DNA of 46,509 nucleotides from Candidatus Eisenbergiella stercoravium (GTDB lineage Bacteria; Bacillota; Clostridia; Lachnospirales; Lachnospiraceae), in NCBI GenBank assembly GCA_019113175.1, contig DXHY01000008.1, positions 1-46,509 on the forward strand, in the 5' to 3' direction. Of the stretch, positions 1 to 46,509 are shown in pieces (the stretch's first letter is position 1; every line of letters starts with the position of its first letter). The notes below the pieces were generated by a model. That model searched no databases. It was not told the DNA's origin and was given only the letters and a program-made list of their open reading frames with translations. The position numbers and the translations under genes were made by a program.

Positions 1-207
1 CCGTTTTTACTGTCTTTTGGGTTGTGTCCCTTCCGTCTTTCGACTTCCGGAACCGTTCCTCTGAATAATTCTTTTTTGGAATTTTCAGGGTTGCATTACT
101 GTTTATTTGTCAAGGTACTTTCTGCTTCTTATCGAAGCTCTGCGGCCTTCTTTCCGGCCTTCATGCCCTCTCAGGCTTTTGTGCTTTCCTCAGCCGCAAC
201 GGTGATT

Positions 208-236
208 ATCTTATCACAGGTTGTTTCTTAAGTCAA
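208..236 (-). promoter_or_regulatory. Sigma-A promoter P2 reading toward the left edge
   Basis: On the minus strand TTGACT (231-236) and TAAGAT (208-213) are separated by exactly 17 bp. It is the second of two tandem promoters, and no ORF with a ribosome binding site follows before the left edge. Downstream (1-207, minus) are short hairpins such as GCTTC/GAAGC and GGCC/GGCC and a segment GTACCTTGACAAATAAACAG. Tandem strong promoters plus a structured untranslated leader fit an rRNA operon or another stable RNA. That identity is inference because the product lies outside the window. Confidence 0.6.
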
Positions 237-359
237 GCACTTTTTTTATTTTTTTCAGGAATCTTTTTTGTTGATTCCCGCCAGACTCTTCCTTAACAAA
301 AGGAATCCATCTGACTGCCGTTTCCGGCTTTTGTTGTCTCTTGCGCGACAACGAAGATG

Positions 360-388
360 ATTCTACCATCCTCTTTCGACTTTGTCAA
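360..388 (-). promoter_or_regulatory. Sigma-A promoter P1 reading toward the left edge
   Basis: Minus-strand TTGACA (383-388) is followed after 17 bp by TAGAAT (360-365), close to consensus. It starts just 25 bases beyond the stop codon of the alarmone synthetase gene and 150 bases upstream of P2. A GTTGTC/GACAAC hairpin lies just downstream of it. Together P1 and P2 resemble the tandem promoters of clostridial rRNA operons. Confidence 0.65.
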
Positions 389-412
389 CAATAATTTTTC
401 ATTTTTTTACAA

Positions 413-1102
413 TCATTTTTTTCTCTTCCATTTCATCAATAATTTCTGCTGTTCTCTCCCGTTGTTTCCGAAGGCCTTTCCCCCGTCTGTTTCTGGTTCT
501 GCACACTTACAGAGCCCCTCATCATAATGTTCAAATTCCTCTTCTATTTCTTCCAGCATGCCCGCGTACCTGGAAAACTCTTCCCGGATAACCGGCCCGT
601 TGGCGGGATTTTTCTTATAACAGATCCGATGTTCCATGCTCGCCCAGAAATCCATCGCCATGGTGCGCAGCTGTATCTCCACGGGAAAATATTCCATGGT
701 ATCCCGGTAATAAAGGGGAACCCCCACGACAACATGAAAGCTTCTGTATCCGTTTGGCTTTGGATGCGCGATATAATCCCGTTCTCTGATTACGATCAGA
801 TCCGACTGTCTTTTCACCGCTTCCGCAAGATTATAGATATCGCTTACAAAATAACAGATGATCCGAATGCCGGCAACATCCAGAAGATAATCTCTCGCAT
901 TTGAAACGCTGGCCGCCAGATTTCTCCGCTCCAGCTTGTCCTCTATACTGCTTTTTTCCTTCAGTCTGTGCTGTATGGTATGAATCGGACACGATGTATC
1001 TCTGGCGTACAGATTGTGATTCAGTACTTCCAGCCTTGTCAGCATCATCTGAGACGCATTCTGATAGGGTTCCAAAAGGAAATGATACTGCTCGTTTGTC
1101 AT
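413..1102 (-). CDS. Small alarmone synthetase (GTP pyrophosphokinase, RelQ/YjbM type)
   Basis: Transfers pyrophosphate from ATP to GTP/GDP to make (p)ppGpp, the stringent-response alarmone, in the cytoplasm. The 229-residue protein is the size of single-domain synthetases and has no room for the hydrolase, TGS or ACT domains of long Rel proteins. Family motifs are visible: DVAGIRIICYF at about 75-85, HPKPNGYRSFH at 113-123 (G-loop region that binds GTP) and EIQLRTMAMDFWASMEH at 142-158. The ATG at 1102 is preceded by a modest AGGAAGG. It stands alone, separated from the kinase genes by a terminator, and its 3' end abuts strong promoters reading the same way. Function is well supported by motifs; which subfamily (RelQ or RelP) is less certain. 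Confidence 0.9.
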   Translation of the reverse strand: MTNEQYHFLLEPYQNASQMMLTRLEVLNHNLYARDTSCPIHTIQHRLKEKSSIEDKLERRNLAASVSNARDYLLDVAGIRIICYFVSDIYNLAEAVKRQSDLIVIRERDYIAHPKPNGYRSFHVVVGVPLYYRDTMEYFPVEIQLRTMAMDFWASMEHRICYKKNPANGPVIREEFSRYAGMLEEIEEEFEHYDEGLCKCAEPETDGGKAFGNNGREQQKLLMKWKRKK

Positions 1103-1134
1103 TCTTTTCCCTTCCTGTCTTTTTTTATTTTAAC

Positions 1135-1166
1135 GAAAAAAGCCGGCACCCTGGAATGCTGCCGGC
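1135..1166 (-). terminator. Intrinsic terminator of the two-component operon
   Basis: On the minus strand a GCCGGCA/TGCCGGC stem (1142-1166, 11-base loop) is followed by TTTTTTCG. It lies 90 bases after the histidine kinase stop codon and just before the alarmone synthetase gene. Confidence 0.8.
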
Positions 1167-1255
1167 CCCTTCGTCTGTTATTTATCCTATCAGACGTCTG
1201 TGTTCATTTTGTGCCAAAACTGTGTGTTCGGTCTAAAAAAAGAATAAATTCTTTT

Positions 1256-2845
1256 CTATGCCTGTCCTTCCCGGACTTCTTCGGCCGTCTTTCCATCCGT
1301 ATCTTCTTCTACCAGCTCCATTTCAAACCAGAATTCAACGCCGTTTTCATAATTGATCACTCCGTATTTCTGATGGATGGAATCCTGAATGGCCTTTACG
1401 ATGGAAAGCCCCACGCCGCTTCCCCCGTATTCACGGGTTCTCGCCTTATCCACCTTATAGAACTTCTCCCACAGATGAGGAAGCGATTCCTCCGGAATGG
1501 GAATTCCCGTATTGAAAACGCTGACCCTTACAAGCTTATCCTGCTTTTTCAGCCTGATATCCACGACCCGGTCACCGTCCAGATGATTCAGAGCATTGCT
1601 GAAATAATTCATCACCACTTCTTCCGCCTTGAACTCATCTCCCCAGACATATACCGGCTCCGTTTCATTAAAATTGACCTTCGCTTCGTTCTGTTTTACC
1701 AGAATATCAGCAGACTGAATGTAGTTGCGGATCAGGGCCACGATATCAAACCGCTCCATGGTTACTACCGCATTTCCAAATTCCAGCTCATTCAGAGTGA
1801 GAAGCTTCTTGACCATGTTGTTCATCTTCGCCGACTCATCCATGATCACATCGCAGTAAAATTCCCTGCTCTCCGCATCATCGTTAATCTCTTCCTTCAG
1901 CCCTTCCGCATAGCCCTGAATGAGAGCAATCGGTGTCTTCAGCTCATGGGAGACGTTGGCAAGGAACTCCTTACGCATCTCATCAATCTGATTTTTCTTC
2001 TCAATATCCTTCTGCAGCTCGTTGTTCGCCGTTTTGAGCTCGGAAATCGTGCTTTCCAGCGTGTCCGCAAGTTCATTCATATGGTTGCCGAGCACCGCGA
2101 TCTCGTTAAAGCTCTTTCCCTGATACCTGGCGTCAAAATCCAGATGGGCCATCCGTTCCGATATGTGGGCCAGCTCCAGGATCGGGTCTGTAATCTTTTT
2201 GGATACGAGCCAGATCACCACGCCGCAGACGAGCGTTGCCAGAATACCGACGTAAGCCAGGAAACGGCTGGATATATCGGTGCTGTCCCGCATGCTTTCC
2301 AGCGCGGTTCGGATAAAGAACAGATTACCGTTCTCCAGAAAGCCCCACATATCCAGATAGTCCACATTCACCCGGAGACTTGTCACAACCTGCATCAGAT
2401 AGAACGGGCTCTCATTTCTCGCAAGCACTCTGCTGGTTCTGAGTACGCCTCCGTTCTGAGAAGCCGACTGCTGCTGTTCTTCTGCCAGCCCTTCCGCAGC
2501 CGGATCATAGGAATCAAAAATAATATGGCTCCACAGATCTCCCCGAAGCATGGAAGGGTCCCCTCCGCTGACACGGATGGTTTCCGAATCCTCATCCAAA
2601 ATCAGAATGGAAATATTGTAGGTAGCACTGATCTGCTGAAGATGAACGTTAAAATCGTCCGTGCTGATGCTGCCGCTCTGCGCCGCCTCATTCAGCTGAT
2701 CATAGGCTTCCATTACCACTCTCTGCTTATTCATGAAATAGAACCGCTCCAGAAATGTGCTGTTGACAAACCAGCACAGGAGCATCGTTCCTGCCATCAG
2801 GCCGATAAAAATACAGGCAAACTGCTTTCTGATGGAATACCTCAT
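1256..2845 (-). CDS. HAMP-domain sensor histidine kinase
   Basis: Membrane sensor of a two-component system; it autophosphorylates on a histidine and passes the phosphate to the neighbouring response regulator. The 529 residues show TM1 at about 8-27, an extracellular sensing domain of about 170 residues, TM2 at about 193-215, a HAMP linker, the H-box FLANVSHELKTPIA with phospho-acceptor His300, an N-box ending NYFSNALN (about 413-420), and the G-boxes FNTGIP and GGSGVGLSIVKAI. The ATG at 2845 overlaps the stop of the response regulator by 4 bases, so the two are translationally coupled. The signal sensed cannot be told from sequence; the extracellular domain is not a family I can name. Confidence 0.93.
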   Translation of the reverse strand: MRYSIRKQFACIFIGLMAGTMLLCWFVNSTFLERFYFMNKQRVVMEAYDQLNEAAQSGSISTDDFNVHLQQISATYNISILILDEDSETIRVSGGDPSMLRGDLWSHIIFDSYDPAAEGLAEEQQQSASQNGGVLRTSRVLARNESPFYLMQVVTSLRVNVDYLDMWGFLENGNLFFIRTALESMRDSTDISSRFLAYVGILATLVCGVVIWLVSKKITDPILELAHISERMAHLDFDARYQGKSFNEIAVLGNHMNELADTLESTISELKTANNELQKDIEKKNQIDEMRKEFLANVSHELKTPIALIQGYAEGLKEEINDDAESREFYCDVIMDESAKMNNMVKKLLTLNELEFGNAVVTMERFDIVALIRNYIQSADILVKQNEAKVNFNETEPVYVWGDEFKAEEVVMNYFSNALNHLDGDRVVDIRLKKQDKLVRVSVFNTGIPIPEESLPHLWEKFYKVDKARTREYGGSGVGLSIVKAIQDSIHQKYGVINYENGVEFWFEMELVEEDTDGKTAEEVREGQA

Positions 2846-3552
2846 GCCTGCTCAGCTCCCTTTTCATCAGGATCGAACTTATAGCCCATTCCCCAGATCG
2901 TCCGAATCATCTCACCCTTTTCGCCAAGCTTGCTGCGCAGCTTCTTCACATGCGTATCAATTGTTCTGGCATCCCCGAAGTAATCATAATTCCAGACGTT
3001 ATTCAAAATTTTTTCTCTGGAAAGGGCGATTCCCTTATTTTCCATAAAATATGCCAGAAGCTCGAACTCCTTAAAGCTCAGATCGATGTTCCTGTCGCCG
3101 ATCGTCACCATATGGGCCGTTTTGTCCAGATGGATTCCGCCCTCATCCAGGACCTCTCCGGCCGCGGATTTTCCGGCTCTCCTCAGGATCGCTTCCACCC
3201 GGGCCACCAGGATCTTCGGGCTGAACGGTTTCGATATATATTCGTCCACTCCGAGTTCAAAGCCCTGCAGTTCGTCCTTCTCGTCTCCTCTTGCGGTGAG
3301 CATAATGATGGGGACTCTGGAATAATTGCGAATTTCCCTGCATACCTGCCAGCCGTCCATCTTCGGCATCATGACATCCAGAATCACCAGTGCAATGTCG
3401 TTCTGCGCGAAAAAAATGTCCAGCGCTTCGCTTCCGTCTCCCGCCTCCAGAACCTCGTAATTGTTTTTCTGAAGAAAATCCTTCACCAGCTTCCGCATCC
3501 TGCTTTCATCATCTACAACCAGTATTTTCGTCCGTTCCATGCTATCCTCCAT
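2842..3552 (-). CDS. OmpR/PhoB-family response regulator
   Basis: DNA-binding partner of the adjacent histidine kinase. The 236 residues contain a receiver domain with acidic pair Asp14-Asp15, phospho-acceptor Asp59 in LVILDVMMPKMDG, Thr in MLTARG and Lys in SKPF, then a C-terminal winged helix with LSFKEFELLAYFMENKG and DARTIDTHVKKLRSKLG, characteristic of OmpR-type effectors. The ribosome binding site could serve ATG 3552 or the internal ATG four codons later (MERTKILVVDD), so the first four residues are uncertain. The promoter region carries 11-bp-spaced direct repeats typical of this family's binding sites, suggesting autoregulation. Confidence 0.94.
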   Translation of the reverse strand: MEDSMERTKILVVDDESRMRKLVKDFLQKNNYEVLEAGDGSEALDIFFAQNDIALVILDVMMPKMDGWQVCREIRNYSRVPIIMLTARGDEKDELQGFELGVDEYISKPFSPKILVARVEAILRRAGKSAAGEVLDEGGIHLDKTAHMVTIGDRNIDLSFKEFELLAYFMENKGIALSREKILNNVWNYDYFGDARTIDTHVKKLRSKLGEKGEMIRTIWGMGYKFDPDEKGAEQA

Positions 3553-3554
3553 TC

Positions 3555-3588
3555 CGAAGCCCTTCCGCGGAGCAATGTCTGCTTCGGA
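3555..3588 (-). other. Hairpin just upstream of the response-regulator ribosome binding site
   Basis: CCGAAGC and GCTTCGG form a 7-bp stem in the 5' untranslated region, ending directly before AATGGAGG. It could affect translation initiation. The same GCTTCGGAATG arrangement appears before the cation exporter gene at 28722-28734; chance similarity is possible. Confidence 0.4.
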
Positions 3589-3606
3589 CCGATCCGTTTT
3601 TGTTTT

Positions 3607-3639
3607 ATTATATCAGAAATTTATGAAAAAGCTGTGAAA
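3607..3639 (-). promoter_or_regulatory. Promoter of the two-component operon with PhoB-type direct repeats
   Basis: Minus-strand TATAAT at 3607-3612. No good -35 is present; instead TTTCACA (3633-3639) and TTTCATA (3622-3628) are spaced 11 bp apart, one helical turn, in the -35 zone. A poor -35 replaced by direct repeats is the usual design of promoters activated by OmpR/PhoB-type regulators, so the downstream regulator may activate its own gene. Confidence 0.6.
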
Positions 3640-3657
3640 CTTCCGAATTTTCAAAGC

Positions 3658-3686
3658 AAAAAAGGGCAGACATTCCCTGTCCGCCC
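3658..3686 (-). terminator. Intrinsic terminator after the flavodoxin gene
   Basis: On the minus strand GGGCgGAC/GTCtGCCC forms a stem (3664-3686) followed by TTTTTTG. It ends the zinc ribbon-DUF5685-DnaJ-flavodoxin operon. Confidence 0.85.
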
Positions 3687-3692
3687 GAAAGC

Positions 3693-4211
3693 TTACCGGC
3701 TTTCCGCCTTTTCCATCATCCGTTTTGCAAAGGCGGCAGCATTCTGCACATCCTGATCATCCGGATGCAGCAGCGCCTCGTCAAAATTCTTTAAAAGCAT
3801 CTTCACCTTTTCCGGTTCCACGCCGTTTTTTTCCATGGATTCATACCTTCTGCGCACATCCATGGGCATCTTTCCCTGACACATATATGCGCCGAGACAG
3901 ACACAGTCCTCCGGGATCCATACCTTAACATGCTTCTCGATCATTTCCATGTAGGCACTGTCCTTCCCCATTCCGCAGGTACCGAAAAGAGCGATCTTTT
4001 TCCCGTTCAGTCCGGAAAGGAAATCCACAACCTTCATATCACAGGTTCCCTTATCCGTCCAGAATCCCACGAAAAAGACCTCCGCATCCTTTCCATCATA
4101 ATCCTCCAGATTCTGAATATCCTTGGATTCTCCGGGAATTCCCGCAAAAATGCCGTTTGCGACCTTTTTCGTATTCCCGGTCCGGCTTGAATAAACAACC
4201 ATCGCCTTCAT
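3693..4211 (-). CDS. Flavodoxin-family protein
   Basis: Small FMN-binding electron carrier or flavodoxin-like oxidoreductase component, cytoplasmic. The protein (172 residues) begins MKAMVVYSSRTGNTKKVANG, the phosphate-binding loop of flavodoxins, and continues with a flavodoxin-like Rossmann core (VFFVGFWTDKG, KKIALFGTCG). The start at 4211 is chosen because AGGAGGT sits 8 bases upstream; a longer frame to 4247 lacks a ribosome binding site. The C-terminal 60 residues are helical and extend past the minimal flavodoxin core. It is the last gene of the operon, 48 bases after the J-domain gene. A flavodoxin of this size (BilS) accompanies bilirubin reductase in some gut bacteria, but no reductase is in this window, so that link is only a possibility. 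Confidence 0.85.
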   Translation of the reverse strand: MKAMVVYSSRTGNTKKVANGIFAGIPGESKDIQNLEDYDGKDAEVFFVGFWTDKGTCDMKVVDFLSGLNGKKIALFGTCGMGKDSAYMEMIEKHVKVWIPEDCVCLGAYMCQGKMPMDVRRRYESMEKNGVEPEKVKMLLKNFDEALLHPDDQDVQNAAAFAKRMMEKAESR

Positions 4212-4259
4212 CTTAATCGACCTCCTGTTCCAGTCCGCCCGGCACACCGCCGGATACGG

Positions 4260-5003
4260 TTAAAATCTTCCCATGGGAACGCCGCCTCCGCAGCACATTC
4301 CTCCGCCTCCGCAGCAAAGGTTGCAGATCAGGTTCGCAATACACAGCTTCAGGCACCAGCCGTTGCCTTCCATCGTCGGCATACCGTAAGGCATCTGCTG
4401 CGTCTGATACCAGCTTCCTCCGGATTCCATCTGGGAAACCCACTGGCGGTACTGCATATTTCCCGGCTCCATGGCGGAAGCCTTCTTCGCATGATCCAGA
4501 GCAGCCACATTATTGCCCAGACCGGCGTTTGCTACCGAGCTGTAATAATACCACTGTGCGGTATGATCGCTGATGCCGGAAAGCACGTTCAGCGCTTCCT
4601 TAAAATGGCGGCTTTGAATATAGTTCCACGCTGCGTTCATATGAACGGTATATTCATCATTTCCCGTATTGGTCTGCGCCCTTCTGTATGTCTGTCCGCC
4701 AAAGCCGAAGCCCCCGAAAAAGTCTCCGAAATCGCCGAAGCCTCCAAAATCCTGGCTGCCTCCTTCATAGCTGCCATAGGAGCCGCTTCCATAGGAACTG
4801 CCCGAGGTTCCTCTCTGCCGTTCATCCATGATCTGCTGATATGCCTGCTGAATCTGCTTGAATTTTTCCTCCGCCTGTTCCTTATTCGGGTTATTTACGT
4901 TCGCGTCCGGATGGTATTTCCGGCTCAGCGCACGGTAAGCCTTCTTGATTTCCTCGTCCGATGCGTCCCTCGACACACCGAGCACCTGATATGGGTCACG
5001 CAT
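4260..5003 (-). CDS. J-domain (DnaJ-like) protein
   Basis: Likely Hsp70 (DnaK) co-chaperone of restricted type. The 247-residue protein starts with a J-domain (about 1-65) holding the invariant HPD at 31-33. A Gly/Ser/Phe-rich segment follows (about 75-115, including [19 protein letters not shown]), then a helical, tetratricopeptide-like part (about 130-190) and a Cys/Gly-rich tail with [11 protein letters not shown]. It lacks the zinc-finger and substrate-binding domains of classical DnaJ. Start ATG 5003 is preceded by GAAAGGA and overlaps the DUF5685 stop by 8 bases. The partner is unknown; coupling with DUF5685 suggests a shared role. Confidence 0.88.
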
Positions 5004-5835
5004 TTTTCTGCTGTTCCTTTCTCCGGGCACGCACGCTCTCAAACCGGCACCACACACCGGAATAGAGAATATTGCGCAGAATGTCCGTATTTTCCAGAAT
5101 CGGGAGCTTTTCAAAAGCTCTGGAGCATTCGGCCATCATCATTCTGAGGATCTGAAGGACCTCATCGTCGAAGCCCTCCTCACCCTTTCTCGAAGAAAAG
5201 GGATTATAGCAGCCGTTTTTTTCATCCTTTTCCACATCCTCGTAGGCGTCCAGCAGATAGATGAATTTTCCCAGGAAGAATCCCATGATTTTTAAGTTTT
5301 CCTCCCATTCATCCTGCCTGCAGGCGAATATCTCCGCCATTATATTACCAAAACAGCCTGCCGCCGTGTCAAGATCTTCCGCATTCGCCTTCTCATATTC
5401 ATGCAGTCCAGAAAGTTCCGCCCTGATGACCTCCGCCTTTTTGGGATACCGGGCCTCCACTGCTTCGCAGGCCTTTTTCAGAAGGCCCGCATAGCCGCGC
5501 TTAAGTACCTTCTTTTCATCGTTCCAGTCATCCATGCACTGATAATAGCTGAGCAGCACATTCATATCCGCCGCATAATCCGTGAAACGGTTTATCCTCG
5601 TCGTATGACTCTCAAACGGATGGGCGATGCATTTACAGGAAGAAACCTCATCCGTTTCCTCATACAGACCGGTAAGCAAAAGAATCAAAAAGGTCATGTC
5701 ATAGGTCAGCGTCAGCTGTCCCCTGACCCCGAATTTATCCTTCAGCTTCCTGCACAGCCCGCAGTAATAGGACTGATACAGATCAAATTCCCGAAACTTC
5801 AGCTCCTGCCTGTTGACAATAACATAACCGAACAT
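4996..5835 (-). CDS. DUF5685 family protein
   Basis: Family of unknown function common in Clostridia. The 279-residue protein begins [20 protein letters not shown] and has an early [14 protein letters not shown] motif, further cysteines (SSCKC) and long helices, consistent with a soluble, mostly alpha-helical protein that may bind metal through CxxC. The start at 5835 is preceded by AGAGGTGG; the longer frame upstream overlaps the zinc ribbon gene and looks spurious. Its stop overlaps the J-domain gene start, implying translational coupling. The name is from recollection of the N-terminal motif and was not searched. Confidence 0.8.
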
Positions 5836-5855
5836 ATCCACCTCTGTTTTTTGCT

Positions 5856-6251
5856 TCAGCTTCTTCTGATAAATTCCGTTCCGCACTTCGGACAACGGAC
5901 AGCAACCTTTCCGTGCCCCTTCGGAATCCGGATCTTCTGCCTGCATTTGGGGCATTTATAGATGTGATGTGTCTTCCGGGCCGCCATGTCGCGTTTAAAG
6001 ACCGCCCATTTCCGGCTCAGCCCCGCCGTCATCTGCAGATATTTCTGATTCTCCGCATAGCGCTTCTGAATATTTCTGGAAAACATCCTGAAATAGCAGT
6101 AAACGATCAGAAGCAGAATGAGGAAAGACCAGATCCCGCTGTGAATGAACAGCGACAACACCAGACACACCACCGCGGCTCCCAGCAGGAACCGGGAAAA
6201 CTGGTCCGTTCCATATCTTCCCTGCATAAACCGTATCAGCTTTTCTCTCAT
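5856..6251 (-). CDS. Membrane-anchored zinc ribbon protein
   Basis: Unknown role. The 131-residue protein has an N-terminal amphipathic stretch, two transmembrane helices close together (about 22-57, FLLGAAVVCLVLSLFIHSG then IWSFLILLLIVYCYF), a basic linker and a C-terminal four-cysteine zinc ribbon with CPKC spaced from a second CPKC. The ATG at 6251 follows AAAGAGGAAGAA. It is the first gene of the operon with DUF5685, the J-domain protein and flavodoxin, with 20 bases to DUF5685. Confidence 0.8.
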   Translation of the reverse strand: MREKLIRFMQGRYGTDQFSRFLLGAAVVCLVLSLFIHSGIWSFLILLLIVYCYFRMFSRNIQKRYAENQKYLQMTAGLSRKWAVFKRDMAARKTHHIYKCPKCRQKIRIPKGHGKVAVRCPKCGTEFIRRS

Positions 6252-6267
6252 TTCTTCCTCTTTTCCT

Positions 6268-6369
6268 GCCGCCTCCGGCGGCATCAAATTCATGAGAATT
6301 TGGACGCCAGTCCAATTTCCAGGGAAACTCTCGGAGTTTCCCGCCTCTTTTCCTGCCGCCTTCGGCGGC
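6268..6369 (-). repeat. Array of five perfect short palindromes in the operon leader
   Basis: Five hairpins lie almost end to end: GCCGCC/GGCGGC with 3-base loop (6268-6282); AAATTC/GAATTT with 4-base loop (6286-6301); TTGGAC/GTCCAA with 4-base loop (6300-6315); GGGAAACTC/GAGTTTCCC with 3-base loop (6322-6342); GCCGCC/GGCGGC with 3-base loop (6355-6369). They occupy the 5' leader of the zinc ribbon operon between promoter and start codon. First and last are near copies followed by the same AGGAAAAGAGG. Confidence 0.85.
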
Positions 6370-6397
6370 ATTCCATCTTTCTTATGTTCTGTTTTTT

Positions 6398-6425
6398 ATT
6401 TTACCGCGCTTTTTAAGGAATGCAA
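6398..6425 (-). promoter_or_regulatory. Putative promoter of the zinc ribbon-DUF5685-DnaJ-flavodoxin operon
   Basis: Minus-strand TTGCAT (6420-6425) and TAAAAT (6398-6403), 16-bp spacer, immediately upstream of the palindrome array. Confidence 0.5.
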
Positions 6426-6534
6426 TGAATTGCGGAGAAATTAACCATTAAAAAAGTATAAATCTTTCTTTTTCGGCCATACTTCAGTCAGAACATGAAT
6501 ATGCGCCGCCACAGCGGCAGAAAGAGGTAATTCC

Positions 6535-7128
6535 ATGACAGATTTCAGAAACAGCGAAACAAAAGAAAACCTGATGCGCGCCTTTGCCGGAGAGAGCCAG
6601 GCGAGAAACCGCTACACCTTCGCGGCCTCTCAGGCAAAGAAAAACGAGCTGCATGTGATCGAGGCCATTTTTACCTTCACGGCAAATCAGGAAAAGGAGC
6701 ATGCGGAGATCTTTTATAACCATCTGCAGGAGCTTGCGGGAGAGACCATTGTTGTGGACGGAGGCTACCCGGTTGATCTGTATCCTGACATGCTTTCCCT
6801 GTTAAAGGCAGCAAGACACAACGAGTATGAGGAACACGATCCGGTTTATAAAGCCTTTGCGGAGAAAGCGGCAGCGGAAGGCTTTTCCCGCGTGGCGTCC
6901 TCTTTCTCCATGATCGCGGAAATTGAAAAGACCCACGGCGACCGGTTCGGGAAATTTGCGCAGCTCATTGAAGAGGACCGGCTCTTTATCTCCGATGTGG
7001 AAACCGGATGGATGTGCTTAAACTGCGGCTACGTCTATACGGGAAAGGAAGCGCCGGAAAAATGTCCGGTCTGCGACCACGCGCGGGGCTATTTCATCCG
7101 GCTTTCTCTCGCCCCCTTCAGCGAATAA
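6535..7128 (+). CDS. rbr: Rubrerythrin
   Basis: Non-haem iron peroxidase of anaerobes that reduces hydrogen peroxide, cytoplasmic. The 197-residue protein has a ferritin-like diiron four-helix domain (about 1-150) with the ligand motifs RAFAGESQARNRY, EKEHAEIF and IEKTHGDRF, then a rubredoxin domain with CLNCGYVY and CPVCDH (four Fe-binding cysteines). Length and order match classical rubrerythrin. Start ATG 6535 follows AAAGAGG, and a GCCGC/GCGGC hairpin (6505-6518) precedes that site. Monocistronic by spacing. No clear PerR-type operator was identified. Confidence 0.96.
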   Translation: MTDFRNSETKENLMRAFAGESQARNRYTFAASQAKKNELHVIEAIFTFTANQEKEHAEIFYNHLQELAGETIVVDGGYPVDLYPDMLSLLKAARHNEYEEHDPVYKAFAEKAAAEGFSRVASSFSMIAEIEKTHGDRFGKFAQLIEEDRLFISDVETGWMCLNCGYVYTGKEAPEKCPVCDHARGYFIRLSLAPFSE

Positions 7129-7206
7129 GCACAAATGTTCGATTTTTTGCTTCCCTTTCCTGAGAATTTGAGGTATGATAAATTTTCAGGAGGTTAACGA
7201 CAAAAG

Positions 7207-8496
7207 ATGAATCGACTTAAACTTTTAACCATTTTTTCTTTCTGTAAAAACCGCATGGCGGTGTTCTTCTGCGCTGTCCTGCTGCTTCTTCCTCTTTTCC
7301 TGCTTTCCGGCTGCCTGGCCTCAGACGTCCGGTCCGGTTCTCAGCCGGAGGCGGAAATTTCCATGGCGGAAGACGGCGAATCCGAAGCAGCGGGCTCCAC
7401 ACCGGCAGCTTCGACCGATTCGGATGGATATCTCCGGGTGCATTTCATCGATGTGGGGCAGGGTGATTCCATTCTCATCCAGGCCGGAGATCGGGCCATG
7501 CTGGTAGATGCGGGAACTAATGAGAGCGGGAGCATTGTAACCGGATACCTCCGCTCTCTGAACATAACAAAGCTGGATTATCTGATCGGGACCCATCCGC
7601 ACGAGGATCATATCGGCGGATTGGACGATGTGATCCGCTCCTTTGAAATCGGCACGGTCATCATGCCTGATGTGTCCCACACTACACAGACCTGGGAAGA
7701 CGTGCTTGACGCGCTACTGGAAAAGGATCTGACGGTAACGGTTCCGCATCCGGGAGACGTTTATTCCATCGGAGACGCTTCCTTTACCATCCTGTCCCCG
7801 ACGGAGGATATTGCCGGACAGGCGGCGGAAAGCGGAGATCTCAATAACCTGTCCGTAGGGATACGGCTGGTTTACGGCTCCAGTGCCTTTGTCCTGTGCG
7901 GCGATGCAGAAAGCGATTCTGAAGAGGCCATGGTGGAAAGCGGCCTTCCTCTGAAGGCAGACGTGCTGAAGGCGGGGCATCACGGCAGCTCCACTTCTAC
8001 CAGCGACGCGTTTCTCGCAGCGGTCGATCCTGACTATGCGGTCATTTCCTGCGGCAGGGACAACAGCTATGGGCATCCGCATCAGGAAACCCTGGACAGG
8101 CTGAATGCGGCAGGCGTAACTGTTTTCCGTACGGATGAACAGGGCACTGTCATCGCAGTTTCCGACGGCAGCAGCGTCACATGGAGAAGCGTGCCGGATG
8201 CAGAAGGGGGTTCCGGTTCAGAGGGTATTTCCGACACAGAAGACATTTCCGGCACGGAAGACATTTCCGATACAGAAGTCATTTCCGGCACAGAGGCTTC
8301 ATCCGGCCGGCAGACCGACAACGATCTGTCGGACCAGACCGCATCCTATGTACTGAACCGGAACACAATGAAATTCCACACACCGGACTGTCCCTCCGTA
8401 TCTCAGATGAAAGAAGAAAACAGGATCGATTTTGAAGGTACCAGGGAAGAAGTCATCGCCATGGGCTACAGTCCCTGCGGGCAATGTGAACCATAG
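7207..8496 (+). CDS. ComEC/Rec2-type metallo-beta-lactamase-fold lipoprotein
   Basis: Predicted extracytoplasmic metal-dependent hydrolase, related to the C-terminal domain of the competence protein ComEC, anchored as a lipoprotein. Of 429 residues, about 1-37 form a lipoprotein signal with LFLLSGC. The hydrolase domain (about 76-320) starts RVHFIDVGQGDSILIQ and has the metal motif THPHEDHIGG, LCGDAESDSE and LKAGHHGSSTS. A six-residue repeat region (ISDTED, ISGTED, ISDTEV, ISGTEA) follows, then a C-terminal module with FHTPDCPSV and PCGQCEP, a cysteine pair seen at the ends of other secreted nucleases. The ribosome binding site AGGAGG is 13 bases before the ATG, longer than usual. DUF3006 lies next downstream. 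Substrate is unknown; phosphodiester or nucleic acid is a guess. Confidence 0.88.
   Translation: MNRLKLLTIFSFCKNRMAVFFCAVLLLLPLFLLSGCLASDVRSGSQPEAEISMAEDGESEAAGSTPAASTDSDGYLRVHFIDVGQGDSILIQAGDRAMLVDAGTNESGSIVTGYLRSLNITKLDYLIGTHPHEDHIGGLDDVIRSFEIGTVIMPDVSHTTQTWEDVLDALLEKDLTVTVPHPGDVYSIGDASFTILSPTEDIAGQAAESGDLNNLSVGIRLVYGSSAFVLCGDAESDSEEAMVESGLPLKADVLKAGHHGSSTSTSDAFLAAVDPDYAVISCGRDNSYGHPHQETLDRLNAAGVTVFRTDEQGTVIAVSDGSSVTWRSVPDAEGGSGSEGISDTEDISGTEDISDTEVISGTEASSGRQTDNDLSDQTASYVLNRNTMKFHTPDCPSVSQMKEENRIDFEGTREEVIAMGYSPCGQCEP
8226..8300 (+). repeat. 18-base coding repeat in the hydrolase linker
   Basis: Four imperfect tandem units of 18 bases coding IS-D/G-T-E-x. It is a low-complexity acidic linker between the hydrolase domain and the C-terminal cysteine module; copy number may vary between strains. 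Confidence 0.75.
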
Positions 8497-8564
8497 ACAG
8501 CGAAGGAACGGGAAGGTTATTCCTCCGCAATTGCAATGCCGCCTGCGGCAGAAAGGAGAAGGAT

Positions 8565-8813
8565 ATGGATCAGATGGATCAGAAAAGAAAAAGCTTCGGA
8601 CAGCTGATTGTGGACCGGCTGGAGGGAAAATACGCGGTATGCGAGCGGACGGATGGGAAAATGCTCTCTCTTCTTCTCAGCCAGCTTCCTGACGGAATCC
8701 GGGACGGCGATATTCTCACGGAACGAAACGGAGGATATCAGATTGACCGGGCCGCCACACAGAAACGGAAGGAAGATCTGGATGCCAAACGGCGGCGGCT
8801 GTTTGGCAGATAA
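8565..8813 (+). CDS. DUF3006 domain protein
   Basis: Small protein of unknown function, 82 residues. The sequence FGQLIVDRLEGKYAVCER...LPDGIRDGDIL and a charged tail ending KEDLDAKRRRLFGR match the DUF3006 pattern, a short beta-rich fold. These proteins are often encoded beside ComEC-like hydrolases, as here (68 bases downstream), so a joint function is plausible. AAAGGAG precedes the ATG, and the site sits directly after a TGCCGC/GCGGCA hairpin (8537-8550). Confidence 0.85.
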   Translation: MDQMDQKRKSFGQLIVDRLEGKYAVCERTDGKMLSLLLSQLPDGIRDGDILTERNGGYQIDRAATQKRKEDLDAKRRRLFGR

Positions 8814-8824
8814 GACGTCAAAAG

Positions 8825-8863
8825 ACACAGCCGGGAGCAGAAAGGCTTCCGGCTGTGTTATTT
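8825..8863. terminator. Bidirectional intrinsic terminator
   Basis: ACACAGCCGG (8825-8834) pairs with CCGGCTGTGT (8849-8858), with TATTT after it on the plus strand and TCTTTTG on the minus strand. It serves the convergent DUF3006 and alpha/beta hydrolase genes. Confidence 0.85.
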
Positions 8864-8918
8864 ACCCGTTTCTGGTCATGCGGCTGGTGAGTAATTGAGG
8901 GAAATGGAACATTCGATT

Positions 8919-9731
8919 TCACTGCTCAAGCGCCTGCAGAAACACATCATTGAAGCAGTCCGGTTCATCATAAAAGATACCGTGACCGCTGTTTTCCAGA
9001 ATGCACAGGCTGGCCGAACGGATATGCTCCTGCTGATACCTGGCCATTTCCACCGGAACCACCTGATCTCTGCCTCCATGAATGATGGCTGTGGGCACAC
9101 GTACACATTCCAGATCCTCTCTTCCATCCTCATCCCGCAGGGTAAGTCCACACTGGACAGTCGCAATACCGGAAGCGGAAAGCGCGATTTTCTCAAACCA
9201 GTCCAGCGCTGCATCACTGTGGCAGCAGGCGAAAAGCTGATTATGACTGAAATTTCTGACAAAGGAGGGCCGGTCTGATGCCGCCTCCTCAATCATTTCG
9301 TTCACATCTTCCCTGTCGAGTCCGAAAGGACATTCGCAGCTTCTGACAAAACAGGGAGAAGCTGCGGAAAGAAGGATGAGCCGTCTGACCCCATATCCCT
9401 GAAAACGGTTCATATAGCGGAGCGCCACAGCCCCTCCCATGGAAAATCCGGCCAGCACGAAGCGGTCAAGCCGCAGCGCGCAGACCACCCGATAGATATC
9501 CTCCGCCAGCTGGTCATAGCTGTAGCCTCCAGCCGGCACATCCGAATTGCCGAAGCCGCGCAGATCCACCGTAACGACCCGCCAGTTCTCAGAAAGAAGC
9601 ATTTCCAGCTGATATTCAAAGATCAGATGGGACAGCGGCCACCCGTGTATCAGCAGTATCGTCCGTTTTCCTTTCGGATTCAGATCGTAGACTGCCAGGT
9701 TCACCTCGTCCGTCGTCTTCACAAAATACAT
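8919..9731 (-). CDS. Alpha/beta hydrolase
   Basis: Soluble serine hydrolase of the alpha/beta fold. The 270 residues show the oxyanion-hole region LLIHGWPLS, strand-turn VDLRGFGNSD, the nucleophile elbow GFSMGG (catalytic Ser), Asp in IIHGGRDQVVP and His in LENSGHGIFYDEP, a complete triad in order. A short cap with several cysteines lies between them. Such sequences cover esterases, haloperoxidase-like enzymes and carboxylesterases; substrate cannot be assigned. ATG 9731 follows AAAAGGAAG. It is monocistronic. Confidence 0.9.
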   Translation of the reverse strand: MYFVKTTDEVNLAVYDLNPKGKRTILLIHGWPLSHLIFEYQLEMLLSENWRVVTVDLRGFGNSDVPAGGYSYDQLAEDIYRVVCALRLDRFVLAGFSMGGAVALRYMNRFQGYGVRRLILLSAASPCFVRSCECPFGLDREDVNEMIEEAASDRPSFVRNFSHNQLFACCHSDAALDWFEKIALSASGIATVQCGLTLRDEDGREDLECVRVPTAIIHGGRDQVVPVEMARYQQEHIRSASLCILENSGHGIFYDEPDCFNDVFLQALEQ

Positions 9732-9783
9732 GGGAACACTTCCTTTTTATCTTATCCTATGCGGAAGGAGGGGAAAACGGAAC

Positions 9784-9821
9784 GAAAAAGGATGCGGAAA
9801 TCTCTCTGATTTTTCGCATCC
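9784..9821 (-). terminator. Intrinsic terminator after tmRNA
   Basis: Minus strand GGATGCG/CGCATCC stem (9790-9821), followed by TTTTTCG. Confidence 0.85.
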
Positions 9822-9829
9822 TCATTCTA

Positions 9830-10193
9830 TGGACCAGACGGGAGTCGAACCCGTGTCCAAAAGCCCATTCCCTGTCCTTCTACTACCGTAGTCAGTTCTT
9901 ACCGAAAAGGCTTACGCCTCTTCCATTCCCTCCGCCGCGCGGAAACGGACATCCCCGCGGTTTCAGTAGCTTCATCATACGCCCACAGGCTCAAAGCTTT
10001 GCCGGTGTCGTTTCCTACATAGTCGATGCCCGAGCTCCGAAGTGTAGGTGCCCCGGTTCGGACAACGCTGCTTTAAGCAGCAGCGTAAGCTAAAGTATTG
10101 TCTTCAGCGTTTATATTTAGGTTTGTGATTTGACGCATCACCTGCGGGTAGCTTCTCCAGCTGCAGGACCCCTGTCGAAACCTTGACTGGCCC
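9830..10193 (-). ncRNA. ssrA: Transfer-messenger RNA (tmRNA, SsrA)
   Basis: Rescues stalled ribosomes with SmpB: it acts as alanyl-tRNA, then as mRNA for a degradation tag. The 5' arm GGGCCAG (at 10187-10193) pairs with the 3' arm CTGGTCC, with discriminator A at 9830, giving a seven-pair acceptor stem including one G-U. The T-arm GGGTTCGACTCCC is present near the 3' end and the 5' part includes GTCAAGGTTTCGACAGGGG. The tag frame at about 10107-10076 reads AEDNTLAYAAA followed by TAA, resuming after TATAAAC. CCA does not appear to be encoded. Length of about 364 bases is normal for a one-piece tmRNA. smpB lies directly upstream on the same strand. Confidence 0.96.
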
Positions 10194-10209
10194 CTGATTT
10201 GTGTACCTC

Positions 10210-10238
10210 ATTATACACAGGCAGTTGCGGAAAGTCAA
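10210..10238 (-). promoter_or_regulatory. Promoter of ssrA
   Basis: Minus-strand TTGACT (10233-10238), 17-bp spacer, TATAAT (10210-10215), 17 bases before the mature tmRNA 5' end. Confidence 0.88.
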
Positions 10239-10250
10239 GCCAAACCTGCT

Positions 10251-10281
10251 CACCTGATCCAGCCCTGATCACCTGATCCAG
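10251..10281. repeat. Short direct repeat CACCTGATCCAG
   Basis: Two perfect 12-base copies (10251-10262 and 10270-10281) between smpB and the ssrA promoter. No known meaning. Confidence 0.8.
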
Positions 10282-10291
10282 ACCCGGCTGG

Positions 10292-10756
10292 TCACAGATT
10301 TTTCACCTTGAAATCCCGTTCCACTTCCCTGCGCATATCCTTTTTGGCGATATCCTGCCGCTTGTCATACAGCTTTTTGCCCCGGCATAATCCGATTTCA
10401 ATTTTCGCCCTTCCGTTTTTGAAATAGACCTGAAGGGGCATGAGAGTATAACCGCGTTCCGCCACTCTGCCCGCAAGCTTTGAGATCTCTGCCTTATGCA
10501 TGAGGAGCTTGCGCGTCCGCAGGGGATCCTTGTTGAAAATATTTCCCTTCTCATAAGGGCTGATATGCATGCCATTCACATAGGCTTCACCCTTATCGAT
10601 GGAAACAAAAGCTTCCTTGATGCTGCATTTTCCCATCCGCAGGGACTTCACCTCCGTGCCGTGCAGCACCAGCCCTGCTTCGTATTTTTCTTCCACAAAA
10701 TAGTCGTGAAATACCTTTTTATTATTTGCAACAAGCTTCTGCGCTTCCTTTGCCAT
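10292..10756 (-). CDS. smpB: SsrA-binding protein SmpB
   Basis: Binds tmRNA and brings it to stalled ribosomes; required for trans-translation. The 154-residue protein shows the OB-fold core with [56 protein letters not shown] and the basic C-terminal tail [17 protein letters not shown] that reads the empty mRNA channel. Start ATG 10756 follows GGAGGG by 5 bases; it overlaps the rnr 3' end by 35 bases, so translation is coupled. Neighbours rnr and ssrA are the conserved partners. Confidence 0.97.
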
Positions 10757-12959
10757 ATTTTCCCTCCATGTCATCTTCAGCCGGAATGAAATCAATGCTT
10801 CTGGTAAACCGGTCCGCAAACCGCACCTGCACCCGGATGCGCTCTCCCAGCCGGTAGGCCGTTCCCGTCTTCGTTCCCCGCATCTCGCAGGCGGTCTCAT
10901 CATACTGGAAAAAATCCCCTGGCAGCGAGGACACATGCACCAGGCCCTCCACCGTATTGGGAAGCTCCACGTACAGCCCCCAGGAAGTGATGCCGGAAAT
11001 TACGCCCTCGTATACTTCTCCAATATGCTGTTCCATATATTCCGTCATCTTCAGTTTTCCCGCTTCCCGTTCCGCCTCGTCCGCACGCCGCTCTGCCCGG
11101 CTGGTCTGAGATGCAACAGAATCCAGAATTGACTCATAATGAGCCTGTCGTACATCACCCAGCCGTCCGGAAAGCTGTTCCTTGATGATCCGGTGGATCT
11201 GAAGATCCGGATACCTGCGGATGGGCGAGGTAAAGTGGCAGTAATAGCGGCTTGCCAGCCCGAAATGCCCTGTGCACTGAGTGGTATAGCGCGCCTGCTT
11301 CATGCTCCTTAAGGTGAGCCTTCCGATCAGATTTTCCTCAGGCGTACCCTCTGCCTTTTCCAGAAGCTTCTGCAGCTCCTTCGGATGTACCTCCTCCTGG
11401 CCGACTTTCATGGAATACCCCAGATTGTGAACAAAGGTCGCCAGCCTGCGCATTTTGTCCTGGTCCGGCGTCTCATGGGTCCGGTACAGGAAAGGCGTCT
11501 GCAGCCAGTAAAAATGCTGAGCCACCGTTTCGTTGGCGAGCAGCATGAAGTCCTCGATCAGGCGGGTCGCCGTATTCCTCTCATGCGGCACGATCTCCAC
11601 CGGACGGCCGTCCCCATCCAGCCGGATCCGGCTTTCCGGGAAGTCAAAGTCCACCGCCCCTCTTCTGTGCCTGTTTTCCCGGATCAGCGCGGACAGAGCC
11701 GCCATTTCCCGGAACATGGGGACGAAACGTTCATACCGGGCACATTCCTGCGGATCGTCCCTTTCCAGAATCGCAGCGACGGAGGTATAGGTCATCCGTT
11801 CGTCCACACGGATTACGGTTGGCGCGATGGTGTAATCAGCCACCTCGCCCTGCGCATTCAGCTTCATCAGACAGCTCAGCGCCAGCCTGTCCTCTCCCGC
11901 GTTCAGAGAGCAGACGCCGTTGGAAAGTACATGAGGCAGCATGGGAATCACCCGGTCTGCCAGATACACGCTGGTTCCCCGGCGGAGAGCCTCCGCATCC
12001 AGAGCCGTGCCCTCCTGCACATAGTGGGACACATCCGCGATATGCACGCCAAGATGATAATACCCATCCTTCCGGTACAGACTCACCGCATCATCCAGAT
12101 CCTTCGCGTCCTCCCCGTCGATAGTCACCATAGGAAGGGCACGCAGATCCATGCGGCCGGACAGCTCCGGCCCGTCTCCGCCTTCAGGTTCTCCAGTTCC
12201 GGCGTCACACTCTCCCGATTTCCCCGTTGCCGGCCTGGCCGCATATTCCGCCTGACGCAGCACCTCCTCCGGAAACGTATCAGGAATCCCACAGCTTTTT
12301 ACAATGGAAAGGATGTCTACGCCGGGATCATTGATATGGCCCAGAATCTCCGCGATCCGTCCTTCCGGGCTTCTTCCCTGTCCGCCATAGTCCGTAATCT
12401 CCACAATCACCTTGGAACCTGTAACTGCACCGCCCGCTTTTTCCTTCGAAATAAAAATATCCCTTCCAAACCTGCTGTTATCCGGAATCACAAAGCCGAA
12501 GCTTCTGTTCTGCTGGAAGGTGCCGACCACCTGCGTCATTCCCCGCGCAAGAATCCGGACCACCTCCGCTTCCTGCCGTCCGCCGGGATAGCCGCCGAGC
12601 AGCCTTACTTCCACCGTATCCTGATGACAGGCGCCATTGGTCTTTGCCGCCGGGACGAACAGATCTTCCCTGCGTCCCTCCACCTCCACGAATCCAAAGC
12701 CCTTCTGATGGCCGATGAAGGTCCCGATCACCGGAGGCACAGAAGGAACGGAATACCTTCCCCGCCGGTTCACCTGAATCTTTCCTTCCAGCAGAAGCTC
12801 CTGCAGCATCCTTTTCAACTCCGCCCTTTCCTCTGCCTGCACCTGCATCAGACAGGCCAGCTCCTTTTCCTTCATGGGAACGTAGGAAGGCTCCTTCATG
12901 AGCGCAACAATTTTCTTTTTTCTGTTTTCTTCCATCTGTGCGTTCTGCTTATTCGTCAA
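10722..12959 (-). CDS. rnr: Ribonuclease R
   Basis: 3'-to-5' processive exoribonuclease acting on structured RNA and on mRNAs freed by trans-translation. The 745 residues have an N-terminal winged-helix segment, cold-shock-type RNA-binding domains ([18 protein letters not shown] and [16 protein letters not shown]), the RNB catalytic domain with [14 protein letters not shown] (metal-binding aspartates) and [13 protein letters not shown], then a C-terminal S1 domain ([21 protein letters not shown]). A Gly/Glu-rich stretch near 240-265 is a variable linker. The start is TTG at 12959, with GGAGG seven bases upstream; no better ATG exists in frame. Followed by smpB with overlap; secG is upstream. 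Confidence 0.95.
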
Positions 12960-12999
12960 AGCCTTTCCTCCCTATCCTCCGGGCGTATCATGTAGAAAA

Positions 13000-13064
13000 G
13001 AATCCCGCTTGCGGGATTCTCCCGGCAATCAAAGATTGCCTGCATGGCGGGTCGCGTTAGCGAC
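13000..13064. repeat. Run of three perfect palindromes between secG and rnr
   Basis: GAATCCCGC/GCGGGATTC with 2-base loop (13000-13019), GGCAATC/GATTGCC with 3-base loop (13024-13040) and GTCGC/GCGAC with 4-base loop (13051-13064). On the minus strand they sit in the leader of rnr; the last is followed by TTTTC and might act as a weak terminator. Architecture resembles the array at 6268-6369, though stem sequences differ. Confidence 0.85.
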
Positions 13065-13106
13065 ACATTCCTTTCCACCGCAGTGCGCATCCAAAGCGGA
13101 GCGTCT

Positions 13107-13147
13107 TTTTTGTACGATAGGAAATTTCATTTCCTATCGTACAAAAA
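13107..13147. terminator. Very strong bidirectional hairpin terminator after secG
   Basis: A 19-bp perfect stem, 13107-13125 with 13129-13147, around a 3-base loop, with T tracts at both ends that pair with A tracts. It should terminate secG transcription on the minus strand. rnr then needs read-through or its own promoter, and I see no clear one. Confidence 0.85.
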
Positions 13148-13182
13148 GCACCCTTTCCATACAGGCAAGAGTGCTTTGGTGA

Positions 13183-13422
13183 TCAGAATCTCGAAATATT
13201 CAGGATTGCGGCAATCACAATAAAGGAAATCGCAAGGTACTTCGTAACCTTGACAAGCGTTCCTTCCATGGAACGTCCCTTATTTTTTCCCCAGTAGGTT
13301 TCCGCCATTCCGCTGATCGCTCCCAGTCCGGATGCCTTTCCTTCCTGCATCAGCACCAGTACGGTCAGTGCGATACAGATCAGTATGAAAACTATCGTTA
13401 CTATTATTCTCAGAACCGCCAT
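13183..13422 (-). CDS. secG: Preprotein translocase subunit SecG
   Basis: Small membrane subunit of the SecYEG channel. The 79-residue protein has two transmembrane helices (about 3-23, LRIIVTIVFILICIALTVLVL, and about 55-76) joined by the conserved QEGKASGLGAISG loop. AGGAGG precedes ATG 13422. Its place upstream of rnr-smpB-ssrA is a conserved Firmicutes arrangement. Confidence 0.95.
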   Translation of the reverse strand: MAVLRIIVTIVFILICIALTVLVLMQEGKASGLGAISGMAETYWGKNKGRSMEGTLVKVTKYLAISFIVIAAILNISRF

Positions 13423-13452
13423 TTTTACACCTCCTAACGAAAGACCTTTTCC

Positions 13453-13481
13453 AGTGTATCATAACGGCGAAGGATTTACAA
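13453..13481 (-). promoter_or_regulatory. Promoter of secG
   Basis: Minus-strand TTGTAA (13476-13481), 17-bp spacer, TACACT (13453-13458). Confidence 0.6.
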
Positions 13482-13485
13482 CCGG

Positions 13486-13525
13486 ATTTTTCAATATTTT
13501 GTTTTATTTTTCAATATTTTGTTTT
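13486..13525. repeat. Perfect 20-bp tandem duplication
   Basis: ATTTTTCAATATTTTGTTTT occurs twice head to tail (13486-13505 and 13506-13525), directly upstream of the secG promoter -35. AT-rich; it may act as an UP-like element or be a slippage duplication. Confidence 0.9.
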
Positions 13526-13579
13526 TATCTATGATTCATAACTCACTGACGGTAAAAATATTTATTTCGTTGTTTGATA

Positions 13580-14200
13580 TTAATGTTTTACTGTTCCATC
13601 AGTAAAAACAATTTGTGTTACCTCATATTCGAATTTAAGATCTTCAAAATCAGTAGTGTAAAATTGCATATCAGTATCAATAAACTGATTTACTTCATAA
13701 ACAAGCTCATCTTCTGTTGCAGTTTGATTAGATGGTATTGTTTGTCCTACAAAATCGCAACCCATTTCCAAAATTGTTTTATCAAATAAATCTTTTACTG
13801 TTAGTGTTCCTTCTATCCCTTGAATATCTTTTGTAGTATTATTGGTAATCTGAAACACCATTGTACAATAATTCGAATAACGTCCACTATTTATATCCTG
13901 TGGCAATTCGCCTTTATCCGTTACAACCACAGATATATCATCCTCATTAATCTTGGTTTCATTTTCTACTACCGCAATAGACTCTTTAATAGAGTCTAAT
14001 TCGTTCTGAACTTCGTTATAATTTTGAGTAAGAGTCTCCAACTCGGACACAAGACTTTCATTTTCCGCTTTCAAACTCTCCATCTGCTCTTTTAACCCCT
14101 CATTTTCTTCTATGAGTTGGCCAGAATTTGTACAACCATTTAATAAGACCGAAAAAAATAATCCACTTATTACAACACCATTTACAAATTTAGATTTCAT
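13580..14200 (-). CDS. AT-rich coiled-coil lipoprotein of unknown function
   Basis: 206 residues: lipoprotein signal ending LLNGC (Cys23), then a heptad-like coiled coil (about 28-85, rich in E, L, K, N), and a C-terminal beta-rich domain (about 95-206, from NYCTMVFQITNNTTKDIQG) of the kind found in extracellular proteins with FxLYD-like folds. No catalytic motif. The DNA is far more AT-rich than all its neighbours and uses AT-ending codons, suggesting acquisition by transfer. GGAGGGG precedes ATG 14200, with its own promoter upstream. Family not recognised. Confidence 0.8.
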   Translation of the reverse strand: MKSKFVNGVVISGLFFSVLLNGCTNSGQLIEENEGLKEQMESLKAENESLVSELETLTQNYNEVQNELDSIKESIAVVENETKINEDDISVVVTDKGELPQDINSGRYSNYCTMVFQITNNTTKDIQGIEGTLTVKDLFDKTILEMGCDFVGQTIPSNQTATEDELVYEVNQFIDTDMQFYTTDFEDLKFEYEVTQIVFTDGTVKH

Positions 14201-14227
14201 ATGACTCCCCTCCTATCTTTTATAATC

Positions 14228-14256
14228 ACTATAAAACAATTGTAATTTTATTTCAA
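14228..14256 (-). promoter_or_regulatory. Promoter of the AT-rich lipoprotein gene
   Basis: Minus-strand TTGAAA (14251-14256), 17-bp spacer, TATAGT (14228-14233). Confidence 0.75.
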
Positions 14257-14354
14257 TATGATTTAAACAAATAACTGTTTACTCTCTTTTTATCTTGCGA
14301 GATGAAGCTACCTTAAAGTTCAAACATTTTTAACATTGTCAAATTTCATTCAAT

Positions 14355-14393
14355 AAAAACAGCCTGCATCTCTCTACAGCAGAGACGCAGGCT
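14355..14393 (-). terminator. Intrinsic terminator of the opp operon
   Basis: Minus-strand AGCCTGC/GCAGGCT stem extended by TCTCT/AGAGA (14361-14393), followed by GTTTTTATTG. Confidence 0.88.
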
Positions 14394-14465
14394 GCTATAA
14401 ACCATATCTTTTCTTTTAGCCGAAATATATCAACATTTCAAGCCAGCATCATAGTTCCTTTAAAT

Positions 14466-16286
14466 TTATCTGCCGAACTGCATATCGTTGTTGCCGGAAT
14501 CGGTAGTCCACATCTCCAGCATATTGATCGGGTCGTTGTAGTCAGCGTTCCATCCCTCACGAGCGAAGTCGAACTGTCCGTCCTTTCTTTCGTTCAGGAA
14601 TACAGACCACTCACGGGTCTCAATAGTCAGATTAATACCAATCTGAGCAAAATCCTGCTGGAGTGCTTCACCAATCGCAACGTTACCGGTTCCTTCGTTG
14701 GTAAGATAGGTCAGGTTCAGAGGAGTTTCAGCAGAAAGCATTCCGTTCTCGTCAAATACGAAACCAGCGCCTTCCAGAAGGGTTCTCGCCTCTTCCAAAT
14801 TTCCTTCCAAATCCGTAGGATCAAAGTATCCAACCGCCTCTTCGTTCGGATAGGTATAAGCGTCATCGTTCACTCTGAACTCGCCGCCCTGTCCATCGCT
14901 CATTCCGGTAGGAATGAAGGTGTTTGCGATCTCCTGATCTGCCTGTGCGATGGTATCAACGATGTACTGACGGTCAACCAGAAGGTTCATGGCCTTTCTC
15001 ATGTCAGCAGCCTGCTGAACGGTCTTGCCTTCGAAGATCGGGCTGTTTACATTGAAGCCGGCATAGTAGGTTCCCAGCGTAGGAATGTTGTGATATTCAG
15101 GCATTCCCTTAGCGGTTTCCATGTTATCGGTTCCGATGGAGTCGATGAACTGCAGAGAGCCGTCCATGAAAGCGTTCCATACTGCGGTGTCATCATCGCT
15201 GAGCATGAAGTCGATTCTCTCAAGGGTAACAGCGTCCGCATTGTAGTAGTTCGGGTTCTTCTCATAGGTCATGGATTCGTTATGCGTCCATCCGGTGCAG
15301 ACAAACGGACCGGAAGAAACGAAACCAGCCTCAGTGCACCATGCACCCGGATTTTCCGCATATCCGTCAGCGCCTTCTACAGCAGCCTGAGGAACGGGAT
15401 AGAATGCCGGGAATGCGCACAGATCCAGGAAATACGGGCAGGGAGCAACCAGCTGAACGGTAAAGGTCTTTCCGTCTTCGCTCGCTTCCACCTGCAGGGT
15501 TCCGTCATCGTTCTTCGCGATCACGTCTGCAAGGTAAGCGTAGTCAGCTCCGGTATCCGGATTTGCCAGTCTCTGCCAGCTGTATTCCACATCGGCAGCG
15601 GTCAGAGGGGTTCCGTCGGACCAGGTCAGACCATCCTTCATGGTGAAGGTATAGGTCAGGCCGTCTTCGCTCTCGGTATAGCTCTCCGCAAGATCAGGAA
15701 CAAGCTGTCCGTTCTCATCATAAGTGAACAGACCGGAGAAAGCAAGGATTGCCAGGCAGGCTCCGTCAACCGTGGAGTTCAGCGCAGGATCCAGCTTATC
15801 AGGCTCGGAAGCGATCTGCAGGGACAGGGTGTTGCCCGGAGCGGTCGCAAATCCGAAATACTTATAGCCATACAGGTTCGCATAGATGTTATCCACATCC
15901 TCAGACTGCATGTAAACATCGTTATAGTAGTACAGGGGCATGATTGCCCAGGTGCTCATCAGCTCGTCCTCAGCCTCATGCATCAGAGCTTCGCGGGCTG
16001 CCAGATCAGTGGTCGTCTTGATCTCGGCGATTCTCGCATCATAGTCTTCCCAGGCAGGCGCAGCCTCGCTGGAAGGGCCATGCTCTCCGGATGCGGCAGC
16101 TTCTTCCGTGGCAGCCTCTGTAGAAGCCTCGGTGGATTCCGCAGCTTCAGTGCTCTCAGCGGCAGACTCTGCGGTCGTCTCTGCGGGTGCAGAGCTTTCC
16201 GTCGTGGTCGTAGAAGAACCACAGCCTGCGAGAGTACCGATAACCATGGAAGCAGCCAGCACTAATGCCAGATACTTTTTCTTCAT
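14466..16286 (-). CDS. oppA: Oligopeptide-binding lipoprotein OppA with circularly permuted order
   Basis: Extracellular peptide-capturing lipoprotein of the Opp ABC importer. The 606 residues start with a signal ending LAGC (Cys22) and a Thr/Ser/Glu/Ala-rich linker. Residues about 78-150 (YDARIAEIKTTTDLAAREAL, then MPLYYYNDVYMQ and LYGYKYF) match what is normally the C-terminal end of OppA-type proteins (compare E. coli OppA, FDKLMADTLKVTDEAQRSAL then VPVYYY). The usual mature N-terminus, NTLSLQIASEPDKLDPALN, begins only at about 152. The protein ends WTTDSGNNDMQFGR, just where the displaced block would normally continue. Both junctions are in frame. Start at 16286 has GGAGG eight bases upstream; the ATG two codons earlier is too close. 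Function as binding protein is very likely; fold viability of the permuted form is inference. Confidence 0.93.
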   Translation of the reverse strand: MKKKYLALVLAASMVIGTLAGCGSSTTTTESSAPAETTAESAAESTEAAESTEASTEAATEEAAASGEHGPSSEAAPAWEDYDARIAEIKTTTDLAAREALMHEAEDELMSTWAIMPLYYYNDVYMQSEDVDNIYANLYGYKYFGFATAPGNTLSLQIASEPDKLDPALNSTVDGACLAILAFSGLFTYDENGQLVPDLAESYTESEDGLTYTFTMKDGLTWSDGTPLTAADVEYSWQRLANPDTGADYAYLADVIAKNDDGTLQVEASEDGKTFTVQLVAPCPYFLDLCAFPAFYPVPQAAVEGADGYAENPGAWCTEAGFVSSGPFVCTGWTHNESMTYEKNPNYYNADAVTLERIDFMLSDDDTAVWNAFMDGSLQFIDSIGTDNMETAKGMPEYHNIPTLGTYYAGFNVNSPIFEGKTVQQAADMRKAMNLLVDRQYIVDTIAQADQEIANTFIPTGMSDGQGGEFRVNDDAYTYPNEEAVGYFDPTDLEGNLEEARTLLEGAGFVFDENGMLSAETPLNLTYLTNEGTGNVAIGEALQQDFAQIGINLTIETREWSVFLNERKDGQFDFAREGWNADYNDPINMLEMWTTDSGNNDMQFGR

Positions 16287-16339
16287 AATCATTTCCTCCC
16301 GTGAAAATAGATTTTCAGATACGGTTTATATTATACAAC

Positions 16340-16363
16340 GTTCTTCCCAAAAAAGGGAAGAAC
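16340..16363 (-). other. Intergenic hairpin between oppF and oppA
   Basis: Perfect 9-bp stem GTTCTTCCC/GGGAAGAAC with a 6-base loop, in the 91 bases between the two genes. Such hairpins in opp operons can protect the oppA message or partly terminate, setting stoichiometry. No long T run follows. Confidence 0.7.
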
Positions 16364-16377
16364 AAATTGTATCAAAA

Positions 16378-17334
16378 TTATCTGTTCCAGCAGGCAACCA
16401 TGTGTCCGTCTCCTCTGTCGGTCAGGGCCGGACACTCCTGTGCGCACTTCTCCGTCGCATAACGGCAGCGGGTACGGAACGCGCAGCCGCTGGGCATGTG
16501 CAGGGGGCTGGGAACATCGCCCTCCAGCACGATTCTCTGTCTTTCCTTCGCCATCTTGGGATCCGGATAAGGAACCGCGCTTAAAAGGGACTGGGTATAG
16601 GGATGAAGCGGATTGTCATTCAGCTCATTGGAATCGGCAATCTCCACGATTCTTCCCAGATACATGACCGCAATACGGTCAGATATATGATGCACTACCA
16701 GCAGGTCGTGGGCGATGAACAGATACGCCACGCCCAGCTTCTCCTGGAGTTCTTCGAACATGTTGATGACCTGCGCCTGAATGGAAACGTCCAGCGCGCT
16801 GACCGCCTCGTCGCAGACGATGAACTTCGGATTGGTCGCCAGCGCTCTCGCGATACCGATACGCTGTCTCTGACCGCCGGAAAACTCATGGGCATAACGG
16901 GTTGCATGCTCCGCGTTCAGTCCCACCAGCTCCATCAGGTTGATGATCTTCTCTCTGCGCTCCGCCTTGTTGGAGTACAGCTTATGTACATCCAGAGGCT
17001 CTCCGATAATGTCCTCAACCGTCATACGGGGATTCAGGGAAGAATAGGGATCCTGGAACACCATCTGCATCTCTTTTCTCATATGCTTGATGCTGCTCTC
17101 ATCCACCTTTTCTCCGTTGTACAGAACCTCCCCCCCCGTCGGCGTATAAAGCCTTAAGAGGGAGCGGCCCACCGTCGTCTTTCCGCAGCCGGACTCTCCG
17201 ACCAGGCCGAGGGTCTCGCCGGGCTTAATGGAAAACGATACTCCATCAACCGCTTTCAGCGGGATTTTCTTAAACCCGACCTTGATCGGGAAATACTGCT
17301 TCAGGTCCTTGACCTCTACCAGATATTCACTCAT
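16378..17334 (-). CDS. oppF: Oligopeptide ABC importer ATP-binding protein OppF
   Basis: One of the two cytoplasmic ATPases that power peptide uptake. The 318 residues show Walker [10 protein letters not shown], signature [16 protein letters not shown], Walker [14 protein letters not shown]-loop IAHDL, and the C-terminal oligopeptide/dipeptide extension with four cysteines ([19 protein letters not shown]), which in Opp/Dpp ATPases binds a 4Fe-4S cluster or metal. ATG 17334 overlaps the oppD stop by 4 bases. Confidence 0.95.
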
Positions 17335-18335
17335 TGATTCGCGCCTCCCTGTTTTGCGAGCATCTCTTCCTTCACGTTCAGCCAGCAGGACGCAAAATGT
17401 CCGTCAGGCATCTGCATTTCCGGCGGAACCTGCTCAATGCAGATCTTCATCGCGTTCTCGCAGCGGGGGCAGAACGCGCAGCCCTTTGGCATATTCAGAA
17501 GGTTAATGGGCGTACCCGGGATGGGCACCAGCTTCTCACCGATTCTGTCCACATTGGGAATGGAGCGCAGAAGGCCCTTCGTATATTCGTGACGCGGACG
17601 ATAGAAAATATCTTCCGCCGTACCTCTCTCGCATACACGTCCGCCGTACAGTACAATAATCTCGTCGCACAGTTCGGCAATCACGCCCAGATCGTGGGTT
17701 ACCATGATGATGGCCATGCCAAGCTTCTTCTGAAGATCCTGCATCAGCTCCAGAATCTGCGCCTGGATGGTCACGTCCAGAGCCGTGGTAGGCTCATCCG
17801 CGATCAGAATATCAGGCTCGCAGGCCAGGGCCATAGCGATCATGACACGCTGACGCATACCGCCGGACAGCTCATAGGGATACTGCTTCACACGCTTCTC
17901 CGGCTCATTTACGCCTACCAGCGTAAGCATTTCCACTGCGCGTGCCTCCGCAGCCTTTCCCTTTCTGTCGGTATGCAGCTCGATGGCCTCGCGGAGCTGG
18001 TTGCCCACGGTAAATACGGGATTCAGGCTGGTCATGGGATCCTGGAAAATGATGGAACAGCATTTTCCGCGGAAATCCCTCATCTGCTTTTCCGTATATT
18101 TGGTAATGTCCTGTCCCTTGTACAGAACCTGTCCATCCGTAATCCGTCCGTTCTTTTCCAGGATCTGCATGATGGAATAGGCGGTAACGGATTTTCCGGA
18201 ACCGGATTCTCCCACGATGCCGAGGATCTTTCCCTTTTCCAGATCAAAGGATACGCCGTTTACTGCCATAACCTCCCCGTTGTCCGTTTTAAAGGAGGTA
18301 TGAAGATTTTTTACTGAAAGTATTGTCTCACTCAT
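17331..18335 (-). CDS. oppD: Oligopeptide ABC importer ATP-binding protein OppD
   Basis: Second importer ATPase, 334 residues. Walker [10 protein letters not shown], signature [16 protein letters not shown], Walker [14 protein letters not shown]-loop VTHDLGV, and the C-terminal cysteine extension [14 protein letters not shown]. It pairs with OppF beneath the OppBC permeases. Located 18 bases after oppC. Confidence 0.95.
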
Positions 18336-18353
18336 CTGTTTTTTCCTTCCTCC

Positions 18354-19448
18354 TTATCTCTTCAGCTTCGGATCGAACGCGTCACGCAGACCGTCTCCAA
18401 GAAGGTTGAAGGCCAGCGTGATCAGGCAGATCATAAGCGCCGGGAAAATCAGCTTCCAGGGATAGGCGCTGATACCTGCTCTCGCATCATTCGCCAGAGA
18501 GCCGAGGGAGGGCATGGGAGCCTGTACGCCCAGTCCGATAAAGCTCAGAAAGCTTTCCGTAAAGATTGCGGAAGGAATCTGCAGAGCCGCGGAAATGATG
18601 ATGACGCTGATGCAGTTGGGCAGAATATGGCGGAAGATGATCCGCTTCGGCTTCGCACCGCTCACCTTTGCCGCGAGCACATAATCATTCTGCTTGATGG
18701 TCAGAATCTGGCCGCGCACCAGACGGGCCATGCTCACCCAGTACAGGAGAGCAAATACCACAAACATGGAAAGCATGTTGGTTCCGATCTTCTGCAGGAA
18801 CGGGAAAGCGCTCACATCCAGAACCTCATTCAGCACCACGGAAAGCAGAACCACCATCAGCGTATCCGGAAGGGAATATATGATATCCACGATACGCATC
18901 ATGACAAGGTCCACCTTGCCGCCGAAATATCCGGAAACACTTCCGTAAAGATTACCGATCACCAGCACGATGATCGCGGCAAACACACCGACGATCAGAG
19001 ATACTCTGGTTCCATAGAGCACACGCACAAAGTAATCGCGGCCCATCGCATCCGTTCCCATGATATGAGGGAACACCTTACCGCCTTCCGCAATGTACTC
19101 CTGCTCCAGTTCAGAATACTGGAAGGGAGCCATATTGGCAATCGTTCTGTCACGGCTTCCGTTGACACGGATGATTTCCGAATACTCATAAGGGATAAAC
19201 ATCGGTCCGAAAATGATCAGAAGAATGATCAGAATCAGAACGATTATACTTCCCACCGCGAGAGGATTTTTCATCAGTCTGCGCATGCCGTCCTTAAAAA
19301 AGGAAACAGATTCGCTCATCACGTCCTGCTGCTTCTTTTCCTCATCCGTCGCCTTTTCAAACTTCTTGAGATCGATCTGCAGGCTTAAGGGAGACTTTTC
19401 CGGCATGGCGTTGATATCTTTTTTCATATTGTTCTCTAACGTACTCAT
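18354..19448 (-). CDS. oppC: Oligopeptide ABC importer permease OppC
   Basis: Membrane subunit, 364 residues. A cytoplasmic N-terminal tail of about 60 residues precedes TM1 (NPLAVGSIIVLILIILLIIF). The large loop carries HIMGTDAMGRDYFVRVLYG, and the EAA-type coupling motif VSGAKPKRIIFRHILPN contacts the ATPases. Six helices as usual. The N-terminal tail is longer than in E. coli OppC. 17 bases after oppB. Confidence 0.94.
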   Translation of the reverse strand: MSTLENNMKKDINAMPEKSPLSLQIDLKKFEKATDEEKKQQDVMSESVSFFKDGMRRLMKNPLAVGSIIVLILIILLIIFGPMFIPYEYSEIIRVNGSRDRTIANMAPFQYSELEQEYIAEGGKVFPHIMGTDAMGRDYFVRVLYGTRVSLIVGVFAAIIVLVIGNLYGSVSGYFGGKVDLVMMRIVDIIYSLPDTLMVVLLSVVLNEVLDVSAFPFLQKIGTNMLSMFVVFALLYWVSMARLVRGQILTIKQNDYVLAAKVSGAKPKRIIFRHILPNCISVIIISAALQIPSAIFTESFLSFIGLGVQAPMPSLGSLANDARAGISAYPWKLIFPALMICLITLAFNLLGDGLRDAFDPKLKR

Positions 19449-19465
19449 CTGTCTTTACGTCCTCC

Positions 19466-20377
19466 TTAGTCCAGCTTAATACGGGGATCAATCAGCTTGT
19501 ACACGATATCTGTAAGCAGGTTCACCGTAACCATGAGGACGGCAAGGAAAATGGTCGTTCCCATGATCAGAGTATAATCCCGGTTCGTGATGCCCTCGAC
19601 GAATTTCGCGCCGAGGCCGCCGATGGTGAAGATCTGTTCCACGACAAGAGAACCCGTAAGGATGGACGCCGTCATCGGTCCCACATAGGTGATGACCGGA
19701 ATCAGGGCGTTTCTCAGCGTATGCTTGAATATCACCTTCAGAGTGGATACGCCCTTGGCTCTTGCCGTACGCACATAGTCCTGTCCCATTACGTCCAACA
19801 TGCTGGTCTTGGTCAGACGGGTGATGTATGCCATCGGGTAGGCTGCCAGGGATATCACGGGAAGCACATAGTTTCGGTTATCCACACTCCATACCGGAAT
19901 CCACCCCAGCTTCACGCAGAATACCAGCAGAAGCAGCGTACCCAGAACAAAGCTTGGCAGCGACGTCAACAGAGTGGAAAAGAATATGATCAGCCGGTCC
20001 GGCAGATGGTTTCTGGTCAGCGCCGCAATACTTCCGAAAATCACGCCGAGAATGACTGCAACCACCACAGCCATGCCGCCCAGCTTTGCGGACACCAGGA
20101 AGGATTCTCCGATTACCGTCTTAATCTCACGGCCCGTTTTCAGGGAAATGCCGAAATCTCCGTGCAGGAGATTGTTCATATAAATGACGAACTGCTCCGG
20201 CACCGGTTTATCCAGGTTGTATCTTCTCTCCAAAGCCGCCCGGACCTCTTCCGAGATTGCCTTCTCTCCGTCGAACGGTCCGCCCGGAATCGCATTCATG
20301 GCAAAGAATGTGATCGCGCAGATGATCAGCAGAGTAACGATGGCAAGAAAAACTCTCTTCACTACGTACTTTACCAA
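19466..20377 (-). CDS. oppB: Oligopeptide ABC importer permease OppB
   Basis: Membrane subunit, 303 residues. Begins MVKYVVKRVFLAIVTLLIIC (TM1), followed by the periplasmic GGPFD region, helices, and the EAA motif ARAKGVSTLKVIFKHTLRN. The start is a TTG at 20377, preceded by AAAGGAG at 8 bases, and gives the normal OppB N-terminus. The longer ATG frame upstream lies in the untranslated leader. Confidence 0.93.
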   Translation of the reverse strand: MVKYVVKRVFLAIVTLLIICAITFFAMNAIPGGPFDGEKAISEEVRAALERRYNLDKPVPEQFVIYMNNLLHGDFGISLKTGREIKTVIGESFLVSAKLGGMAVVVAVILGVIFGSIAALTRNHLPDRLIIFFSTLLTSLPSFVLGTLLLLVFCVKLGWIPVWSVDNRNYVLPVISLAAYPMAYITRLTKTSMLDVMGQDYVRTARAKGVSTLKVIFKHTLRNALIPVITYVGPMTASILTGSLVVEQIFTIGGLGAKFVEGITNRDYTLIMGTTIFLAVLMVTVNLLTDIVYKLIDPRIKLD

Positions 20378-20730
20378 CTGTAACACTCCTTTTCTTTTCA
20401 GTATATTGCACAAAGGCTGCAGGTAAAGACGCATCCTTTGTTCTACTGTGTTTTTACTGATATAGATGCCTGATCCAAACAGTTTCTCCTGCCGCACGCC
20501 AAAACGTCTTTCTCACAAGGATAGATATGTTTCCTGTACGGACATGAAGCCCAAATAACAGACGCCGCGCACTGCGAGGCGTCTTTATGTACAATAAATG
20601 ACGCCCGGGGAAACCGGCCGTCACGCTGTGTACAGCAGCCCCTTATGGCACCTTTGCCACGGATACACCTGCTTATTATTCTGTCATGCCTGCAGCGGTA
20701 CTGACCGCAGGTCTTCATATCAGCTGTTAC
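20378..20730 (-). other. Long untranslated leader of the opp operon
   Basis: About 350 bases between promoter and oppB with two strong hairpins: TGACG-G-CCGG/CCGG-G-CGTCA (20599-20623) and AGACGCC/GGCGTCT (20560-20584). Only a short U tract follows the second. No T-box (GGGTGGNACCGCG-type) sequence or riboswitch core was recognised. It may allow leader-level control of peptide uptake. Confidence 0.6.
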
Positions 20731-20759
20731 ACTATAACACAATCCGAATGGTGATGCAA
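20731..20759 (-). promoter_or_regulatory. Promoter of the opp operon
   Basis: Minus-strand TTGCAT (20754-20759), 17-bp spacer, TATAGT (20731-20736). Confidence 0.8.
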
Positions 20760-20812
20760 GTTTTTTTCATTTGGAAATATTTTTTCTATTAATAAAAGAT
20801 GCATGACAGGCA

Positions 20813-20853
20813 GGCGGCTGCCGCGCAGGAAAGATTCTCCGTCTGTGCGGCAG
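20813..20853 (-). terminator. Possible terminator after enolase
   Basis: A long stem GGCTGCCGC/GCGGCAGCC lies just downstream of the enolase stop on the minus strand. The U-rich stretch comes only about 20 bases later, so termination is plausible but not ideal. Confidence 0.5.
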
Positions 20854-20870
20854 CCACGAACCTGCTTCCT

Positions 20871-22427
<1,557 letters not shown>

Positions 22428-24626
22428 TCATTCCTGATAGCGGGTTTCCTCTGTCACGAAGTCCGGAAGTCTGTCATCCAGCACCGTGAAGTAAAGATAT
22501 TCTTCTGAGAGATGCACATCCGGCTGGAACACAACGGAGACCCCATAGTTATCATTCCAGAGTCTTCCTGTGATACCGCCGCCGGCCACATCCGTCAGAC
22601 TGTCCGGATAAAGAGCGGGCAGAATCTGTCTGATCCGGTCCTGTTCCGTATAGGTCCGGCTGATTTCACGGTCGGCGGAATAGACAACCGCTCTGGATCC
22701 GTCAGCACTGTATTCCACATTCTCCTCCTCCAGATTGTAGCAGGTAATGCTCACGCTCGCCAGCTGATCTGCAGAAAGGACGCCTCCTTCCTCTGTCCGC
22801 TCCATGTATACTCCCTGCTCCCGCAGAAGTTCCACCGTTTCCGTAAATTCCTCATAAACCGGATACTCCCAGGTATATTCCCGGTCCACCATGCCGGACG
22901 GGTTCCAGACAAAGCTCAGCTTTCCAACCGGAAGGCTGTTCAGCATGAGGCTGTAGCTGTACTTCGAAAGATCCTTCCCATAGGCCTCCAGAAGCTCTGC
23001 CGCATCACCCAGACAGGAAACCCGGTTCAGTCCGTTTCCATAGGAAATCCTCATTTCACCGCTTTTTTCAATAAAAGCGGGATCACAGATCTGATATCTG
23101 GCAGTCTGGAAGTCCGCATCTGAAAAAATCACATCCAGTTCCTCTGCGCTGTCCTCTACTCCGGCCCATATTGTCCGGTAAACCCGCCTTCCGTCCATCA
23201 GAGTATATCGGATCGAAACAGGGGTTCTTCCGTCGGAGATGGAATATGCGTCAGGCCCCTGCCTGCCGGAGTTTTCCATGTCCTCCATAGCCCTTTCCGC
23301 CAGAGCTCTCACCGCCGCGATGGTGTCCTCATCCTCCGATTCCATGGCCTTCAGCATGTACTTTTCCGGGTCCTCATGGTACATGTCCCGTCCGAACAGA
23401 TTTTCATAAAAGCCCAGATAATAGTTGTCACTTCGAAAGGCAATCCCCACGCTTTCGATTTTTTCCGCTGCCGGAATATAGGTGTCATAGCCGGTCAGGT
23501 CCAGGGCAAAGGCCGCGAAAATAACCGCCGCCGCCACTCCGGCCACAGGCAGGTGCCATTTTGCCTTCAGAATGCTTCTTACATCGAATTCATCCAGGAT
23601 CTGCAGCAGGCCATGGCTGATAAAAAGGCCGATGACCATGCCGATGATGGCAAAGGGAATGCTCCGGTCCGCCAGCTGCCAGAACCACATGCCGGAAAGC
23701 AGAGTGACCGGAACCATCAGCAGAAGCTTCACCGGAGTCCGAAGCCGTGGAAAGGCCAGTGAGCTTCCCGCCGCCTCCGCTCTTCTCTTCCGGTACAGGA
23801 ACCAGTCCACCAGTCCGTAAACGATCACCTGAACCACCATGAGAAGAAGCATCCTTCCGTAATCCGCCAGGTAACGGCCGCCATATCCCAGAAAATATTC
23901 CAGCAGTCCGCCGCTTCCCGATATCCAGGAGATGACCGGAGAGGTAAATGCGTTCTCTGCCACATTGCTGAGCCCGCAGTAGGTGACAAAGAAGGAGCTT
24001 CTCATCCCGTCAATAAGCCAGCGGAGCACGTATTCATAAAAGAAAAGGACAAAAGCGGCAAGCAGAGAAACCAGCACATTTCCCGTCAGCAGTACCGCCG
24101 CCAGCGCCATATGATAGCAGACCATGAAAAAGAGAAGATTCCCCAGATATGTGATCAGAGCATACAGAAGCACCCCGCCGGATACACCTCCCATCACCGC
24201 CCCCGTCATCAGGGCCAGAATCAGTGCTGCGAGATAACAGACTGCAAATACTGCCGCTCCGTTCAGGTAAATGACCACATATCGTCTTCTGGCGGACACG
24301 GGAACACTCAGATACAGATCCAGTTTTCTTCTGCTGTCCACCCAAGCAAAGCCCTGCACAGCCAGCAGAATCGCAAGAGCAAAAATCAGAAACAGAAAAT
24401 AATCGTTTGACAGCTCCTGCATAAATCTGTTTCCCAGCAGCTCTCCCTGCGTCCATTCCGCAATCCAGGAAGGATCCCGGGCAATCCGCCGGCTCTGTAC
24501 GGAAAGAATCATCGCCAGCCTGACCGGCAGGGCGAGGAACAGCGCAATGGCGCACAGAAGCACGGTCCAGCTTCTGCGCTTCAGATTTTCTCTGCAGTTA
24601 ACCCAGAAGGAGCCTTTTGACATCAT
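22428..24626 (-). CDS. ABC transporter permease, large (DUF6449-like)
   Basis: 732-residue membrane protein. It begins KGSFWVNCRENLKRRSWTVL and has about nine to ten transmembrane helices in two clusters (about 20-300 and 310-380), then a large extracytoplasmic C-terminal part (about 390-732) with repeated Y/D/E-rich strands. The helical half resembles permeases of YtrB/EcsB-type exporters; the C-terminal half fits the domain called DUF6449 in clostridial permeases, named from memory. It overlaps the ATPase gene by 29 bases and works with it. Substrate unknown; cell-envelope stress or bacitracin-like peptides are typical for this type of operon. Confidence 0.82.
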   Translation of the reverse strand: MMSKGSFWVNCRENLKRRSWTVLLCAIALFLALPVRLAMILSVQSRRIARDPSWIAEWTQGELLGNRFMQELSNDYFLFLIFALAILLAVQGFAWVDSRRKLDLYLSVPVSARRRYVVIYLNGAAVFAVCYLAALILALMTGAVMGGVSGGVLLYALITYLGNLLFFMVCYHMALAAVLLTGNVLVSLLAAFVLFFYEYVLRWLIDGMRSSFFVTYCGLSNVAENAFTSPVISWISGSGGLLEYFLGYGGRYLADYGRMLLLMVVQVIVYGLVDWFLYRKRRAEAAGSSLAFPRLRTPVKLLLMVPVTLLSGMWFWQLADRSIPFAIIGMVIGLFISHGLLQILDEFDVRSILKAKWHLPVAGVAAAVIFAAFALDLTGYDTYIPAAEKIESVGIAFRSDNYYLGFYENLFGRDMYHEDPEKYMLKAMESEDEDTIAAVRALAERAMEDMENSGRQGPDAYSISDGRTPVSIRYTLMDGRRVYRTIWAGVEDSAEELDVIFSDADFQTARYQICDPAFIEKSGEMRISYGNGLNRVSCLGDAAELLEAYGKDLSKYSYSLMLNSLPVGKLSFVWNPSGMVDREYTWEYPVYEEFTETVELLREQGVYMERTEEGGVLSADQLASVSITCYNLEEENVEYSADGSRAVVYSADREISRTYTEQDRIRQILPALYPDSLTDVAGGGITGRLWNDNYGVSVVFQPDVHLSEEYLYFTVLDDRLPDFVTEETRYQE

Positions 24627-25503
24627 AGCCCTTCACCTCCGTTTCACTGATAAAAATCTCTTCCAGGGACAGCGGAAGCACCTCATAAAAAAGCGTCTGT
24701 GCCGCCGCAAACATGGCGATGGTCTCATCCCGTTCTCCCCGTACCGTAAGCGTATACAGGGAGCCTCTCTTCTCCTGCTTCACAATCGTAAGCCCGGACA
24801 GCATGCGCGCTGCTTCCTCCTCCGAAGAAAAAACACACTGAACCTTCTGAATCCCGCATTTCATCTCCTCCAGCTCTCTGGAAAGAAGGATGCCGCCCTC
24901 ATGCAGCAGTCCCACATGATCACAGATATCCTCCAGTTCTCTCAGATTATGGGAGGCGATGACCGGCGTCAGCCCGCGCCGCTCCATCTCCTGCGCGAAA
25001 ATGCTCTTGACTCCCTGACGCATAACCGGATCCAGTCCGTCAAAGGTCTCATCACAGAGCAGGTACTTCGTCTGACTGCTGATGCCGCAGATCAGGGCAA
25101 GCTGCTTTTTCATCCCCTTGGAAAAGCTCTCGATCTTCCGCCTGCTGTCCAGGCCGAAGGAAGCGAGATACATGTAGTAAGCCTCCCGGTTGAACCTCTC
25201 ATATACGCTGCTGTAATACTTCTCCATATCCCGCGGCGTGGCATGAGAAAAAAAGTACGGCTCATCCGAGATGAAAAAGCATCTTTTCTTCGCATCCACG
25301 CTGTCGTATGCATTCATGCCGTCAATAAGAACCAGCCCCTCGTCCGGCTTCAGCACGCCCGCGGCCATGCGCAGGACCGTGCTCTTTCCGGCCCCGTTGG
25401 TTCCGATCAGTCCGAATACCTGCTCCTCCTTCATCCGGAAGCTCACGTCCTTCACCGCGTCCGTTTTTCCGAAGCTTTTGGACGCATTCCTAAGCTCAAT
25501 CAT
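24598..25503 (-). CDS. ABC transporter ATP-binding protein
   Basis: 301-residue ATPase of the CcmA/YtrB class. Walker A GTNGAGKSTVLRM, signature SFSKGMKKQLALICGIS, Walker B YLLCDETFDGLDPV, H-loop ASHNL. It sits between the GntR regulator (overlap 8 bases) and the large permease. Likely energises export or stress-linked transport controlled by the GntR protein. Confidence 0.92.
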   Translation of the reverse strand: MIELRNASKSFGKTDAVKDVSFRMKEEQVFGLIGTNGAGKSTVLRMAAGVLKPDEGLVLIDGMNAYDSVDAKKRCFFISDEPYFFSHATPRDMEKYYSSVYERFNREAYYMYLASFGLDSRRKIESFSKGMKKQLALICGISSQTKYLLCDETFDGLDPVMRQGVKSIFAQEMERRGLTPVIASHNLRELEDICDHVGLLHEGGILLSRELEEMKCGIQKVQCVFSSEEEAARMLSGLTIVKQEKRGSLYTLTVRGERDETIAMFAAAQTLFYEVLPLSLEEIFISETEVKGYDVKRLLLG

Positions 25504-25888
25504 TCTCCTTCCCTCCCTGTGCTTCCGCTGCTCCCCTGCCCTTCAGCAGCCATCCTGCCAGCTCTTTTTTCCCGACGCCGATTTCCGCGGCCTCCAGGAC
25601 CAGCTCTCCCAGCTTTTCAAACAGCTGCTCCTTTCTGACATTCAGGAGCTTCTCATCATAGGCCACAAAATTGCCCCGTCCCTTTACCGTATAGATGAAG
25701 CCCTGCCGTTCCAGCTCAGCATAAGCTCTCTGTATGGTATTCGGATTGAGCGACAGTTCAACGGCAAGGCTTCTGACTGACGGCATCCTGGTATTGGGCT
25801 CCAGCACGCCTGTCAGGATCAGCTTCTGAAATTTGTCCACCACCTGCTCATAAATGGGCCGTGCATCCTTATAATCAATGATAATCAC
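25496..25888 (-). CDS. GntR-family transcriptional regulator (YtrA subfamily)
   Basis: DNA-binding repressor likely controlling its own ABC transporter operon. 130 residues: an N-terminal winged helix with RPIYEQVVDKFQKLIL, RMPSVRSLAVELSLNPNTIQ and RAYAELERQGFIYTVKGRG, and a short helical C-terminus as in YtrA rather than a large ligand domain. Start is GTG at 25888, with AAAGGAG 5 bases upstream. The longer ATG frame to 25945 would run through the operator and promoter. Confidence 0.9.
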   Translation of the reverse strand: MIIIDYKDARPIYEQVVDKFQKLILTGVLEPNTRMPSVRSLAVELSLNPNTIQRAYAELERQGFIYTVKGRGNFVAYDEKLLNVRKEQLFEKLGELVLEAAEIGVGKKELAGWLLKGRGAAEAQGGKEND

Positions 25889-25920
25889 AGGACTCCTTTC
25901 CGCACCGCATGCTGTATGAA

Positions 25921-25943
25921 GTGTACTAATTGTATTGATACAC
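25921..25943. promoter_or_regulatory. GntR/YtrA operator
   Basis: 23-bp dyad with arms GTGTAnnAAT and ATTnnTACAC. It lies between the -10 box and the GntR start, a position suited to autorepression. Confidence 0.8.
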
Positions 25944-25945
25944 AT

Positions 25946-25974
25946 AATCTAGCATACTTTATTCCTCCTGGCAA
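25946..25974 (-). promoter_or_regulatory. Promoter of the GntR-ABC operon
   Basis: Minus-strand TTGCCA (25969-25974), 17-bp spacer, TAGATT (25946-25951), directly next to the GntR dyad. Confidence 0.7.
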
Positions 25975-25995
25975 GCACGAAGAAGGCAATCCGTC

Positions 25996-26035
25996 AAAAA
26001 GGCCTCCGGCAGGTTATTTTCCTGTCCGAAGGCCT
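25996..26035 (-). terminator. Intrinsic terminator after gpmI
   Basis: Minus-strand AGGCCT...AGGCCT long stem (26000-26035) with an inner CAGG/CCTG, then TTTTTG. Confidence 0.88.
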
Positions 26036-26090
26036 CTTTCCTTCTTTTCCGCCGGGCTGTCTGCCGTGGCTTTTATTATGGTTTTTCCGG

Positions 26091-27635
26091 TCAGTTCTTC
26101 TTCACAAGAAGGGATTTTCCGGTCATCTCCTTCGGCTGTTCCTTCCCCATAATCTGAATCAAAGTAGGAACAATATCCGCAAGGCAGCCGCCCTCTCTCA
26201 GCGTATAGGAAGGATCATAATTCACCAGGATAAAGGGCACCGGATTCGTGGTATGCGCGGTGAACGGAGCACCCGTCTCATAATCGATAAGCTGTTCCGC
26301 ATTACCATGATCCGCACAGATGAACATCACGCCATCCACGCTCTTAATGGCGTCAACCGCTCTTCCGACACACTCGTCAACAACCTCTATAGCCTTGATG
26401 GCAGCTGCTTCCACGCCTGTATGTCCAACCATGTCCGGATTTGCAAAGTTGATGATAATCACATCATATTTATCGGATTTGATGGCCTCCACCAGCTTAT
26501 CGCAGACCTCATAAGCGCTCATCTCAGGCTTCAGGTCATAGGTGGCAACCTTCGGAGAATTCACCAGAATTCTGTCCTCTCCCTCGTTGGGCGTCTCAAC
26601 GCCGCCGTTGAAGAAGAATGTCACGTGCGCGTATTTCTCAGTCTCCGCGATTCTCGCCTGAGTCATATGATTGGCAGCCAGCCATTCTCCGAAGGTGTTG
26701 GTCACCTCAACCTTGTGGAAGGCCACTTCCTTATTGGGGATGGTGGGATCATATTCCGTAAAGCAGACGTACTTCACATCCAGTCTCTTCGGTCTGTCAA
26801 AACCCTTGAAATCATCGTCGCAGAACGCATGGGTAATCTCCCTTGCGCGGTCCGGACGGAAGTTGTAGAAAATGATGGAATCTCCGTCCTTGATGGTGGC
26901 AACCGGAGCGCCGTTCTTCACAACCACGGTGGGCTTTACAAATTCATCGGTCTCGTTTCTGTCATAAGAGGCCTGAATGCCCTCCGTCGCGCTGGGAGCG
27001 GTCAGTCCCTCTCCCTTTGTCAGAGCGTCGTAGGCCAGCTTCACGCGGTCATAGTTGTTGTCTCTGTCCATCGCGTAGTAGCGTCCCATCACAGAAGCCA
27101 CCTCGCCTACGCCAAGCTCCTTCATCTTCGCTTCCAGCTGCTCCACATAGCCCTTGCCGCTTGCCGGAGGCGTATCACGGCCGTCCAGGAAGCAGTGCAC
27201 ATACACCTTCTTTAAACCCTCTCTCTTTGCCAGCTCCAGAAGTCCGTAGATGTGGGTGATATGGCTGTGTACGCCGCCATCGGAAACCAGCCCGTACAGG
27301 TGCAGGGCGGAATCATTCTTTTTGCAGTTTTCCACAGCGGAAAGCAGAGCGGGATTCTTAAAGAAATCCCCGTCCTGGATTTCCTTGGTAATTCTGGTCA
27401 GCTCCTGATATACGATGCGGCCTGCGCCCATGTTCAGATGTCCGACTTCGGAATTTCCCATCTGTCCCTCCGGAAGGCCCACGGCCATGCCGCTGGCATT
27501 TCCCTTCACAAAGGGATACTCCTTCATCAGTCTGTCCATAACAGGCGTCTTCGCCTCACGGACCGCATTTCCTTCTACTCTGTCATTCAGGCCGTAGCCA
27601 TCAAGAATCATTAAGACAATCGGTTTCCTGTTCAT
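26091..27635 (-). CDS. gpmI: 2,3-bisphosphoglycerate-independent phosphoglycerate mutase
   Basis: Interconverts 3- and 2-phosphoglycerate in glycolysis; a Mn-dependent alkaline-phosphatase-fold enzyme. The 514 residues start MNRKPIVLMILDGYGL and contain the phosphoserine motif QMGNSEVGHLNMGAGR, the RPDRAREITHAF substrate motif and metal ligands in NFANPDMVGHTG and ADHGNAEQL. Length is typical. GAGGAGA precedes the ATG. Monocistronic between its own promoter and terminator. Confidence 0.97.
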   Translation of the reverse strand: MNRKPIVLMILDGYGLNDRVEGNAVREAKTPVMDRLMKEYPFVKGNASGMAVGLPEGQMGNSEVGHLNMGAGRIVYQELTRITKEIQDGDFFKNPALLSAVENCKKNDSALHLYGLVSDGGVHSHITHIYGLLELAKREGLKKVYVHCFLDGRDTPPASGKGYVEQLEAKMKELGVGEVASVMGRYYAMDRDNNYDRVKLAYDALTKGEGLTAPSATEGIQASYDRNETDEFVKPTVVVKNGAPVATIKDGDSIIFYNFRPDRAREITHAFCDDDFKGFDRPKRLDVKYVCFTEYDPTIPNKEVAFHKVEVTNTFGEWLAANHMTQARIAETEKYAHVTFFFNGGVETPNEGEDRILVNSPKVATYDLKPEMSAYEVCDKLVEAIKSDKYDVIIINFANPDMVGHTGVEAAAIKAIEVVDECVGRAVDAIKSVDGVMFICADHGNAEQLIDYETGAPFTAHTTNPVPFILVNYDPSYTLREGGCLADIVPTLIQIMGKEQPKEMTGKSLLVKKN

Positions 27636-27725
27636 TGTTTCTCCTCATTTCTTCATCGCTGAAAAATTGCTGAAAATGTTTACCATCCGGCGGAAGGCTT
27701 ATGCCTCCCACACGGAACCACACAA

Positions 27726-27754
27726 ATTATACACGTTTTCCCCAAAAGGCGCAA
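27726..27754 (-). promoter_or_regulatory. Promoter of gpmI
   Basis: Minus-strand TTGCGC (27749-27754), 17-bp spacer, TATAAT (27726-27731). Confidence 0.75.
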
Positions 27755-27856
27755 TACGTTTTTCAGTGCCTTTCTTCCGGCTCCCGGTGTCTTTCCTGCC
27801 CCTTCTGTTTCCGCAGCTCTCCGGCTTTCGCCCCATGCTCTGCCATCCGCATCCAT

Positions 27857-28435
27857 CTATTTTGCCACGGCTGCAATGCTGATCCCGGCCACCAGCGTAT
27901 CGAGCGAGAGCCGGTATTTCTCATACTCCTCCCGGGAAAGGGAGGCATAAAGCTGATAAACCGCGCTGCTTCCCGGAACCGGATCAAGAAGAACATAATA
28001 TTCCTGCCGTACCTCTCCGTCCGCCGAAACCGTCTGTCGGACATAACGGCTGCCGGTCAGGCCTGCGCCGGTCTGAACCGATTCCGGACTTAAGCCGGAC
28101 GGATCGAAAAGATCCGTTTCCGCCTGTCTGCTGCCAAACAGAAGCACCGACGGCTCCTCCTCTCCGTCCACGCAGATCTCAAACCCCCATTCACCGGCAT
28201 CCATATCCTCGCCTGCGTCTATCCTCTCAAAGGCTTCCCTGCTCCAGCCGGAGGGCAGCAGGAAGGCAATGCTGTCCACATATCCGTCATGAGAAAAATC
28301 CCTGCTGATGATTTCCACTCCGCCTCCTCCCGCTTCCTCCGCCTCTGCCGAGGCCTGTCTGGCACAGCCGGACAGAGCCGCCAGAAGCAGCGCTACAGCG
28401 AGGATGGCCGCTCCATATCTTCTGATTCTGTTCAA
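27857..28435 (-). CDS. Lipoprotein of unknown function
   Basis: 192 residues, begins NRIRRYGAAILAVALLLAA and ends its signal with LSGC, so it is a predicted lipoprotein. The mature part has a short Ala/Glu/Gly linker then a beta-rich domain (FSHDGYVDSIAFLLPSGWSR...). No motif recognised. The start is probably TTG at 28435, since GGAGG is 5 bases upstream; the ATG at 28447 overlaps that site. Stands alone upstream of gpmI on the same strand. Confidence 0.7.
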   Translation of the reverse strand: MNRIRRYGAAILAVALLLAALSGCARQASAEAEEAGGGGVEIISRDFSHDGYVDSIAFLLPSGWSREAFERIDAGEDMDAGEWGFEICVDGEEEPSVLLFGSRQAETDLFDPSGLSPESVQTGAGLTGSRYVRQTVSADGEVRQEYYVLLDPVPGSSAVYQLYASLSREEYEKYRLSLDTLVAGISIAAVAK

Positions 28436-28568
28436 TTCTTCCTCCATTCCGGGGCCATGCGGCTCCGCCAGATGCCGTCAGCCGCCATTTCCGCCTTCAT
28501 CCGGCATTTTTGCCGGTCCGTTTTCATTATATAATAAATGCCCGGAGGTATCCATGCTTTTTTTAATT

Positions 28569-28615
28569 CATGAATTTTTCGCATTTTTGTATCCATGATT
28601 TTTTCACATTTTTGT
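28569..28615 (+). repeat. Direct repeats abutting the cation exporter promoter
   Basis: Two 22-base copies, CATGAATTTTTCGCATTTTT plus GT (28569-28590) and CATGATTTTTTCACATTTTT plus GT (28594-28615), 20/22 identical and 25 bases apart. The second ends two bases before the -35 box, so they may bind a regulator. Confidence 0.75.
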
Positions 28616-28616
28616 C

Positions 28617-28645
28617 TTGTTTTCTGCTTCGACTCCATATACAAT
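28617..28645 (+). promoter_or_regulatory. Promoter of the cation exporter gene
   Basis: TTGTTT (28617-28622), 17-bp spacer, TACAAT (28640-28645). Confidence 0.65.
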
Positions 28646-28676
28646 AAAGGGAAACGCTGTTTTCAGTCAAACAGAA

Positions 28677-28742
28677 GCCGGGAGGGCGCCGAAGCGTCAC
28701 CCTCCCGGCGTTCAGAAGGGAACGCTTCGGAATGTGAGGAAA
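28677..28742 (+). ncRNA. Interlocked hairpin or pseudoknot leader before the cation exporter
   Basis: Stem A: GCCGGGAGGG (28677-28686) pairs perfectly with CCCTCCCGGC (28700-28709). Stem B: CCGAAGCGT (28689-28697), inside the loop of stem A, pairs perfectly with ACGCTTCGG (28722-28730). The ribosome binding site GAGGAAAG starts 6 bases later. Two interlocked perfect stems can form an H-type pseudoknot or two exclusive structures, a layout suited to translational control. It does not match the manganese or NiCo riboswitch patterns I know. Confidence 0.7.
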
Positions 28743-28744
28743 GT

Positions 28745-29914
28745 ATGATTTCATTTCTGGCTAAATTTTTCATTCATAATTATAAGGAAACGGACCGTCC
28801 CGAGGTTCGTCAGGCCTACGGGGTTCTGTGCGGAGCTGTGGGAATCGGATTCAACATCCTGCTGTTTCTCGGGAAATTCATTGCGGGGCTGATCAGCAAT
28901 TCCATCGCGATCACTGCGGATGCCTTTAACAACCTGTCCGACGCGGGTTCCTCTCTGATCACCCTGGTGGGCTTCAAAATGGCCGGTCAGAAGCCGGATC
29001 CTGGTCATCCCTTCGGCCACGGCAGAATCGAATATCTGACCGGGCTGTTCGTCTCCCTGTTGATCATCCTCATGGGCTTTGAGCTTGCCTCCTCCTCCTT
29101 CGATAAAATCCTGCATCCCGAAGATACGCTCTGTACGCCCGTTGTGATCGGCATCCTCATCGCTTCCATCCTGGTGAAGTTCTACATGTACCTTTACAAC
29201 CGGGGAACGGGAAAAAAGATTGACAGCGCAGCCATGTTCGCGACGGCGACGGACAGCTTCAGCGACATGCTCTCCACCACCGTCGTTCTTGCCGCCACGC
29301 TGATCGGCTATTTTACCGGATTTCATATCGACGGCTTCTGCGGTCTCCTGGTGGGCCTTTTCATCCTTATCGCGGGCCTGCGTTCCGCCGGCGAGACCAT
29401 CAGTCCGCTTCTTGGCCAGCCGCCGCAGAAAGAATTCGTAGATAAAATCGAACACATCGTCTTAAGCCATGACGAAATCCTGGGACTTCATGATCTCATT
29501 GTCCATGATTACGGTCCGGGCAGGGTTATGATTTCACTCCATGCGGAGGTCCCCGCTTCCGGAGATCTGCTCCATCTGCACGATACCATCGACAACATCG
29601 AACGGGAACTGAAAAAGGAGCTTCACTGTGACGCGGTCATCCACATGGATCCGGTCATGAACGATGATGAAGAGACACAGATGCTGAAGGCAAAGGTCAC
29701 AGACCTTCTGCACCAGCTCGACAGCACGCTGAACCTGCACGACTTCCGCATCGTAAAGGGCCCCACCCACACCAACATCATCTTCGATATCCTGGTGCCT
29801 TACAGCGAAAAGCTGCCGGACGAGGAGATCCTCTCCCGCATGGAGGAGGGCATACATAACCTGGATTCCAGCTACTACGCCGTCATTAACATTGATAAGG
29901 ACTACAACAGTTAA
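28745..29914 (+). CDS. Cation diffusion facilitator transporter
   Basis: Proton-coupled exporter of divalent metals (Zn, Mn, Fe, Co or Ni) in the cytoplasmic membrane. The 389 residues include six transmembrane helices in the first 230 residues. Metal-site motifs are visible in TM2 (ADAFNNLSDAGSSL), the HPFGHGRIEYLTGL loop and TM5 (ATATDSFSDMLSTT). The C-terminal cytoplasmic domain (about 235-389) is longer than in minimal CDF proteins and appears to hold two ferredoxin-like units (HDLIVHDYGPGRVMISLHAE and HDFRIVKGPTHTNIIFD). Start ATG 28745 follows GAGGAAAG. The metal cannot be assigned from sequence alone; the structured leader suggests ligand or stress control. Confidence 0.92.
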   Translation: MISFLAKFFIHNYKETDRPEVRQAYGVLCGAVGIGFNILLFLGKFIAGLISNSIAITADAFNNLSDAGSSLITLVGFKMAGQKPDPGHPFGHGRIEYLTGLFVSLLIILMGFELASSSFDKILHPEDTLCTPVVIGILIASILVKFYMYLYNRGTGKKIDSAAMFATATDSFSDMLSTTVVLAATLIGYFTGFHIDGFCGLLVGLFILIAGLRSAGETISPLLGQPPQKEFVDKIEHIVLSHDEILGLHDLIVHDYGPGRVMISLHAEVPASGDLLHLHDTIDNIERELKKELHCDAVIHMDPVMNDDEETQMLKAKVTDLLHQLDSTLNLHDFRIVKGPTHTNIIFDILVPYSEKLPDEEILSRMEEGIHNLDSSYYAVINIDKDYNS

Positions 29915-29920
29915 AAGTAG

Positions 29921-29949
29921 TTGACAAAACACACGGCACGATGTAAGGT
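29921..29949 (+). promoter_or_regulatory. Promoter of the ABC exporter leader
   Basis: TTGACA (29921-29926), 17-bp spacer, TAAGGT (29944-29949). It follows immediately after the cation exporter stop codon. Confidence 0.8.
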
Positions 29950-30001
29950 AGAAATAAGCCAACGCATAACAGTTGAAAAAATAAGAAAGGAGGAAGCATT
30001 G

Positions 30002-30088
30002 ATGGCTGAAAGGATCAGAATCGCAGCACAGCATACCAGTACACCAGTTATGCCATACGACGCTTACCTCCCGTTTTTCATTTTCTGA
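30002..30088 (+). CDS. 28-residue leader peptide upstream of the ABC exporter
   Basis: ATG at 30002 is preceded by a near-perfect AAAGGAGG, stronger than many genes here. The peptide starts MAERIRIAAQHT and ends DAYLPFFIF. A TTCCGGACAG/CTGttCCGGAA hairpin (30091-30123) begins two bases after the stop codon. An intrinsic terminator follows 90 bases later, well before the exporter. Together this resembles translation-dependent attenuation upstream of drug-resistance ABC genes. Peptide production is predicted, not shown. Confidence 0.65.
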   Translation: MAERIRIAAQHTSTPVMPYDAYLPFFIF

Positions 30089-30180
30089 TTTTCCGGACAG
30101 TTTTTGTCCATTCTGTTCCGGAAGAGCTTACCGGCCGCAGTCCCACCGGATGCGCGCCCGGAATCCACAGAGAATTTTCA

Positions 30181-30210
30181 CCACGGCAGGTAATCCTGGC
30201 GTGGTTTTTT
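30181..30210 (+). terminator. Intrinsic terminator inside the exporter leader
   Basis: CCACGgCAGG/CCTGgCGTGG hairpin (30181-30204) followed by TTTTTT. It lies 140 bases before the ABC gene and after the leader peptide, so exporter expression needs read-through or a second promoter. Confidence 0.88.
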
Positions 30211-30316
30211 CATCTCTTCCGGTCTGTTTCCGCCGTTTCAGCACGGCTTCTCCGGTCCGAAGCTCCACGCCACATGGGAAAGCATGCATGAATTCATTTT
30301 TATCAAAAAAGGATTC

Positions 30317-30355
30317 ATGAAGAATTTATTTTCAAGGGGGAGTTTCTTTTCATGA
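30317..30355 (+). CDS. 12-residue ORF overlapping the exporter start
   Basis: ATG 30317, peptide MKNLFSRGSFFS, stop overlapping the exporter ATG as ATGA. AAAAAAGG precedes it. The exporter's own ribosome binding site AAGGGGGAG lies inside this frame, and CATGAAT/ATTCATG can pair over the start. Likely a translational-coupling leader; it may be fortuitous. Confidence 0.4.
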   Translation: MKNLFSRGSFFS

Positions 30356-32097
30356 AAAAATTATCCAGTTATCTACTCAGGCACAAATTCGGCTATCTGT
30401 TCGTCTTCGTGTCCATGGTCATCGCGGTATCGCTTGATCTTCTGACTCCGCAGGTGACCCGTGTCATCGTGGACGATGTGATCCAGGGAGGCCAGGTCTC
30501 CAGGCTCCGTTTTCTGCTGCCCTGCATCCTTGTCATCGGACTGGGCCGCTGCATCTTCGGCTACACCAAGGAATTCACCTCCGATCTCATCGGATCGGCC
30601 ATCGCCACGGACATCCGAAAGGATCTGTTCACTTATCTGCAGTCTTTGAGCGCGGACTTCTTTGACAGGAACAACACGGGCGAGCTGATGAGCCGGGTCA
30701 AGGACGATATCGACCGTATCTGGAACGCGCTGGGATATGTGAGCATGCTCATTATGGAAGTGGTTTTCCACACCTGCCTGGTGCTGCTTAGCATGTACAG
30801 CCTGAGCTGGCGGCTGGCCCTCATTCCCACGGCAGCCATGATCGCAACCGGCGTGATCGCCGTATTCGAGGAGCGGCGGCTGGGCGCCGTATATGAGGAA
30901 ATCAGCGAGGAAAACGCGGCATTGAATACCGTGGCGGAGGAAAATCTGGCAGGCGTGCGCACCGTCAAGGCCTTTGCCAGAGAAAAATTTGAGATCAAAA
31001 AATTTCTTTCCCACAACCAGCGGTATTATGATCTGAACATGAAGCAGTCAAAGGTTTTCGTGAAATATTATCCCTGCTTCTCTCTTATCACCAAGCTGCT
31101 TCCGCTCATCGTGCTTCTGCTGGGCGGAAGCCAGGTGATCCGCGGGGAGCTCACACTTGGCAGTCTAACCGCTTTCGTGGAATATTCCATGAACATCGTC
31201 TGGCCCATGGAAATGCTGGGATGGCTGTCCAACGATTTTTCCTCCGGAGTGGGAAGCTACCGGAAGATCCGGAAAATCTATCAGGCAAGGCCCTCCGTCA
31301 CGGAGCCGGAGAAGCCTGTGGTGCTCCCTGCTGTACAGGGAAAAATTGAATTTGACAATGTATCCTTTCATAAAGCGGACGGGCATGAGATCCTGCATGA
31401 CATTTCCTTTACCGTGGAGCCGGGAAAGACGCTTGGCATCATGGGAGCCACCGGCTCGGGAAAAACCTCCATCATCCAGCTTCTGGAACGGCTTTACGAT
31501 GCCACCGGCGGGACCATCCGTCTGGACGGTGTGAATATCCGCGACCTGTCCCTGAAGCAGCTTCGAGGCAGCATTTCCCTGGTGATGCAGGATGTGTTTC
31601 TCTTCTCCGACACCATCAGCGAAAACGTGCGTCTGGGGAAGCGGGAGCTGGTGGGCGACGGGGATATCCGTACCGCTTCGGAAAGTGCTCAGGCAAGCGA
31701 GTTCATCGAACGCCTTTCCGAGCAGTATGAAACCGTCATCGGAGAACGGGGCGTGGGCCTTTCCGGCGGCCAGAAGCAGCGCATCAGCATCGCACGGGCC
31801 ATCGCCAAGCATAATCCCGTCCTGATCCTGGACGATTCCACCAGCGCGCTGGACATGGAAACGGAATACGCGATCCAGCAGGCGCTTCAGGAGCTTTCCG
31901 GCACAACGAAGCTGATCATCGCCCACCGCATCAGCGCAGTACGAAACGCTGATGAAATCATCGTGCTGGAAAACGGAACCATCCGGGAACGGGGAACCCA
32001 TGAGAGCCTGCTCGCCCTGCACGGATTGTATTATGAAACCTGGCAGTCCCAGTACGGGGCTGTCCCGGATACGGAAGGAGACTTTTATGGCTTTTAA
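30352..32097 (+). CDS. Heterodimeric ABC exporter, subunit with degenerate ATP site
   Basis: Half-transporter of a multidrug-type (BmrCD/LmrCD-like) exporter. 581 residues: six membrane helices in the first 310, then a nucleotide-binding domain with Walker A GATGSGKTS, signature LSGGQKQRISIARA, Walker B PVLILDDSTSALD and switch IIAHR. The residue after Walker B is Asp instead of the catalytic Glu, which in heterodimeric exporters marks the degenerate ATP site. The next gene starts 11 bases inside its 3' end. It lies behind a leader with a small ORF and a terminator. Confidence 0.92.
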   Translation: MKKLSSYLLRHKFGYLFVFVSMVIAVSLDLLTPQVTRVIVDDVIQGGQVSRLRFLLPCILVIGLGRCIFGYTKEFTSDLIGSAIATDIRKDLFTYLQSLSADFFDRNNTGELMSRVKDDIDRIWNALGYVSMLIMEVVFHTCLVLLSMYSLSWRLALIPTAAMIATGVIAVFEERRLGAVYEEISEENAALNTVAEENLAGVRTVKAFAREKFEIKKFLSHNQRYYDLNMKQSKVFVKYYPCFSLITKLLPLIVLLLGGSQVIRGELTLGSLTAFVEYSMNIVWPMEMLGWLSNDFSSGVGSYRKIRKIYQARPSVTEPEKPVVLPAVQGKIEFDNVSFHKADGHEILHDISFTVEPGKTLGIMGATGSGKTSIIQLLERLYDATGGTIRLDGVNIRDLSLKQLRGSISLVMQDVFLFSDTISENVRLGKRELVGDGDIRTASESAQASEFIERLSEQYETVIGERGVGLSGGQKQRISIARAIAKHNPVLILDDSTSALDMETEYAIQQALQELSGTTKLIIAHRISAVRNADEIIVLENGTIRERGTHESLLALHGLYYETWQSQYGAVPDTEGDFYGF

Positions 32098-33874
32098 TTC
32101 CTATAAAAAAGATGAAAATACGGTAACAGCCGGAAAGGCCGCCACGCTTTCCCGACTGTTCTCCTATCTTCTTTCCTATAAAAAACAGATTGTCGGCGTC
32201 CTGTTCATCATGGGCTTCTGTGTGGTGGTAAACCTCATCAACCCGCTGATCATGGAATCTGCCGTGGACGATTATATTTCCGCCGGAGACTTCCGGGGAC
32301 TTCTCCGGCTGATTCTCTTCGCCGTTGTCATCAACCTGCTCATGGTCGTCGGCATCAAAATCCGCATGTATGTGATGGCAAAGGTCTGCAACAGCATTCT
32401 GGTCACCATCCGGCAGGAGCTCTACGTTCACATTCAGACGCTGGACTTTCAGTTCTTTGACAGCCGCCCCACCGGAAAGATCCTGGCGCGCATCATCGGG
32501 GACATTAACTCCTTAAAGGATGTTCTCTCCAACTGCGTCACCACCCTGATTCCGGATTTCATCACCATCAGCGCGGTAGCCGTCATCATGTTCGTCAAGG
32601 ACGCCAGGCTTGCCGCAGCGGCCCTTGTGAGCCTTCCCCTGATGGCCGCGGGAATCTGGTACATCCAGACCCATTCCCATGAAAGATGGCAGATCCACCG
32701 GAAGAAATCCTCCAACCTGAATGCCTTCGTGCACGAGGACCTTTCCGGCATCCGGATCATCCAGAGCTTCGGCGCGGAAGCCGAAACCATGGACACCTTC
32801 CGGGATCTGACAAAACAGCATCGGGATTCCTTTGTCAACGCGGTACGGCTCAACGACGCCGTAGGGCCGGTCATTGACCTGTGCTGGGCCATCGGCCTGT
32901 TTTCCCTGTATTTCGTGGGGATTGTTGTGCTGGGCGCGGGCCGGGTATCCGTGGGAACCTTCCTTGCGTTCGGAACCTATATTTCCATGTTCTGGAACCC
33001 GATCATGAATCTGAGCAACTTTTACAACCAGATGATCACCAATATAGCCGGAGCCGAGCGGGTTTTTGAAATCATGGACACCCCTTCTGCCATCACCGAT
33101 GCGGAAGGCGTAAAGGAGCTTCCCCCCATTCGGGGCGAGGTGGTCTTTGACCATGTTTCCTTTTCCTATGACGAATCCACAAAGGTGCTAAACGATGTGA
33201 GCTTTCACATCCGTCCCGGCGAAACCATCGCGCTGGTGGGACCTACCGGAGCCGGAAAAACCACCATCGTCAATCTGATCAGCCGTTTTTACGACATTCA
33301 GGAGGGCCATGTGTACATCGACGGCCATGATGTGAAGGAGGTTTCCATCGAAAGCCTGCGGCGGCAGATGGGCATCATGACCCAGGACAACTTCCTGTTC
33401 TCCGGCACCATCCGGGACAACATCCGCTATGGAAAGCTTGACGCAACGGATGATGAAATCGTAGCTGCTGCCAAAGCGGTGAATGCCCATGACTTCATCA
33501 TGCGGCTGGAAAAGGGCTATGACACTGTACTGAGCGAACGGGGCGGCGGCCTGTCCATCGGCCAGAAGCAGCTCCTCGCCTTTGCCCGCACCATGGTTTC
33601 CGATCCCGCCATCCTCATTCTGGATGAGGCCACCTCCAGCATCGACACCAAAACCGAGCTGCTGGTACAGGAGGGCATCGAACACCTGCTGGCGGGCCGT
33701 ACCTCCTTCGTCATCGCCCACCGGCTTTCCACCATCCAGAAGGCGGACCGCATCTTCGTAATCGATGGAGGAACCATTATTGAGGAGGGAAATGCGGCGC
33801 AGCTCATGGAAAAGAAGGGCGCCTATTACAAACTGTATATGAGCCAGTTTGCTCAGTTTAAAAATGTGATGTAA
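32087..33874 (+). CDS. Heterodimeric ABC exporter, partner subunit
   Basis: 595 residues; six helices in the first 330 and a nucleotide-binding domain with Walker A GPTGAGKTT, Walker B AILILDEATSSID with catalytic Glu, and H-loop VIAHR. The signature reads LSIGQKQ rather than LSGGQ. This signature pairs with the degenerate site of the partner, matching the asymmetric design. Start ATG 32087 has GGAAGGAG upstream; longer frames start inside the previous gene. A MerR gene is convergent downstream. Confidence 0.92.
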   Translation: MAFNSYKKDENTVTAGKAATLSRLFSYLLSYKKQIVGVLFIMGFCVVVNLINPLIMESAVDDYISAGDFRGLLRLILFAVVINLLMVVGIKIRMYVMAKVCNSILVTIRQELYVHIQTLDFQFFDSRPTGKILARIIGDINSLKDVLSNCVTTLIPDFITISAVAVIMFVKDARLAAAALVSLPLMAAGIWYIQTHSHERWQIHRKKSSNLNAFVHEDLSGIRIIQSFGAEAETMDTFRDLTKQHRDSFVNAVRLNDAVGPVIDLCWAIGLFSLYFVGIVVLGAGRVSVGTFLAFGTYISMFWNPIMNLSNFYNQMITNIAGAERVFEIMDTPSAITDAEGVKELPPIRGEVVFDHVSFSYDESTKVLNDVSFHIRPGETIALVGPTGAGKTTIVNLISRFYDIQEGHVYIDGHDVKEVSIESLRRQMGIMTQDNFLFSGTIRDNIRYGKLDATDDEIVAAAKAVNAHDFIMRLEKGYDTVLSERGGGLSIGQKQLLAFARTMVSDPAILILDEATSSIDTKTELLVQEGIEHLLAGRTSFVIAHRLSTIQKADRIFVIDGGTIIEEGNAAQLMEKKGAYYKLYMSQFAQFKNVM

Positions 33875-33899
33875 ATGACGACCTCCATATCTTCAGATA

Positions 33900-33968
33900 C
33901 GGCGCGCGCCGGAAACACGCTGCGGGAACAGATTCCTGCAGTGTGTCGCTGCCGCGCGCCGCTTTTTT
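33900..33968 (+). terminator. Intrinsic terminator of the ABC exporter operon
   Basis: CGGCGCGC/GCGCGCCG outer stem (33900-33961) with inner ACAC, GGAA/TTCC pairing, followed by CTTTTTT. It sits between the convergent exporter and MerR genes and overlaps the MerR stop. Confidence 0.82.
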
Positions 33969-34795
33969 CACTCCTTCCCGGGAACCACCCTTGCCTGCAG
34001 CCTCGTGACAAACTCCTCCGGCTCCGCCGTGTACCGGTTGTCCACCGGATACCACTCCAGAATATCTCCTTCGATTTTCAAGCCTCGCCTGTCGGCCTCC
34101 TCCATCAGCTCCTTAATCCGCTGCGGCGACTGACGGTAGCTGCCCCGGTAATAAACCGTAAGATACTCTCCCTCCGGCAGAACCTGCAGTCCGTCGGTCT
34201 CCCCTCTCTCCGGAAGCTCGTCCAGGATGATGAAAACCGAATGAAACAGGTTATAAATTCCGTTTCTCACATCCTGCGGCGACACGCTGGCTCCGATCTC
34301 ACGCTCCCCAAGGCTTCTGATCTTATCCTCATGACGCTTCTGCAGCCGTTTCACCGCATAATCCATCTCCTCGTCCCGCCGGATCTCGGCATTCAGCTGC
34401 AGGCAGTACCGGGCCGGACAGGGCAGGCACCGGTAGCTGCCAGCTTCAATTTTTTCGTATTTTTCCAGATGGGCGACACGCTCCTCTATGGCCTGTTCTA
34501 TGCGCTTCAGTCTCTCTCTCTGCTGCCTCACCTTCTCTTTTTCCTGCTCCAGTATGGAAAGGGTGCTTTCCATATTCTGGCAGTCCAGATATTCTCCGAT
34601 CTGTTTCATGGAAAACCCAAGCATGAGCAGGTCCCGAATGACGTTCAGCCGGTAAATGTCCTTCAGGGAATACAGCCGGTAATTGTTCTCCCCCCTTCTG
34701 GGAGACAGCGCTCCGATTTTCTCATAATAGCGCAGGGAATCGATGCCAATTCCGTACAGACGGGAAATCTCACTGATGGTATAATATTCCTTCAT
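33968..34795 (-). CDS. MerR-family transcriptional regulator with effector domain
   Basis: 275 residues. N-terminal MerR helix-turn-helix (YYTISEISRLYGIGIDSLRY, YEKIGALSPRRGENNYRLYS), a long dimerisation coiled coil (about 75-125), then a C-terminal GyrI/SOUL-like effector domain (about 155-270) of the BmrR/TipA style that binds small hydrophobic or cationic molecules. Two cysteines occur in LPCPARYC between them. ATG 34795 has a weak AGGAGGATATAG site upstream. Lies divergent from a YitT-type gene, with a 19-bp-spacer promoter between. It may sense a drug and control the neighbouring exporter or YitT gene; the target is inferred. Confidence 0.9.
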   Translation of the reverse strand: MKEYYTISEISRLYGIGIDSLRYYEKIGALSPRRGENNYRLYSLKDIYRLNVIRDLLMLGFSMKQIGEYLDCQNMESTLSILEQEKEKVRQQRERLKRIEQAIEERVAHLEKYEKIEAGSYRCLPCPARYCLQLNAEIRRDEEMDYAVKRLQKRHEDKIRSLGEREIGASVSPQDVRNGIYNLFHSVFIILDELPERGETDGLQVLPEGEYLTVYYRGSYRQSPQRIKELMEEADRRGLKIEGDILEWYPVDNRYTAEPEEFVTRLQARVVPGKE

Positions 34796-34853
34796 TTCCT
34801 CTATATCCTCCTTCTCCTGTCCGCGGCTGCTTTGCCATTTTCAATAAAAGCTC

Positions 34854-34884
34854 TTGACCCTGGTATTATACCAGAGTTTATACT
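34854..34884 (+). promoter_or_regulatory. MerR-type promoter with 19-bp spacer
   Basis: Plus-strand TTGACC (34854-34859), exactly 19 bases, then TATACT (34879-34884). The spacer holds a perfect dyad CTGGTAT-T-ATACCAG and a second AGAGT/ACTCT palindrome overlaps the -10. A 19-bp spacer with dyad is diagnostic of MerR-family activated promoters. It points to the YitT-type gene at 34970. On the opposite strand TATAAT in the same dyad could serve merR itself. Confidence 0.85.
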
Positions 34885-34969
34885 CTAAGAAAACAGCGGA
34901 AATTCGACAGCAGGGGACATTTTCCCCGGTTCCGTTTTCCGCTGAATTTTAAAGAAAAGAGGTTTTATT

Positions 34970-35728
34970 TTGCTGTTACTGAACAAAAATCTGTCTTCGA
35001 AGCTGCGTTCTTCCCTTCCCCGACTGTGGGAAAAAGGGAAAAATCTGTTTCCTCCGAAAATCATTCTCTCCATTCTTGCCGGAACGGCCATCTCCGCCTT
35101 CGGCATGGTCAATATCCACCAGAGGGTACATATCACTGAGGGCGGCGTGCTGGGCATGATCCTCCTGTTAAACTACTGGTTCCATGTTCCCACCTCCCTG
35201 CTCTCTCCGATTCTGGATGCCATCAGCTATGCGGCGGGATTTAAGTTTCTGGGGAAACAGTTCCTTCCCCGCTCCATCGCCGCAACTCTGTCGCTGGCCT
35301 TTTTCCTGCGGTTTTGGGAAGTCGTTCCCTTCCGCCTGCCGGATCTGAGCGATCACCCTCTTCTGGCCGCCATATTCGGCGCCTGCTTTGTAGGCATTGG
35401 CGTTGGCCTGATCGTGCGTCAGGGAATCTCCAGCGGAGGCGACGACGCTCTTGCGCTCGTCATCTCAAAGCTCACTCACTGCAAAATATCCAGAGCCTAT
35501 CTTGCCACCGACCTGACGGTGCTGGTGCTTTCCCTGAGCTACATTCCGGTCTCCAGAATCGCTTATTCACTGGTGACGGTGACCATTTCCTCCCTGCTGA
35601 TCGATGCGGTCTCCTCCTTCCGGGCTTCCAAAAGCGAAACAGTGGATGCTGCGGGCGGAGAGGAAAGTGCGGCGGAAGATGTTTCCGAAGAGATGGCTGA
35701 AGGTGGCGGGGCGGCGCAGGCGGAATGA
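34970..35728 (+). CDS. YitT-family membrane protein
   Basis: 252 residues with about five to six transmembrane helices (IILSILAGTAISAFGMVNIH, GVLGMILLLNYWFHVP, LPRSIAATLSLAFFL, LLAAIFGACFVGIGVGLIV, LTVLVLSLSYIPV). It matches the YczE/YyaS/YitT fold but lacks a C-terminal DUF2179 domain; instead it ends in an acidic Ala/Glu tail. Start TTG 34970 has AGAGG 7 bases before it. Role unknown. The MerR-type promoter directly upstream suggests it is induced by the MerR regulator. Confidence 0.82.
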   Translation: MLLLNKNLSSKLRSSLPRLWEKGKNLFPPKIILSILAGTAISAFGMVNIHQRVHITEGGVLGMILLLNYWFHVPTSLLSPILDAISYAAGFKFLGKQFLPRSIAATLSLAFFLRFWEVVPFRLPDLSDHPLLAAIFGACFVGIGVGLIVRQGISSGGDDALALVISKLTHCKISRAYLATDLTVLVLSLSYIPVSRIAYSLVTVTISSLLIDAVSSFRASKSETVDAAGGEESAAEDVSEEMAEGGGAAQAE

Positions 35729-36048
35729 GCCGAAACCTTTTCTTTAACGGATTGGCATAGTCTCGGGCATCCATACGGTACTGCTCCGGCAGCCAACAGC
35801 GTGTGTCTCCACCAAGGAATGTACCGATCACAGCCTATTTGTACAATTTTTTCCGGCAGCGGCTTGTCTCCGCCTTCCTTCTGCCTCATCCAACAATGGT
35901 ATCGTTGCTGTTAGACATTTCCCACTGCCAGACGGGTCAGAGGATTTCACCAGCCAGAACATACGGCCGCCTGACGGACAAAAAGAGCGGCCATGTCAAT
36001 CATCTGACAGGCCGCACAGTTCAAACCTCTATTCCGGCAGATACCCTT
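35729..36048. other. Gene-poor stretch, possibly a decayed gene
   Basis: 320 bases with no gene supported by a ribosome binding site. On the minus strand short frames at 35741-35840 (for example IGTFLGGDTRCWLPEQYR, with a stop or frame change upstream) look protein-like and may be a remnant. The right part carries the terminator at 35980-36015. Nothing else was recognised. Confidence 0.35.
35980..36015 (-). terminator. Intrinsic terminator after the minus-strand exporter unit
   Basis: Minus strand GCGGCC-TGTCA/TGACA-GGCCGC hairpin (35987-36015) followed by TCTTTTTG. Confidence 0.85.
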
Positions 36049-36312
36049 TTATAACAGTTCTTCCGCAAGTGTGAACCATTCCTCAGCAGACAGGTTCATA
36101 TCATATCCGGAAATACTGTAGAAGTTTGTTCCATCGCTCCAGATGACACTTTCCTGTCCAGAAGAATATCTCACAAACAGAAAAAAATTGTTAAAACTGC
36201 TACGGGAAGAAAGGCTGGTTTTACTCCGAAAAAAAGTAATCCCGGATACAGACGTATTTCTTTCCGGTTTTACCGGGGCATTCTCTATAATGTCAAAAAT
36301 ATCCCGCCTCAT
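36049..36312 (-). CDS. Small hypothetical protein, uncertain
   Basis: 87 residues ending ISGYDMNLSAEEWFTLAEELL, which has a protein-like composition and lies just before a terminator. The ATG overlaps the 3' end of the ABC exporter in another frame, and I see no good ribosome binding site, so the start is doubtful. It is more AT-rich than its neighbours. No family recognised. Confidence 0.4.
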   Translation of the reverse strand: MRRDIFDIIENAPVKPERNTSVSGITFFRSKTSLSSRSSFNNFFLFVRYSSGQESVIWSDGTNFYSISGYDMNLSAEEWFTLAEELL

Positions 36313-38029
36313 ACAGCTTTCTGAAATAATCGTTTGTTTCCAGCAGCTCCTCGAAGCCGCCGTCTCCCACGATTCGGCCAGCCTTCATGGCGATGATGCG
36401 GTCGCAGCCGCGGATGGAATTGAGCCTGTGGGCCACACAGATCATCGTTTTCTTTTTCCACCGGGAAAAGACCTCCCCGAGCACCGCCTCCTCAGTCAGG
36501 TTATCCATGGCCGAAGTGGCTTCGTCCAGCAGAATAACACTTTTCCGCTTCTCCTCCAGAAACAGCCTGGCCAGGGCCACACGCTGCTTCTCACCGCCGG
36601 AAAGCATCACGCCCCGCTCCCCGAGCCGGGTTTCCAGTCCGTCCGGAAGCTTCTCATAAACCGGGATGAAACGGGCCATTTTCATGGCGGCCCGAAGCGC
36701 TTCCTCCGGAATATCCTCCCCGAAATCCAGATTTTCTCGCAGGGAACCGTCAAAAACAGGAGCATCCTGGGAAATATAGCCCAGATACTCATAGAGGCTG
36801 TTCAGACGGATATCATGAAGCTCCATGCCGTCCAGCCGGATGCTTCCCGTCTCATATTTCAAAAGACCGCAGAGCAGCTTTGCCAGCGTGGATTTTCCGG
36901 AACCGCTCTCTCCCACCAAAGCCACCTTTTCTCCCGGCCTTATGGTGAGATTCAGATCCCGGAGGATCTTACGATCTCCATAGACAAAGTTCAGACCGTT
37001 GATCCGGATTTCTCCGCTCAAACCATTCAAAGCTCTTCCTCTCTCCAGCTGTTCATCCTCCGCCGCATGCAGGAATTCCTCCAGTCGGCCCCATGCGGTC
37101 ATATCCAGCCGGTACTGAACCAGAAGCACGTTGAAAATGGCGATGGGAGAATAAACATTATTCATCAGCGTGATGAGGGCAACCACTTCTCCCACGGAAA
37201 GCCCGCCGGCCAGCCATGCATAAGCCAGGACACCCAGCTCCATGGCGGCCACGATGAGCGCGAAAATCACGAAAAAGGCCTCATGAATCATTCCCATTCG
37301 GGCCTGAGTCTTCACAATCTTATCTCCCGTCCGGCGCGCCTTTGCCAGTTCTCCGGGAAAGCGCCGCTCCATCCGGAAAACCACCATCTCCATGAAGCCC
37401 CGTACCAGAAAATGATTCAGCCTCTCCTGATTGGAAAGCAGACATTCCTTCATCCGGTACAGCACCTTTAAAAGCGCCCACGCCGTCAGATATACCACGA
37501 TGTATCCGCACAGGATAGCAATGGTCAGCCCCTGGCTGATCCGCCAGATAAAAAAGAGTCCGAAGCAGATCGTGGGCAGAAGCTCACGGATCAGACATAG
37601 CCAGAAGCCGAACAGAATATCCCGTCCTGCAGCCGCTCCCGTTTCAATCCGCTGGGTCAGCTCTCCGGTTCCAAGCTTCTGATATTCCTGAAAATCGATC
37701 CTGCTGATCTTTTCCAGAGCCAGCAGCCTGAAATCCAGATACAGCCCCTCGTTCAGCTTCCGGTATGGATATTCGTCCAGATAGGGCAGCACATATCCGG
37801 CGATCAGCACAACGGCGTAAACGGCAAGCGCTCCCGCCCGCAGAGAACCGTCCGTCAGGCCATCAATCACCTGCTGATAACAGCCGGCCTTCGCATTCGC
37901 CAGAAAGGCGTTTCCAATTCCCAGCAGAATAAAAACCGAAATCCAGCCCCTGTTTTTTCCCGCCACCATTTTGATTTCCTGATTTTCCAGCCTGATTTTT
38001 TCTTTATATTTTATATATATGGTACGCAT
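36293..38029 (-). CDS. ABC exporter (ATPase-permease fusion)
   Basis: 578 residues, an export half-transporter that may work as a homodimer. Six transmembrane helices occupy the first 310 residues; the nucleotide-binding domain has Walker [10 protein letters not shown], signature MLSGGEKQRVALARL, Walker B SVILLDEATSAMD with catalytic Glu, and CVAHR. Start at 38029 (MRTIYIKYKEK) is chosen because AAAGGAG lies 7 bases before it; the ATG eight codons upstream has no site. Substrate unknown. A long palindrome lies in the leader. Confidence 0.9.
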   Translation of the reverse strand: MRTIYIKYKEKIRLENQEIKMVAGKNRGWISVFILLGIGNAFLANAKAGCYQQVIDGLTDGSLRAGALAVYAVVLIAGYVLPYLDEYPYRKLNEGLYLDFRLLALEKISRIDFQEYQKLGTGELTQRIETGAAAGRDILFGFWLCLIRELLPTICFGLFFIWRISQGLTIAILCGYIVVYLTAWALLKVLYRMKECLLSNQERLNHFLVRGFMEMVVFRMERRFPGELAKARRTGDKIVKTQARMGMIHEAFFVIFALIVAAMELGVLAYAWLAGGLSVGEVVALITLMNNVYSPIAIFNVLLVQYRLDMTAWGRLEEFLHAAEDEQLERGRALNGLSGEIRINGLNFVYGDRKILRDLNLTIRPGEKVALVGESGSGKSTLAKLLCGLLKYETGSIRLDGMELHDIRLNSLYEYLGYISQDAPVFDGSLRENLDFGEDIPEEALRAAMKMARFIPVYEKLPDGLETRLGERGVMLSGGEKQRVALARLFLEEKRKSVILLDEATSAMDNLTEEAVLGEVFSRWKKKTMICVAHRLNSIRGCDRIIAMKAGRIVGDGGFEELLETNDYFRKLYEAGYF

Positions 38030-38079
38030 CTGTACGCTCCTTTCGAAATCCATTTTTATGGAACAAGAAACTTCGAAAG

Positions 38080-38161
38080 CAGTACAGCTGCGGCTGTCAG
38101 TTTATCTCACTGATCTCATTTTTCTCAATACAGCCTCTGACAGCGGTCTGCAGCTGTACTG
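38080..38161 (-). repeat. 82-bp palindrome upstream of the ABC exporter
   Basis: CAGTACAGCTGC (38080-38091) and GCAGCTGTACTG (38150-38161) are perfect arms, with inner GCTGTCAG (38093-38100) and CTGACAGC (38137-38144). The loop holds a possible promoter on the minus strand (TTGAGA near 38124-38129 and an ATAAA-like -10 about 17 bases on). It could be a regulator dyad or a leader hairpin. Confidence 0.8.
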
Positions 38162-38200
38162 AGAAGCTACCTCGGGCATATTCCAAAGATTTCACGGCGT

Positions 38201-38899
38201 TTATCTCCTTTCCAGAATCACAAGGAGCGTTCCACATTTCACAGTGACGCTTCCCGCCTTGCCGATAAACTCATTGCTCACTCCTACCGGAAAGGCGTTG
38301 GTCACCACCGCCTCGTCCAGCAGATATTTCATATTCCGGATGGTTACTCCTTCCGCCCTGTCTCCCAGAGAAAACAGGGAGAGGAACCCCTGCTCCTTCT
38401 CGTCAAATGTTACGGTCTCATTGTGCAGAAGGAAAACCGTTTCTTCCGCCTCCAACAGACGTCCCGAAGCACCATGCTCCTTCAGGTAGTTCAGGCACTG
38501 AATGTTGGCGATTGTGTGGGAAAGGCGCTTTCCCTGAGTCGCCGCGTAGAGATCAAAAGAGACAAAGCCTCTCTTCAGCCCCTCTTTCATCGCCGCCAGC
38601 ATATCCGTATCGTCCTTTACGACCGGAAGAATCTGCACTCTGTCCGGACTCCCGCTCCGAAAGGCCTCCACACGGCGTCTGTTCTCCTCATCCAGAGAAT
38701 CAAAATCTCCCAGAATCAGATCCGGCTCCACGCCAAGCTGCCTGCAATGCGCATATCCGCCGTCTGCCGCAATCACAAAATCCTCCGGTCTCACGGGAAT
38801 GGCGTCCACCGTAAGCTCTCCCGCGCCGACAATGATACAGATTCCCATCTTCTGGCCGGTTCTGTTTTCCGTTATGATTTCTGCCGTGTTTTTCATCAT
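38201..38899 (-). CDS. Thiamine diphosphokinase
   Basis: Makes thiamine pyrophosphate from thiamine and ATP. 232 residues with IVGAGELT, FVIAADGGYAHCRQLG, LILGDFDSLDEENRR, the ATP motif LPVVKDDTDMLAAMK and the C-terminal substrate-binding part YLLDEAVVTNAFPVGVSNEF. Start at 38899 (ATGATGAAAAAC) has GAGG 6 bases before it; an ATG at 38911 overlaps that site. It follows the MATE gene by 64 bases and may be co-transcribed. No thiamine riboswitch was seen. Confidence 0.92.
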   Translation of the reverse strand: MMKNTAEIITENRTGQKMGICIIVGAGELTVDAIPVRPEDFVIAADGGYAHCRQLGVEPDLILGDFDSLDEENRRRVEAFRSGSPDRVQILPVVKDDTDMLAAMKEGLKRGFVSFDLYAATQGKRLSHTIANIQCLNYLKEHGASGRLLEAEETVFLLHNETVTFDEKEQGFLSLFSLGDRAEGVTIRNMKYLLDEAVVTNAFPVGVSNEFIGKAGSVTVKCGTLLVILERR

Positions 38900-38963
38900 T
38901 ATATTCCTCATCTCAACGCTGTTGCTCTGTTTCTCCTTTCCCGGCCGGTCATCCTCCCTTTTC

Positions 38964-40370
38964 TCAGGGCGCCGGTTCTTCCCTGACCAGATCCCTTCTG
39001 CTCCATTTTCCGGTCAGATACCGGACGAAGGAGATCAGAAAATTCACCGTCCAGCCCGCGGGTACCGCATACCATACGGCGGCCACACCGATGACAGGGG
39101 CGAGAAGAAAGGCTCCCGCCACGCGGATCGTCAGGTTGACCAGGTTGGCGCATGTGAATACCACCACATCTCCGGCCCCTCGAAGCACGCCGTCCGTGAT
39201 GGCCTTCAGGCCGATGCACACGAAGAAAAATTTCAGGAAGGACAGGTAAGCATATCCTGTTTCAAAGGCCTCTCCCGTTCCGCCGGTGTCCAGGAAGGCC
39301 CCTATCACCGCTCTTCCGAAAAGCGACAGAATGAGCAGGATCACCACGCCGAAGCCTGCCACAATGCCCCATGCGGCCCGGTATCCGGCTTTCACCCGCT
39401 CCGGCTTTCTGGCACCCATGTTCTGGGCCGTAAAGGTGGAGACCGCATTTCCTGTGGAAATCATGGGAACGATGCAGATGGATTCGATCCTGGTCCCCGC
39501 AGAGTAACCGGCCAGGACGGAGGAACCGAAGCCGTTTACCACGGACTGCACCAGCAGCATGCCGATGGATACGATGGACTGCTGAAGGATGGAAGGAATC
39601 GCGATCCGGACCATGGACGCCAGGATTCCCGTATCGTATTTTGCAATTCTTCCTTCCGCCTCAAAACCCTTCAGCCTGCGCATCAGCAGGAGGAAAGAGA
39701 GAATGGCCGCCAGCCCCTGCGCCATCACGGTTGCGATTGCCACTCCGGCCACGGCGAGCCCGAAGGAAAGGACAAACCACAGATCCAGCACCACGTTCAG
39801 CACGGAGGAAAAGATCAGAAGCCCCAGAGGCGTTCTGGAATCTCCCAGCGCATTGAACATGGAAGAAAGAATATTGTACATGAACAAAAAGGGCATGCCC
39901 AGGAAATAGATTCCCAGGTAGGTTCCAGCCGCGTCCAGAATGTTTTCCGGCGTATTCAGCCAGATCAGAATCTGCCGGTTCATCACAAATCCGAATGCAC
40001 CGAGAAAAATCCCCACGCCGAGGAAGGTGATCAGCGCCGTGTAAACCGAGGTTTTCATCCGGTCAAAACGGCCTGCCCCAAGATACTGGGAGGTGATCAC
40101 CGAAGCGCCGATTCCGCCGCCGATGGCGATCATCACGAATACATTGGTCAGAGAATAGGAAGCGCCGACCGCCGCCAGCGCATCCTCTCCCACAAAACGC
40201 CCCACGATGATGGAGTCCGTCATATTATAAAACTGCTGAAAAAGGTTGCCCAGAATCATGGGCAGAGCGAACAGGAACAGCCCTATTCCCGGTGATCCCT
40301 CCAGCATGCTTCTTTTTTCCCCTTTTCCGTTTTCCGTCGCGGCAGAGGAGGCCGCCTGTGTCTTTTTCAT
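38964..40370 (-). CDS. MATE-family efflux transporter
   Basis: Na+ or H+ antiporter exporting drugs or metabolites. 468 residues with twelve predicted helices and typical MATE sequence (LPMILGNLFQQFYNMTDSII, GRFVGEDALAAVGASYSLTN, LGDSRTPLGLLIFSSVLNVVLDL, and NMGARKPERVKAGYRAAWG). Start ATG 40370 follows AAGGAAAAGCC. N-terminal tail is rich in Lys/Gly/Ser. Full length, in contrast to the second MATE protein at 43928. Confidence 0.93.
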   Translation of the reverse strand: MKKTQAASSAATENGKGEKRSMLEGSPGIGLFLFALPMILGNLFQQFYNMTDSIIVGRFVGEDALAAVGASYSLTNVFVMIAIGGGIGASVITSQYLGAGRFDRMKTSVYTALITFLGVGIFLGAFGFVMNRQILIWLNTPENILDAAGTYLGIYFLGMPFLFMYNILSSMFNALGDSRTPLGLLIFSSVLNVVLDLWFVLSFGLAVAGVAIATVMAQGLAAILSFLLLMRRLKGFEAEGRIAKYDTGILASMVRIAIPSILQQSIVSIGMLLVQSVVNGFGSSVLAGYSAGTRIESICIVPMISTGNAVSTFTAQNMGARKPERVKAGYRAAWGIVAGFGVVILLILSLFGRAVIGAFLDTGGTGEAFETGYAYLSFLKFFFVCIGLKAITDGVLRGAGDVVVFTCANLVNLTIRVAGAFLLAPVIGVAAVWYAVPAGWTVNFLISFVRYLTGKWSRRDLVREEPAP

Positions 40371-40574
40371 TGGCTTTTCCTTCTTTATATGCTTCAGATA
40401 AATATGCCTTTCTATTTTATCAATTTTGTCCGGATTTGAAAAGATGTGTAAAACCAGATCAGAAAGAACTTTTTCGTTTTCTGACAGAAAGATTGATAAG
40501 CGAATCAGAATCAAAGAAAATGCAGGCTGTTTGGAAAGTCTCCTTTCCCGTTTTTTTTTGTCTGCCCTGCCTGT

Positions 40575-41480
40575 TCAGGCAAACATGCCGCCGACGGCAA
40601 TCCGCTTCAGAGCGGTAACAGCGGTATCGTAATCCACTTCCTCTTCCAGAAGCCTTTCCGTAAGATTCCGGTAATCCTCCCGGTAAGCCTCATTCCGGAC
40701 GATCTCTGAAAGGAGTGCCGGAACATTGACTCCATCCTTTGCCGACGGGCAGATGGGCGATGGCTTTCTGACGGATCGAACCTCCTGAACCAACGCGTGA
40801 AAGGTGTCATCCTGCCTTACCAGAGGAAGCAGCTTATAAATATCGTAGAGGTGCCGGGAATGCTTTCTGACCCGGTTCTGAAGATAATAATCGCACACCG
40901 CGAAAACCTTGTCCGCAAGCGTCCGGTCAAGCCCCTGTACCTTCATGCAGAAGGCGTTCAGGCCGTATCTTTCGAGAAGCTCCGGCGCTTTCGCTTTTAA
41001 CATATCGCCGATCATACTGTCTACCGGCATGATGACGGTGGGGAAGGCGATGGTGGTAAAAGAGGTTTCAAGATATATCACAGGCTGTACCGTCTCATTC
41101 AGTTTAGGAAGAACCGATTCATAAGCAACAATATAGCGGTTATAATCTCTGCGGCTCCGCGTCTCATTCAGATTCAGAATTTCAAGCCCCATCTGCTGTA
41201 TGGCGTCTACGATTCCATATTTCAGTTTTTTCTTCTGCCCCTGGGACAAATTCTGATCGACTGTAACGTCAATATCCTCTGAAAACCTGGAAATTATCTT
41301 ATAGCATTTGGAAAGAGACGTTCCTCCCTTAAAGACCACAAACGGCATTTCCGAGGACAAAAGCCGCAGAATCATTGTTACATAATAATCCTTCTCAATC
41401 ATTTTTCCCATTCTGCCGGTCTGATAGGATATCCGGTTTATGATATGGGAAAATTGTTTTTTATCTTCATGGAGAAACAC
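40575..41480 (-). CDS. AbiEii-type nucleotidyltransferase toxin
   Basis: Toxin half of a type IV toxin-antitoxin and phage-defence system; family members transfer nucleotides to cellular targets. 301 residues with the start motif FLHEDKKQFSHIIN, IEKDYYVTMIL and the nucleotidyltransferase core FVVFKGGTSLSKCYKIISRF-SEDIDV, where the Asp-x-Asp binds metal. Start is GTG at 41480, overlapping the antitoxin stop by 14 bases and matching the usual family N-terminus. The longer ATG frame would run deep into the antitoxin gene. Confidence 0.92.
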   Translation of the reverse strand: MFLHEDKKQFSHIINRISYQTGRMGKMIEKDYYVTMILRLLSSEMPFVVFKGGTSLSKCYKIISRFSEDIDVTVDQNLSQGQKKKLKYGIVDAIQQMGLEILNLNETRSRRDYNRYIVAYESVLPKLNETVQPVIYLETSFTTIAFPTVIMPVDSMIGDMLKAKAPELLERYGLNAFCMKVQGLDRTLADKVFAVCDYYLQNRVRKHSRHLYDIYKLLPLVRQDDTFHALVQEVRSVRKPSPICPSAKDGVNVPALLSEIVRNEAYREDYRNLTERLLEEEVDYDTAVTALKRIAVGGMFA

Positions 41481-42096
41481 CTGTAAGCACCCCCGTTTCG
41501 TACATATTTCGGTAAATTCTGTCAGGGTAGCAGGGCAGGAACGGTTCCATATCAGCAAATGATATTTTCATGCTCTTCATATAAAGCAGAATGGATTTTT
41601 TCAGCCGTTCTCCCTCCTCCTCTGCAATTTCATCAATATCTCTTAACAGATCGAGAAACTGAAGAATCCTGTAATTTTCTTCTGTAACAGTTACTTTAGG
41701 CTTTCTCAAAATCACTTTTGTGCGAACCAGAGAGGTTTCCCGATAATCGGAGGTCGCACGGTTGGTCACCACATCATAAACTGCCGGAACCTGGCTGGTC
41801 ACACCAATTTCATTTGCAAACATGAGGCCGCTGAGATAGCCAAAAATCCCACTTTTGTTCCTTAGATATTTTCTTTCAATAACAATATCCATGGGTATTA
41901 TGGAGTCAAAGCCGAAACAGTCTTCCACAGGTATATAGTAGACTCCCGTTGAATACCTCTTCAGTTTTCCCTCATCCGTCAACTTTTTTATCTGTTGACG
42001 CAGATTCGCATCCGTCATTCCAGCCACCTGGACTTCTGAAAGCAGAATGGGTTCATTTTCTCCATAACAATCCTTCAGGAAATCAAATAATTCCAT
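41467..42096 (-). CDS. AbiEi-type antitoxin, transcriptional regulator
   Basis: Antitoxin partner of the nucleotidyltransferase. 209 residues: a winged-helix N-terminal domain (MELFDFLKDCYGENEPILL, DANLRQQIKKLTDEGKLKRYS-TGVYYIP) and a C-terminal antitoxin domain (NRATSDYRETSLVRTKVILR). AbiEi proteins neutralise the toxin and repress their own promoter. Start ATG 42096 follows AAAGGAGG at 5 bases. First gene of the operon. Confidence 0.88.
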   Translation of the reverse strand: MELFDFLKDCYGENEPILLSEVQVAGMTDANLRQQIKKLTDEGKLKRYSTGVYYIPVEDCFGFDSIIPMDIVIERKYLRNKSGIFGYLSGLMFANEIGVTSQVPAVYDVVTNRATSDYRETSLVRTKVILRKPKVTVTEENYRILQFLDLLRDIDEIAEEEGERLKKSILLYMKSMKISFADMEPFLPCYPDRIYRNMYETGVLTGVSP

Positions 42097-42138
42097 TTTT
42101 CCTCCTTTCACAAAACAGAAAATGTTCTTTTCATTTTT

Positions 42139-42167
42139 ATTATAATCTGTCAGAATACATCCGTCAA
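42139..42167 (-). promoter_or_regulatory. Promoter of the AbiE operon
   Basis: Minus-strand TTGACG (42162-42167), 17-bp spacer, TATAAT (42139-42144), ideal consensus. Confidence 0.88.
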
Positions 42168-42172
42168 TCAGC

Positions 42173-42218
42173 AAAATCCAGTAACCACGCCGGTCTGACG
42201 CTCTGGTTCCTGGATTTT
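42173..42218. repeat. Inverted repeat upstream of the AbiE promoter
   Basis: AAAATCCAG-ta-ACCA/TGGT-tc-CTGGATTTT stem starting 6 bases upstream of the AbiE -35. It could be an antitoxin operator or a bidirectional terminator; its place in a divergent region argues for an operator or an integration footprint. Confidence 0.6.
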
Positions 42219-42313
42219 GTATTTTCCTTATATACCCGTATCCTGAACGGATCCGTTTTCCTGTCCCTCTGTATTTTTACGCTGGAAAATGTACCATTAT
42301 ATAATTATTTTCG

Positions 42314-42341
42314 TTGTATTTTCTGTTTTCCATAGTATACT
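42314..42341 (+). promoter_or_regulatory. Promoter of the metallopeptidase gene
   Basis: TTGTAT (42314-42319), 16-bp spacer, TATACT (42336-42341). A perfect hairpin CCGGTGC/GCACCGG (42351-42370) begins just after the likely transcription start and may stabilise the mRNA 5' end. Confidence 0.6.
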
Positions 42342-42404
42342 GTATCTGAACCGGTGCATCCCTGCACCGGACTGTAATCGAGAAGCTTACGATAAGGAGT
42401 CCCC

Positions 42405-42791
42405 ATGCTGACTTTCCCCAAAAATCTGACCGTTTCCCAGAAGCAGGCCTTTGAAAAGCGCTACCGGCAGGCTGCCGCGGAGTACATTCCACGGCGGGTG
42501 GCCTATTTTCAGCCCTTCACCGGCGGAACCTATACGCGCATCACCATCCGGGGACAGCATACCCGCTGGGGGAGCTGCTCCAGCCGGGGCACCCTCTCCT
42601 TCAACTGGCGGCTGATGCTGGCCCCACCCCGGGTGCTGGACTATGTGGTGGTGCATGAGCTGTGCCATCTGACCCATATGGATCATTCCAAAGCCTTCTG
42701 GAGCACGGTGGAACGTGTGATGCCCGACTATAAAATTCATAAAAACTGGCTGCGGGAGCACGGCGCGGAGCTGTTCGTTCTGGACACCTGA
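42405..42791 (+). CDS. YgjP-like (M48-type) zinc metallopeptidase, short form
   Basis: 128 residues with TRWGSCSSRGTLSFNWRLML and the zinc motif HELCHLTHMDHSKAFW, which define the YgjP/SprT-like metallopeptidase domain. Typical family members of 200 or more residues carry an extra N-terminal region; here the protein starts close to the catalytic part, and its start has AAGGAGTCCCC upstream, so the short form looks real. Target unknown. Confidence 0.85.
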   Translation: MLTFPKNLTVSQKQAFEKRYRQAAAEYIPRRVAYFQPFTGGTYTRITIRGQHTRWGSCSSRGTLSFNWRLMLAPPRVLDYVVVHELCHLTHMDHSKAFWSTVERVMPDYKIHKNWLREHGAELFVLDT

Positions 42792-42838
42792 TTTGGTCCG
42801 GGATATCTGACTTTTGTCCGGGACGCCTGATTTTTTTG
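42787..42838 (+). repeat. Degenerate 20-base repeats after the metallopeptidase gene
   Basis: CTGATTT-GTCCGGGA units recur about every 20 bases two and a half times, starting at the stop codon. Meaning unknown. Confidence 0.6.
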
Positions 42839-42867
42839 TTGAAACGCGCCGAAAAGAGTGCTAAGCT
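42839..42867 (+). promoter_or_regulatory. Putative promoter of azlCD
   Basis: TTGAAA (42839-42844), 17-bp spacer, TAAGCT (42862-42867), 33 bases before azlC. The -10 is weak. Confidence 0.45.
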
Positions 42868-42900
42868 GTTTGAGGATTTCATTCATCTGGAGGACAGCTT

Positions 42901-43620
42901 ATGCAGAACAAAAGAACGATTCTCAAAAAGGCGCTTTTCGCCGCCTTTCCCAACACCATTCCCATTCTGGCGGGCTTTCTGTTTCTGGGAATGACCTATG
43001 GAATCTATATGAATGTTTCCGGCTTCAGCTTCTGGTATCCCTGTCTGATGAGCCTGACCATCTTCGCGGGCTCGGTGGAATTTGTGGCCGTAAACCTTCT
43101 TCTTGGAGCCTTTCATCCCATCCAGGCGCTGGCGATGACGCTCATGCTCAACGCCAGACATCTGTTTTACGGGATTTCCATGCTGGACCGGTTCCGCGGA
43201 CTGGGCCTGAAAAAAATCTATCTCATCTTCGGCATGTGCGACGAAACCTTTTCCATCAATTATACTGCCGAAATTCCGCCGGACGTGGACCGGGGCTGGT
43301 TTATGTTTTTTGTAACTCTGCTGAATCACCTCTACTGGTTTGCAGGCGCGACTCTGGGCGGCATCTTCGGCTCCTTCATCACGTTTAATACGGAAGGACT
43401 TGATTTTGTCATGACCGCCATGTTCGTCGTCATTTTTCTGGAGCAGTGGCTGAAGGAGAAAAGGCATGAAAGCTCCCTTCTGGGCATCTGCCTCTCCGCT
43501 CTGAGCCTGATCGCCTTCGGTGCGGACGGCTTTCTCATCCCCGCCATGCTTTCCATTCTGGCCGTCCTCACTTTGCTCCGAAGGCCTCTTGAAAAAGCGA
43601 AAGGAGGTGCCTGCGCATGA
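42901..43620 (+). CDS. azlC: AzlC-family branched-chain amino acid exporter, large subunit
   Basis: 239 residues, seven to eight helices. Signature region [20 protein letters not shown] and [18 protein letters not shown], with [17 protein letters not shown]. AzlC with AzlD exports branched-chain amino acids and analogues. GGAGGACAG precedes ATG 42901. It overlaps azlD by 4 bases. Confidence 0.92.
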
Positions 43621-43943
43621 CCCTCACACAACAGCTCATCACCATCGGCATGGTCATCCTGGGAACGGTGCTGACCCGCTTCATCCCGTTTCTGGTCTTT
43701 CCCGCCGGGAAGCCCACGCCCAAATATATTCAGTACCTGGGAAAAGTGCTTCCCGCCGCCGTATTCGGCCTGCTGGTCGTCTACTGCCTGAGGAATGTGA
43801 ATCTCTTTGCCGGCAGTCACGGCATTCCGGAGCTTCTGGCCATTCTTGTGGTAGTTGTTCTTCACCTCTGGAAGCGCCAGATGCTCCTCTCCATTGCGGG
43901 CGGGACCGTCTGCTACATGCTTCTGGTTCAGTTCGTTTTCTGA
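43617..43943 (+). CDS. azlD: AzlD-family branched-chain amino acid exporter, small subunit
   Basis: 108 residues, three to four helices; [12 protein letters not shown]-like start here reads [14 protein letters not shown], followed by [20 protein letters not shown], standard for AzlD. Starts at the azlC stop (ATGA overlap) and ends overlapping the 3' end of the convergent fusion gene by 16 bases. Confidence 0.92.
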
Positions 43944-45775
43944 CTGTGCTGCATAACGCATGCGGCGATCATCCTGCACGCGCCATCCACGTGGAACCAG
44001 TCCGCATCCAGGCAGAGATCATACCCCGCAGCGTCTCCCCAGCGCACATTTGAACGCTGATTGTAATAGGCAGCACGTTCCCTGTCCGCCCGGGCCACCT
44101 TCTTTTCCGCCTTCTCCCGCGTCAGTCCTTCCCGCTCCATGATGCGTCTGACGCGGTTTTCCCGGCTGGAGGAAATGAAAACGCGGAACAGCTTATGCTT
44201 TCCGGCAAGAACCTGATCGGCGGATCTGCCGATGATCACGCAAGGTCCCTCCGCGGCCACCTTTTCTATAATCTCTCTCTGCGCCTGCGCCGCCTGGTCC
44301 GCAATTTTCTCATAGGCGCTGGTGGTAAATCCCACGGAACGGTACAGCATGCTGCACTCCACCGGTTTTTCATCCACACTCTGCAGAAATTTGCGGCTCA
44401 GCCCGCTGCTCTCTGCCACCTTTTCCAGAATTTCCGAATCATAATAGGGAATGTGAAGCTGTTCGGCCACTTTTTTCCCGATGGTTCTTCCGCCCGCCCC
44501 ATAGGAACGGCCGATGGTAATGACAGTATCCGTCAACGCCTCTCCTGCGGCTTCCTGTCTGAGGGAGACGTTTTCCTCTCCGGCTGTGCCGGTCATCTGA
44601 TTCAGCGTTTTCCAGGTATAAAGGATCACGATCACGGACGCCACGGCGGTCAGCACATCCGCAATGGGCATGAAGAACAGCACGCCGTCCAGCCCCATGA
44701 AAATGGGAAGCAGAAGCGGCAGGCCGACGCCAAATACGATCTCACGCATCATGGAAAGCGCCGTGGATTCCTTTGCCTTGCCAAGGGACTGCAGGAAGAT
44801 AAAGGTTCCCTTATTCAGACAGGACAGAGGAAGCAGGCACAGGAAAATCCGGATGGTTTTTACCGCAAAATCCGTATAATAAACGCTTTCGTTTTTTCCG
44901 CCGAAGATGTTCACGAACTGATGCGGGAACAGCAGGAAAATGGCGGATGCGATCAGTCCAACGATGAATTCCGTCATCAGGAGCATCCGCATCAGCCCCT
45001 TTACCCGGTCGCTCCGCTGCGCGCCCACATTGTATCCGGCAACCGGTATGCAGCCGGCCGCAAGGCCCACAGAAATTGAGATGACAATCTGAAAAAATTT
45101 CATGACGATGCCCACCACCGCCGTGGGGATCTGCGCATATTCCTCCTGTCCGAAAATGGTTGCGACGGCCGCGCCCATCATTCCCCATTTACAAACGAAA
45201 ATGCAGACCGGGTCAAAAATCACGTTCAGGATGGCTCCCGTCAGGAGGGTCACCATGGCAAACTTCGGGCTTCCGTCCGAGCGGATAATGGAATTCATCG
45301 CCTGGCCGAACATATAGAAGGGAATCCCCAGGGTAATCCAGAAAAAATATTCCTTTGACAGGCGGAAGGTTTCCTCGTTTACCCGCGCGCCGAAGGCCGT
45401 CAGAATCGGATCCTGAAAAATCAGAAAGACTGCCGTCAGTACAACGCCAGCCGCGACCACCGCAATGACGGAGCTGCCGATGCCCCGGTGCGCGTTGTCG
45501 TTTTCCCTGGCGCCCAGGCTGATGCTGACGAAGGTGCAACAGCCGTCTCCGATCATCATGGCGATGGAGAGCGCCACCACGGTGAGGGGAAAAACCACCG
45601 TATTCGCTGCGTTTCCGTAGGAACCGAGGTAACTGGCGTTTGCGATAAAAATCTGGTCAACAATGTTATAAAGAGCCGCCACCAGAAGGGAAATCACGCA
45701 GGGGACGGCATATTTCACCATAAGCCTGCCGAGACTTTCTTTTTCAAGAAAATCGTTTGTCTGTGTCTGTTCCAT
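43928..45775 (-). CDS. MATE transporter fused to a cytidylate-kinase-like domain
   Basis: 615 residues. Residues about 15-390 are MATE ([32 protein letters not shown]-like [32 protein letters not shown]). After a linker, about 416-609 form a cytidylate-kinase-like domain ([20 protein letters not shown], with [17 protein letters not shown] and [12 protein letters not shown]). The MATE half appears to lack about 65-75 residues at 205-210, where ATIFGQ runs straight into [20 protein letters not shown], removing most of helices 6-7. Start ATG 45775 is 9 bases after GGAGGAG; an earlier ATG overlaps that site. Upstream is a riboswitch-like attenuator. Joint function is unknown. Confidence 0.88.
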
Positions 45776-45952
45776 AAAATAATTCTCCTCCATATTTCAT
45801 TTCTGATTCCGGCAGACAGCAAAAAGACACAGGCCGCAGCCTGTGTCTCAAAACCATCAAAATGCAATTTCCGGAACACAAGCTGAAGCATAAACTGTCT
45901 CGTAACCGCTTACTTATCAGCTTGTATCGTGCCGAATGCCTTAATTATTTTA
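45776..45952 (-). ncRNA. Riboswitch-like attenuator leader of the MATE-kinase fusion gene
   Basis: Reading on the minus strand: leader hairpin ACAAGCTGA (45917-45925) with TCAGCTTGT (45878-45886); antiterminator segment GCTTGTGTT (45875-45883), sharing bases with that hairpin and able to pair with GACACAGGC (45839-45847) with some G-U pairs; and an intrinsic terminator GACACAGGC/GCCTGTGTC (45826-45847) followed by TTTTTG. The gene's ribosome binding site comes about 40 bases later. Mutually exclusive stems before a terminator are the hallmark of transcription attenuators and riboswitches. No known ligand class matched. Confidence 0.7.
45821..45847 (-). terminator. Intrinsic terminator within the attenuator leader
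   Basis: Perfect GACACAGGC/GCCTGTGTC stem with 4-base loop (45826-45847) followed by TTTTT on the minus strand. Confidence 0.88.
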
Positions 45953-45976
45953 TCAGAAATCAATTTCTGAAGTCAA
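45947..45976 (-). promoter_or_regulatory. Promoter with palindromic spacer for the fusion gene
   Basis: Minus-strand TTGACT (45971-45976) and TAAAAT (45947-45952), spacer 18 bp made of the dyad TCAGAAAT/ATTTCTGA, a likely regulator site. The -35 overlaps the stop codon of the nuclease gene. Confidence 0.75.
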
Positions 45977-46509
45977 ATATTTTTTCTGTTTATGTCTGAC
46001 GGTTCCCCGGCAAGCCATTCCCGGACAAGTCCCACGCTGACTCTGGCAGCCATGGCGATTTTTTCCGTGCTCATCCCCATATCTGCAAGCGAAATCGACA
46101 TCTCCTTTGCCTTTTTCATTTCTCCTTCTCTGATTCCTTCCCGAAGTCCCACTATTTTTCCTTCCCGTATTCCTTCCTGAATCATTCCCTGAATTCCACG
46201 GCACATATTGTATCCTCCTTCCGTTGTCTGATATTCCGGCGTTCTGATTTTAGCCAGCTCCGGTGAGTGCGTCAGTTCCTCCAGCGCGTTCATTGCCGTT
46301 TCGGAAACGTTGCTGAAGTGCTCCCGGTTACTGGTGATAAACCTTCCCAGTTTTTCCTTATCTTCGGCATATTTCCGAAATCCGAACACCGTCCGCAGCT
46401 CTCCCGCATAACTGCAGATTTCTTCATCGCTCATCCGGCAGACGTCAAGCAGGTTCATCTCCACCTGCACTGCGCACGGCGCTTCTGTCTCCGTTTCAAA
46501 AAGATCCGA
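45973..46509 (-). CDS. Rpn-family recombination-promoting nuclease/putative transposase, C-terminal part
   Basis: The 5' end lies beyond the right edge; 178 codons remain. Visible are LLDVCRMSDEEICSYAGEL, the G-x-REG repeats (EGIREGKIVGLREGIREGEM) and MGMSTEKIAMAARVSVGLV, REWLAG, all typical of the C-terminal helical region of PD-(D/E)XK Rpn proteins. The catalytic N-terminal nuclease core is not in the window, so activity cannot be judged. Confidence 0.8.
   Translation of the reverse strand, partial: SDLFETETEAPCAVQVEMNLLDVCRMSDEEICSYAGELRTVFGFRKYAEDKEKLGRFITSNREHFSNVSETAMNALEELTHSPELAKIRTPEYQTTEGGYNMCRGIQGMIQEGIREGKIVGLREGIREGEMKKAKEMSISLADMGMSTEKIAMAARVSVGLVREWLAGEPSDINRKNI

Follow-up and report, generated by a model that had tools for sequence, protein, structure and literature searches.

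The locus examined here raises the question of whether a peptide-binding lipoprotein whose C-terminal end appears to stand in front of its own start is a true circular permutation and, if so, whether it is the only one of its kind. The gene lies on contig DXHY01000008.1 of Candidatus Eisenbergiella stercoravium, the 46,509 nucleotides of which were analysed as a whole and are called the window below. Defined by its open reading frame (ORF) and by homology, the permuted oppA occupies positions 14466..16286 on the minus strand, as do all its parts, and encodes 606 amino acids plus a stop. Its start codon was taken to be the ATG at 16286; were translation to begin at another in-frame ATG, that at 16292, the protein would be two residues longer. 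The N-terminus carries a signal peptide and lipobox (MKKKYLALVLAASMVIGTLAGC, LAGC, Cys22; 16221..16286), identified from the sequence and by a pattern scan of the family, the lipobox pattern itself being our assumption. There follows a linker rich in S, T, A and E (residues 23-77, 55 residues; 16056..16220), which ends in GPSSEAAP, corresponding to the loop SSAPSW or SSAAPDW in two normal-order relatives, L102 and L103. The displaced block (residues 78-145; 15852..16055), equivalent to the C-terminal end of OppA, runs through a fused junction, FATAPG (15834..15851), from the old C-terminus into the old mature N-terminus, and the core (residues 152-606; 14469..15833) then comprises the start and middle of OppA, up to a new C-terminus, SGNNDMQFGR (14469..14498).

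In searches of the PDB with phmmer, the top match was Bacillus subtilis OppA (8are), which aligned in two stretches whose order is reversed in the window protein: query residues 152-602 correspond to 8are 20-450 (184.8 bits), and residues 82-144 to 8are 457-519. On its own the second match is weak (13.7 bits, i-Evalue 0.17), and that of the block to another OppA structure, 1b05, weaker still (5.7 bits, i-Evalue 46); with DppE (8ay0), however, the block is significant alone, residues 79-142 aligning with 450-513 (30.8 bits, i-Evalue 1.1e-6). The first-pass annotation, made from the sequence alone, had placed the C-terminal OppA segment between the lipoprotein linker and the mature start and had proposed an alignment with OppA homologues; the two reversed stretches bear this out, against 8are and DppE alike. 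Furthermore, the motif GW.ADYNDP of the window protein aligns with GWCADYNEP of OppA, any role for its Asp being our assumption. The Pfam domain SBP_bac_5 (PF00496) is matched in normal order over residues 195-600 (276.8 bits against a cut-off of 32.4), and the usual family order around it is absent, the C-terminal block preceding the start of the core. Because PF00496 spans only the middle of the protein, this arrangement, here called type A, matches the domain just as an ordinary OppA does, and such a match leaves the permutation in a blind spot.

A scan of genome contigs returned 376 relatives of the window gene, the best 80 of which were kept as loci and read, block and core being sought in all ORFs of at least 200 amino acids (blastp E up to 0.01). 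The block came before the core in 82 of the 82 ORFs that contained both (the window's own and 81 in the best 80 of the 376 loci), with a single block match in each at that threshold; six further ORFs in this survey had a weak core match and no block match. No second block at the opposite end was found in any surveyed ORF of these best 80 of 376 loci. Identity to the window gene goes down to 55% among them, and since the order is inherited in every ORF with both parts, a chance origin of the weak block match can be excluded. The first-pass annotation had proposed a search for other genomes with this order, and all 80 loci, the best of the 376 relatives, have it, many gut bacteria having inherited it. 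They include isolates of Eisenbergiella tayi, E. porci, Blautia caecimuris, Porcincola intestinalis, Roseburia sp. 1XD42-69 and Proteiniclasticum aestuarii, together with Murimonas intestini, whose record is titled 'unverified', and one complete genome (AP025576.1, L030); the others are mostly metagenome bins. The new C-terminus is also conserved, QFG[RK] being followed directly by the stop in 77 of the 81 ORFs. The exceptions are L084 (QYGR), the first copy in L089 (FLGR), L097 (one extra residue) and L094 (a longer tail); outside this set, L132 has a short tail, PLSAE. We also observed that L089 (3929-7602) holds two tandem permuted OppA genes, the first ending in FCFLGR, with cores 46% (first copy) and 62% (second copy) identical to that of the window. 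The stop-to-stop frames of L048, L068 and L094 begin about 255-305 residues before the block and are rich in A and E where seen, their true starts being undetermined.

The permuted gene lies downstream of oppB-like (19466..20497) and oppC-like (18354..19448) permease genes and of oppD-like (17331..18335) and oppF-like (16378..17334) ATPase genes, all on the minus strand. Their best families are Opp3B, Opp3C, OppD and OppF, and since the scores fall below the curated NCBIfam cut-offs, we name them by best family only. Upstream sequence reaches 5 kb or more in 63 of the 80 type A loci, and every one of these 63 carries counterparts of oppB, oppC, oppD and oppF (identity of 40% or more) ahead of the permuted gene and on its strand. 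About 70 bases after the stop lies a terminator-like hairpin of 16 pairs with a T run (14358..14396, minus strand), a consensus match only; the terminator scan overall gave no excess (5 sites against 6.2 in shuffles). Ka/Ks for the block was 0.07-0.13 against 10 relatives and for the core 0.08-0.14 against the same 10, these relatives being only 73-93% identical to the window gene; for two of the ten no block ratio was obtained, Ks being saturated. The permuted oppA is a working gene, and its block and core are both under selection. In line with the first-pass annotation, the junctions are seamless, and signal peptide and operon context are intact, as judged from the sequence and the neighbouring genes. 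Circular permutation is supported as the right description of the gene at sequence level: it fits because there is one block, the junctions are seamless, the signal peptide and operon context are intact and the new end is conserved.

Elsewhere in the window we noted a putative lipoprotein with a coiled-coil-like stretch and no clear family, directly after the opp genes (13580-14200, minus strand); a tmRNA gene (9827-10193, minus strand; tag AEDNTLAYAAA) near an RNase R gene (10722-12959); and a protein of 732 amino acids with DUF6449 and no further Pfam family (22428-24626, minus strand).

A structure prediction had also been proposed by the first-pass annotation. AlphaFold2 gave a confident model for the window protein with 53 relatives (pLDDT 92.6, pTM 0.89; 91-97 in the block), and confidence dropped without the displaced block: the core alone with 31 relatives reached a pLDDT of 79.9 and a pTM of 0.69, with the long strand 323-336 cut back to 328-336. 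We note that this control had 32 alignment rows against 54, so depth differs. In the full model DSSP reads 40-52 of the block as a strand; it needs a partner outside the block helices, which suggests docking. The top Foldseek match was OppA 8are (TM by query 0.66), and the first 25 rows had TM by query of 0.60-0.69 over 461-491 columns; since its alignment runs in sequence order, Foldseek cannot place the block. The predicted model meets the description of a two-lobed OppA fold, as a prediction only, and is at most suggestive of a block docked in its usual OppA place, no coordinates having been compared.

Where the chain was opened can be read from its relatives. The closest normal-order genes found, L102, L103 and L104 (genomes G118, G158 and G187), come from the window's own family; they are 49-64% identical to the type A cores tested and share an enlarged loop at the place of the cut, differing by the normal order of their segments. 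Of the 7 type A rows tested, all had L102 or L103 as the normal-order row nearest to their core, and 6 also had one of these two nearest to their block, the exception being L097, whose block was nearest to L149. In L102, STGGNNDMQLGK-DTSN-SSAPSWKEYDEHI is internal (loop GK-DTSN-SSAPSW at the cut place), the fold starts with TDTTTLRINLASEP, and the chain ends in NKYFMFAEKTAE (FMFAEKTAE and the stop). The permuted L057, by comparison, starts its fold with KSSEAAPDWQAYN, continues via GFKYFMFAENGDSTTLRLNLASEP and ends in SGNNDVQFGK; its fused junction is FMFAENGDSTTLRLNLASEP, to be set against the two L102 ends, FMFAEKTAE and TDTTTLRINLASEP. As far as these sequences tell, no part of the fold seems to have been lost on either side of the cut, and the old ends appear joined by about six residues. 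The new termini lie in the surface loop SGNNDMQFG(K/R) / SS..APxW..YD, between 8are 450 and 457. That the protein ends at QFGR just where the block would continue, as the first-pass annotation had put it, agrees with the normal-order loop of L102 and with the QFG[RK] end in relatives. Of the 126 normal-order rows, 22 were inspected for the loop from NND to YD: it has 15-35 residues in 11 that surround type A (L102-L104, L106, L108, L110, L146, L147, L149, L151 and L162) and 7 residues in the remaining 11 (L105, L111, L114, L115, L133, L152, L163, L168, L172 and two of L256). Since the long loops occur in the clade around type A, we infer that the enlargement is older than the cut, and opening the chain at a loop already enlarged in its nearest normal-order relatives found would cost little.

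A family profile search then revealed further ORFs with the same fused junction but different cut points. The cuts are given by the last and first positions matched, numbered on the core profile, in which the block comes after 456 core positions: type A is cut at 456 / block; type B at 320-360 / 366-386, before the strand LPTL.YLYNT; type C at 264-267 / 275-278 (252 / 277 in L185), before V/IRKAL.LAIDR; and type D at 110 / 112. Against 8are, residues 33-191 of L207 (B) correspond to 364-522 and residues 194-557 to 11-362; residues 72-287 of L166 (C) to 294-507 and 309-569 to 22-287; and residues 77-462 of L160 (D) to 138-520 and 467-577 to 20-129. L206 (C) is likewise split against DppE. The SBP_bac_5 match was split in two in all 7 proteins of types B, C and D tested and formed a single stretch in both normal-order proteins tested. 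When 75 is added to the core numbers for a rough mapping onto the model, each of the four cuts is at, or a few residues from, a loop between secondary-structure elements. On the OppA domain borders that we assume, domain III holds cuts A, B and C and domain II holds cut D, the normal ends being in domain I. Permutation had been called rare by the first-pass annotation, a view that does not hold for the OppA family, with three further cut points in the same phylum.

To gauge frequency, we used a fused-junction profile (A3; 30 rows, 138 positions). Matches spanning the junction were found in at least 10 of 391 genomes of a class sample (E <= 1e-18), at least 11 of 398 of a phylum sample (E <= 1e-22) and at least 3 of 196 of an order sample (E <= 1e-22); as the samples overlap, the profile was built in part from these very genomes and weaker matches are unlisted, these counts are neither independent nor upper limits. 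Counting each once, at least 22 genomes have a junction match, and the ORF was read in 21 of them (that of G262 is cut at an edge); G928, whose match is interrupted by a stop, is not among the 21. A search of 398 genomes with a normal-order profile (A2) supplied normal rows; with no more than three candidates scored per genome and only part of the matches listed, that search was too coarse for a count of permuted genes.

Two explanations would take the order out of the hands of permutation altogether. Assembly or binning might have rearranged a normal gene, and the window assembly is indeed a draft of 89 contigs; the same order nevertheless stands in 80 loci elsewhere, down to 55% identity and including isolates and the complete genome AP025576.1, which leaves this explanation with next to no weight. 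Misassembly had been named by the first-pass annotation as something that would refute its reading, and is rejected by the same order in 80 loci of other assemblies, as are copies of the block at both ends, since no surveyed ORF has two. Alternatively, the block could be a graft, taken from another binding-protein gene in place of a lost C-terminus, and its shortness (about 70 amino acids) and weak signal of its own leave room for this. For 19 permuted rows, the block and the core were each searched against the normal rows. The two agreed on L102/L103 in 6 of 7 A rows, and both pointed to the same clade in the D rows L160 and L161 and in the C rows L206, L166 and L159. All parts of L156 and L157 (B) were nearest to L256, as were the block and main core part of L207 and L208 (B), whose short core part was nearest to another row, with L256 second for L207 and fourth for L208. 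In favour of a graft, block and core differed in their nearest rows in L097 (A) and in L154 and L209 (B), and narrowly in L185 (C), where the block was nearest to L256 (52.8 bits), with L261 second (50.8), and both core parts to L261. Because the nearest rows mostly agree, we favour a permutation within single genes; the cut, moreover, retains the two sides of one loop with nothing missing, and we regard a graft as very improbable.

If single genes were permuted, the likely route is that the mature part was duplicated in frame and that the two redundant ends were then lost, an inference for which no intermediate has been seen. The first-pass annotation had likewise suggested tandem duplication with partial deletion, which remains plausible and has not been demonstrated, no fused double gene or remnant having been found. 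Among the 12 ORFs of at least 800 amino acids in the loci, 2 had one core and none had two. No remnants of lost ends were detected beside the permuted genes in 2760 translated pieces of their flanks (three forward frames, up to 600 bases before and 900 after, less where the stretch was shorter); the sole flank matches above 12 bits were the tandem permuted copy in L089 and, on the downstream side in L035 and L045, weak core matches that coincide with other binding-protein ORFs. Normal-order oppA genes do occur in tandem (four matches at G071:C1:2177153-2183524, two at G813:C6:241554-245262 and three at G039:C62:8670-13450), those of G813 being nearest to type B, and such tandem genes are possible raw material for permutation by duplication.

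To count origins, permuted ORFs were rotated to normal order, giving 103 permuted rows (A 85, B 12, C 4, D 2) alongside 126 normal ones, after exclusion of duplicate loci and of L257 and L211 (no block match; L211 from G928). The 229 rows, which include the identical pairs L001/L101 (the window gene), L043/L131, L106/L171 and L152/L170, became 151 when near copies were dropped. The 151-row tree is a quick search (LG+G4, SH-aLRT support only) with long-branch warnings; an 84-row tree omits 18 long-branched or composition-odd normal rows, 36 other normal rows and 13 A rows, chosen by hand. With the normal rows as a group, the larger tree needs 9 order changes, at least 7 of them forced at support of 95 or more, and the numbers are the same without the long branches. 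Constraint to a single clade gave results for C in 151 rows and for A, B and C in 84, and none for all permuted rows. C as one clade is rejected in both sets (p-AU 1.9e-4 with 151 rows, 2.4e-8 with 84), as is B (p-AU 6.0e-5, 84 rows), whereas A is not (p-AU 0.388, 84 rows). D adjoins the normal L105 (support 98) and L185 the normal L261 (98-99), while L206 falls within a clade of normal rows (100) and L166 with L159 within another (99-100). The normal-order L102 and L103 (G118, G158) fall inside type A in the 84-row tree (support 94), which would mean a reversal of the permutation or two origins.

From these trees we infer that type A is one of at least seven order changes at four loops in this phylum. 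Alternatively, the four cut types could go back to just one or two old permutations, with re-permutation, reversal and gene transfer coming later. Many inner branches are unresolved, L102 and L103 sit within type A in one tree, the B rows other than L154 may share a single origin, and the trees are quick searches with SH-aLRT support alone, in which long branches may meet and the all-permuted constraint has no result. Such a history nevertheless appears improbable to us, given that C and B are each rejected as single clades, that D, L185, L206 and L166/L159 are each placed with normal rows at support of 98-100, and that supported branches force seven changes in both trees. We favour, at a probability of roughly 92%, a true, fold-preserving circular permutation of an SBP_bac_5 (OppA-family) lipoprotein serving OppBCDF, one of several that arose independently.

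The window protein resembles OppA and DppE (8are, E. coli OppA) in the homology of both pieces, the predicted fold, the oppBCDF neighbours, the signal peptide, the lipobox and the motif GW.ADYNDP, and differs in carrying a C-terminal block of about 70 amino acids in front. The one comparable case that we found is TpMglB-2 (Tp0684) of Treponema pallidum, the glucose-binding lipoprotein of an ABC transporter, which is described as circularly permuted by nature and of Type I / Cluster B ('Type Ic / Cluster Bc'), with ligand binding shown and relatives in Gram-positive gut bacteria (PMC4990184). The likeness lies in the natural permutation of a transporter's binding lipoprotein and in the gut Gram-positive relatives; TpMglB-2, by contrast, has a Type I / Cluster B sugar-binding fold, a different fold class (no direct comparison was made), and represents one permutation with a moved part poor in sequence match, unlike the OppA type, whose moved part is plainly homologous and which has several cut points. 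Assignment of the window protein to type Ic was considered and rejected, its top sequence and fold matches being OppA, DppE and other family 5 proteins. In our searches of the openly licensed PubMed Central literature we found no permuted family 5 protein, no repeated permutation inside one binding-protein family and no natural permuted binding protein other than TpMglB-2.

Of the 85 type A rows, 24 lack a recognisable lipobox (two are frames that start at a contig edge), as do 8 of 12 type B rows and 10 of 126 normal-order rows, so lipid anchoring is not universal in type A. The type A rows without one include L034, L037, L039, L053 and L078, and some of the signal sequences resemble signal peptidase I substrates; these permuted OppA proteins in which no lipobox is recognisable occur in Gram-positive relatives. 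Where the anchoring Cys was found, the stretch from it to the fold has a median of 48 residues in type A (n=61), where it takes in the old loop, and 25 in normal-order rows (n=116). The rows being related, with a few duplicates, this comparison is not independent.

It seems reasonable to infer that the permuted chain would fold to the ordinary OppA shape, bind peptides between its lobes and hand them to OppBCDF, binding and transport being untested. On the domain borders that we assume, the lipid anchor and linker would leave from the domain III lobe rather than from domain I, and A, B and C would all place the new N-terminus in the same lobe. The permutation might then be adaptive, an anchor on lobe II (or domain II) instead of lobe I changing reach or docking on the permease. 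Recurrence at few loops and the longer Cys-to-fold stretch of type A would fit this, and the authors of the TpMglB-2 report suggest tethering as a reason (PMC4990184). We nevertheless consider adaptation unlikely: the lipobox is unrecognisable in many A and B rows, the linker comparison is weak (related rows, duplicates and, in A, the old loop included), and a neutral event explains the same facts. The broader proposition, that OppA-type receptors are a permutation hot spot with at least seven independent events at four surface loops in one bacterial phylum, kept because moving the tether alters delivery, is one that we offer only tentatively and hold to be somewhat doubtful.

Natural circular permutations are, to our knowledge, usually described as one event per family, and permuted binding proteins have been engineered as sensors. 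The permuted OppA proteins are natural templates for such engineering, and L102 with type A, L105 with type D, L146 and L151 with L206, and L261 with L185 form natural before-and-after pairs. Because normal forms and forms with four cuts share a well-studied family with solved structures, the origin of permutations, the tolerance of loops and neutrality become testable in it. Within the OppA family, a supposedly rare event looks common.
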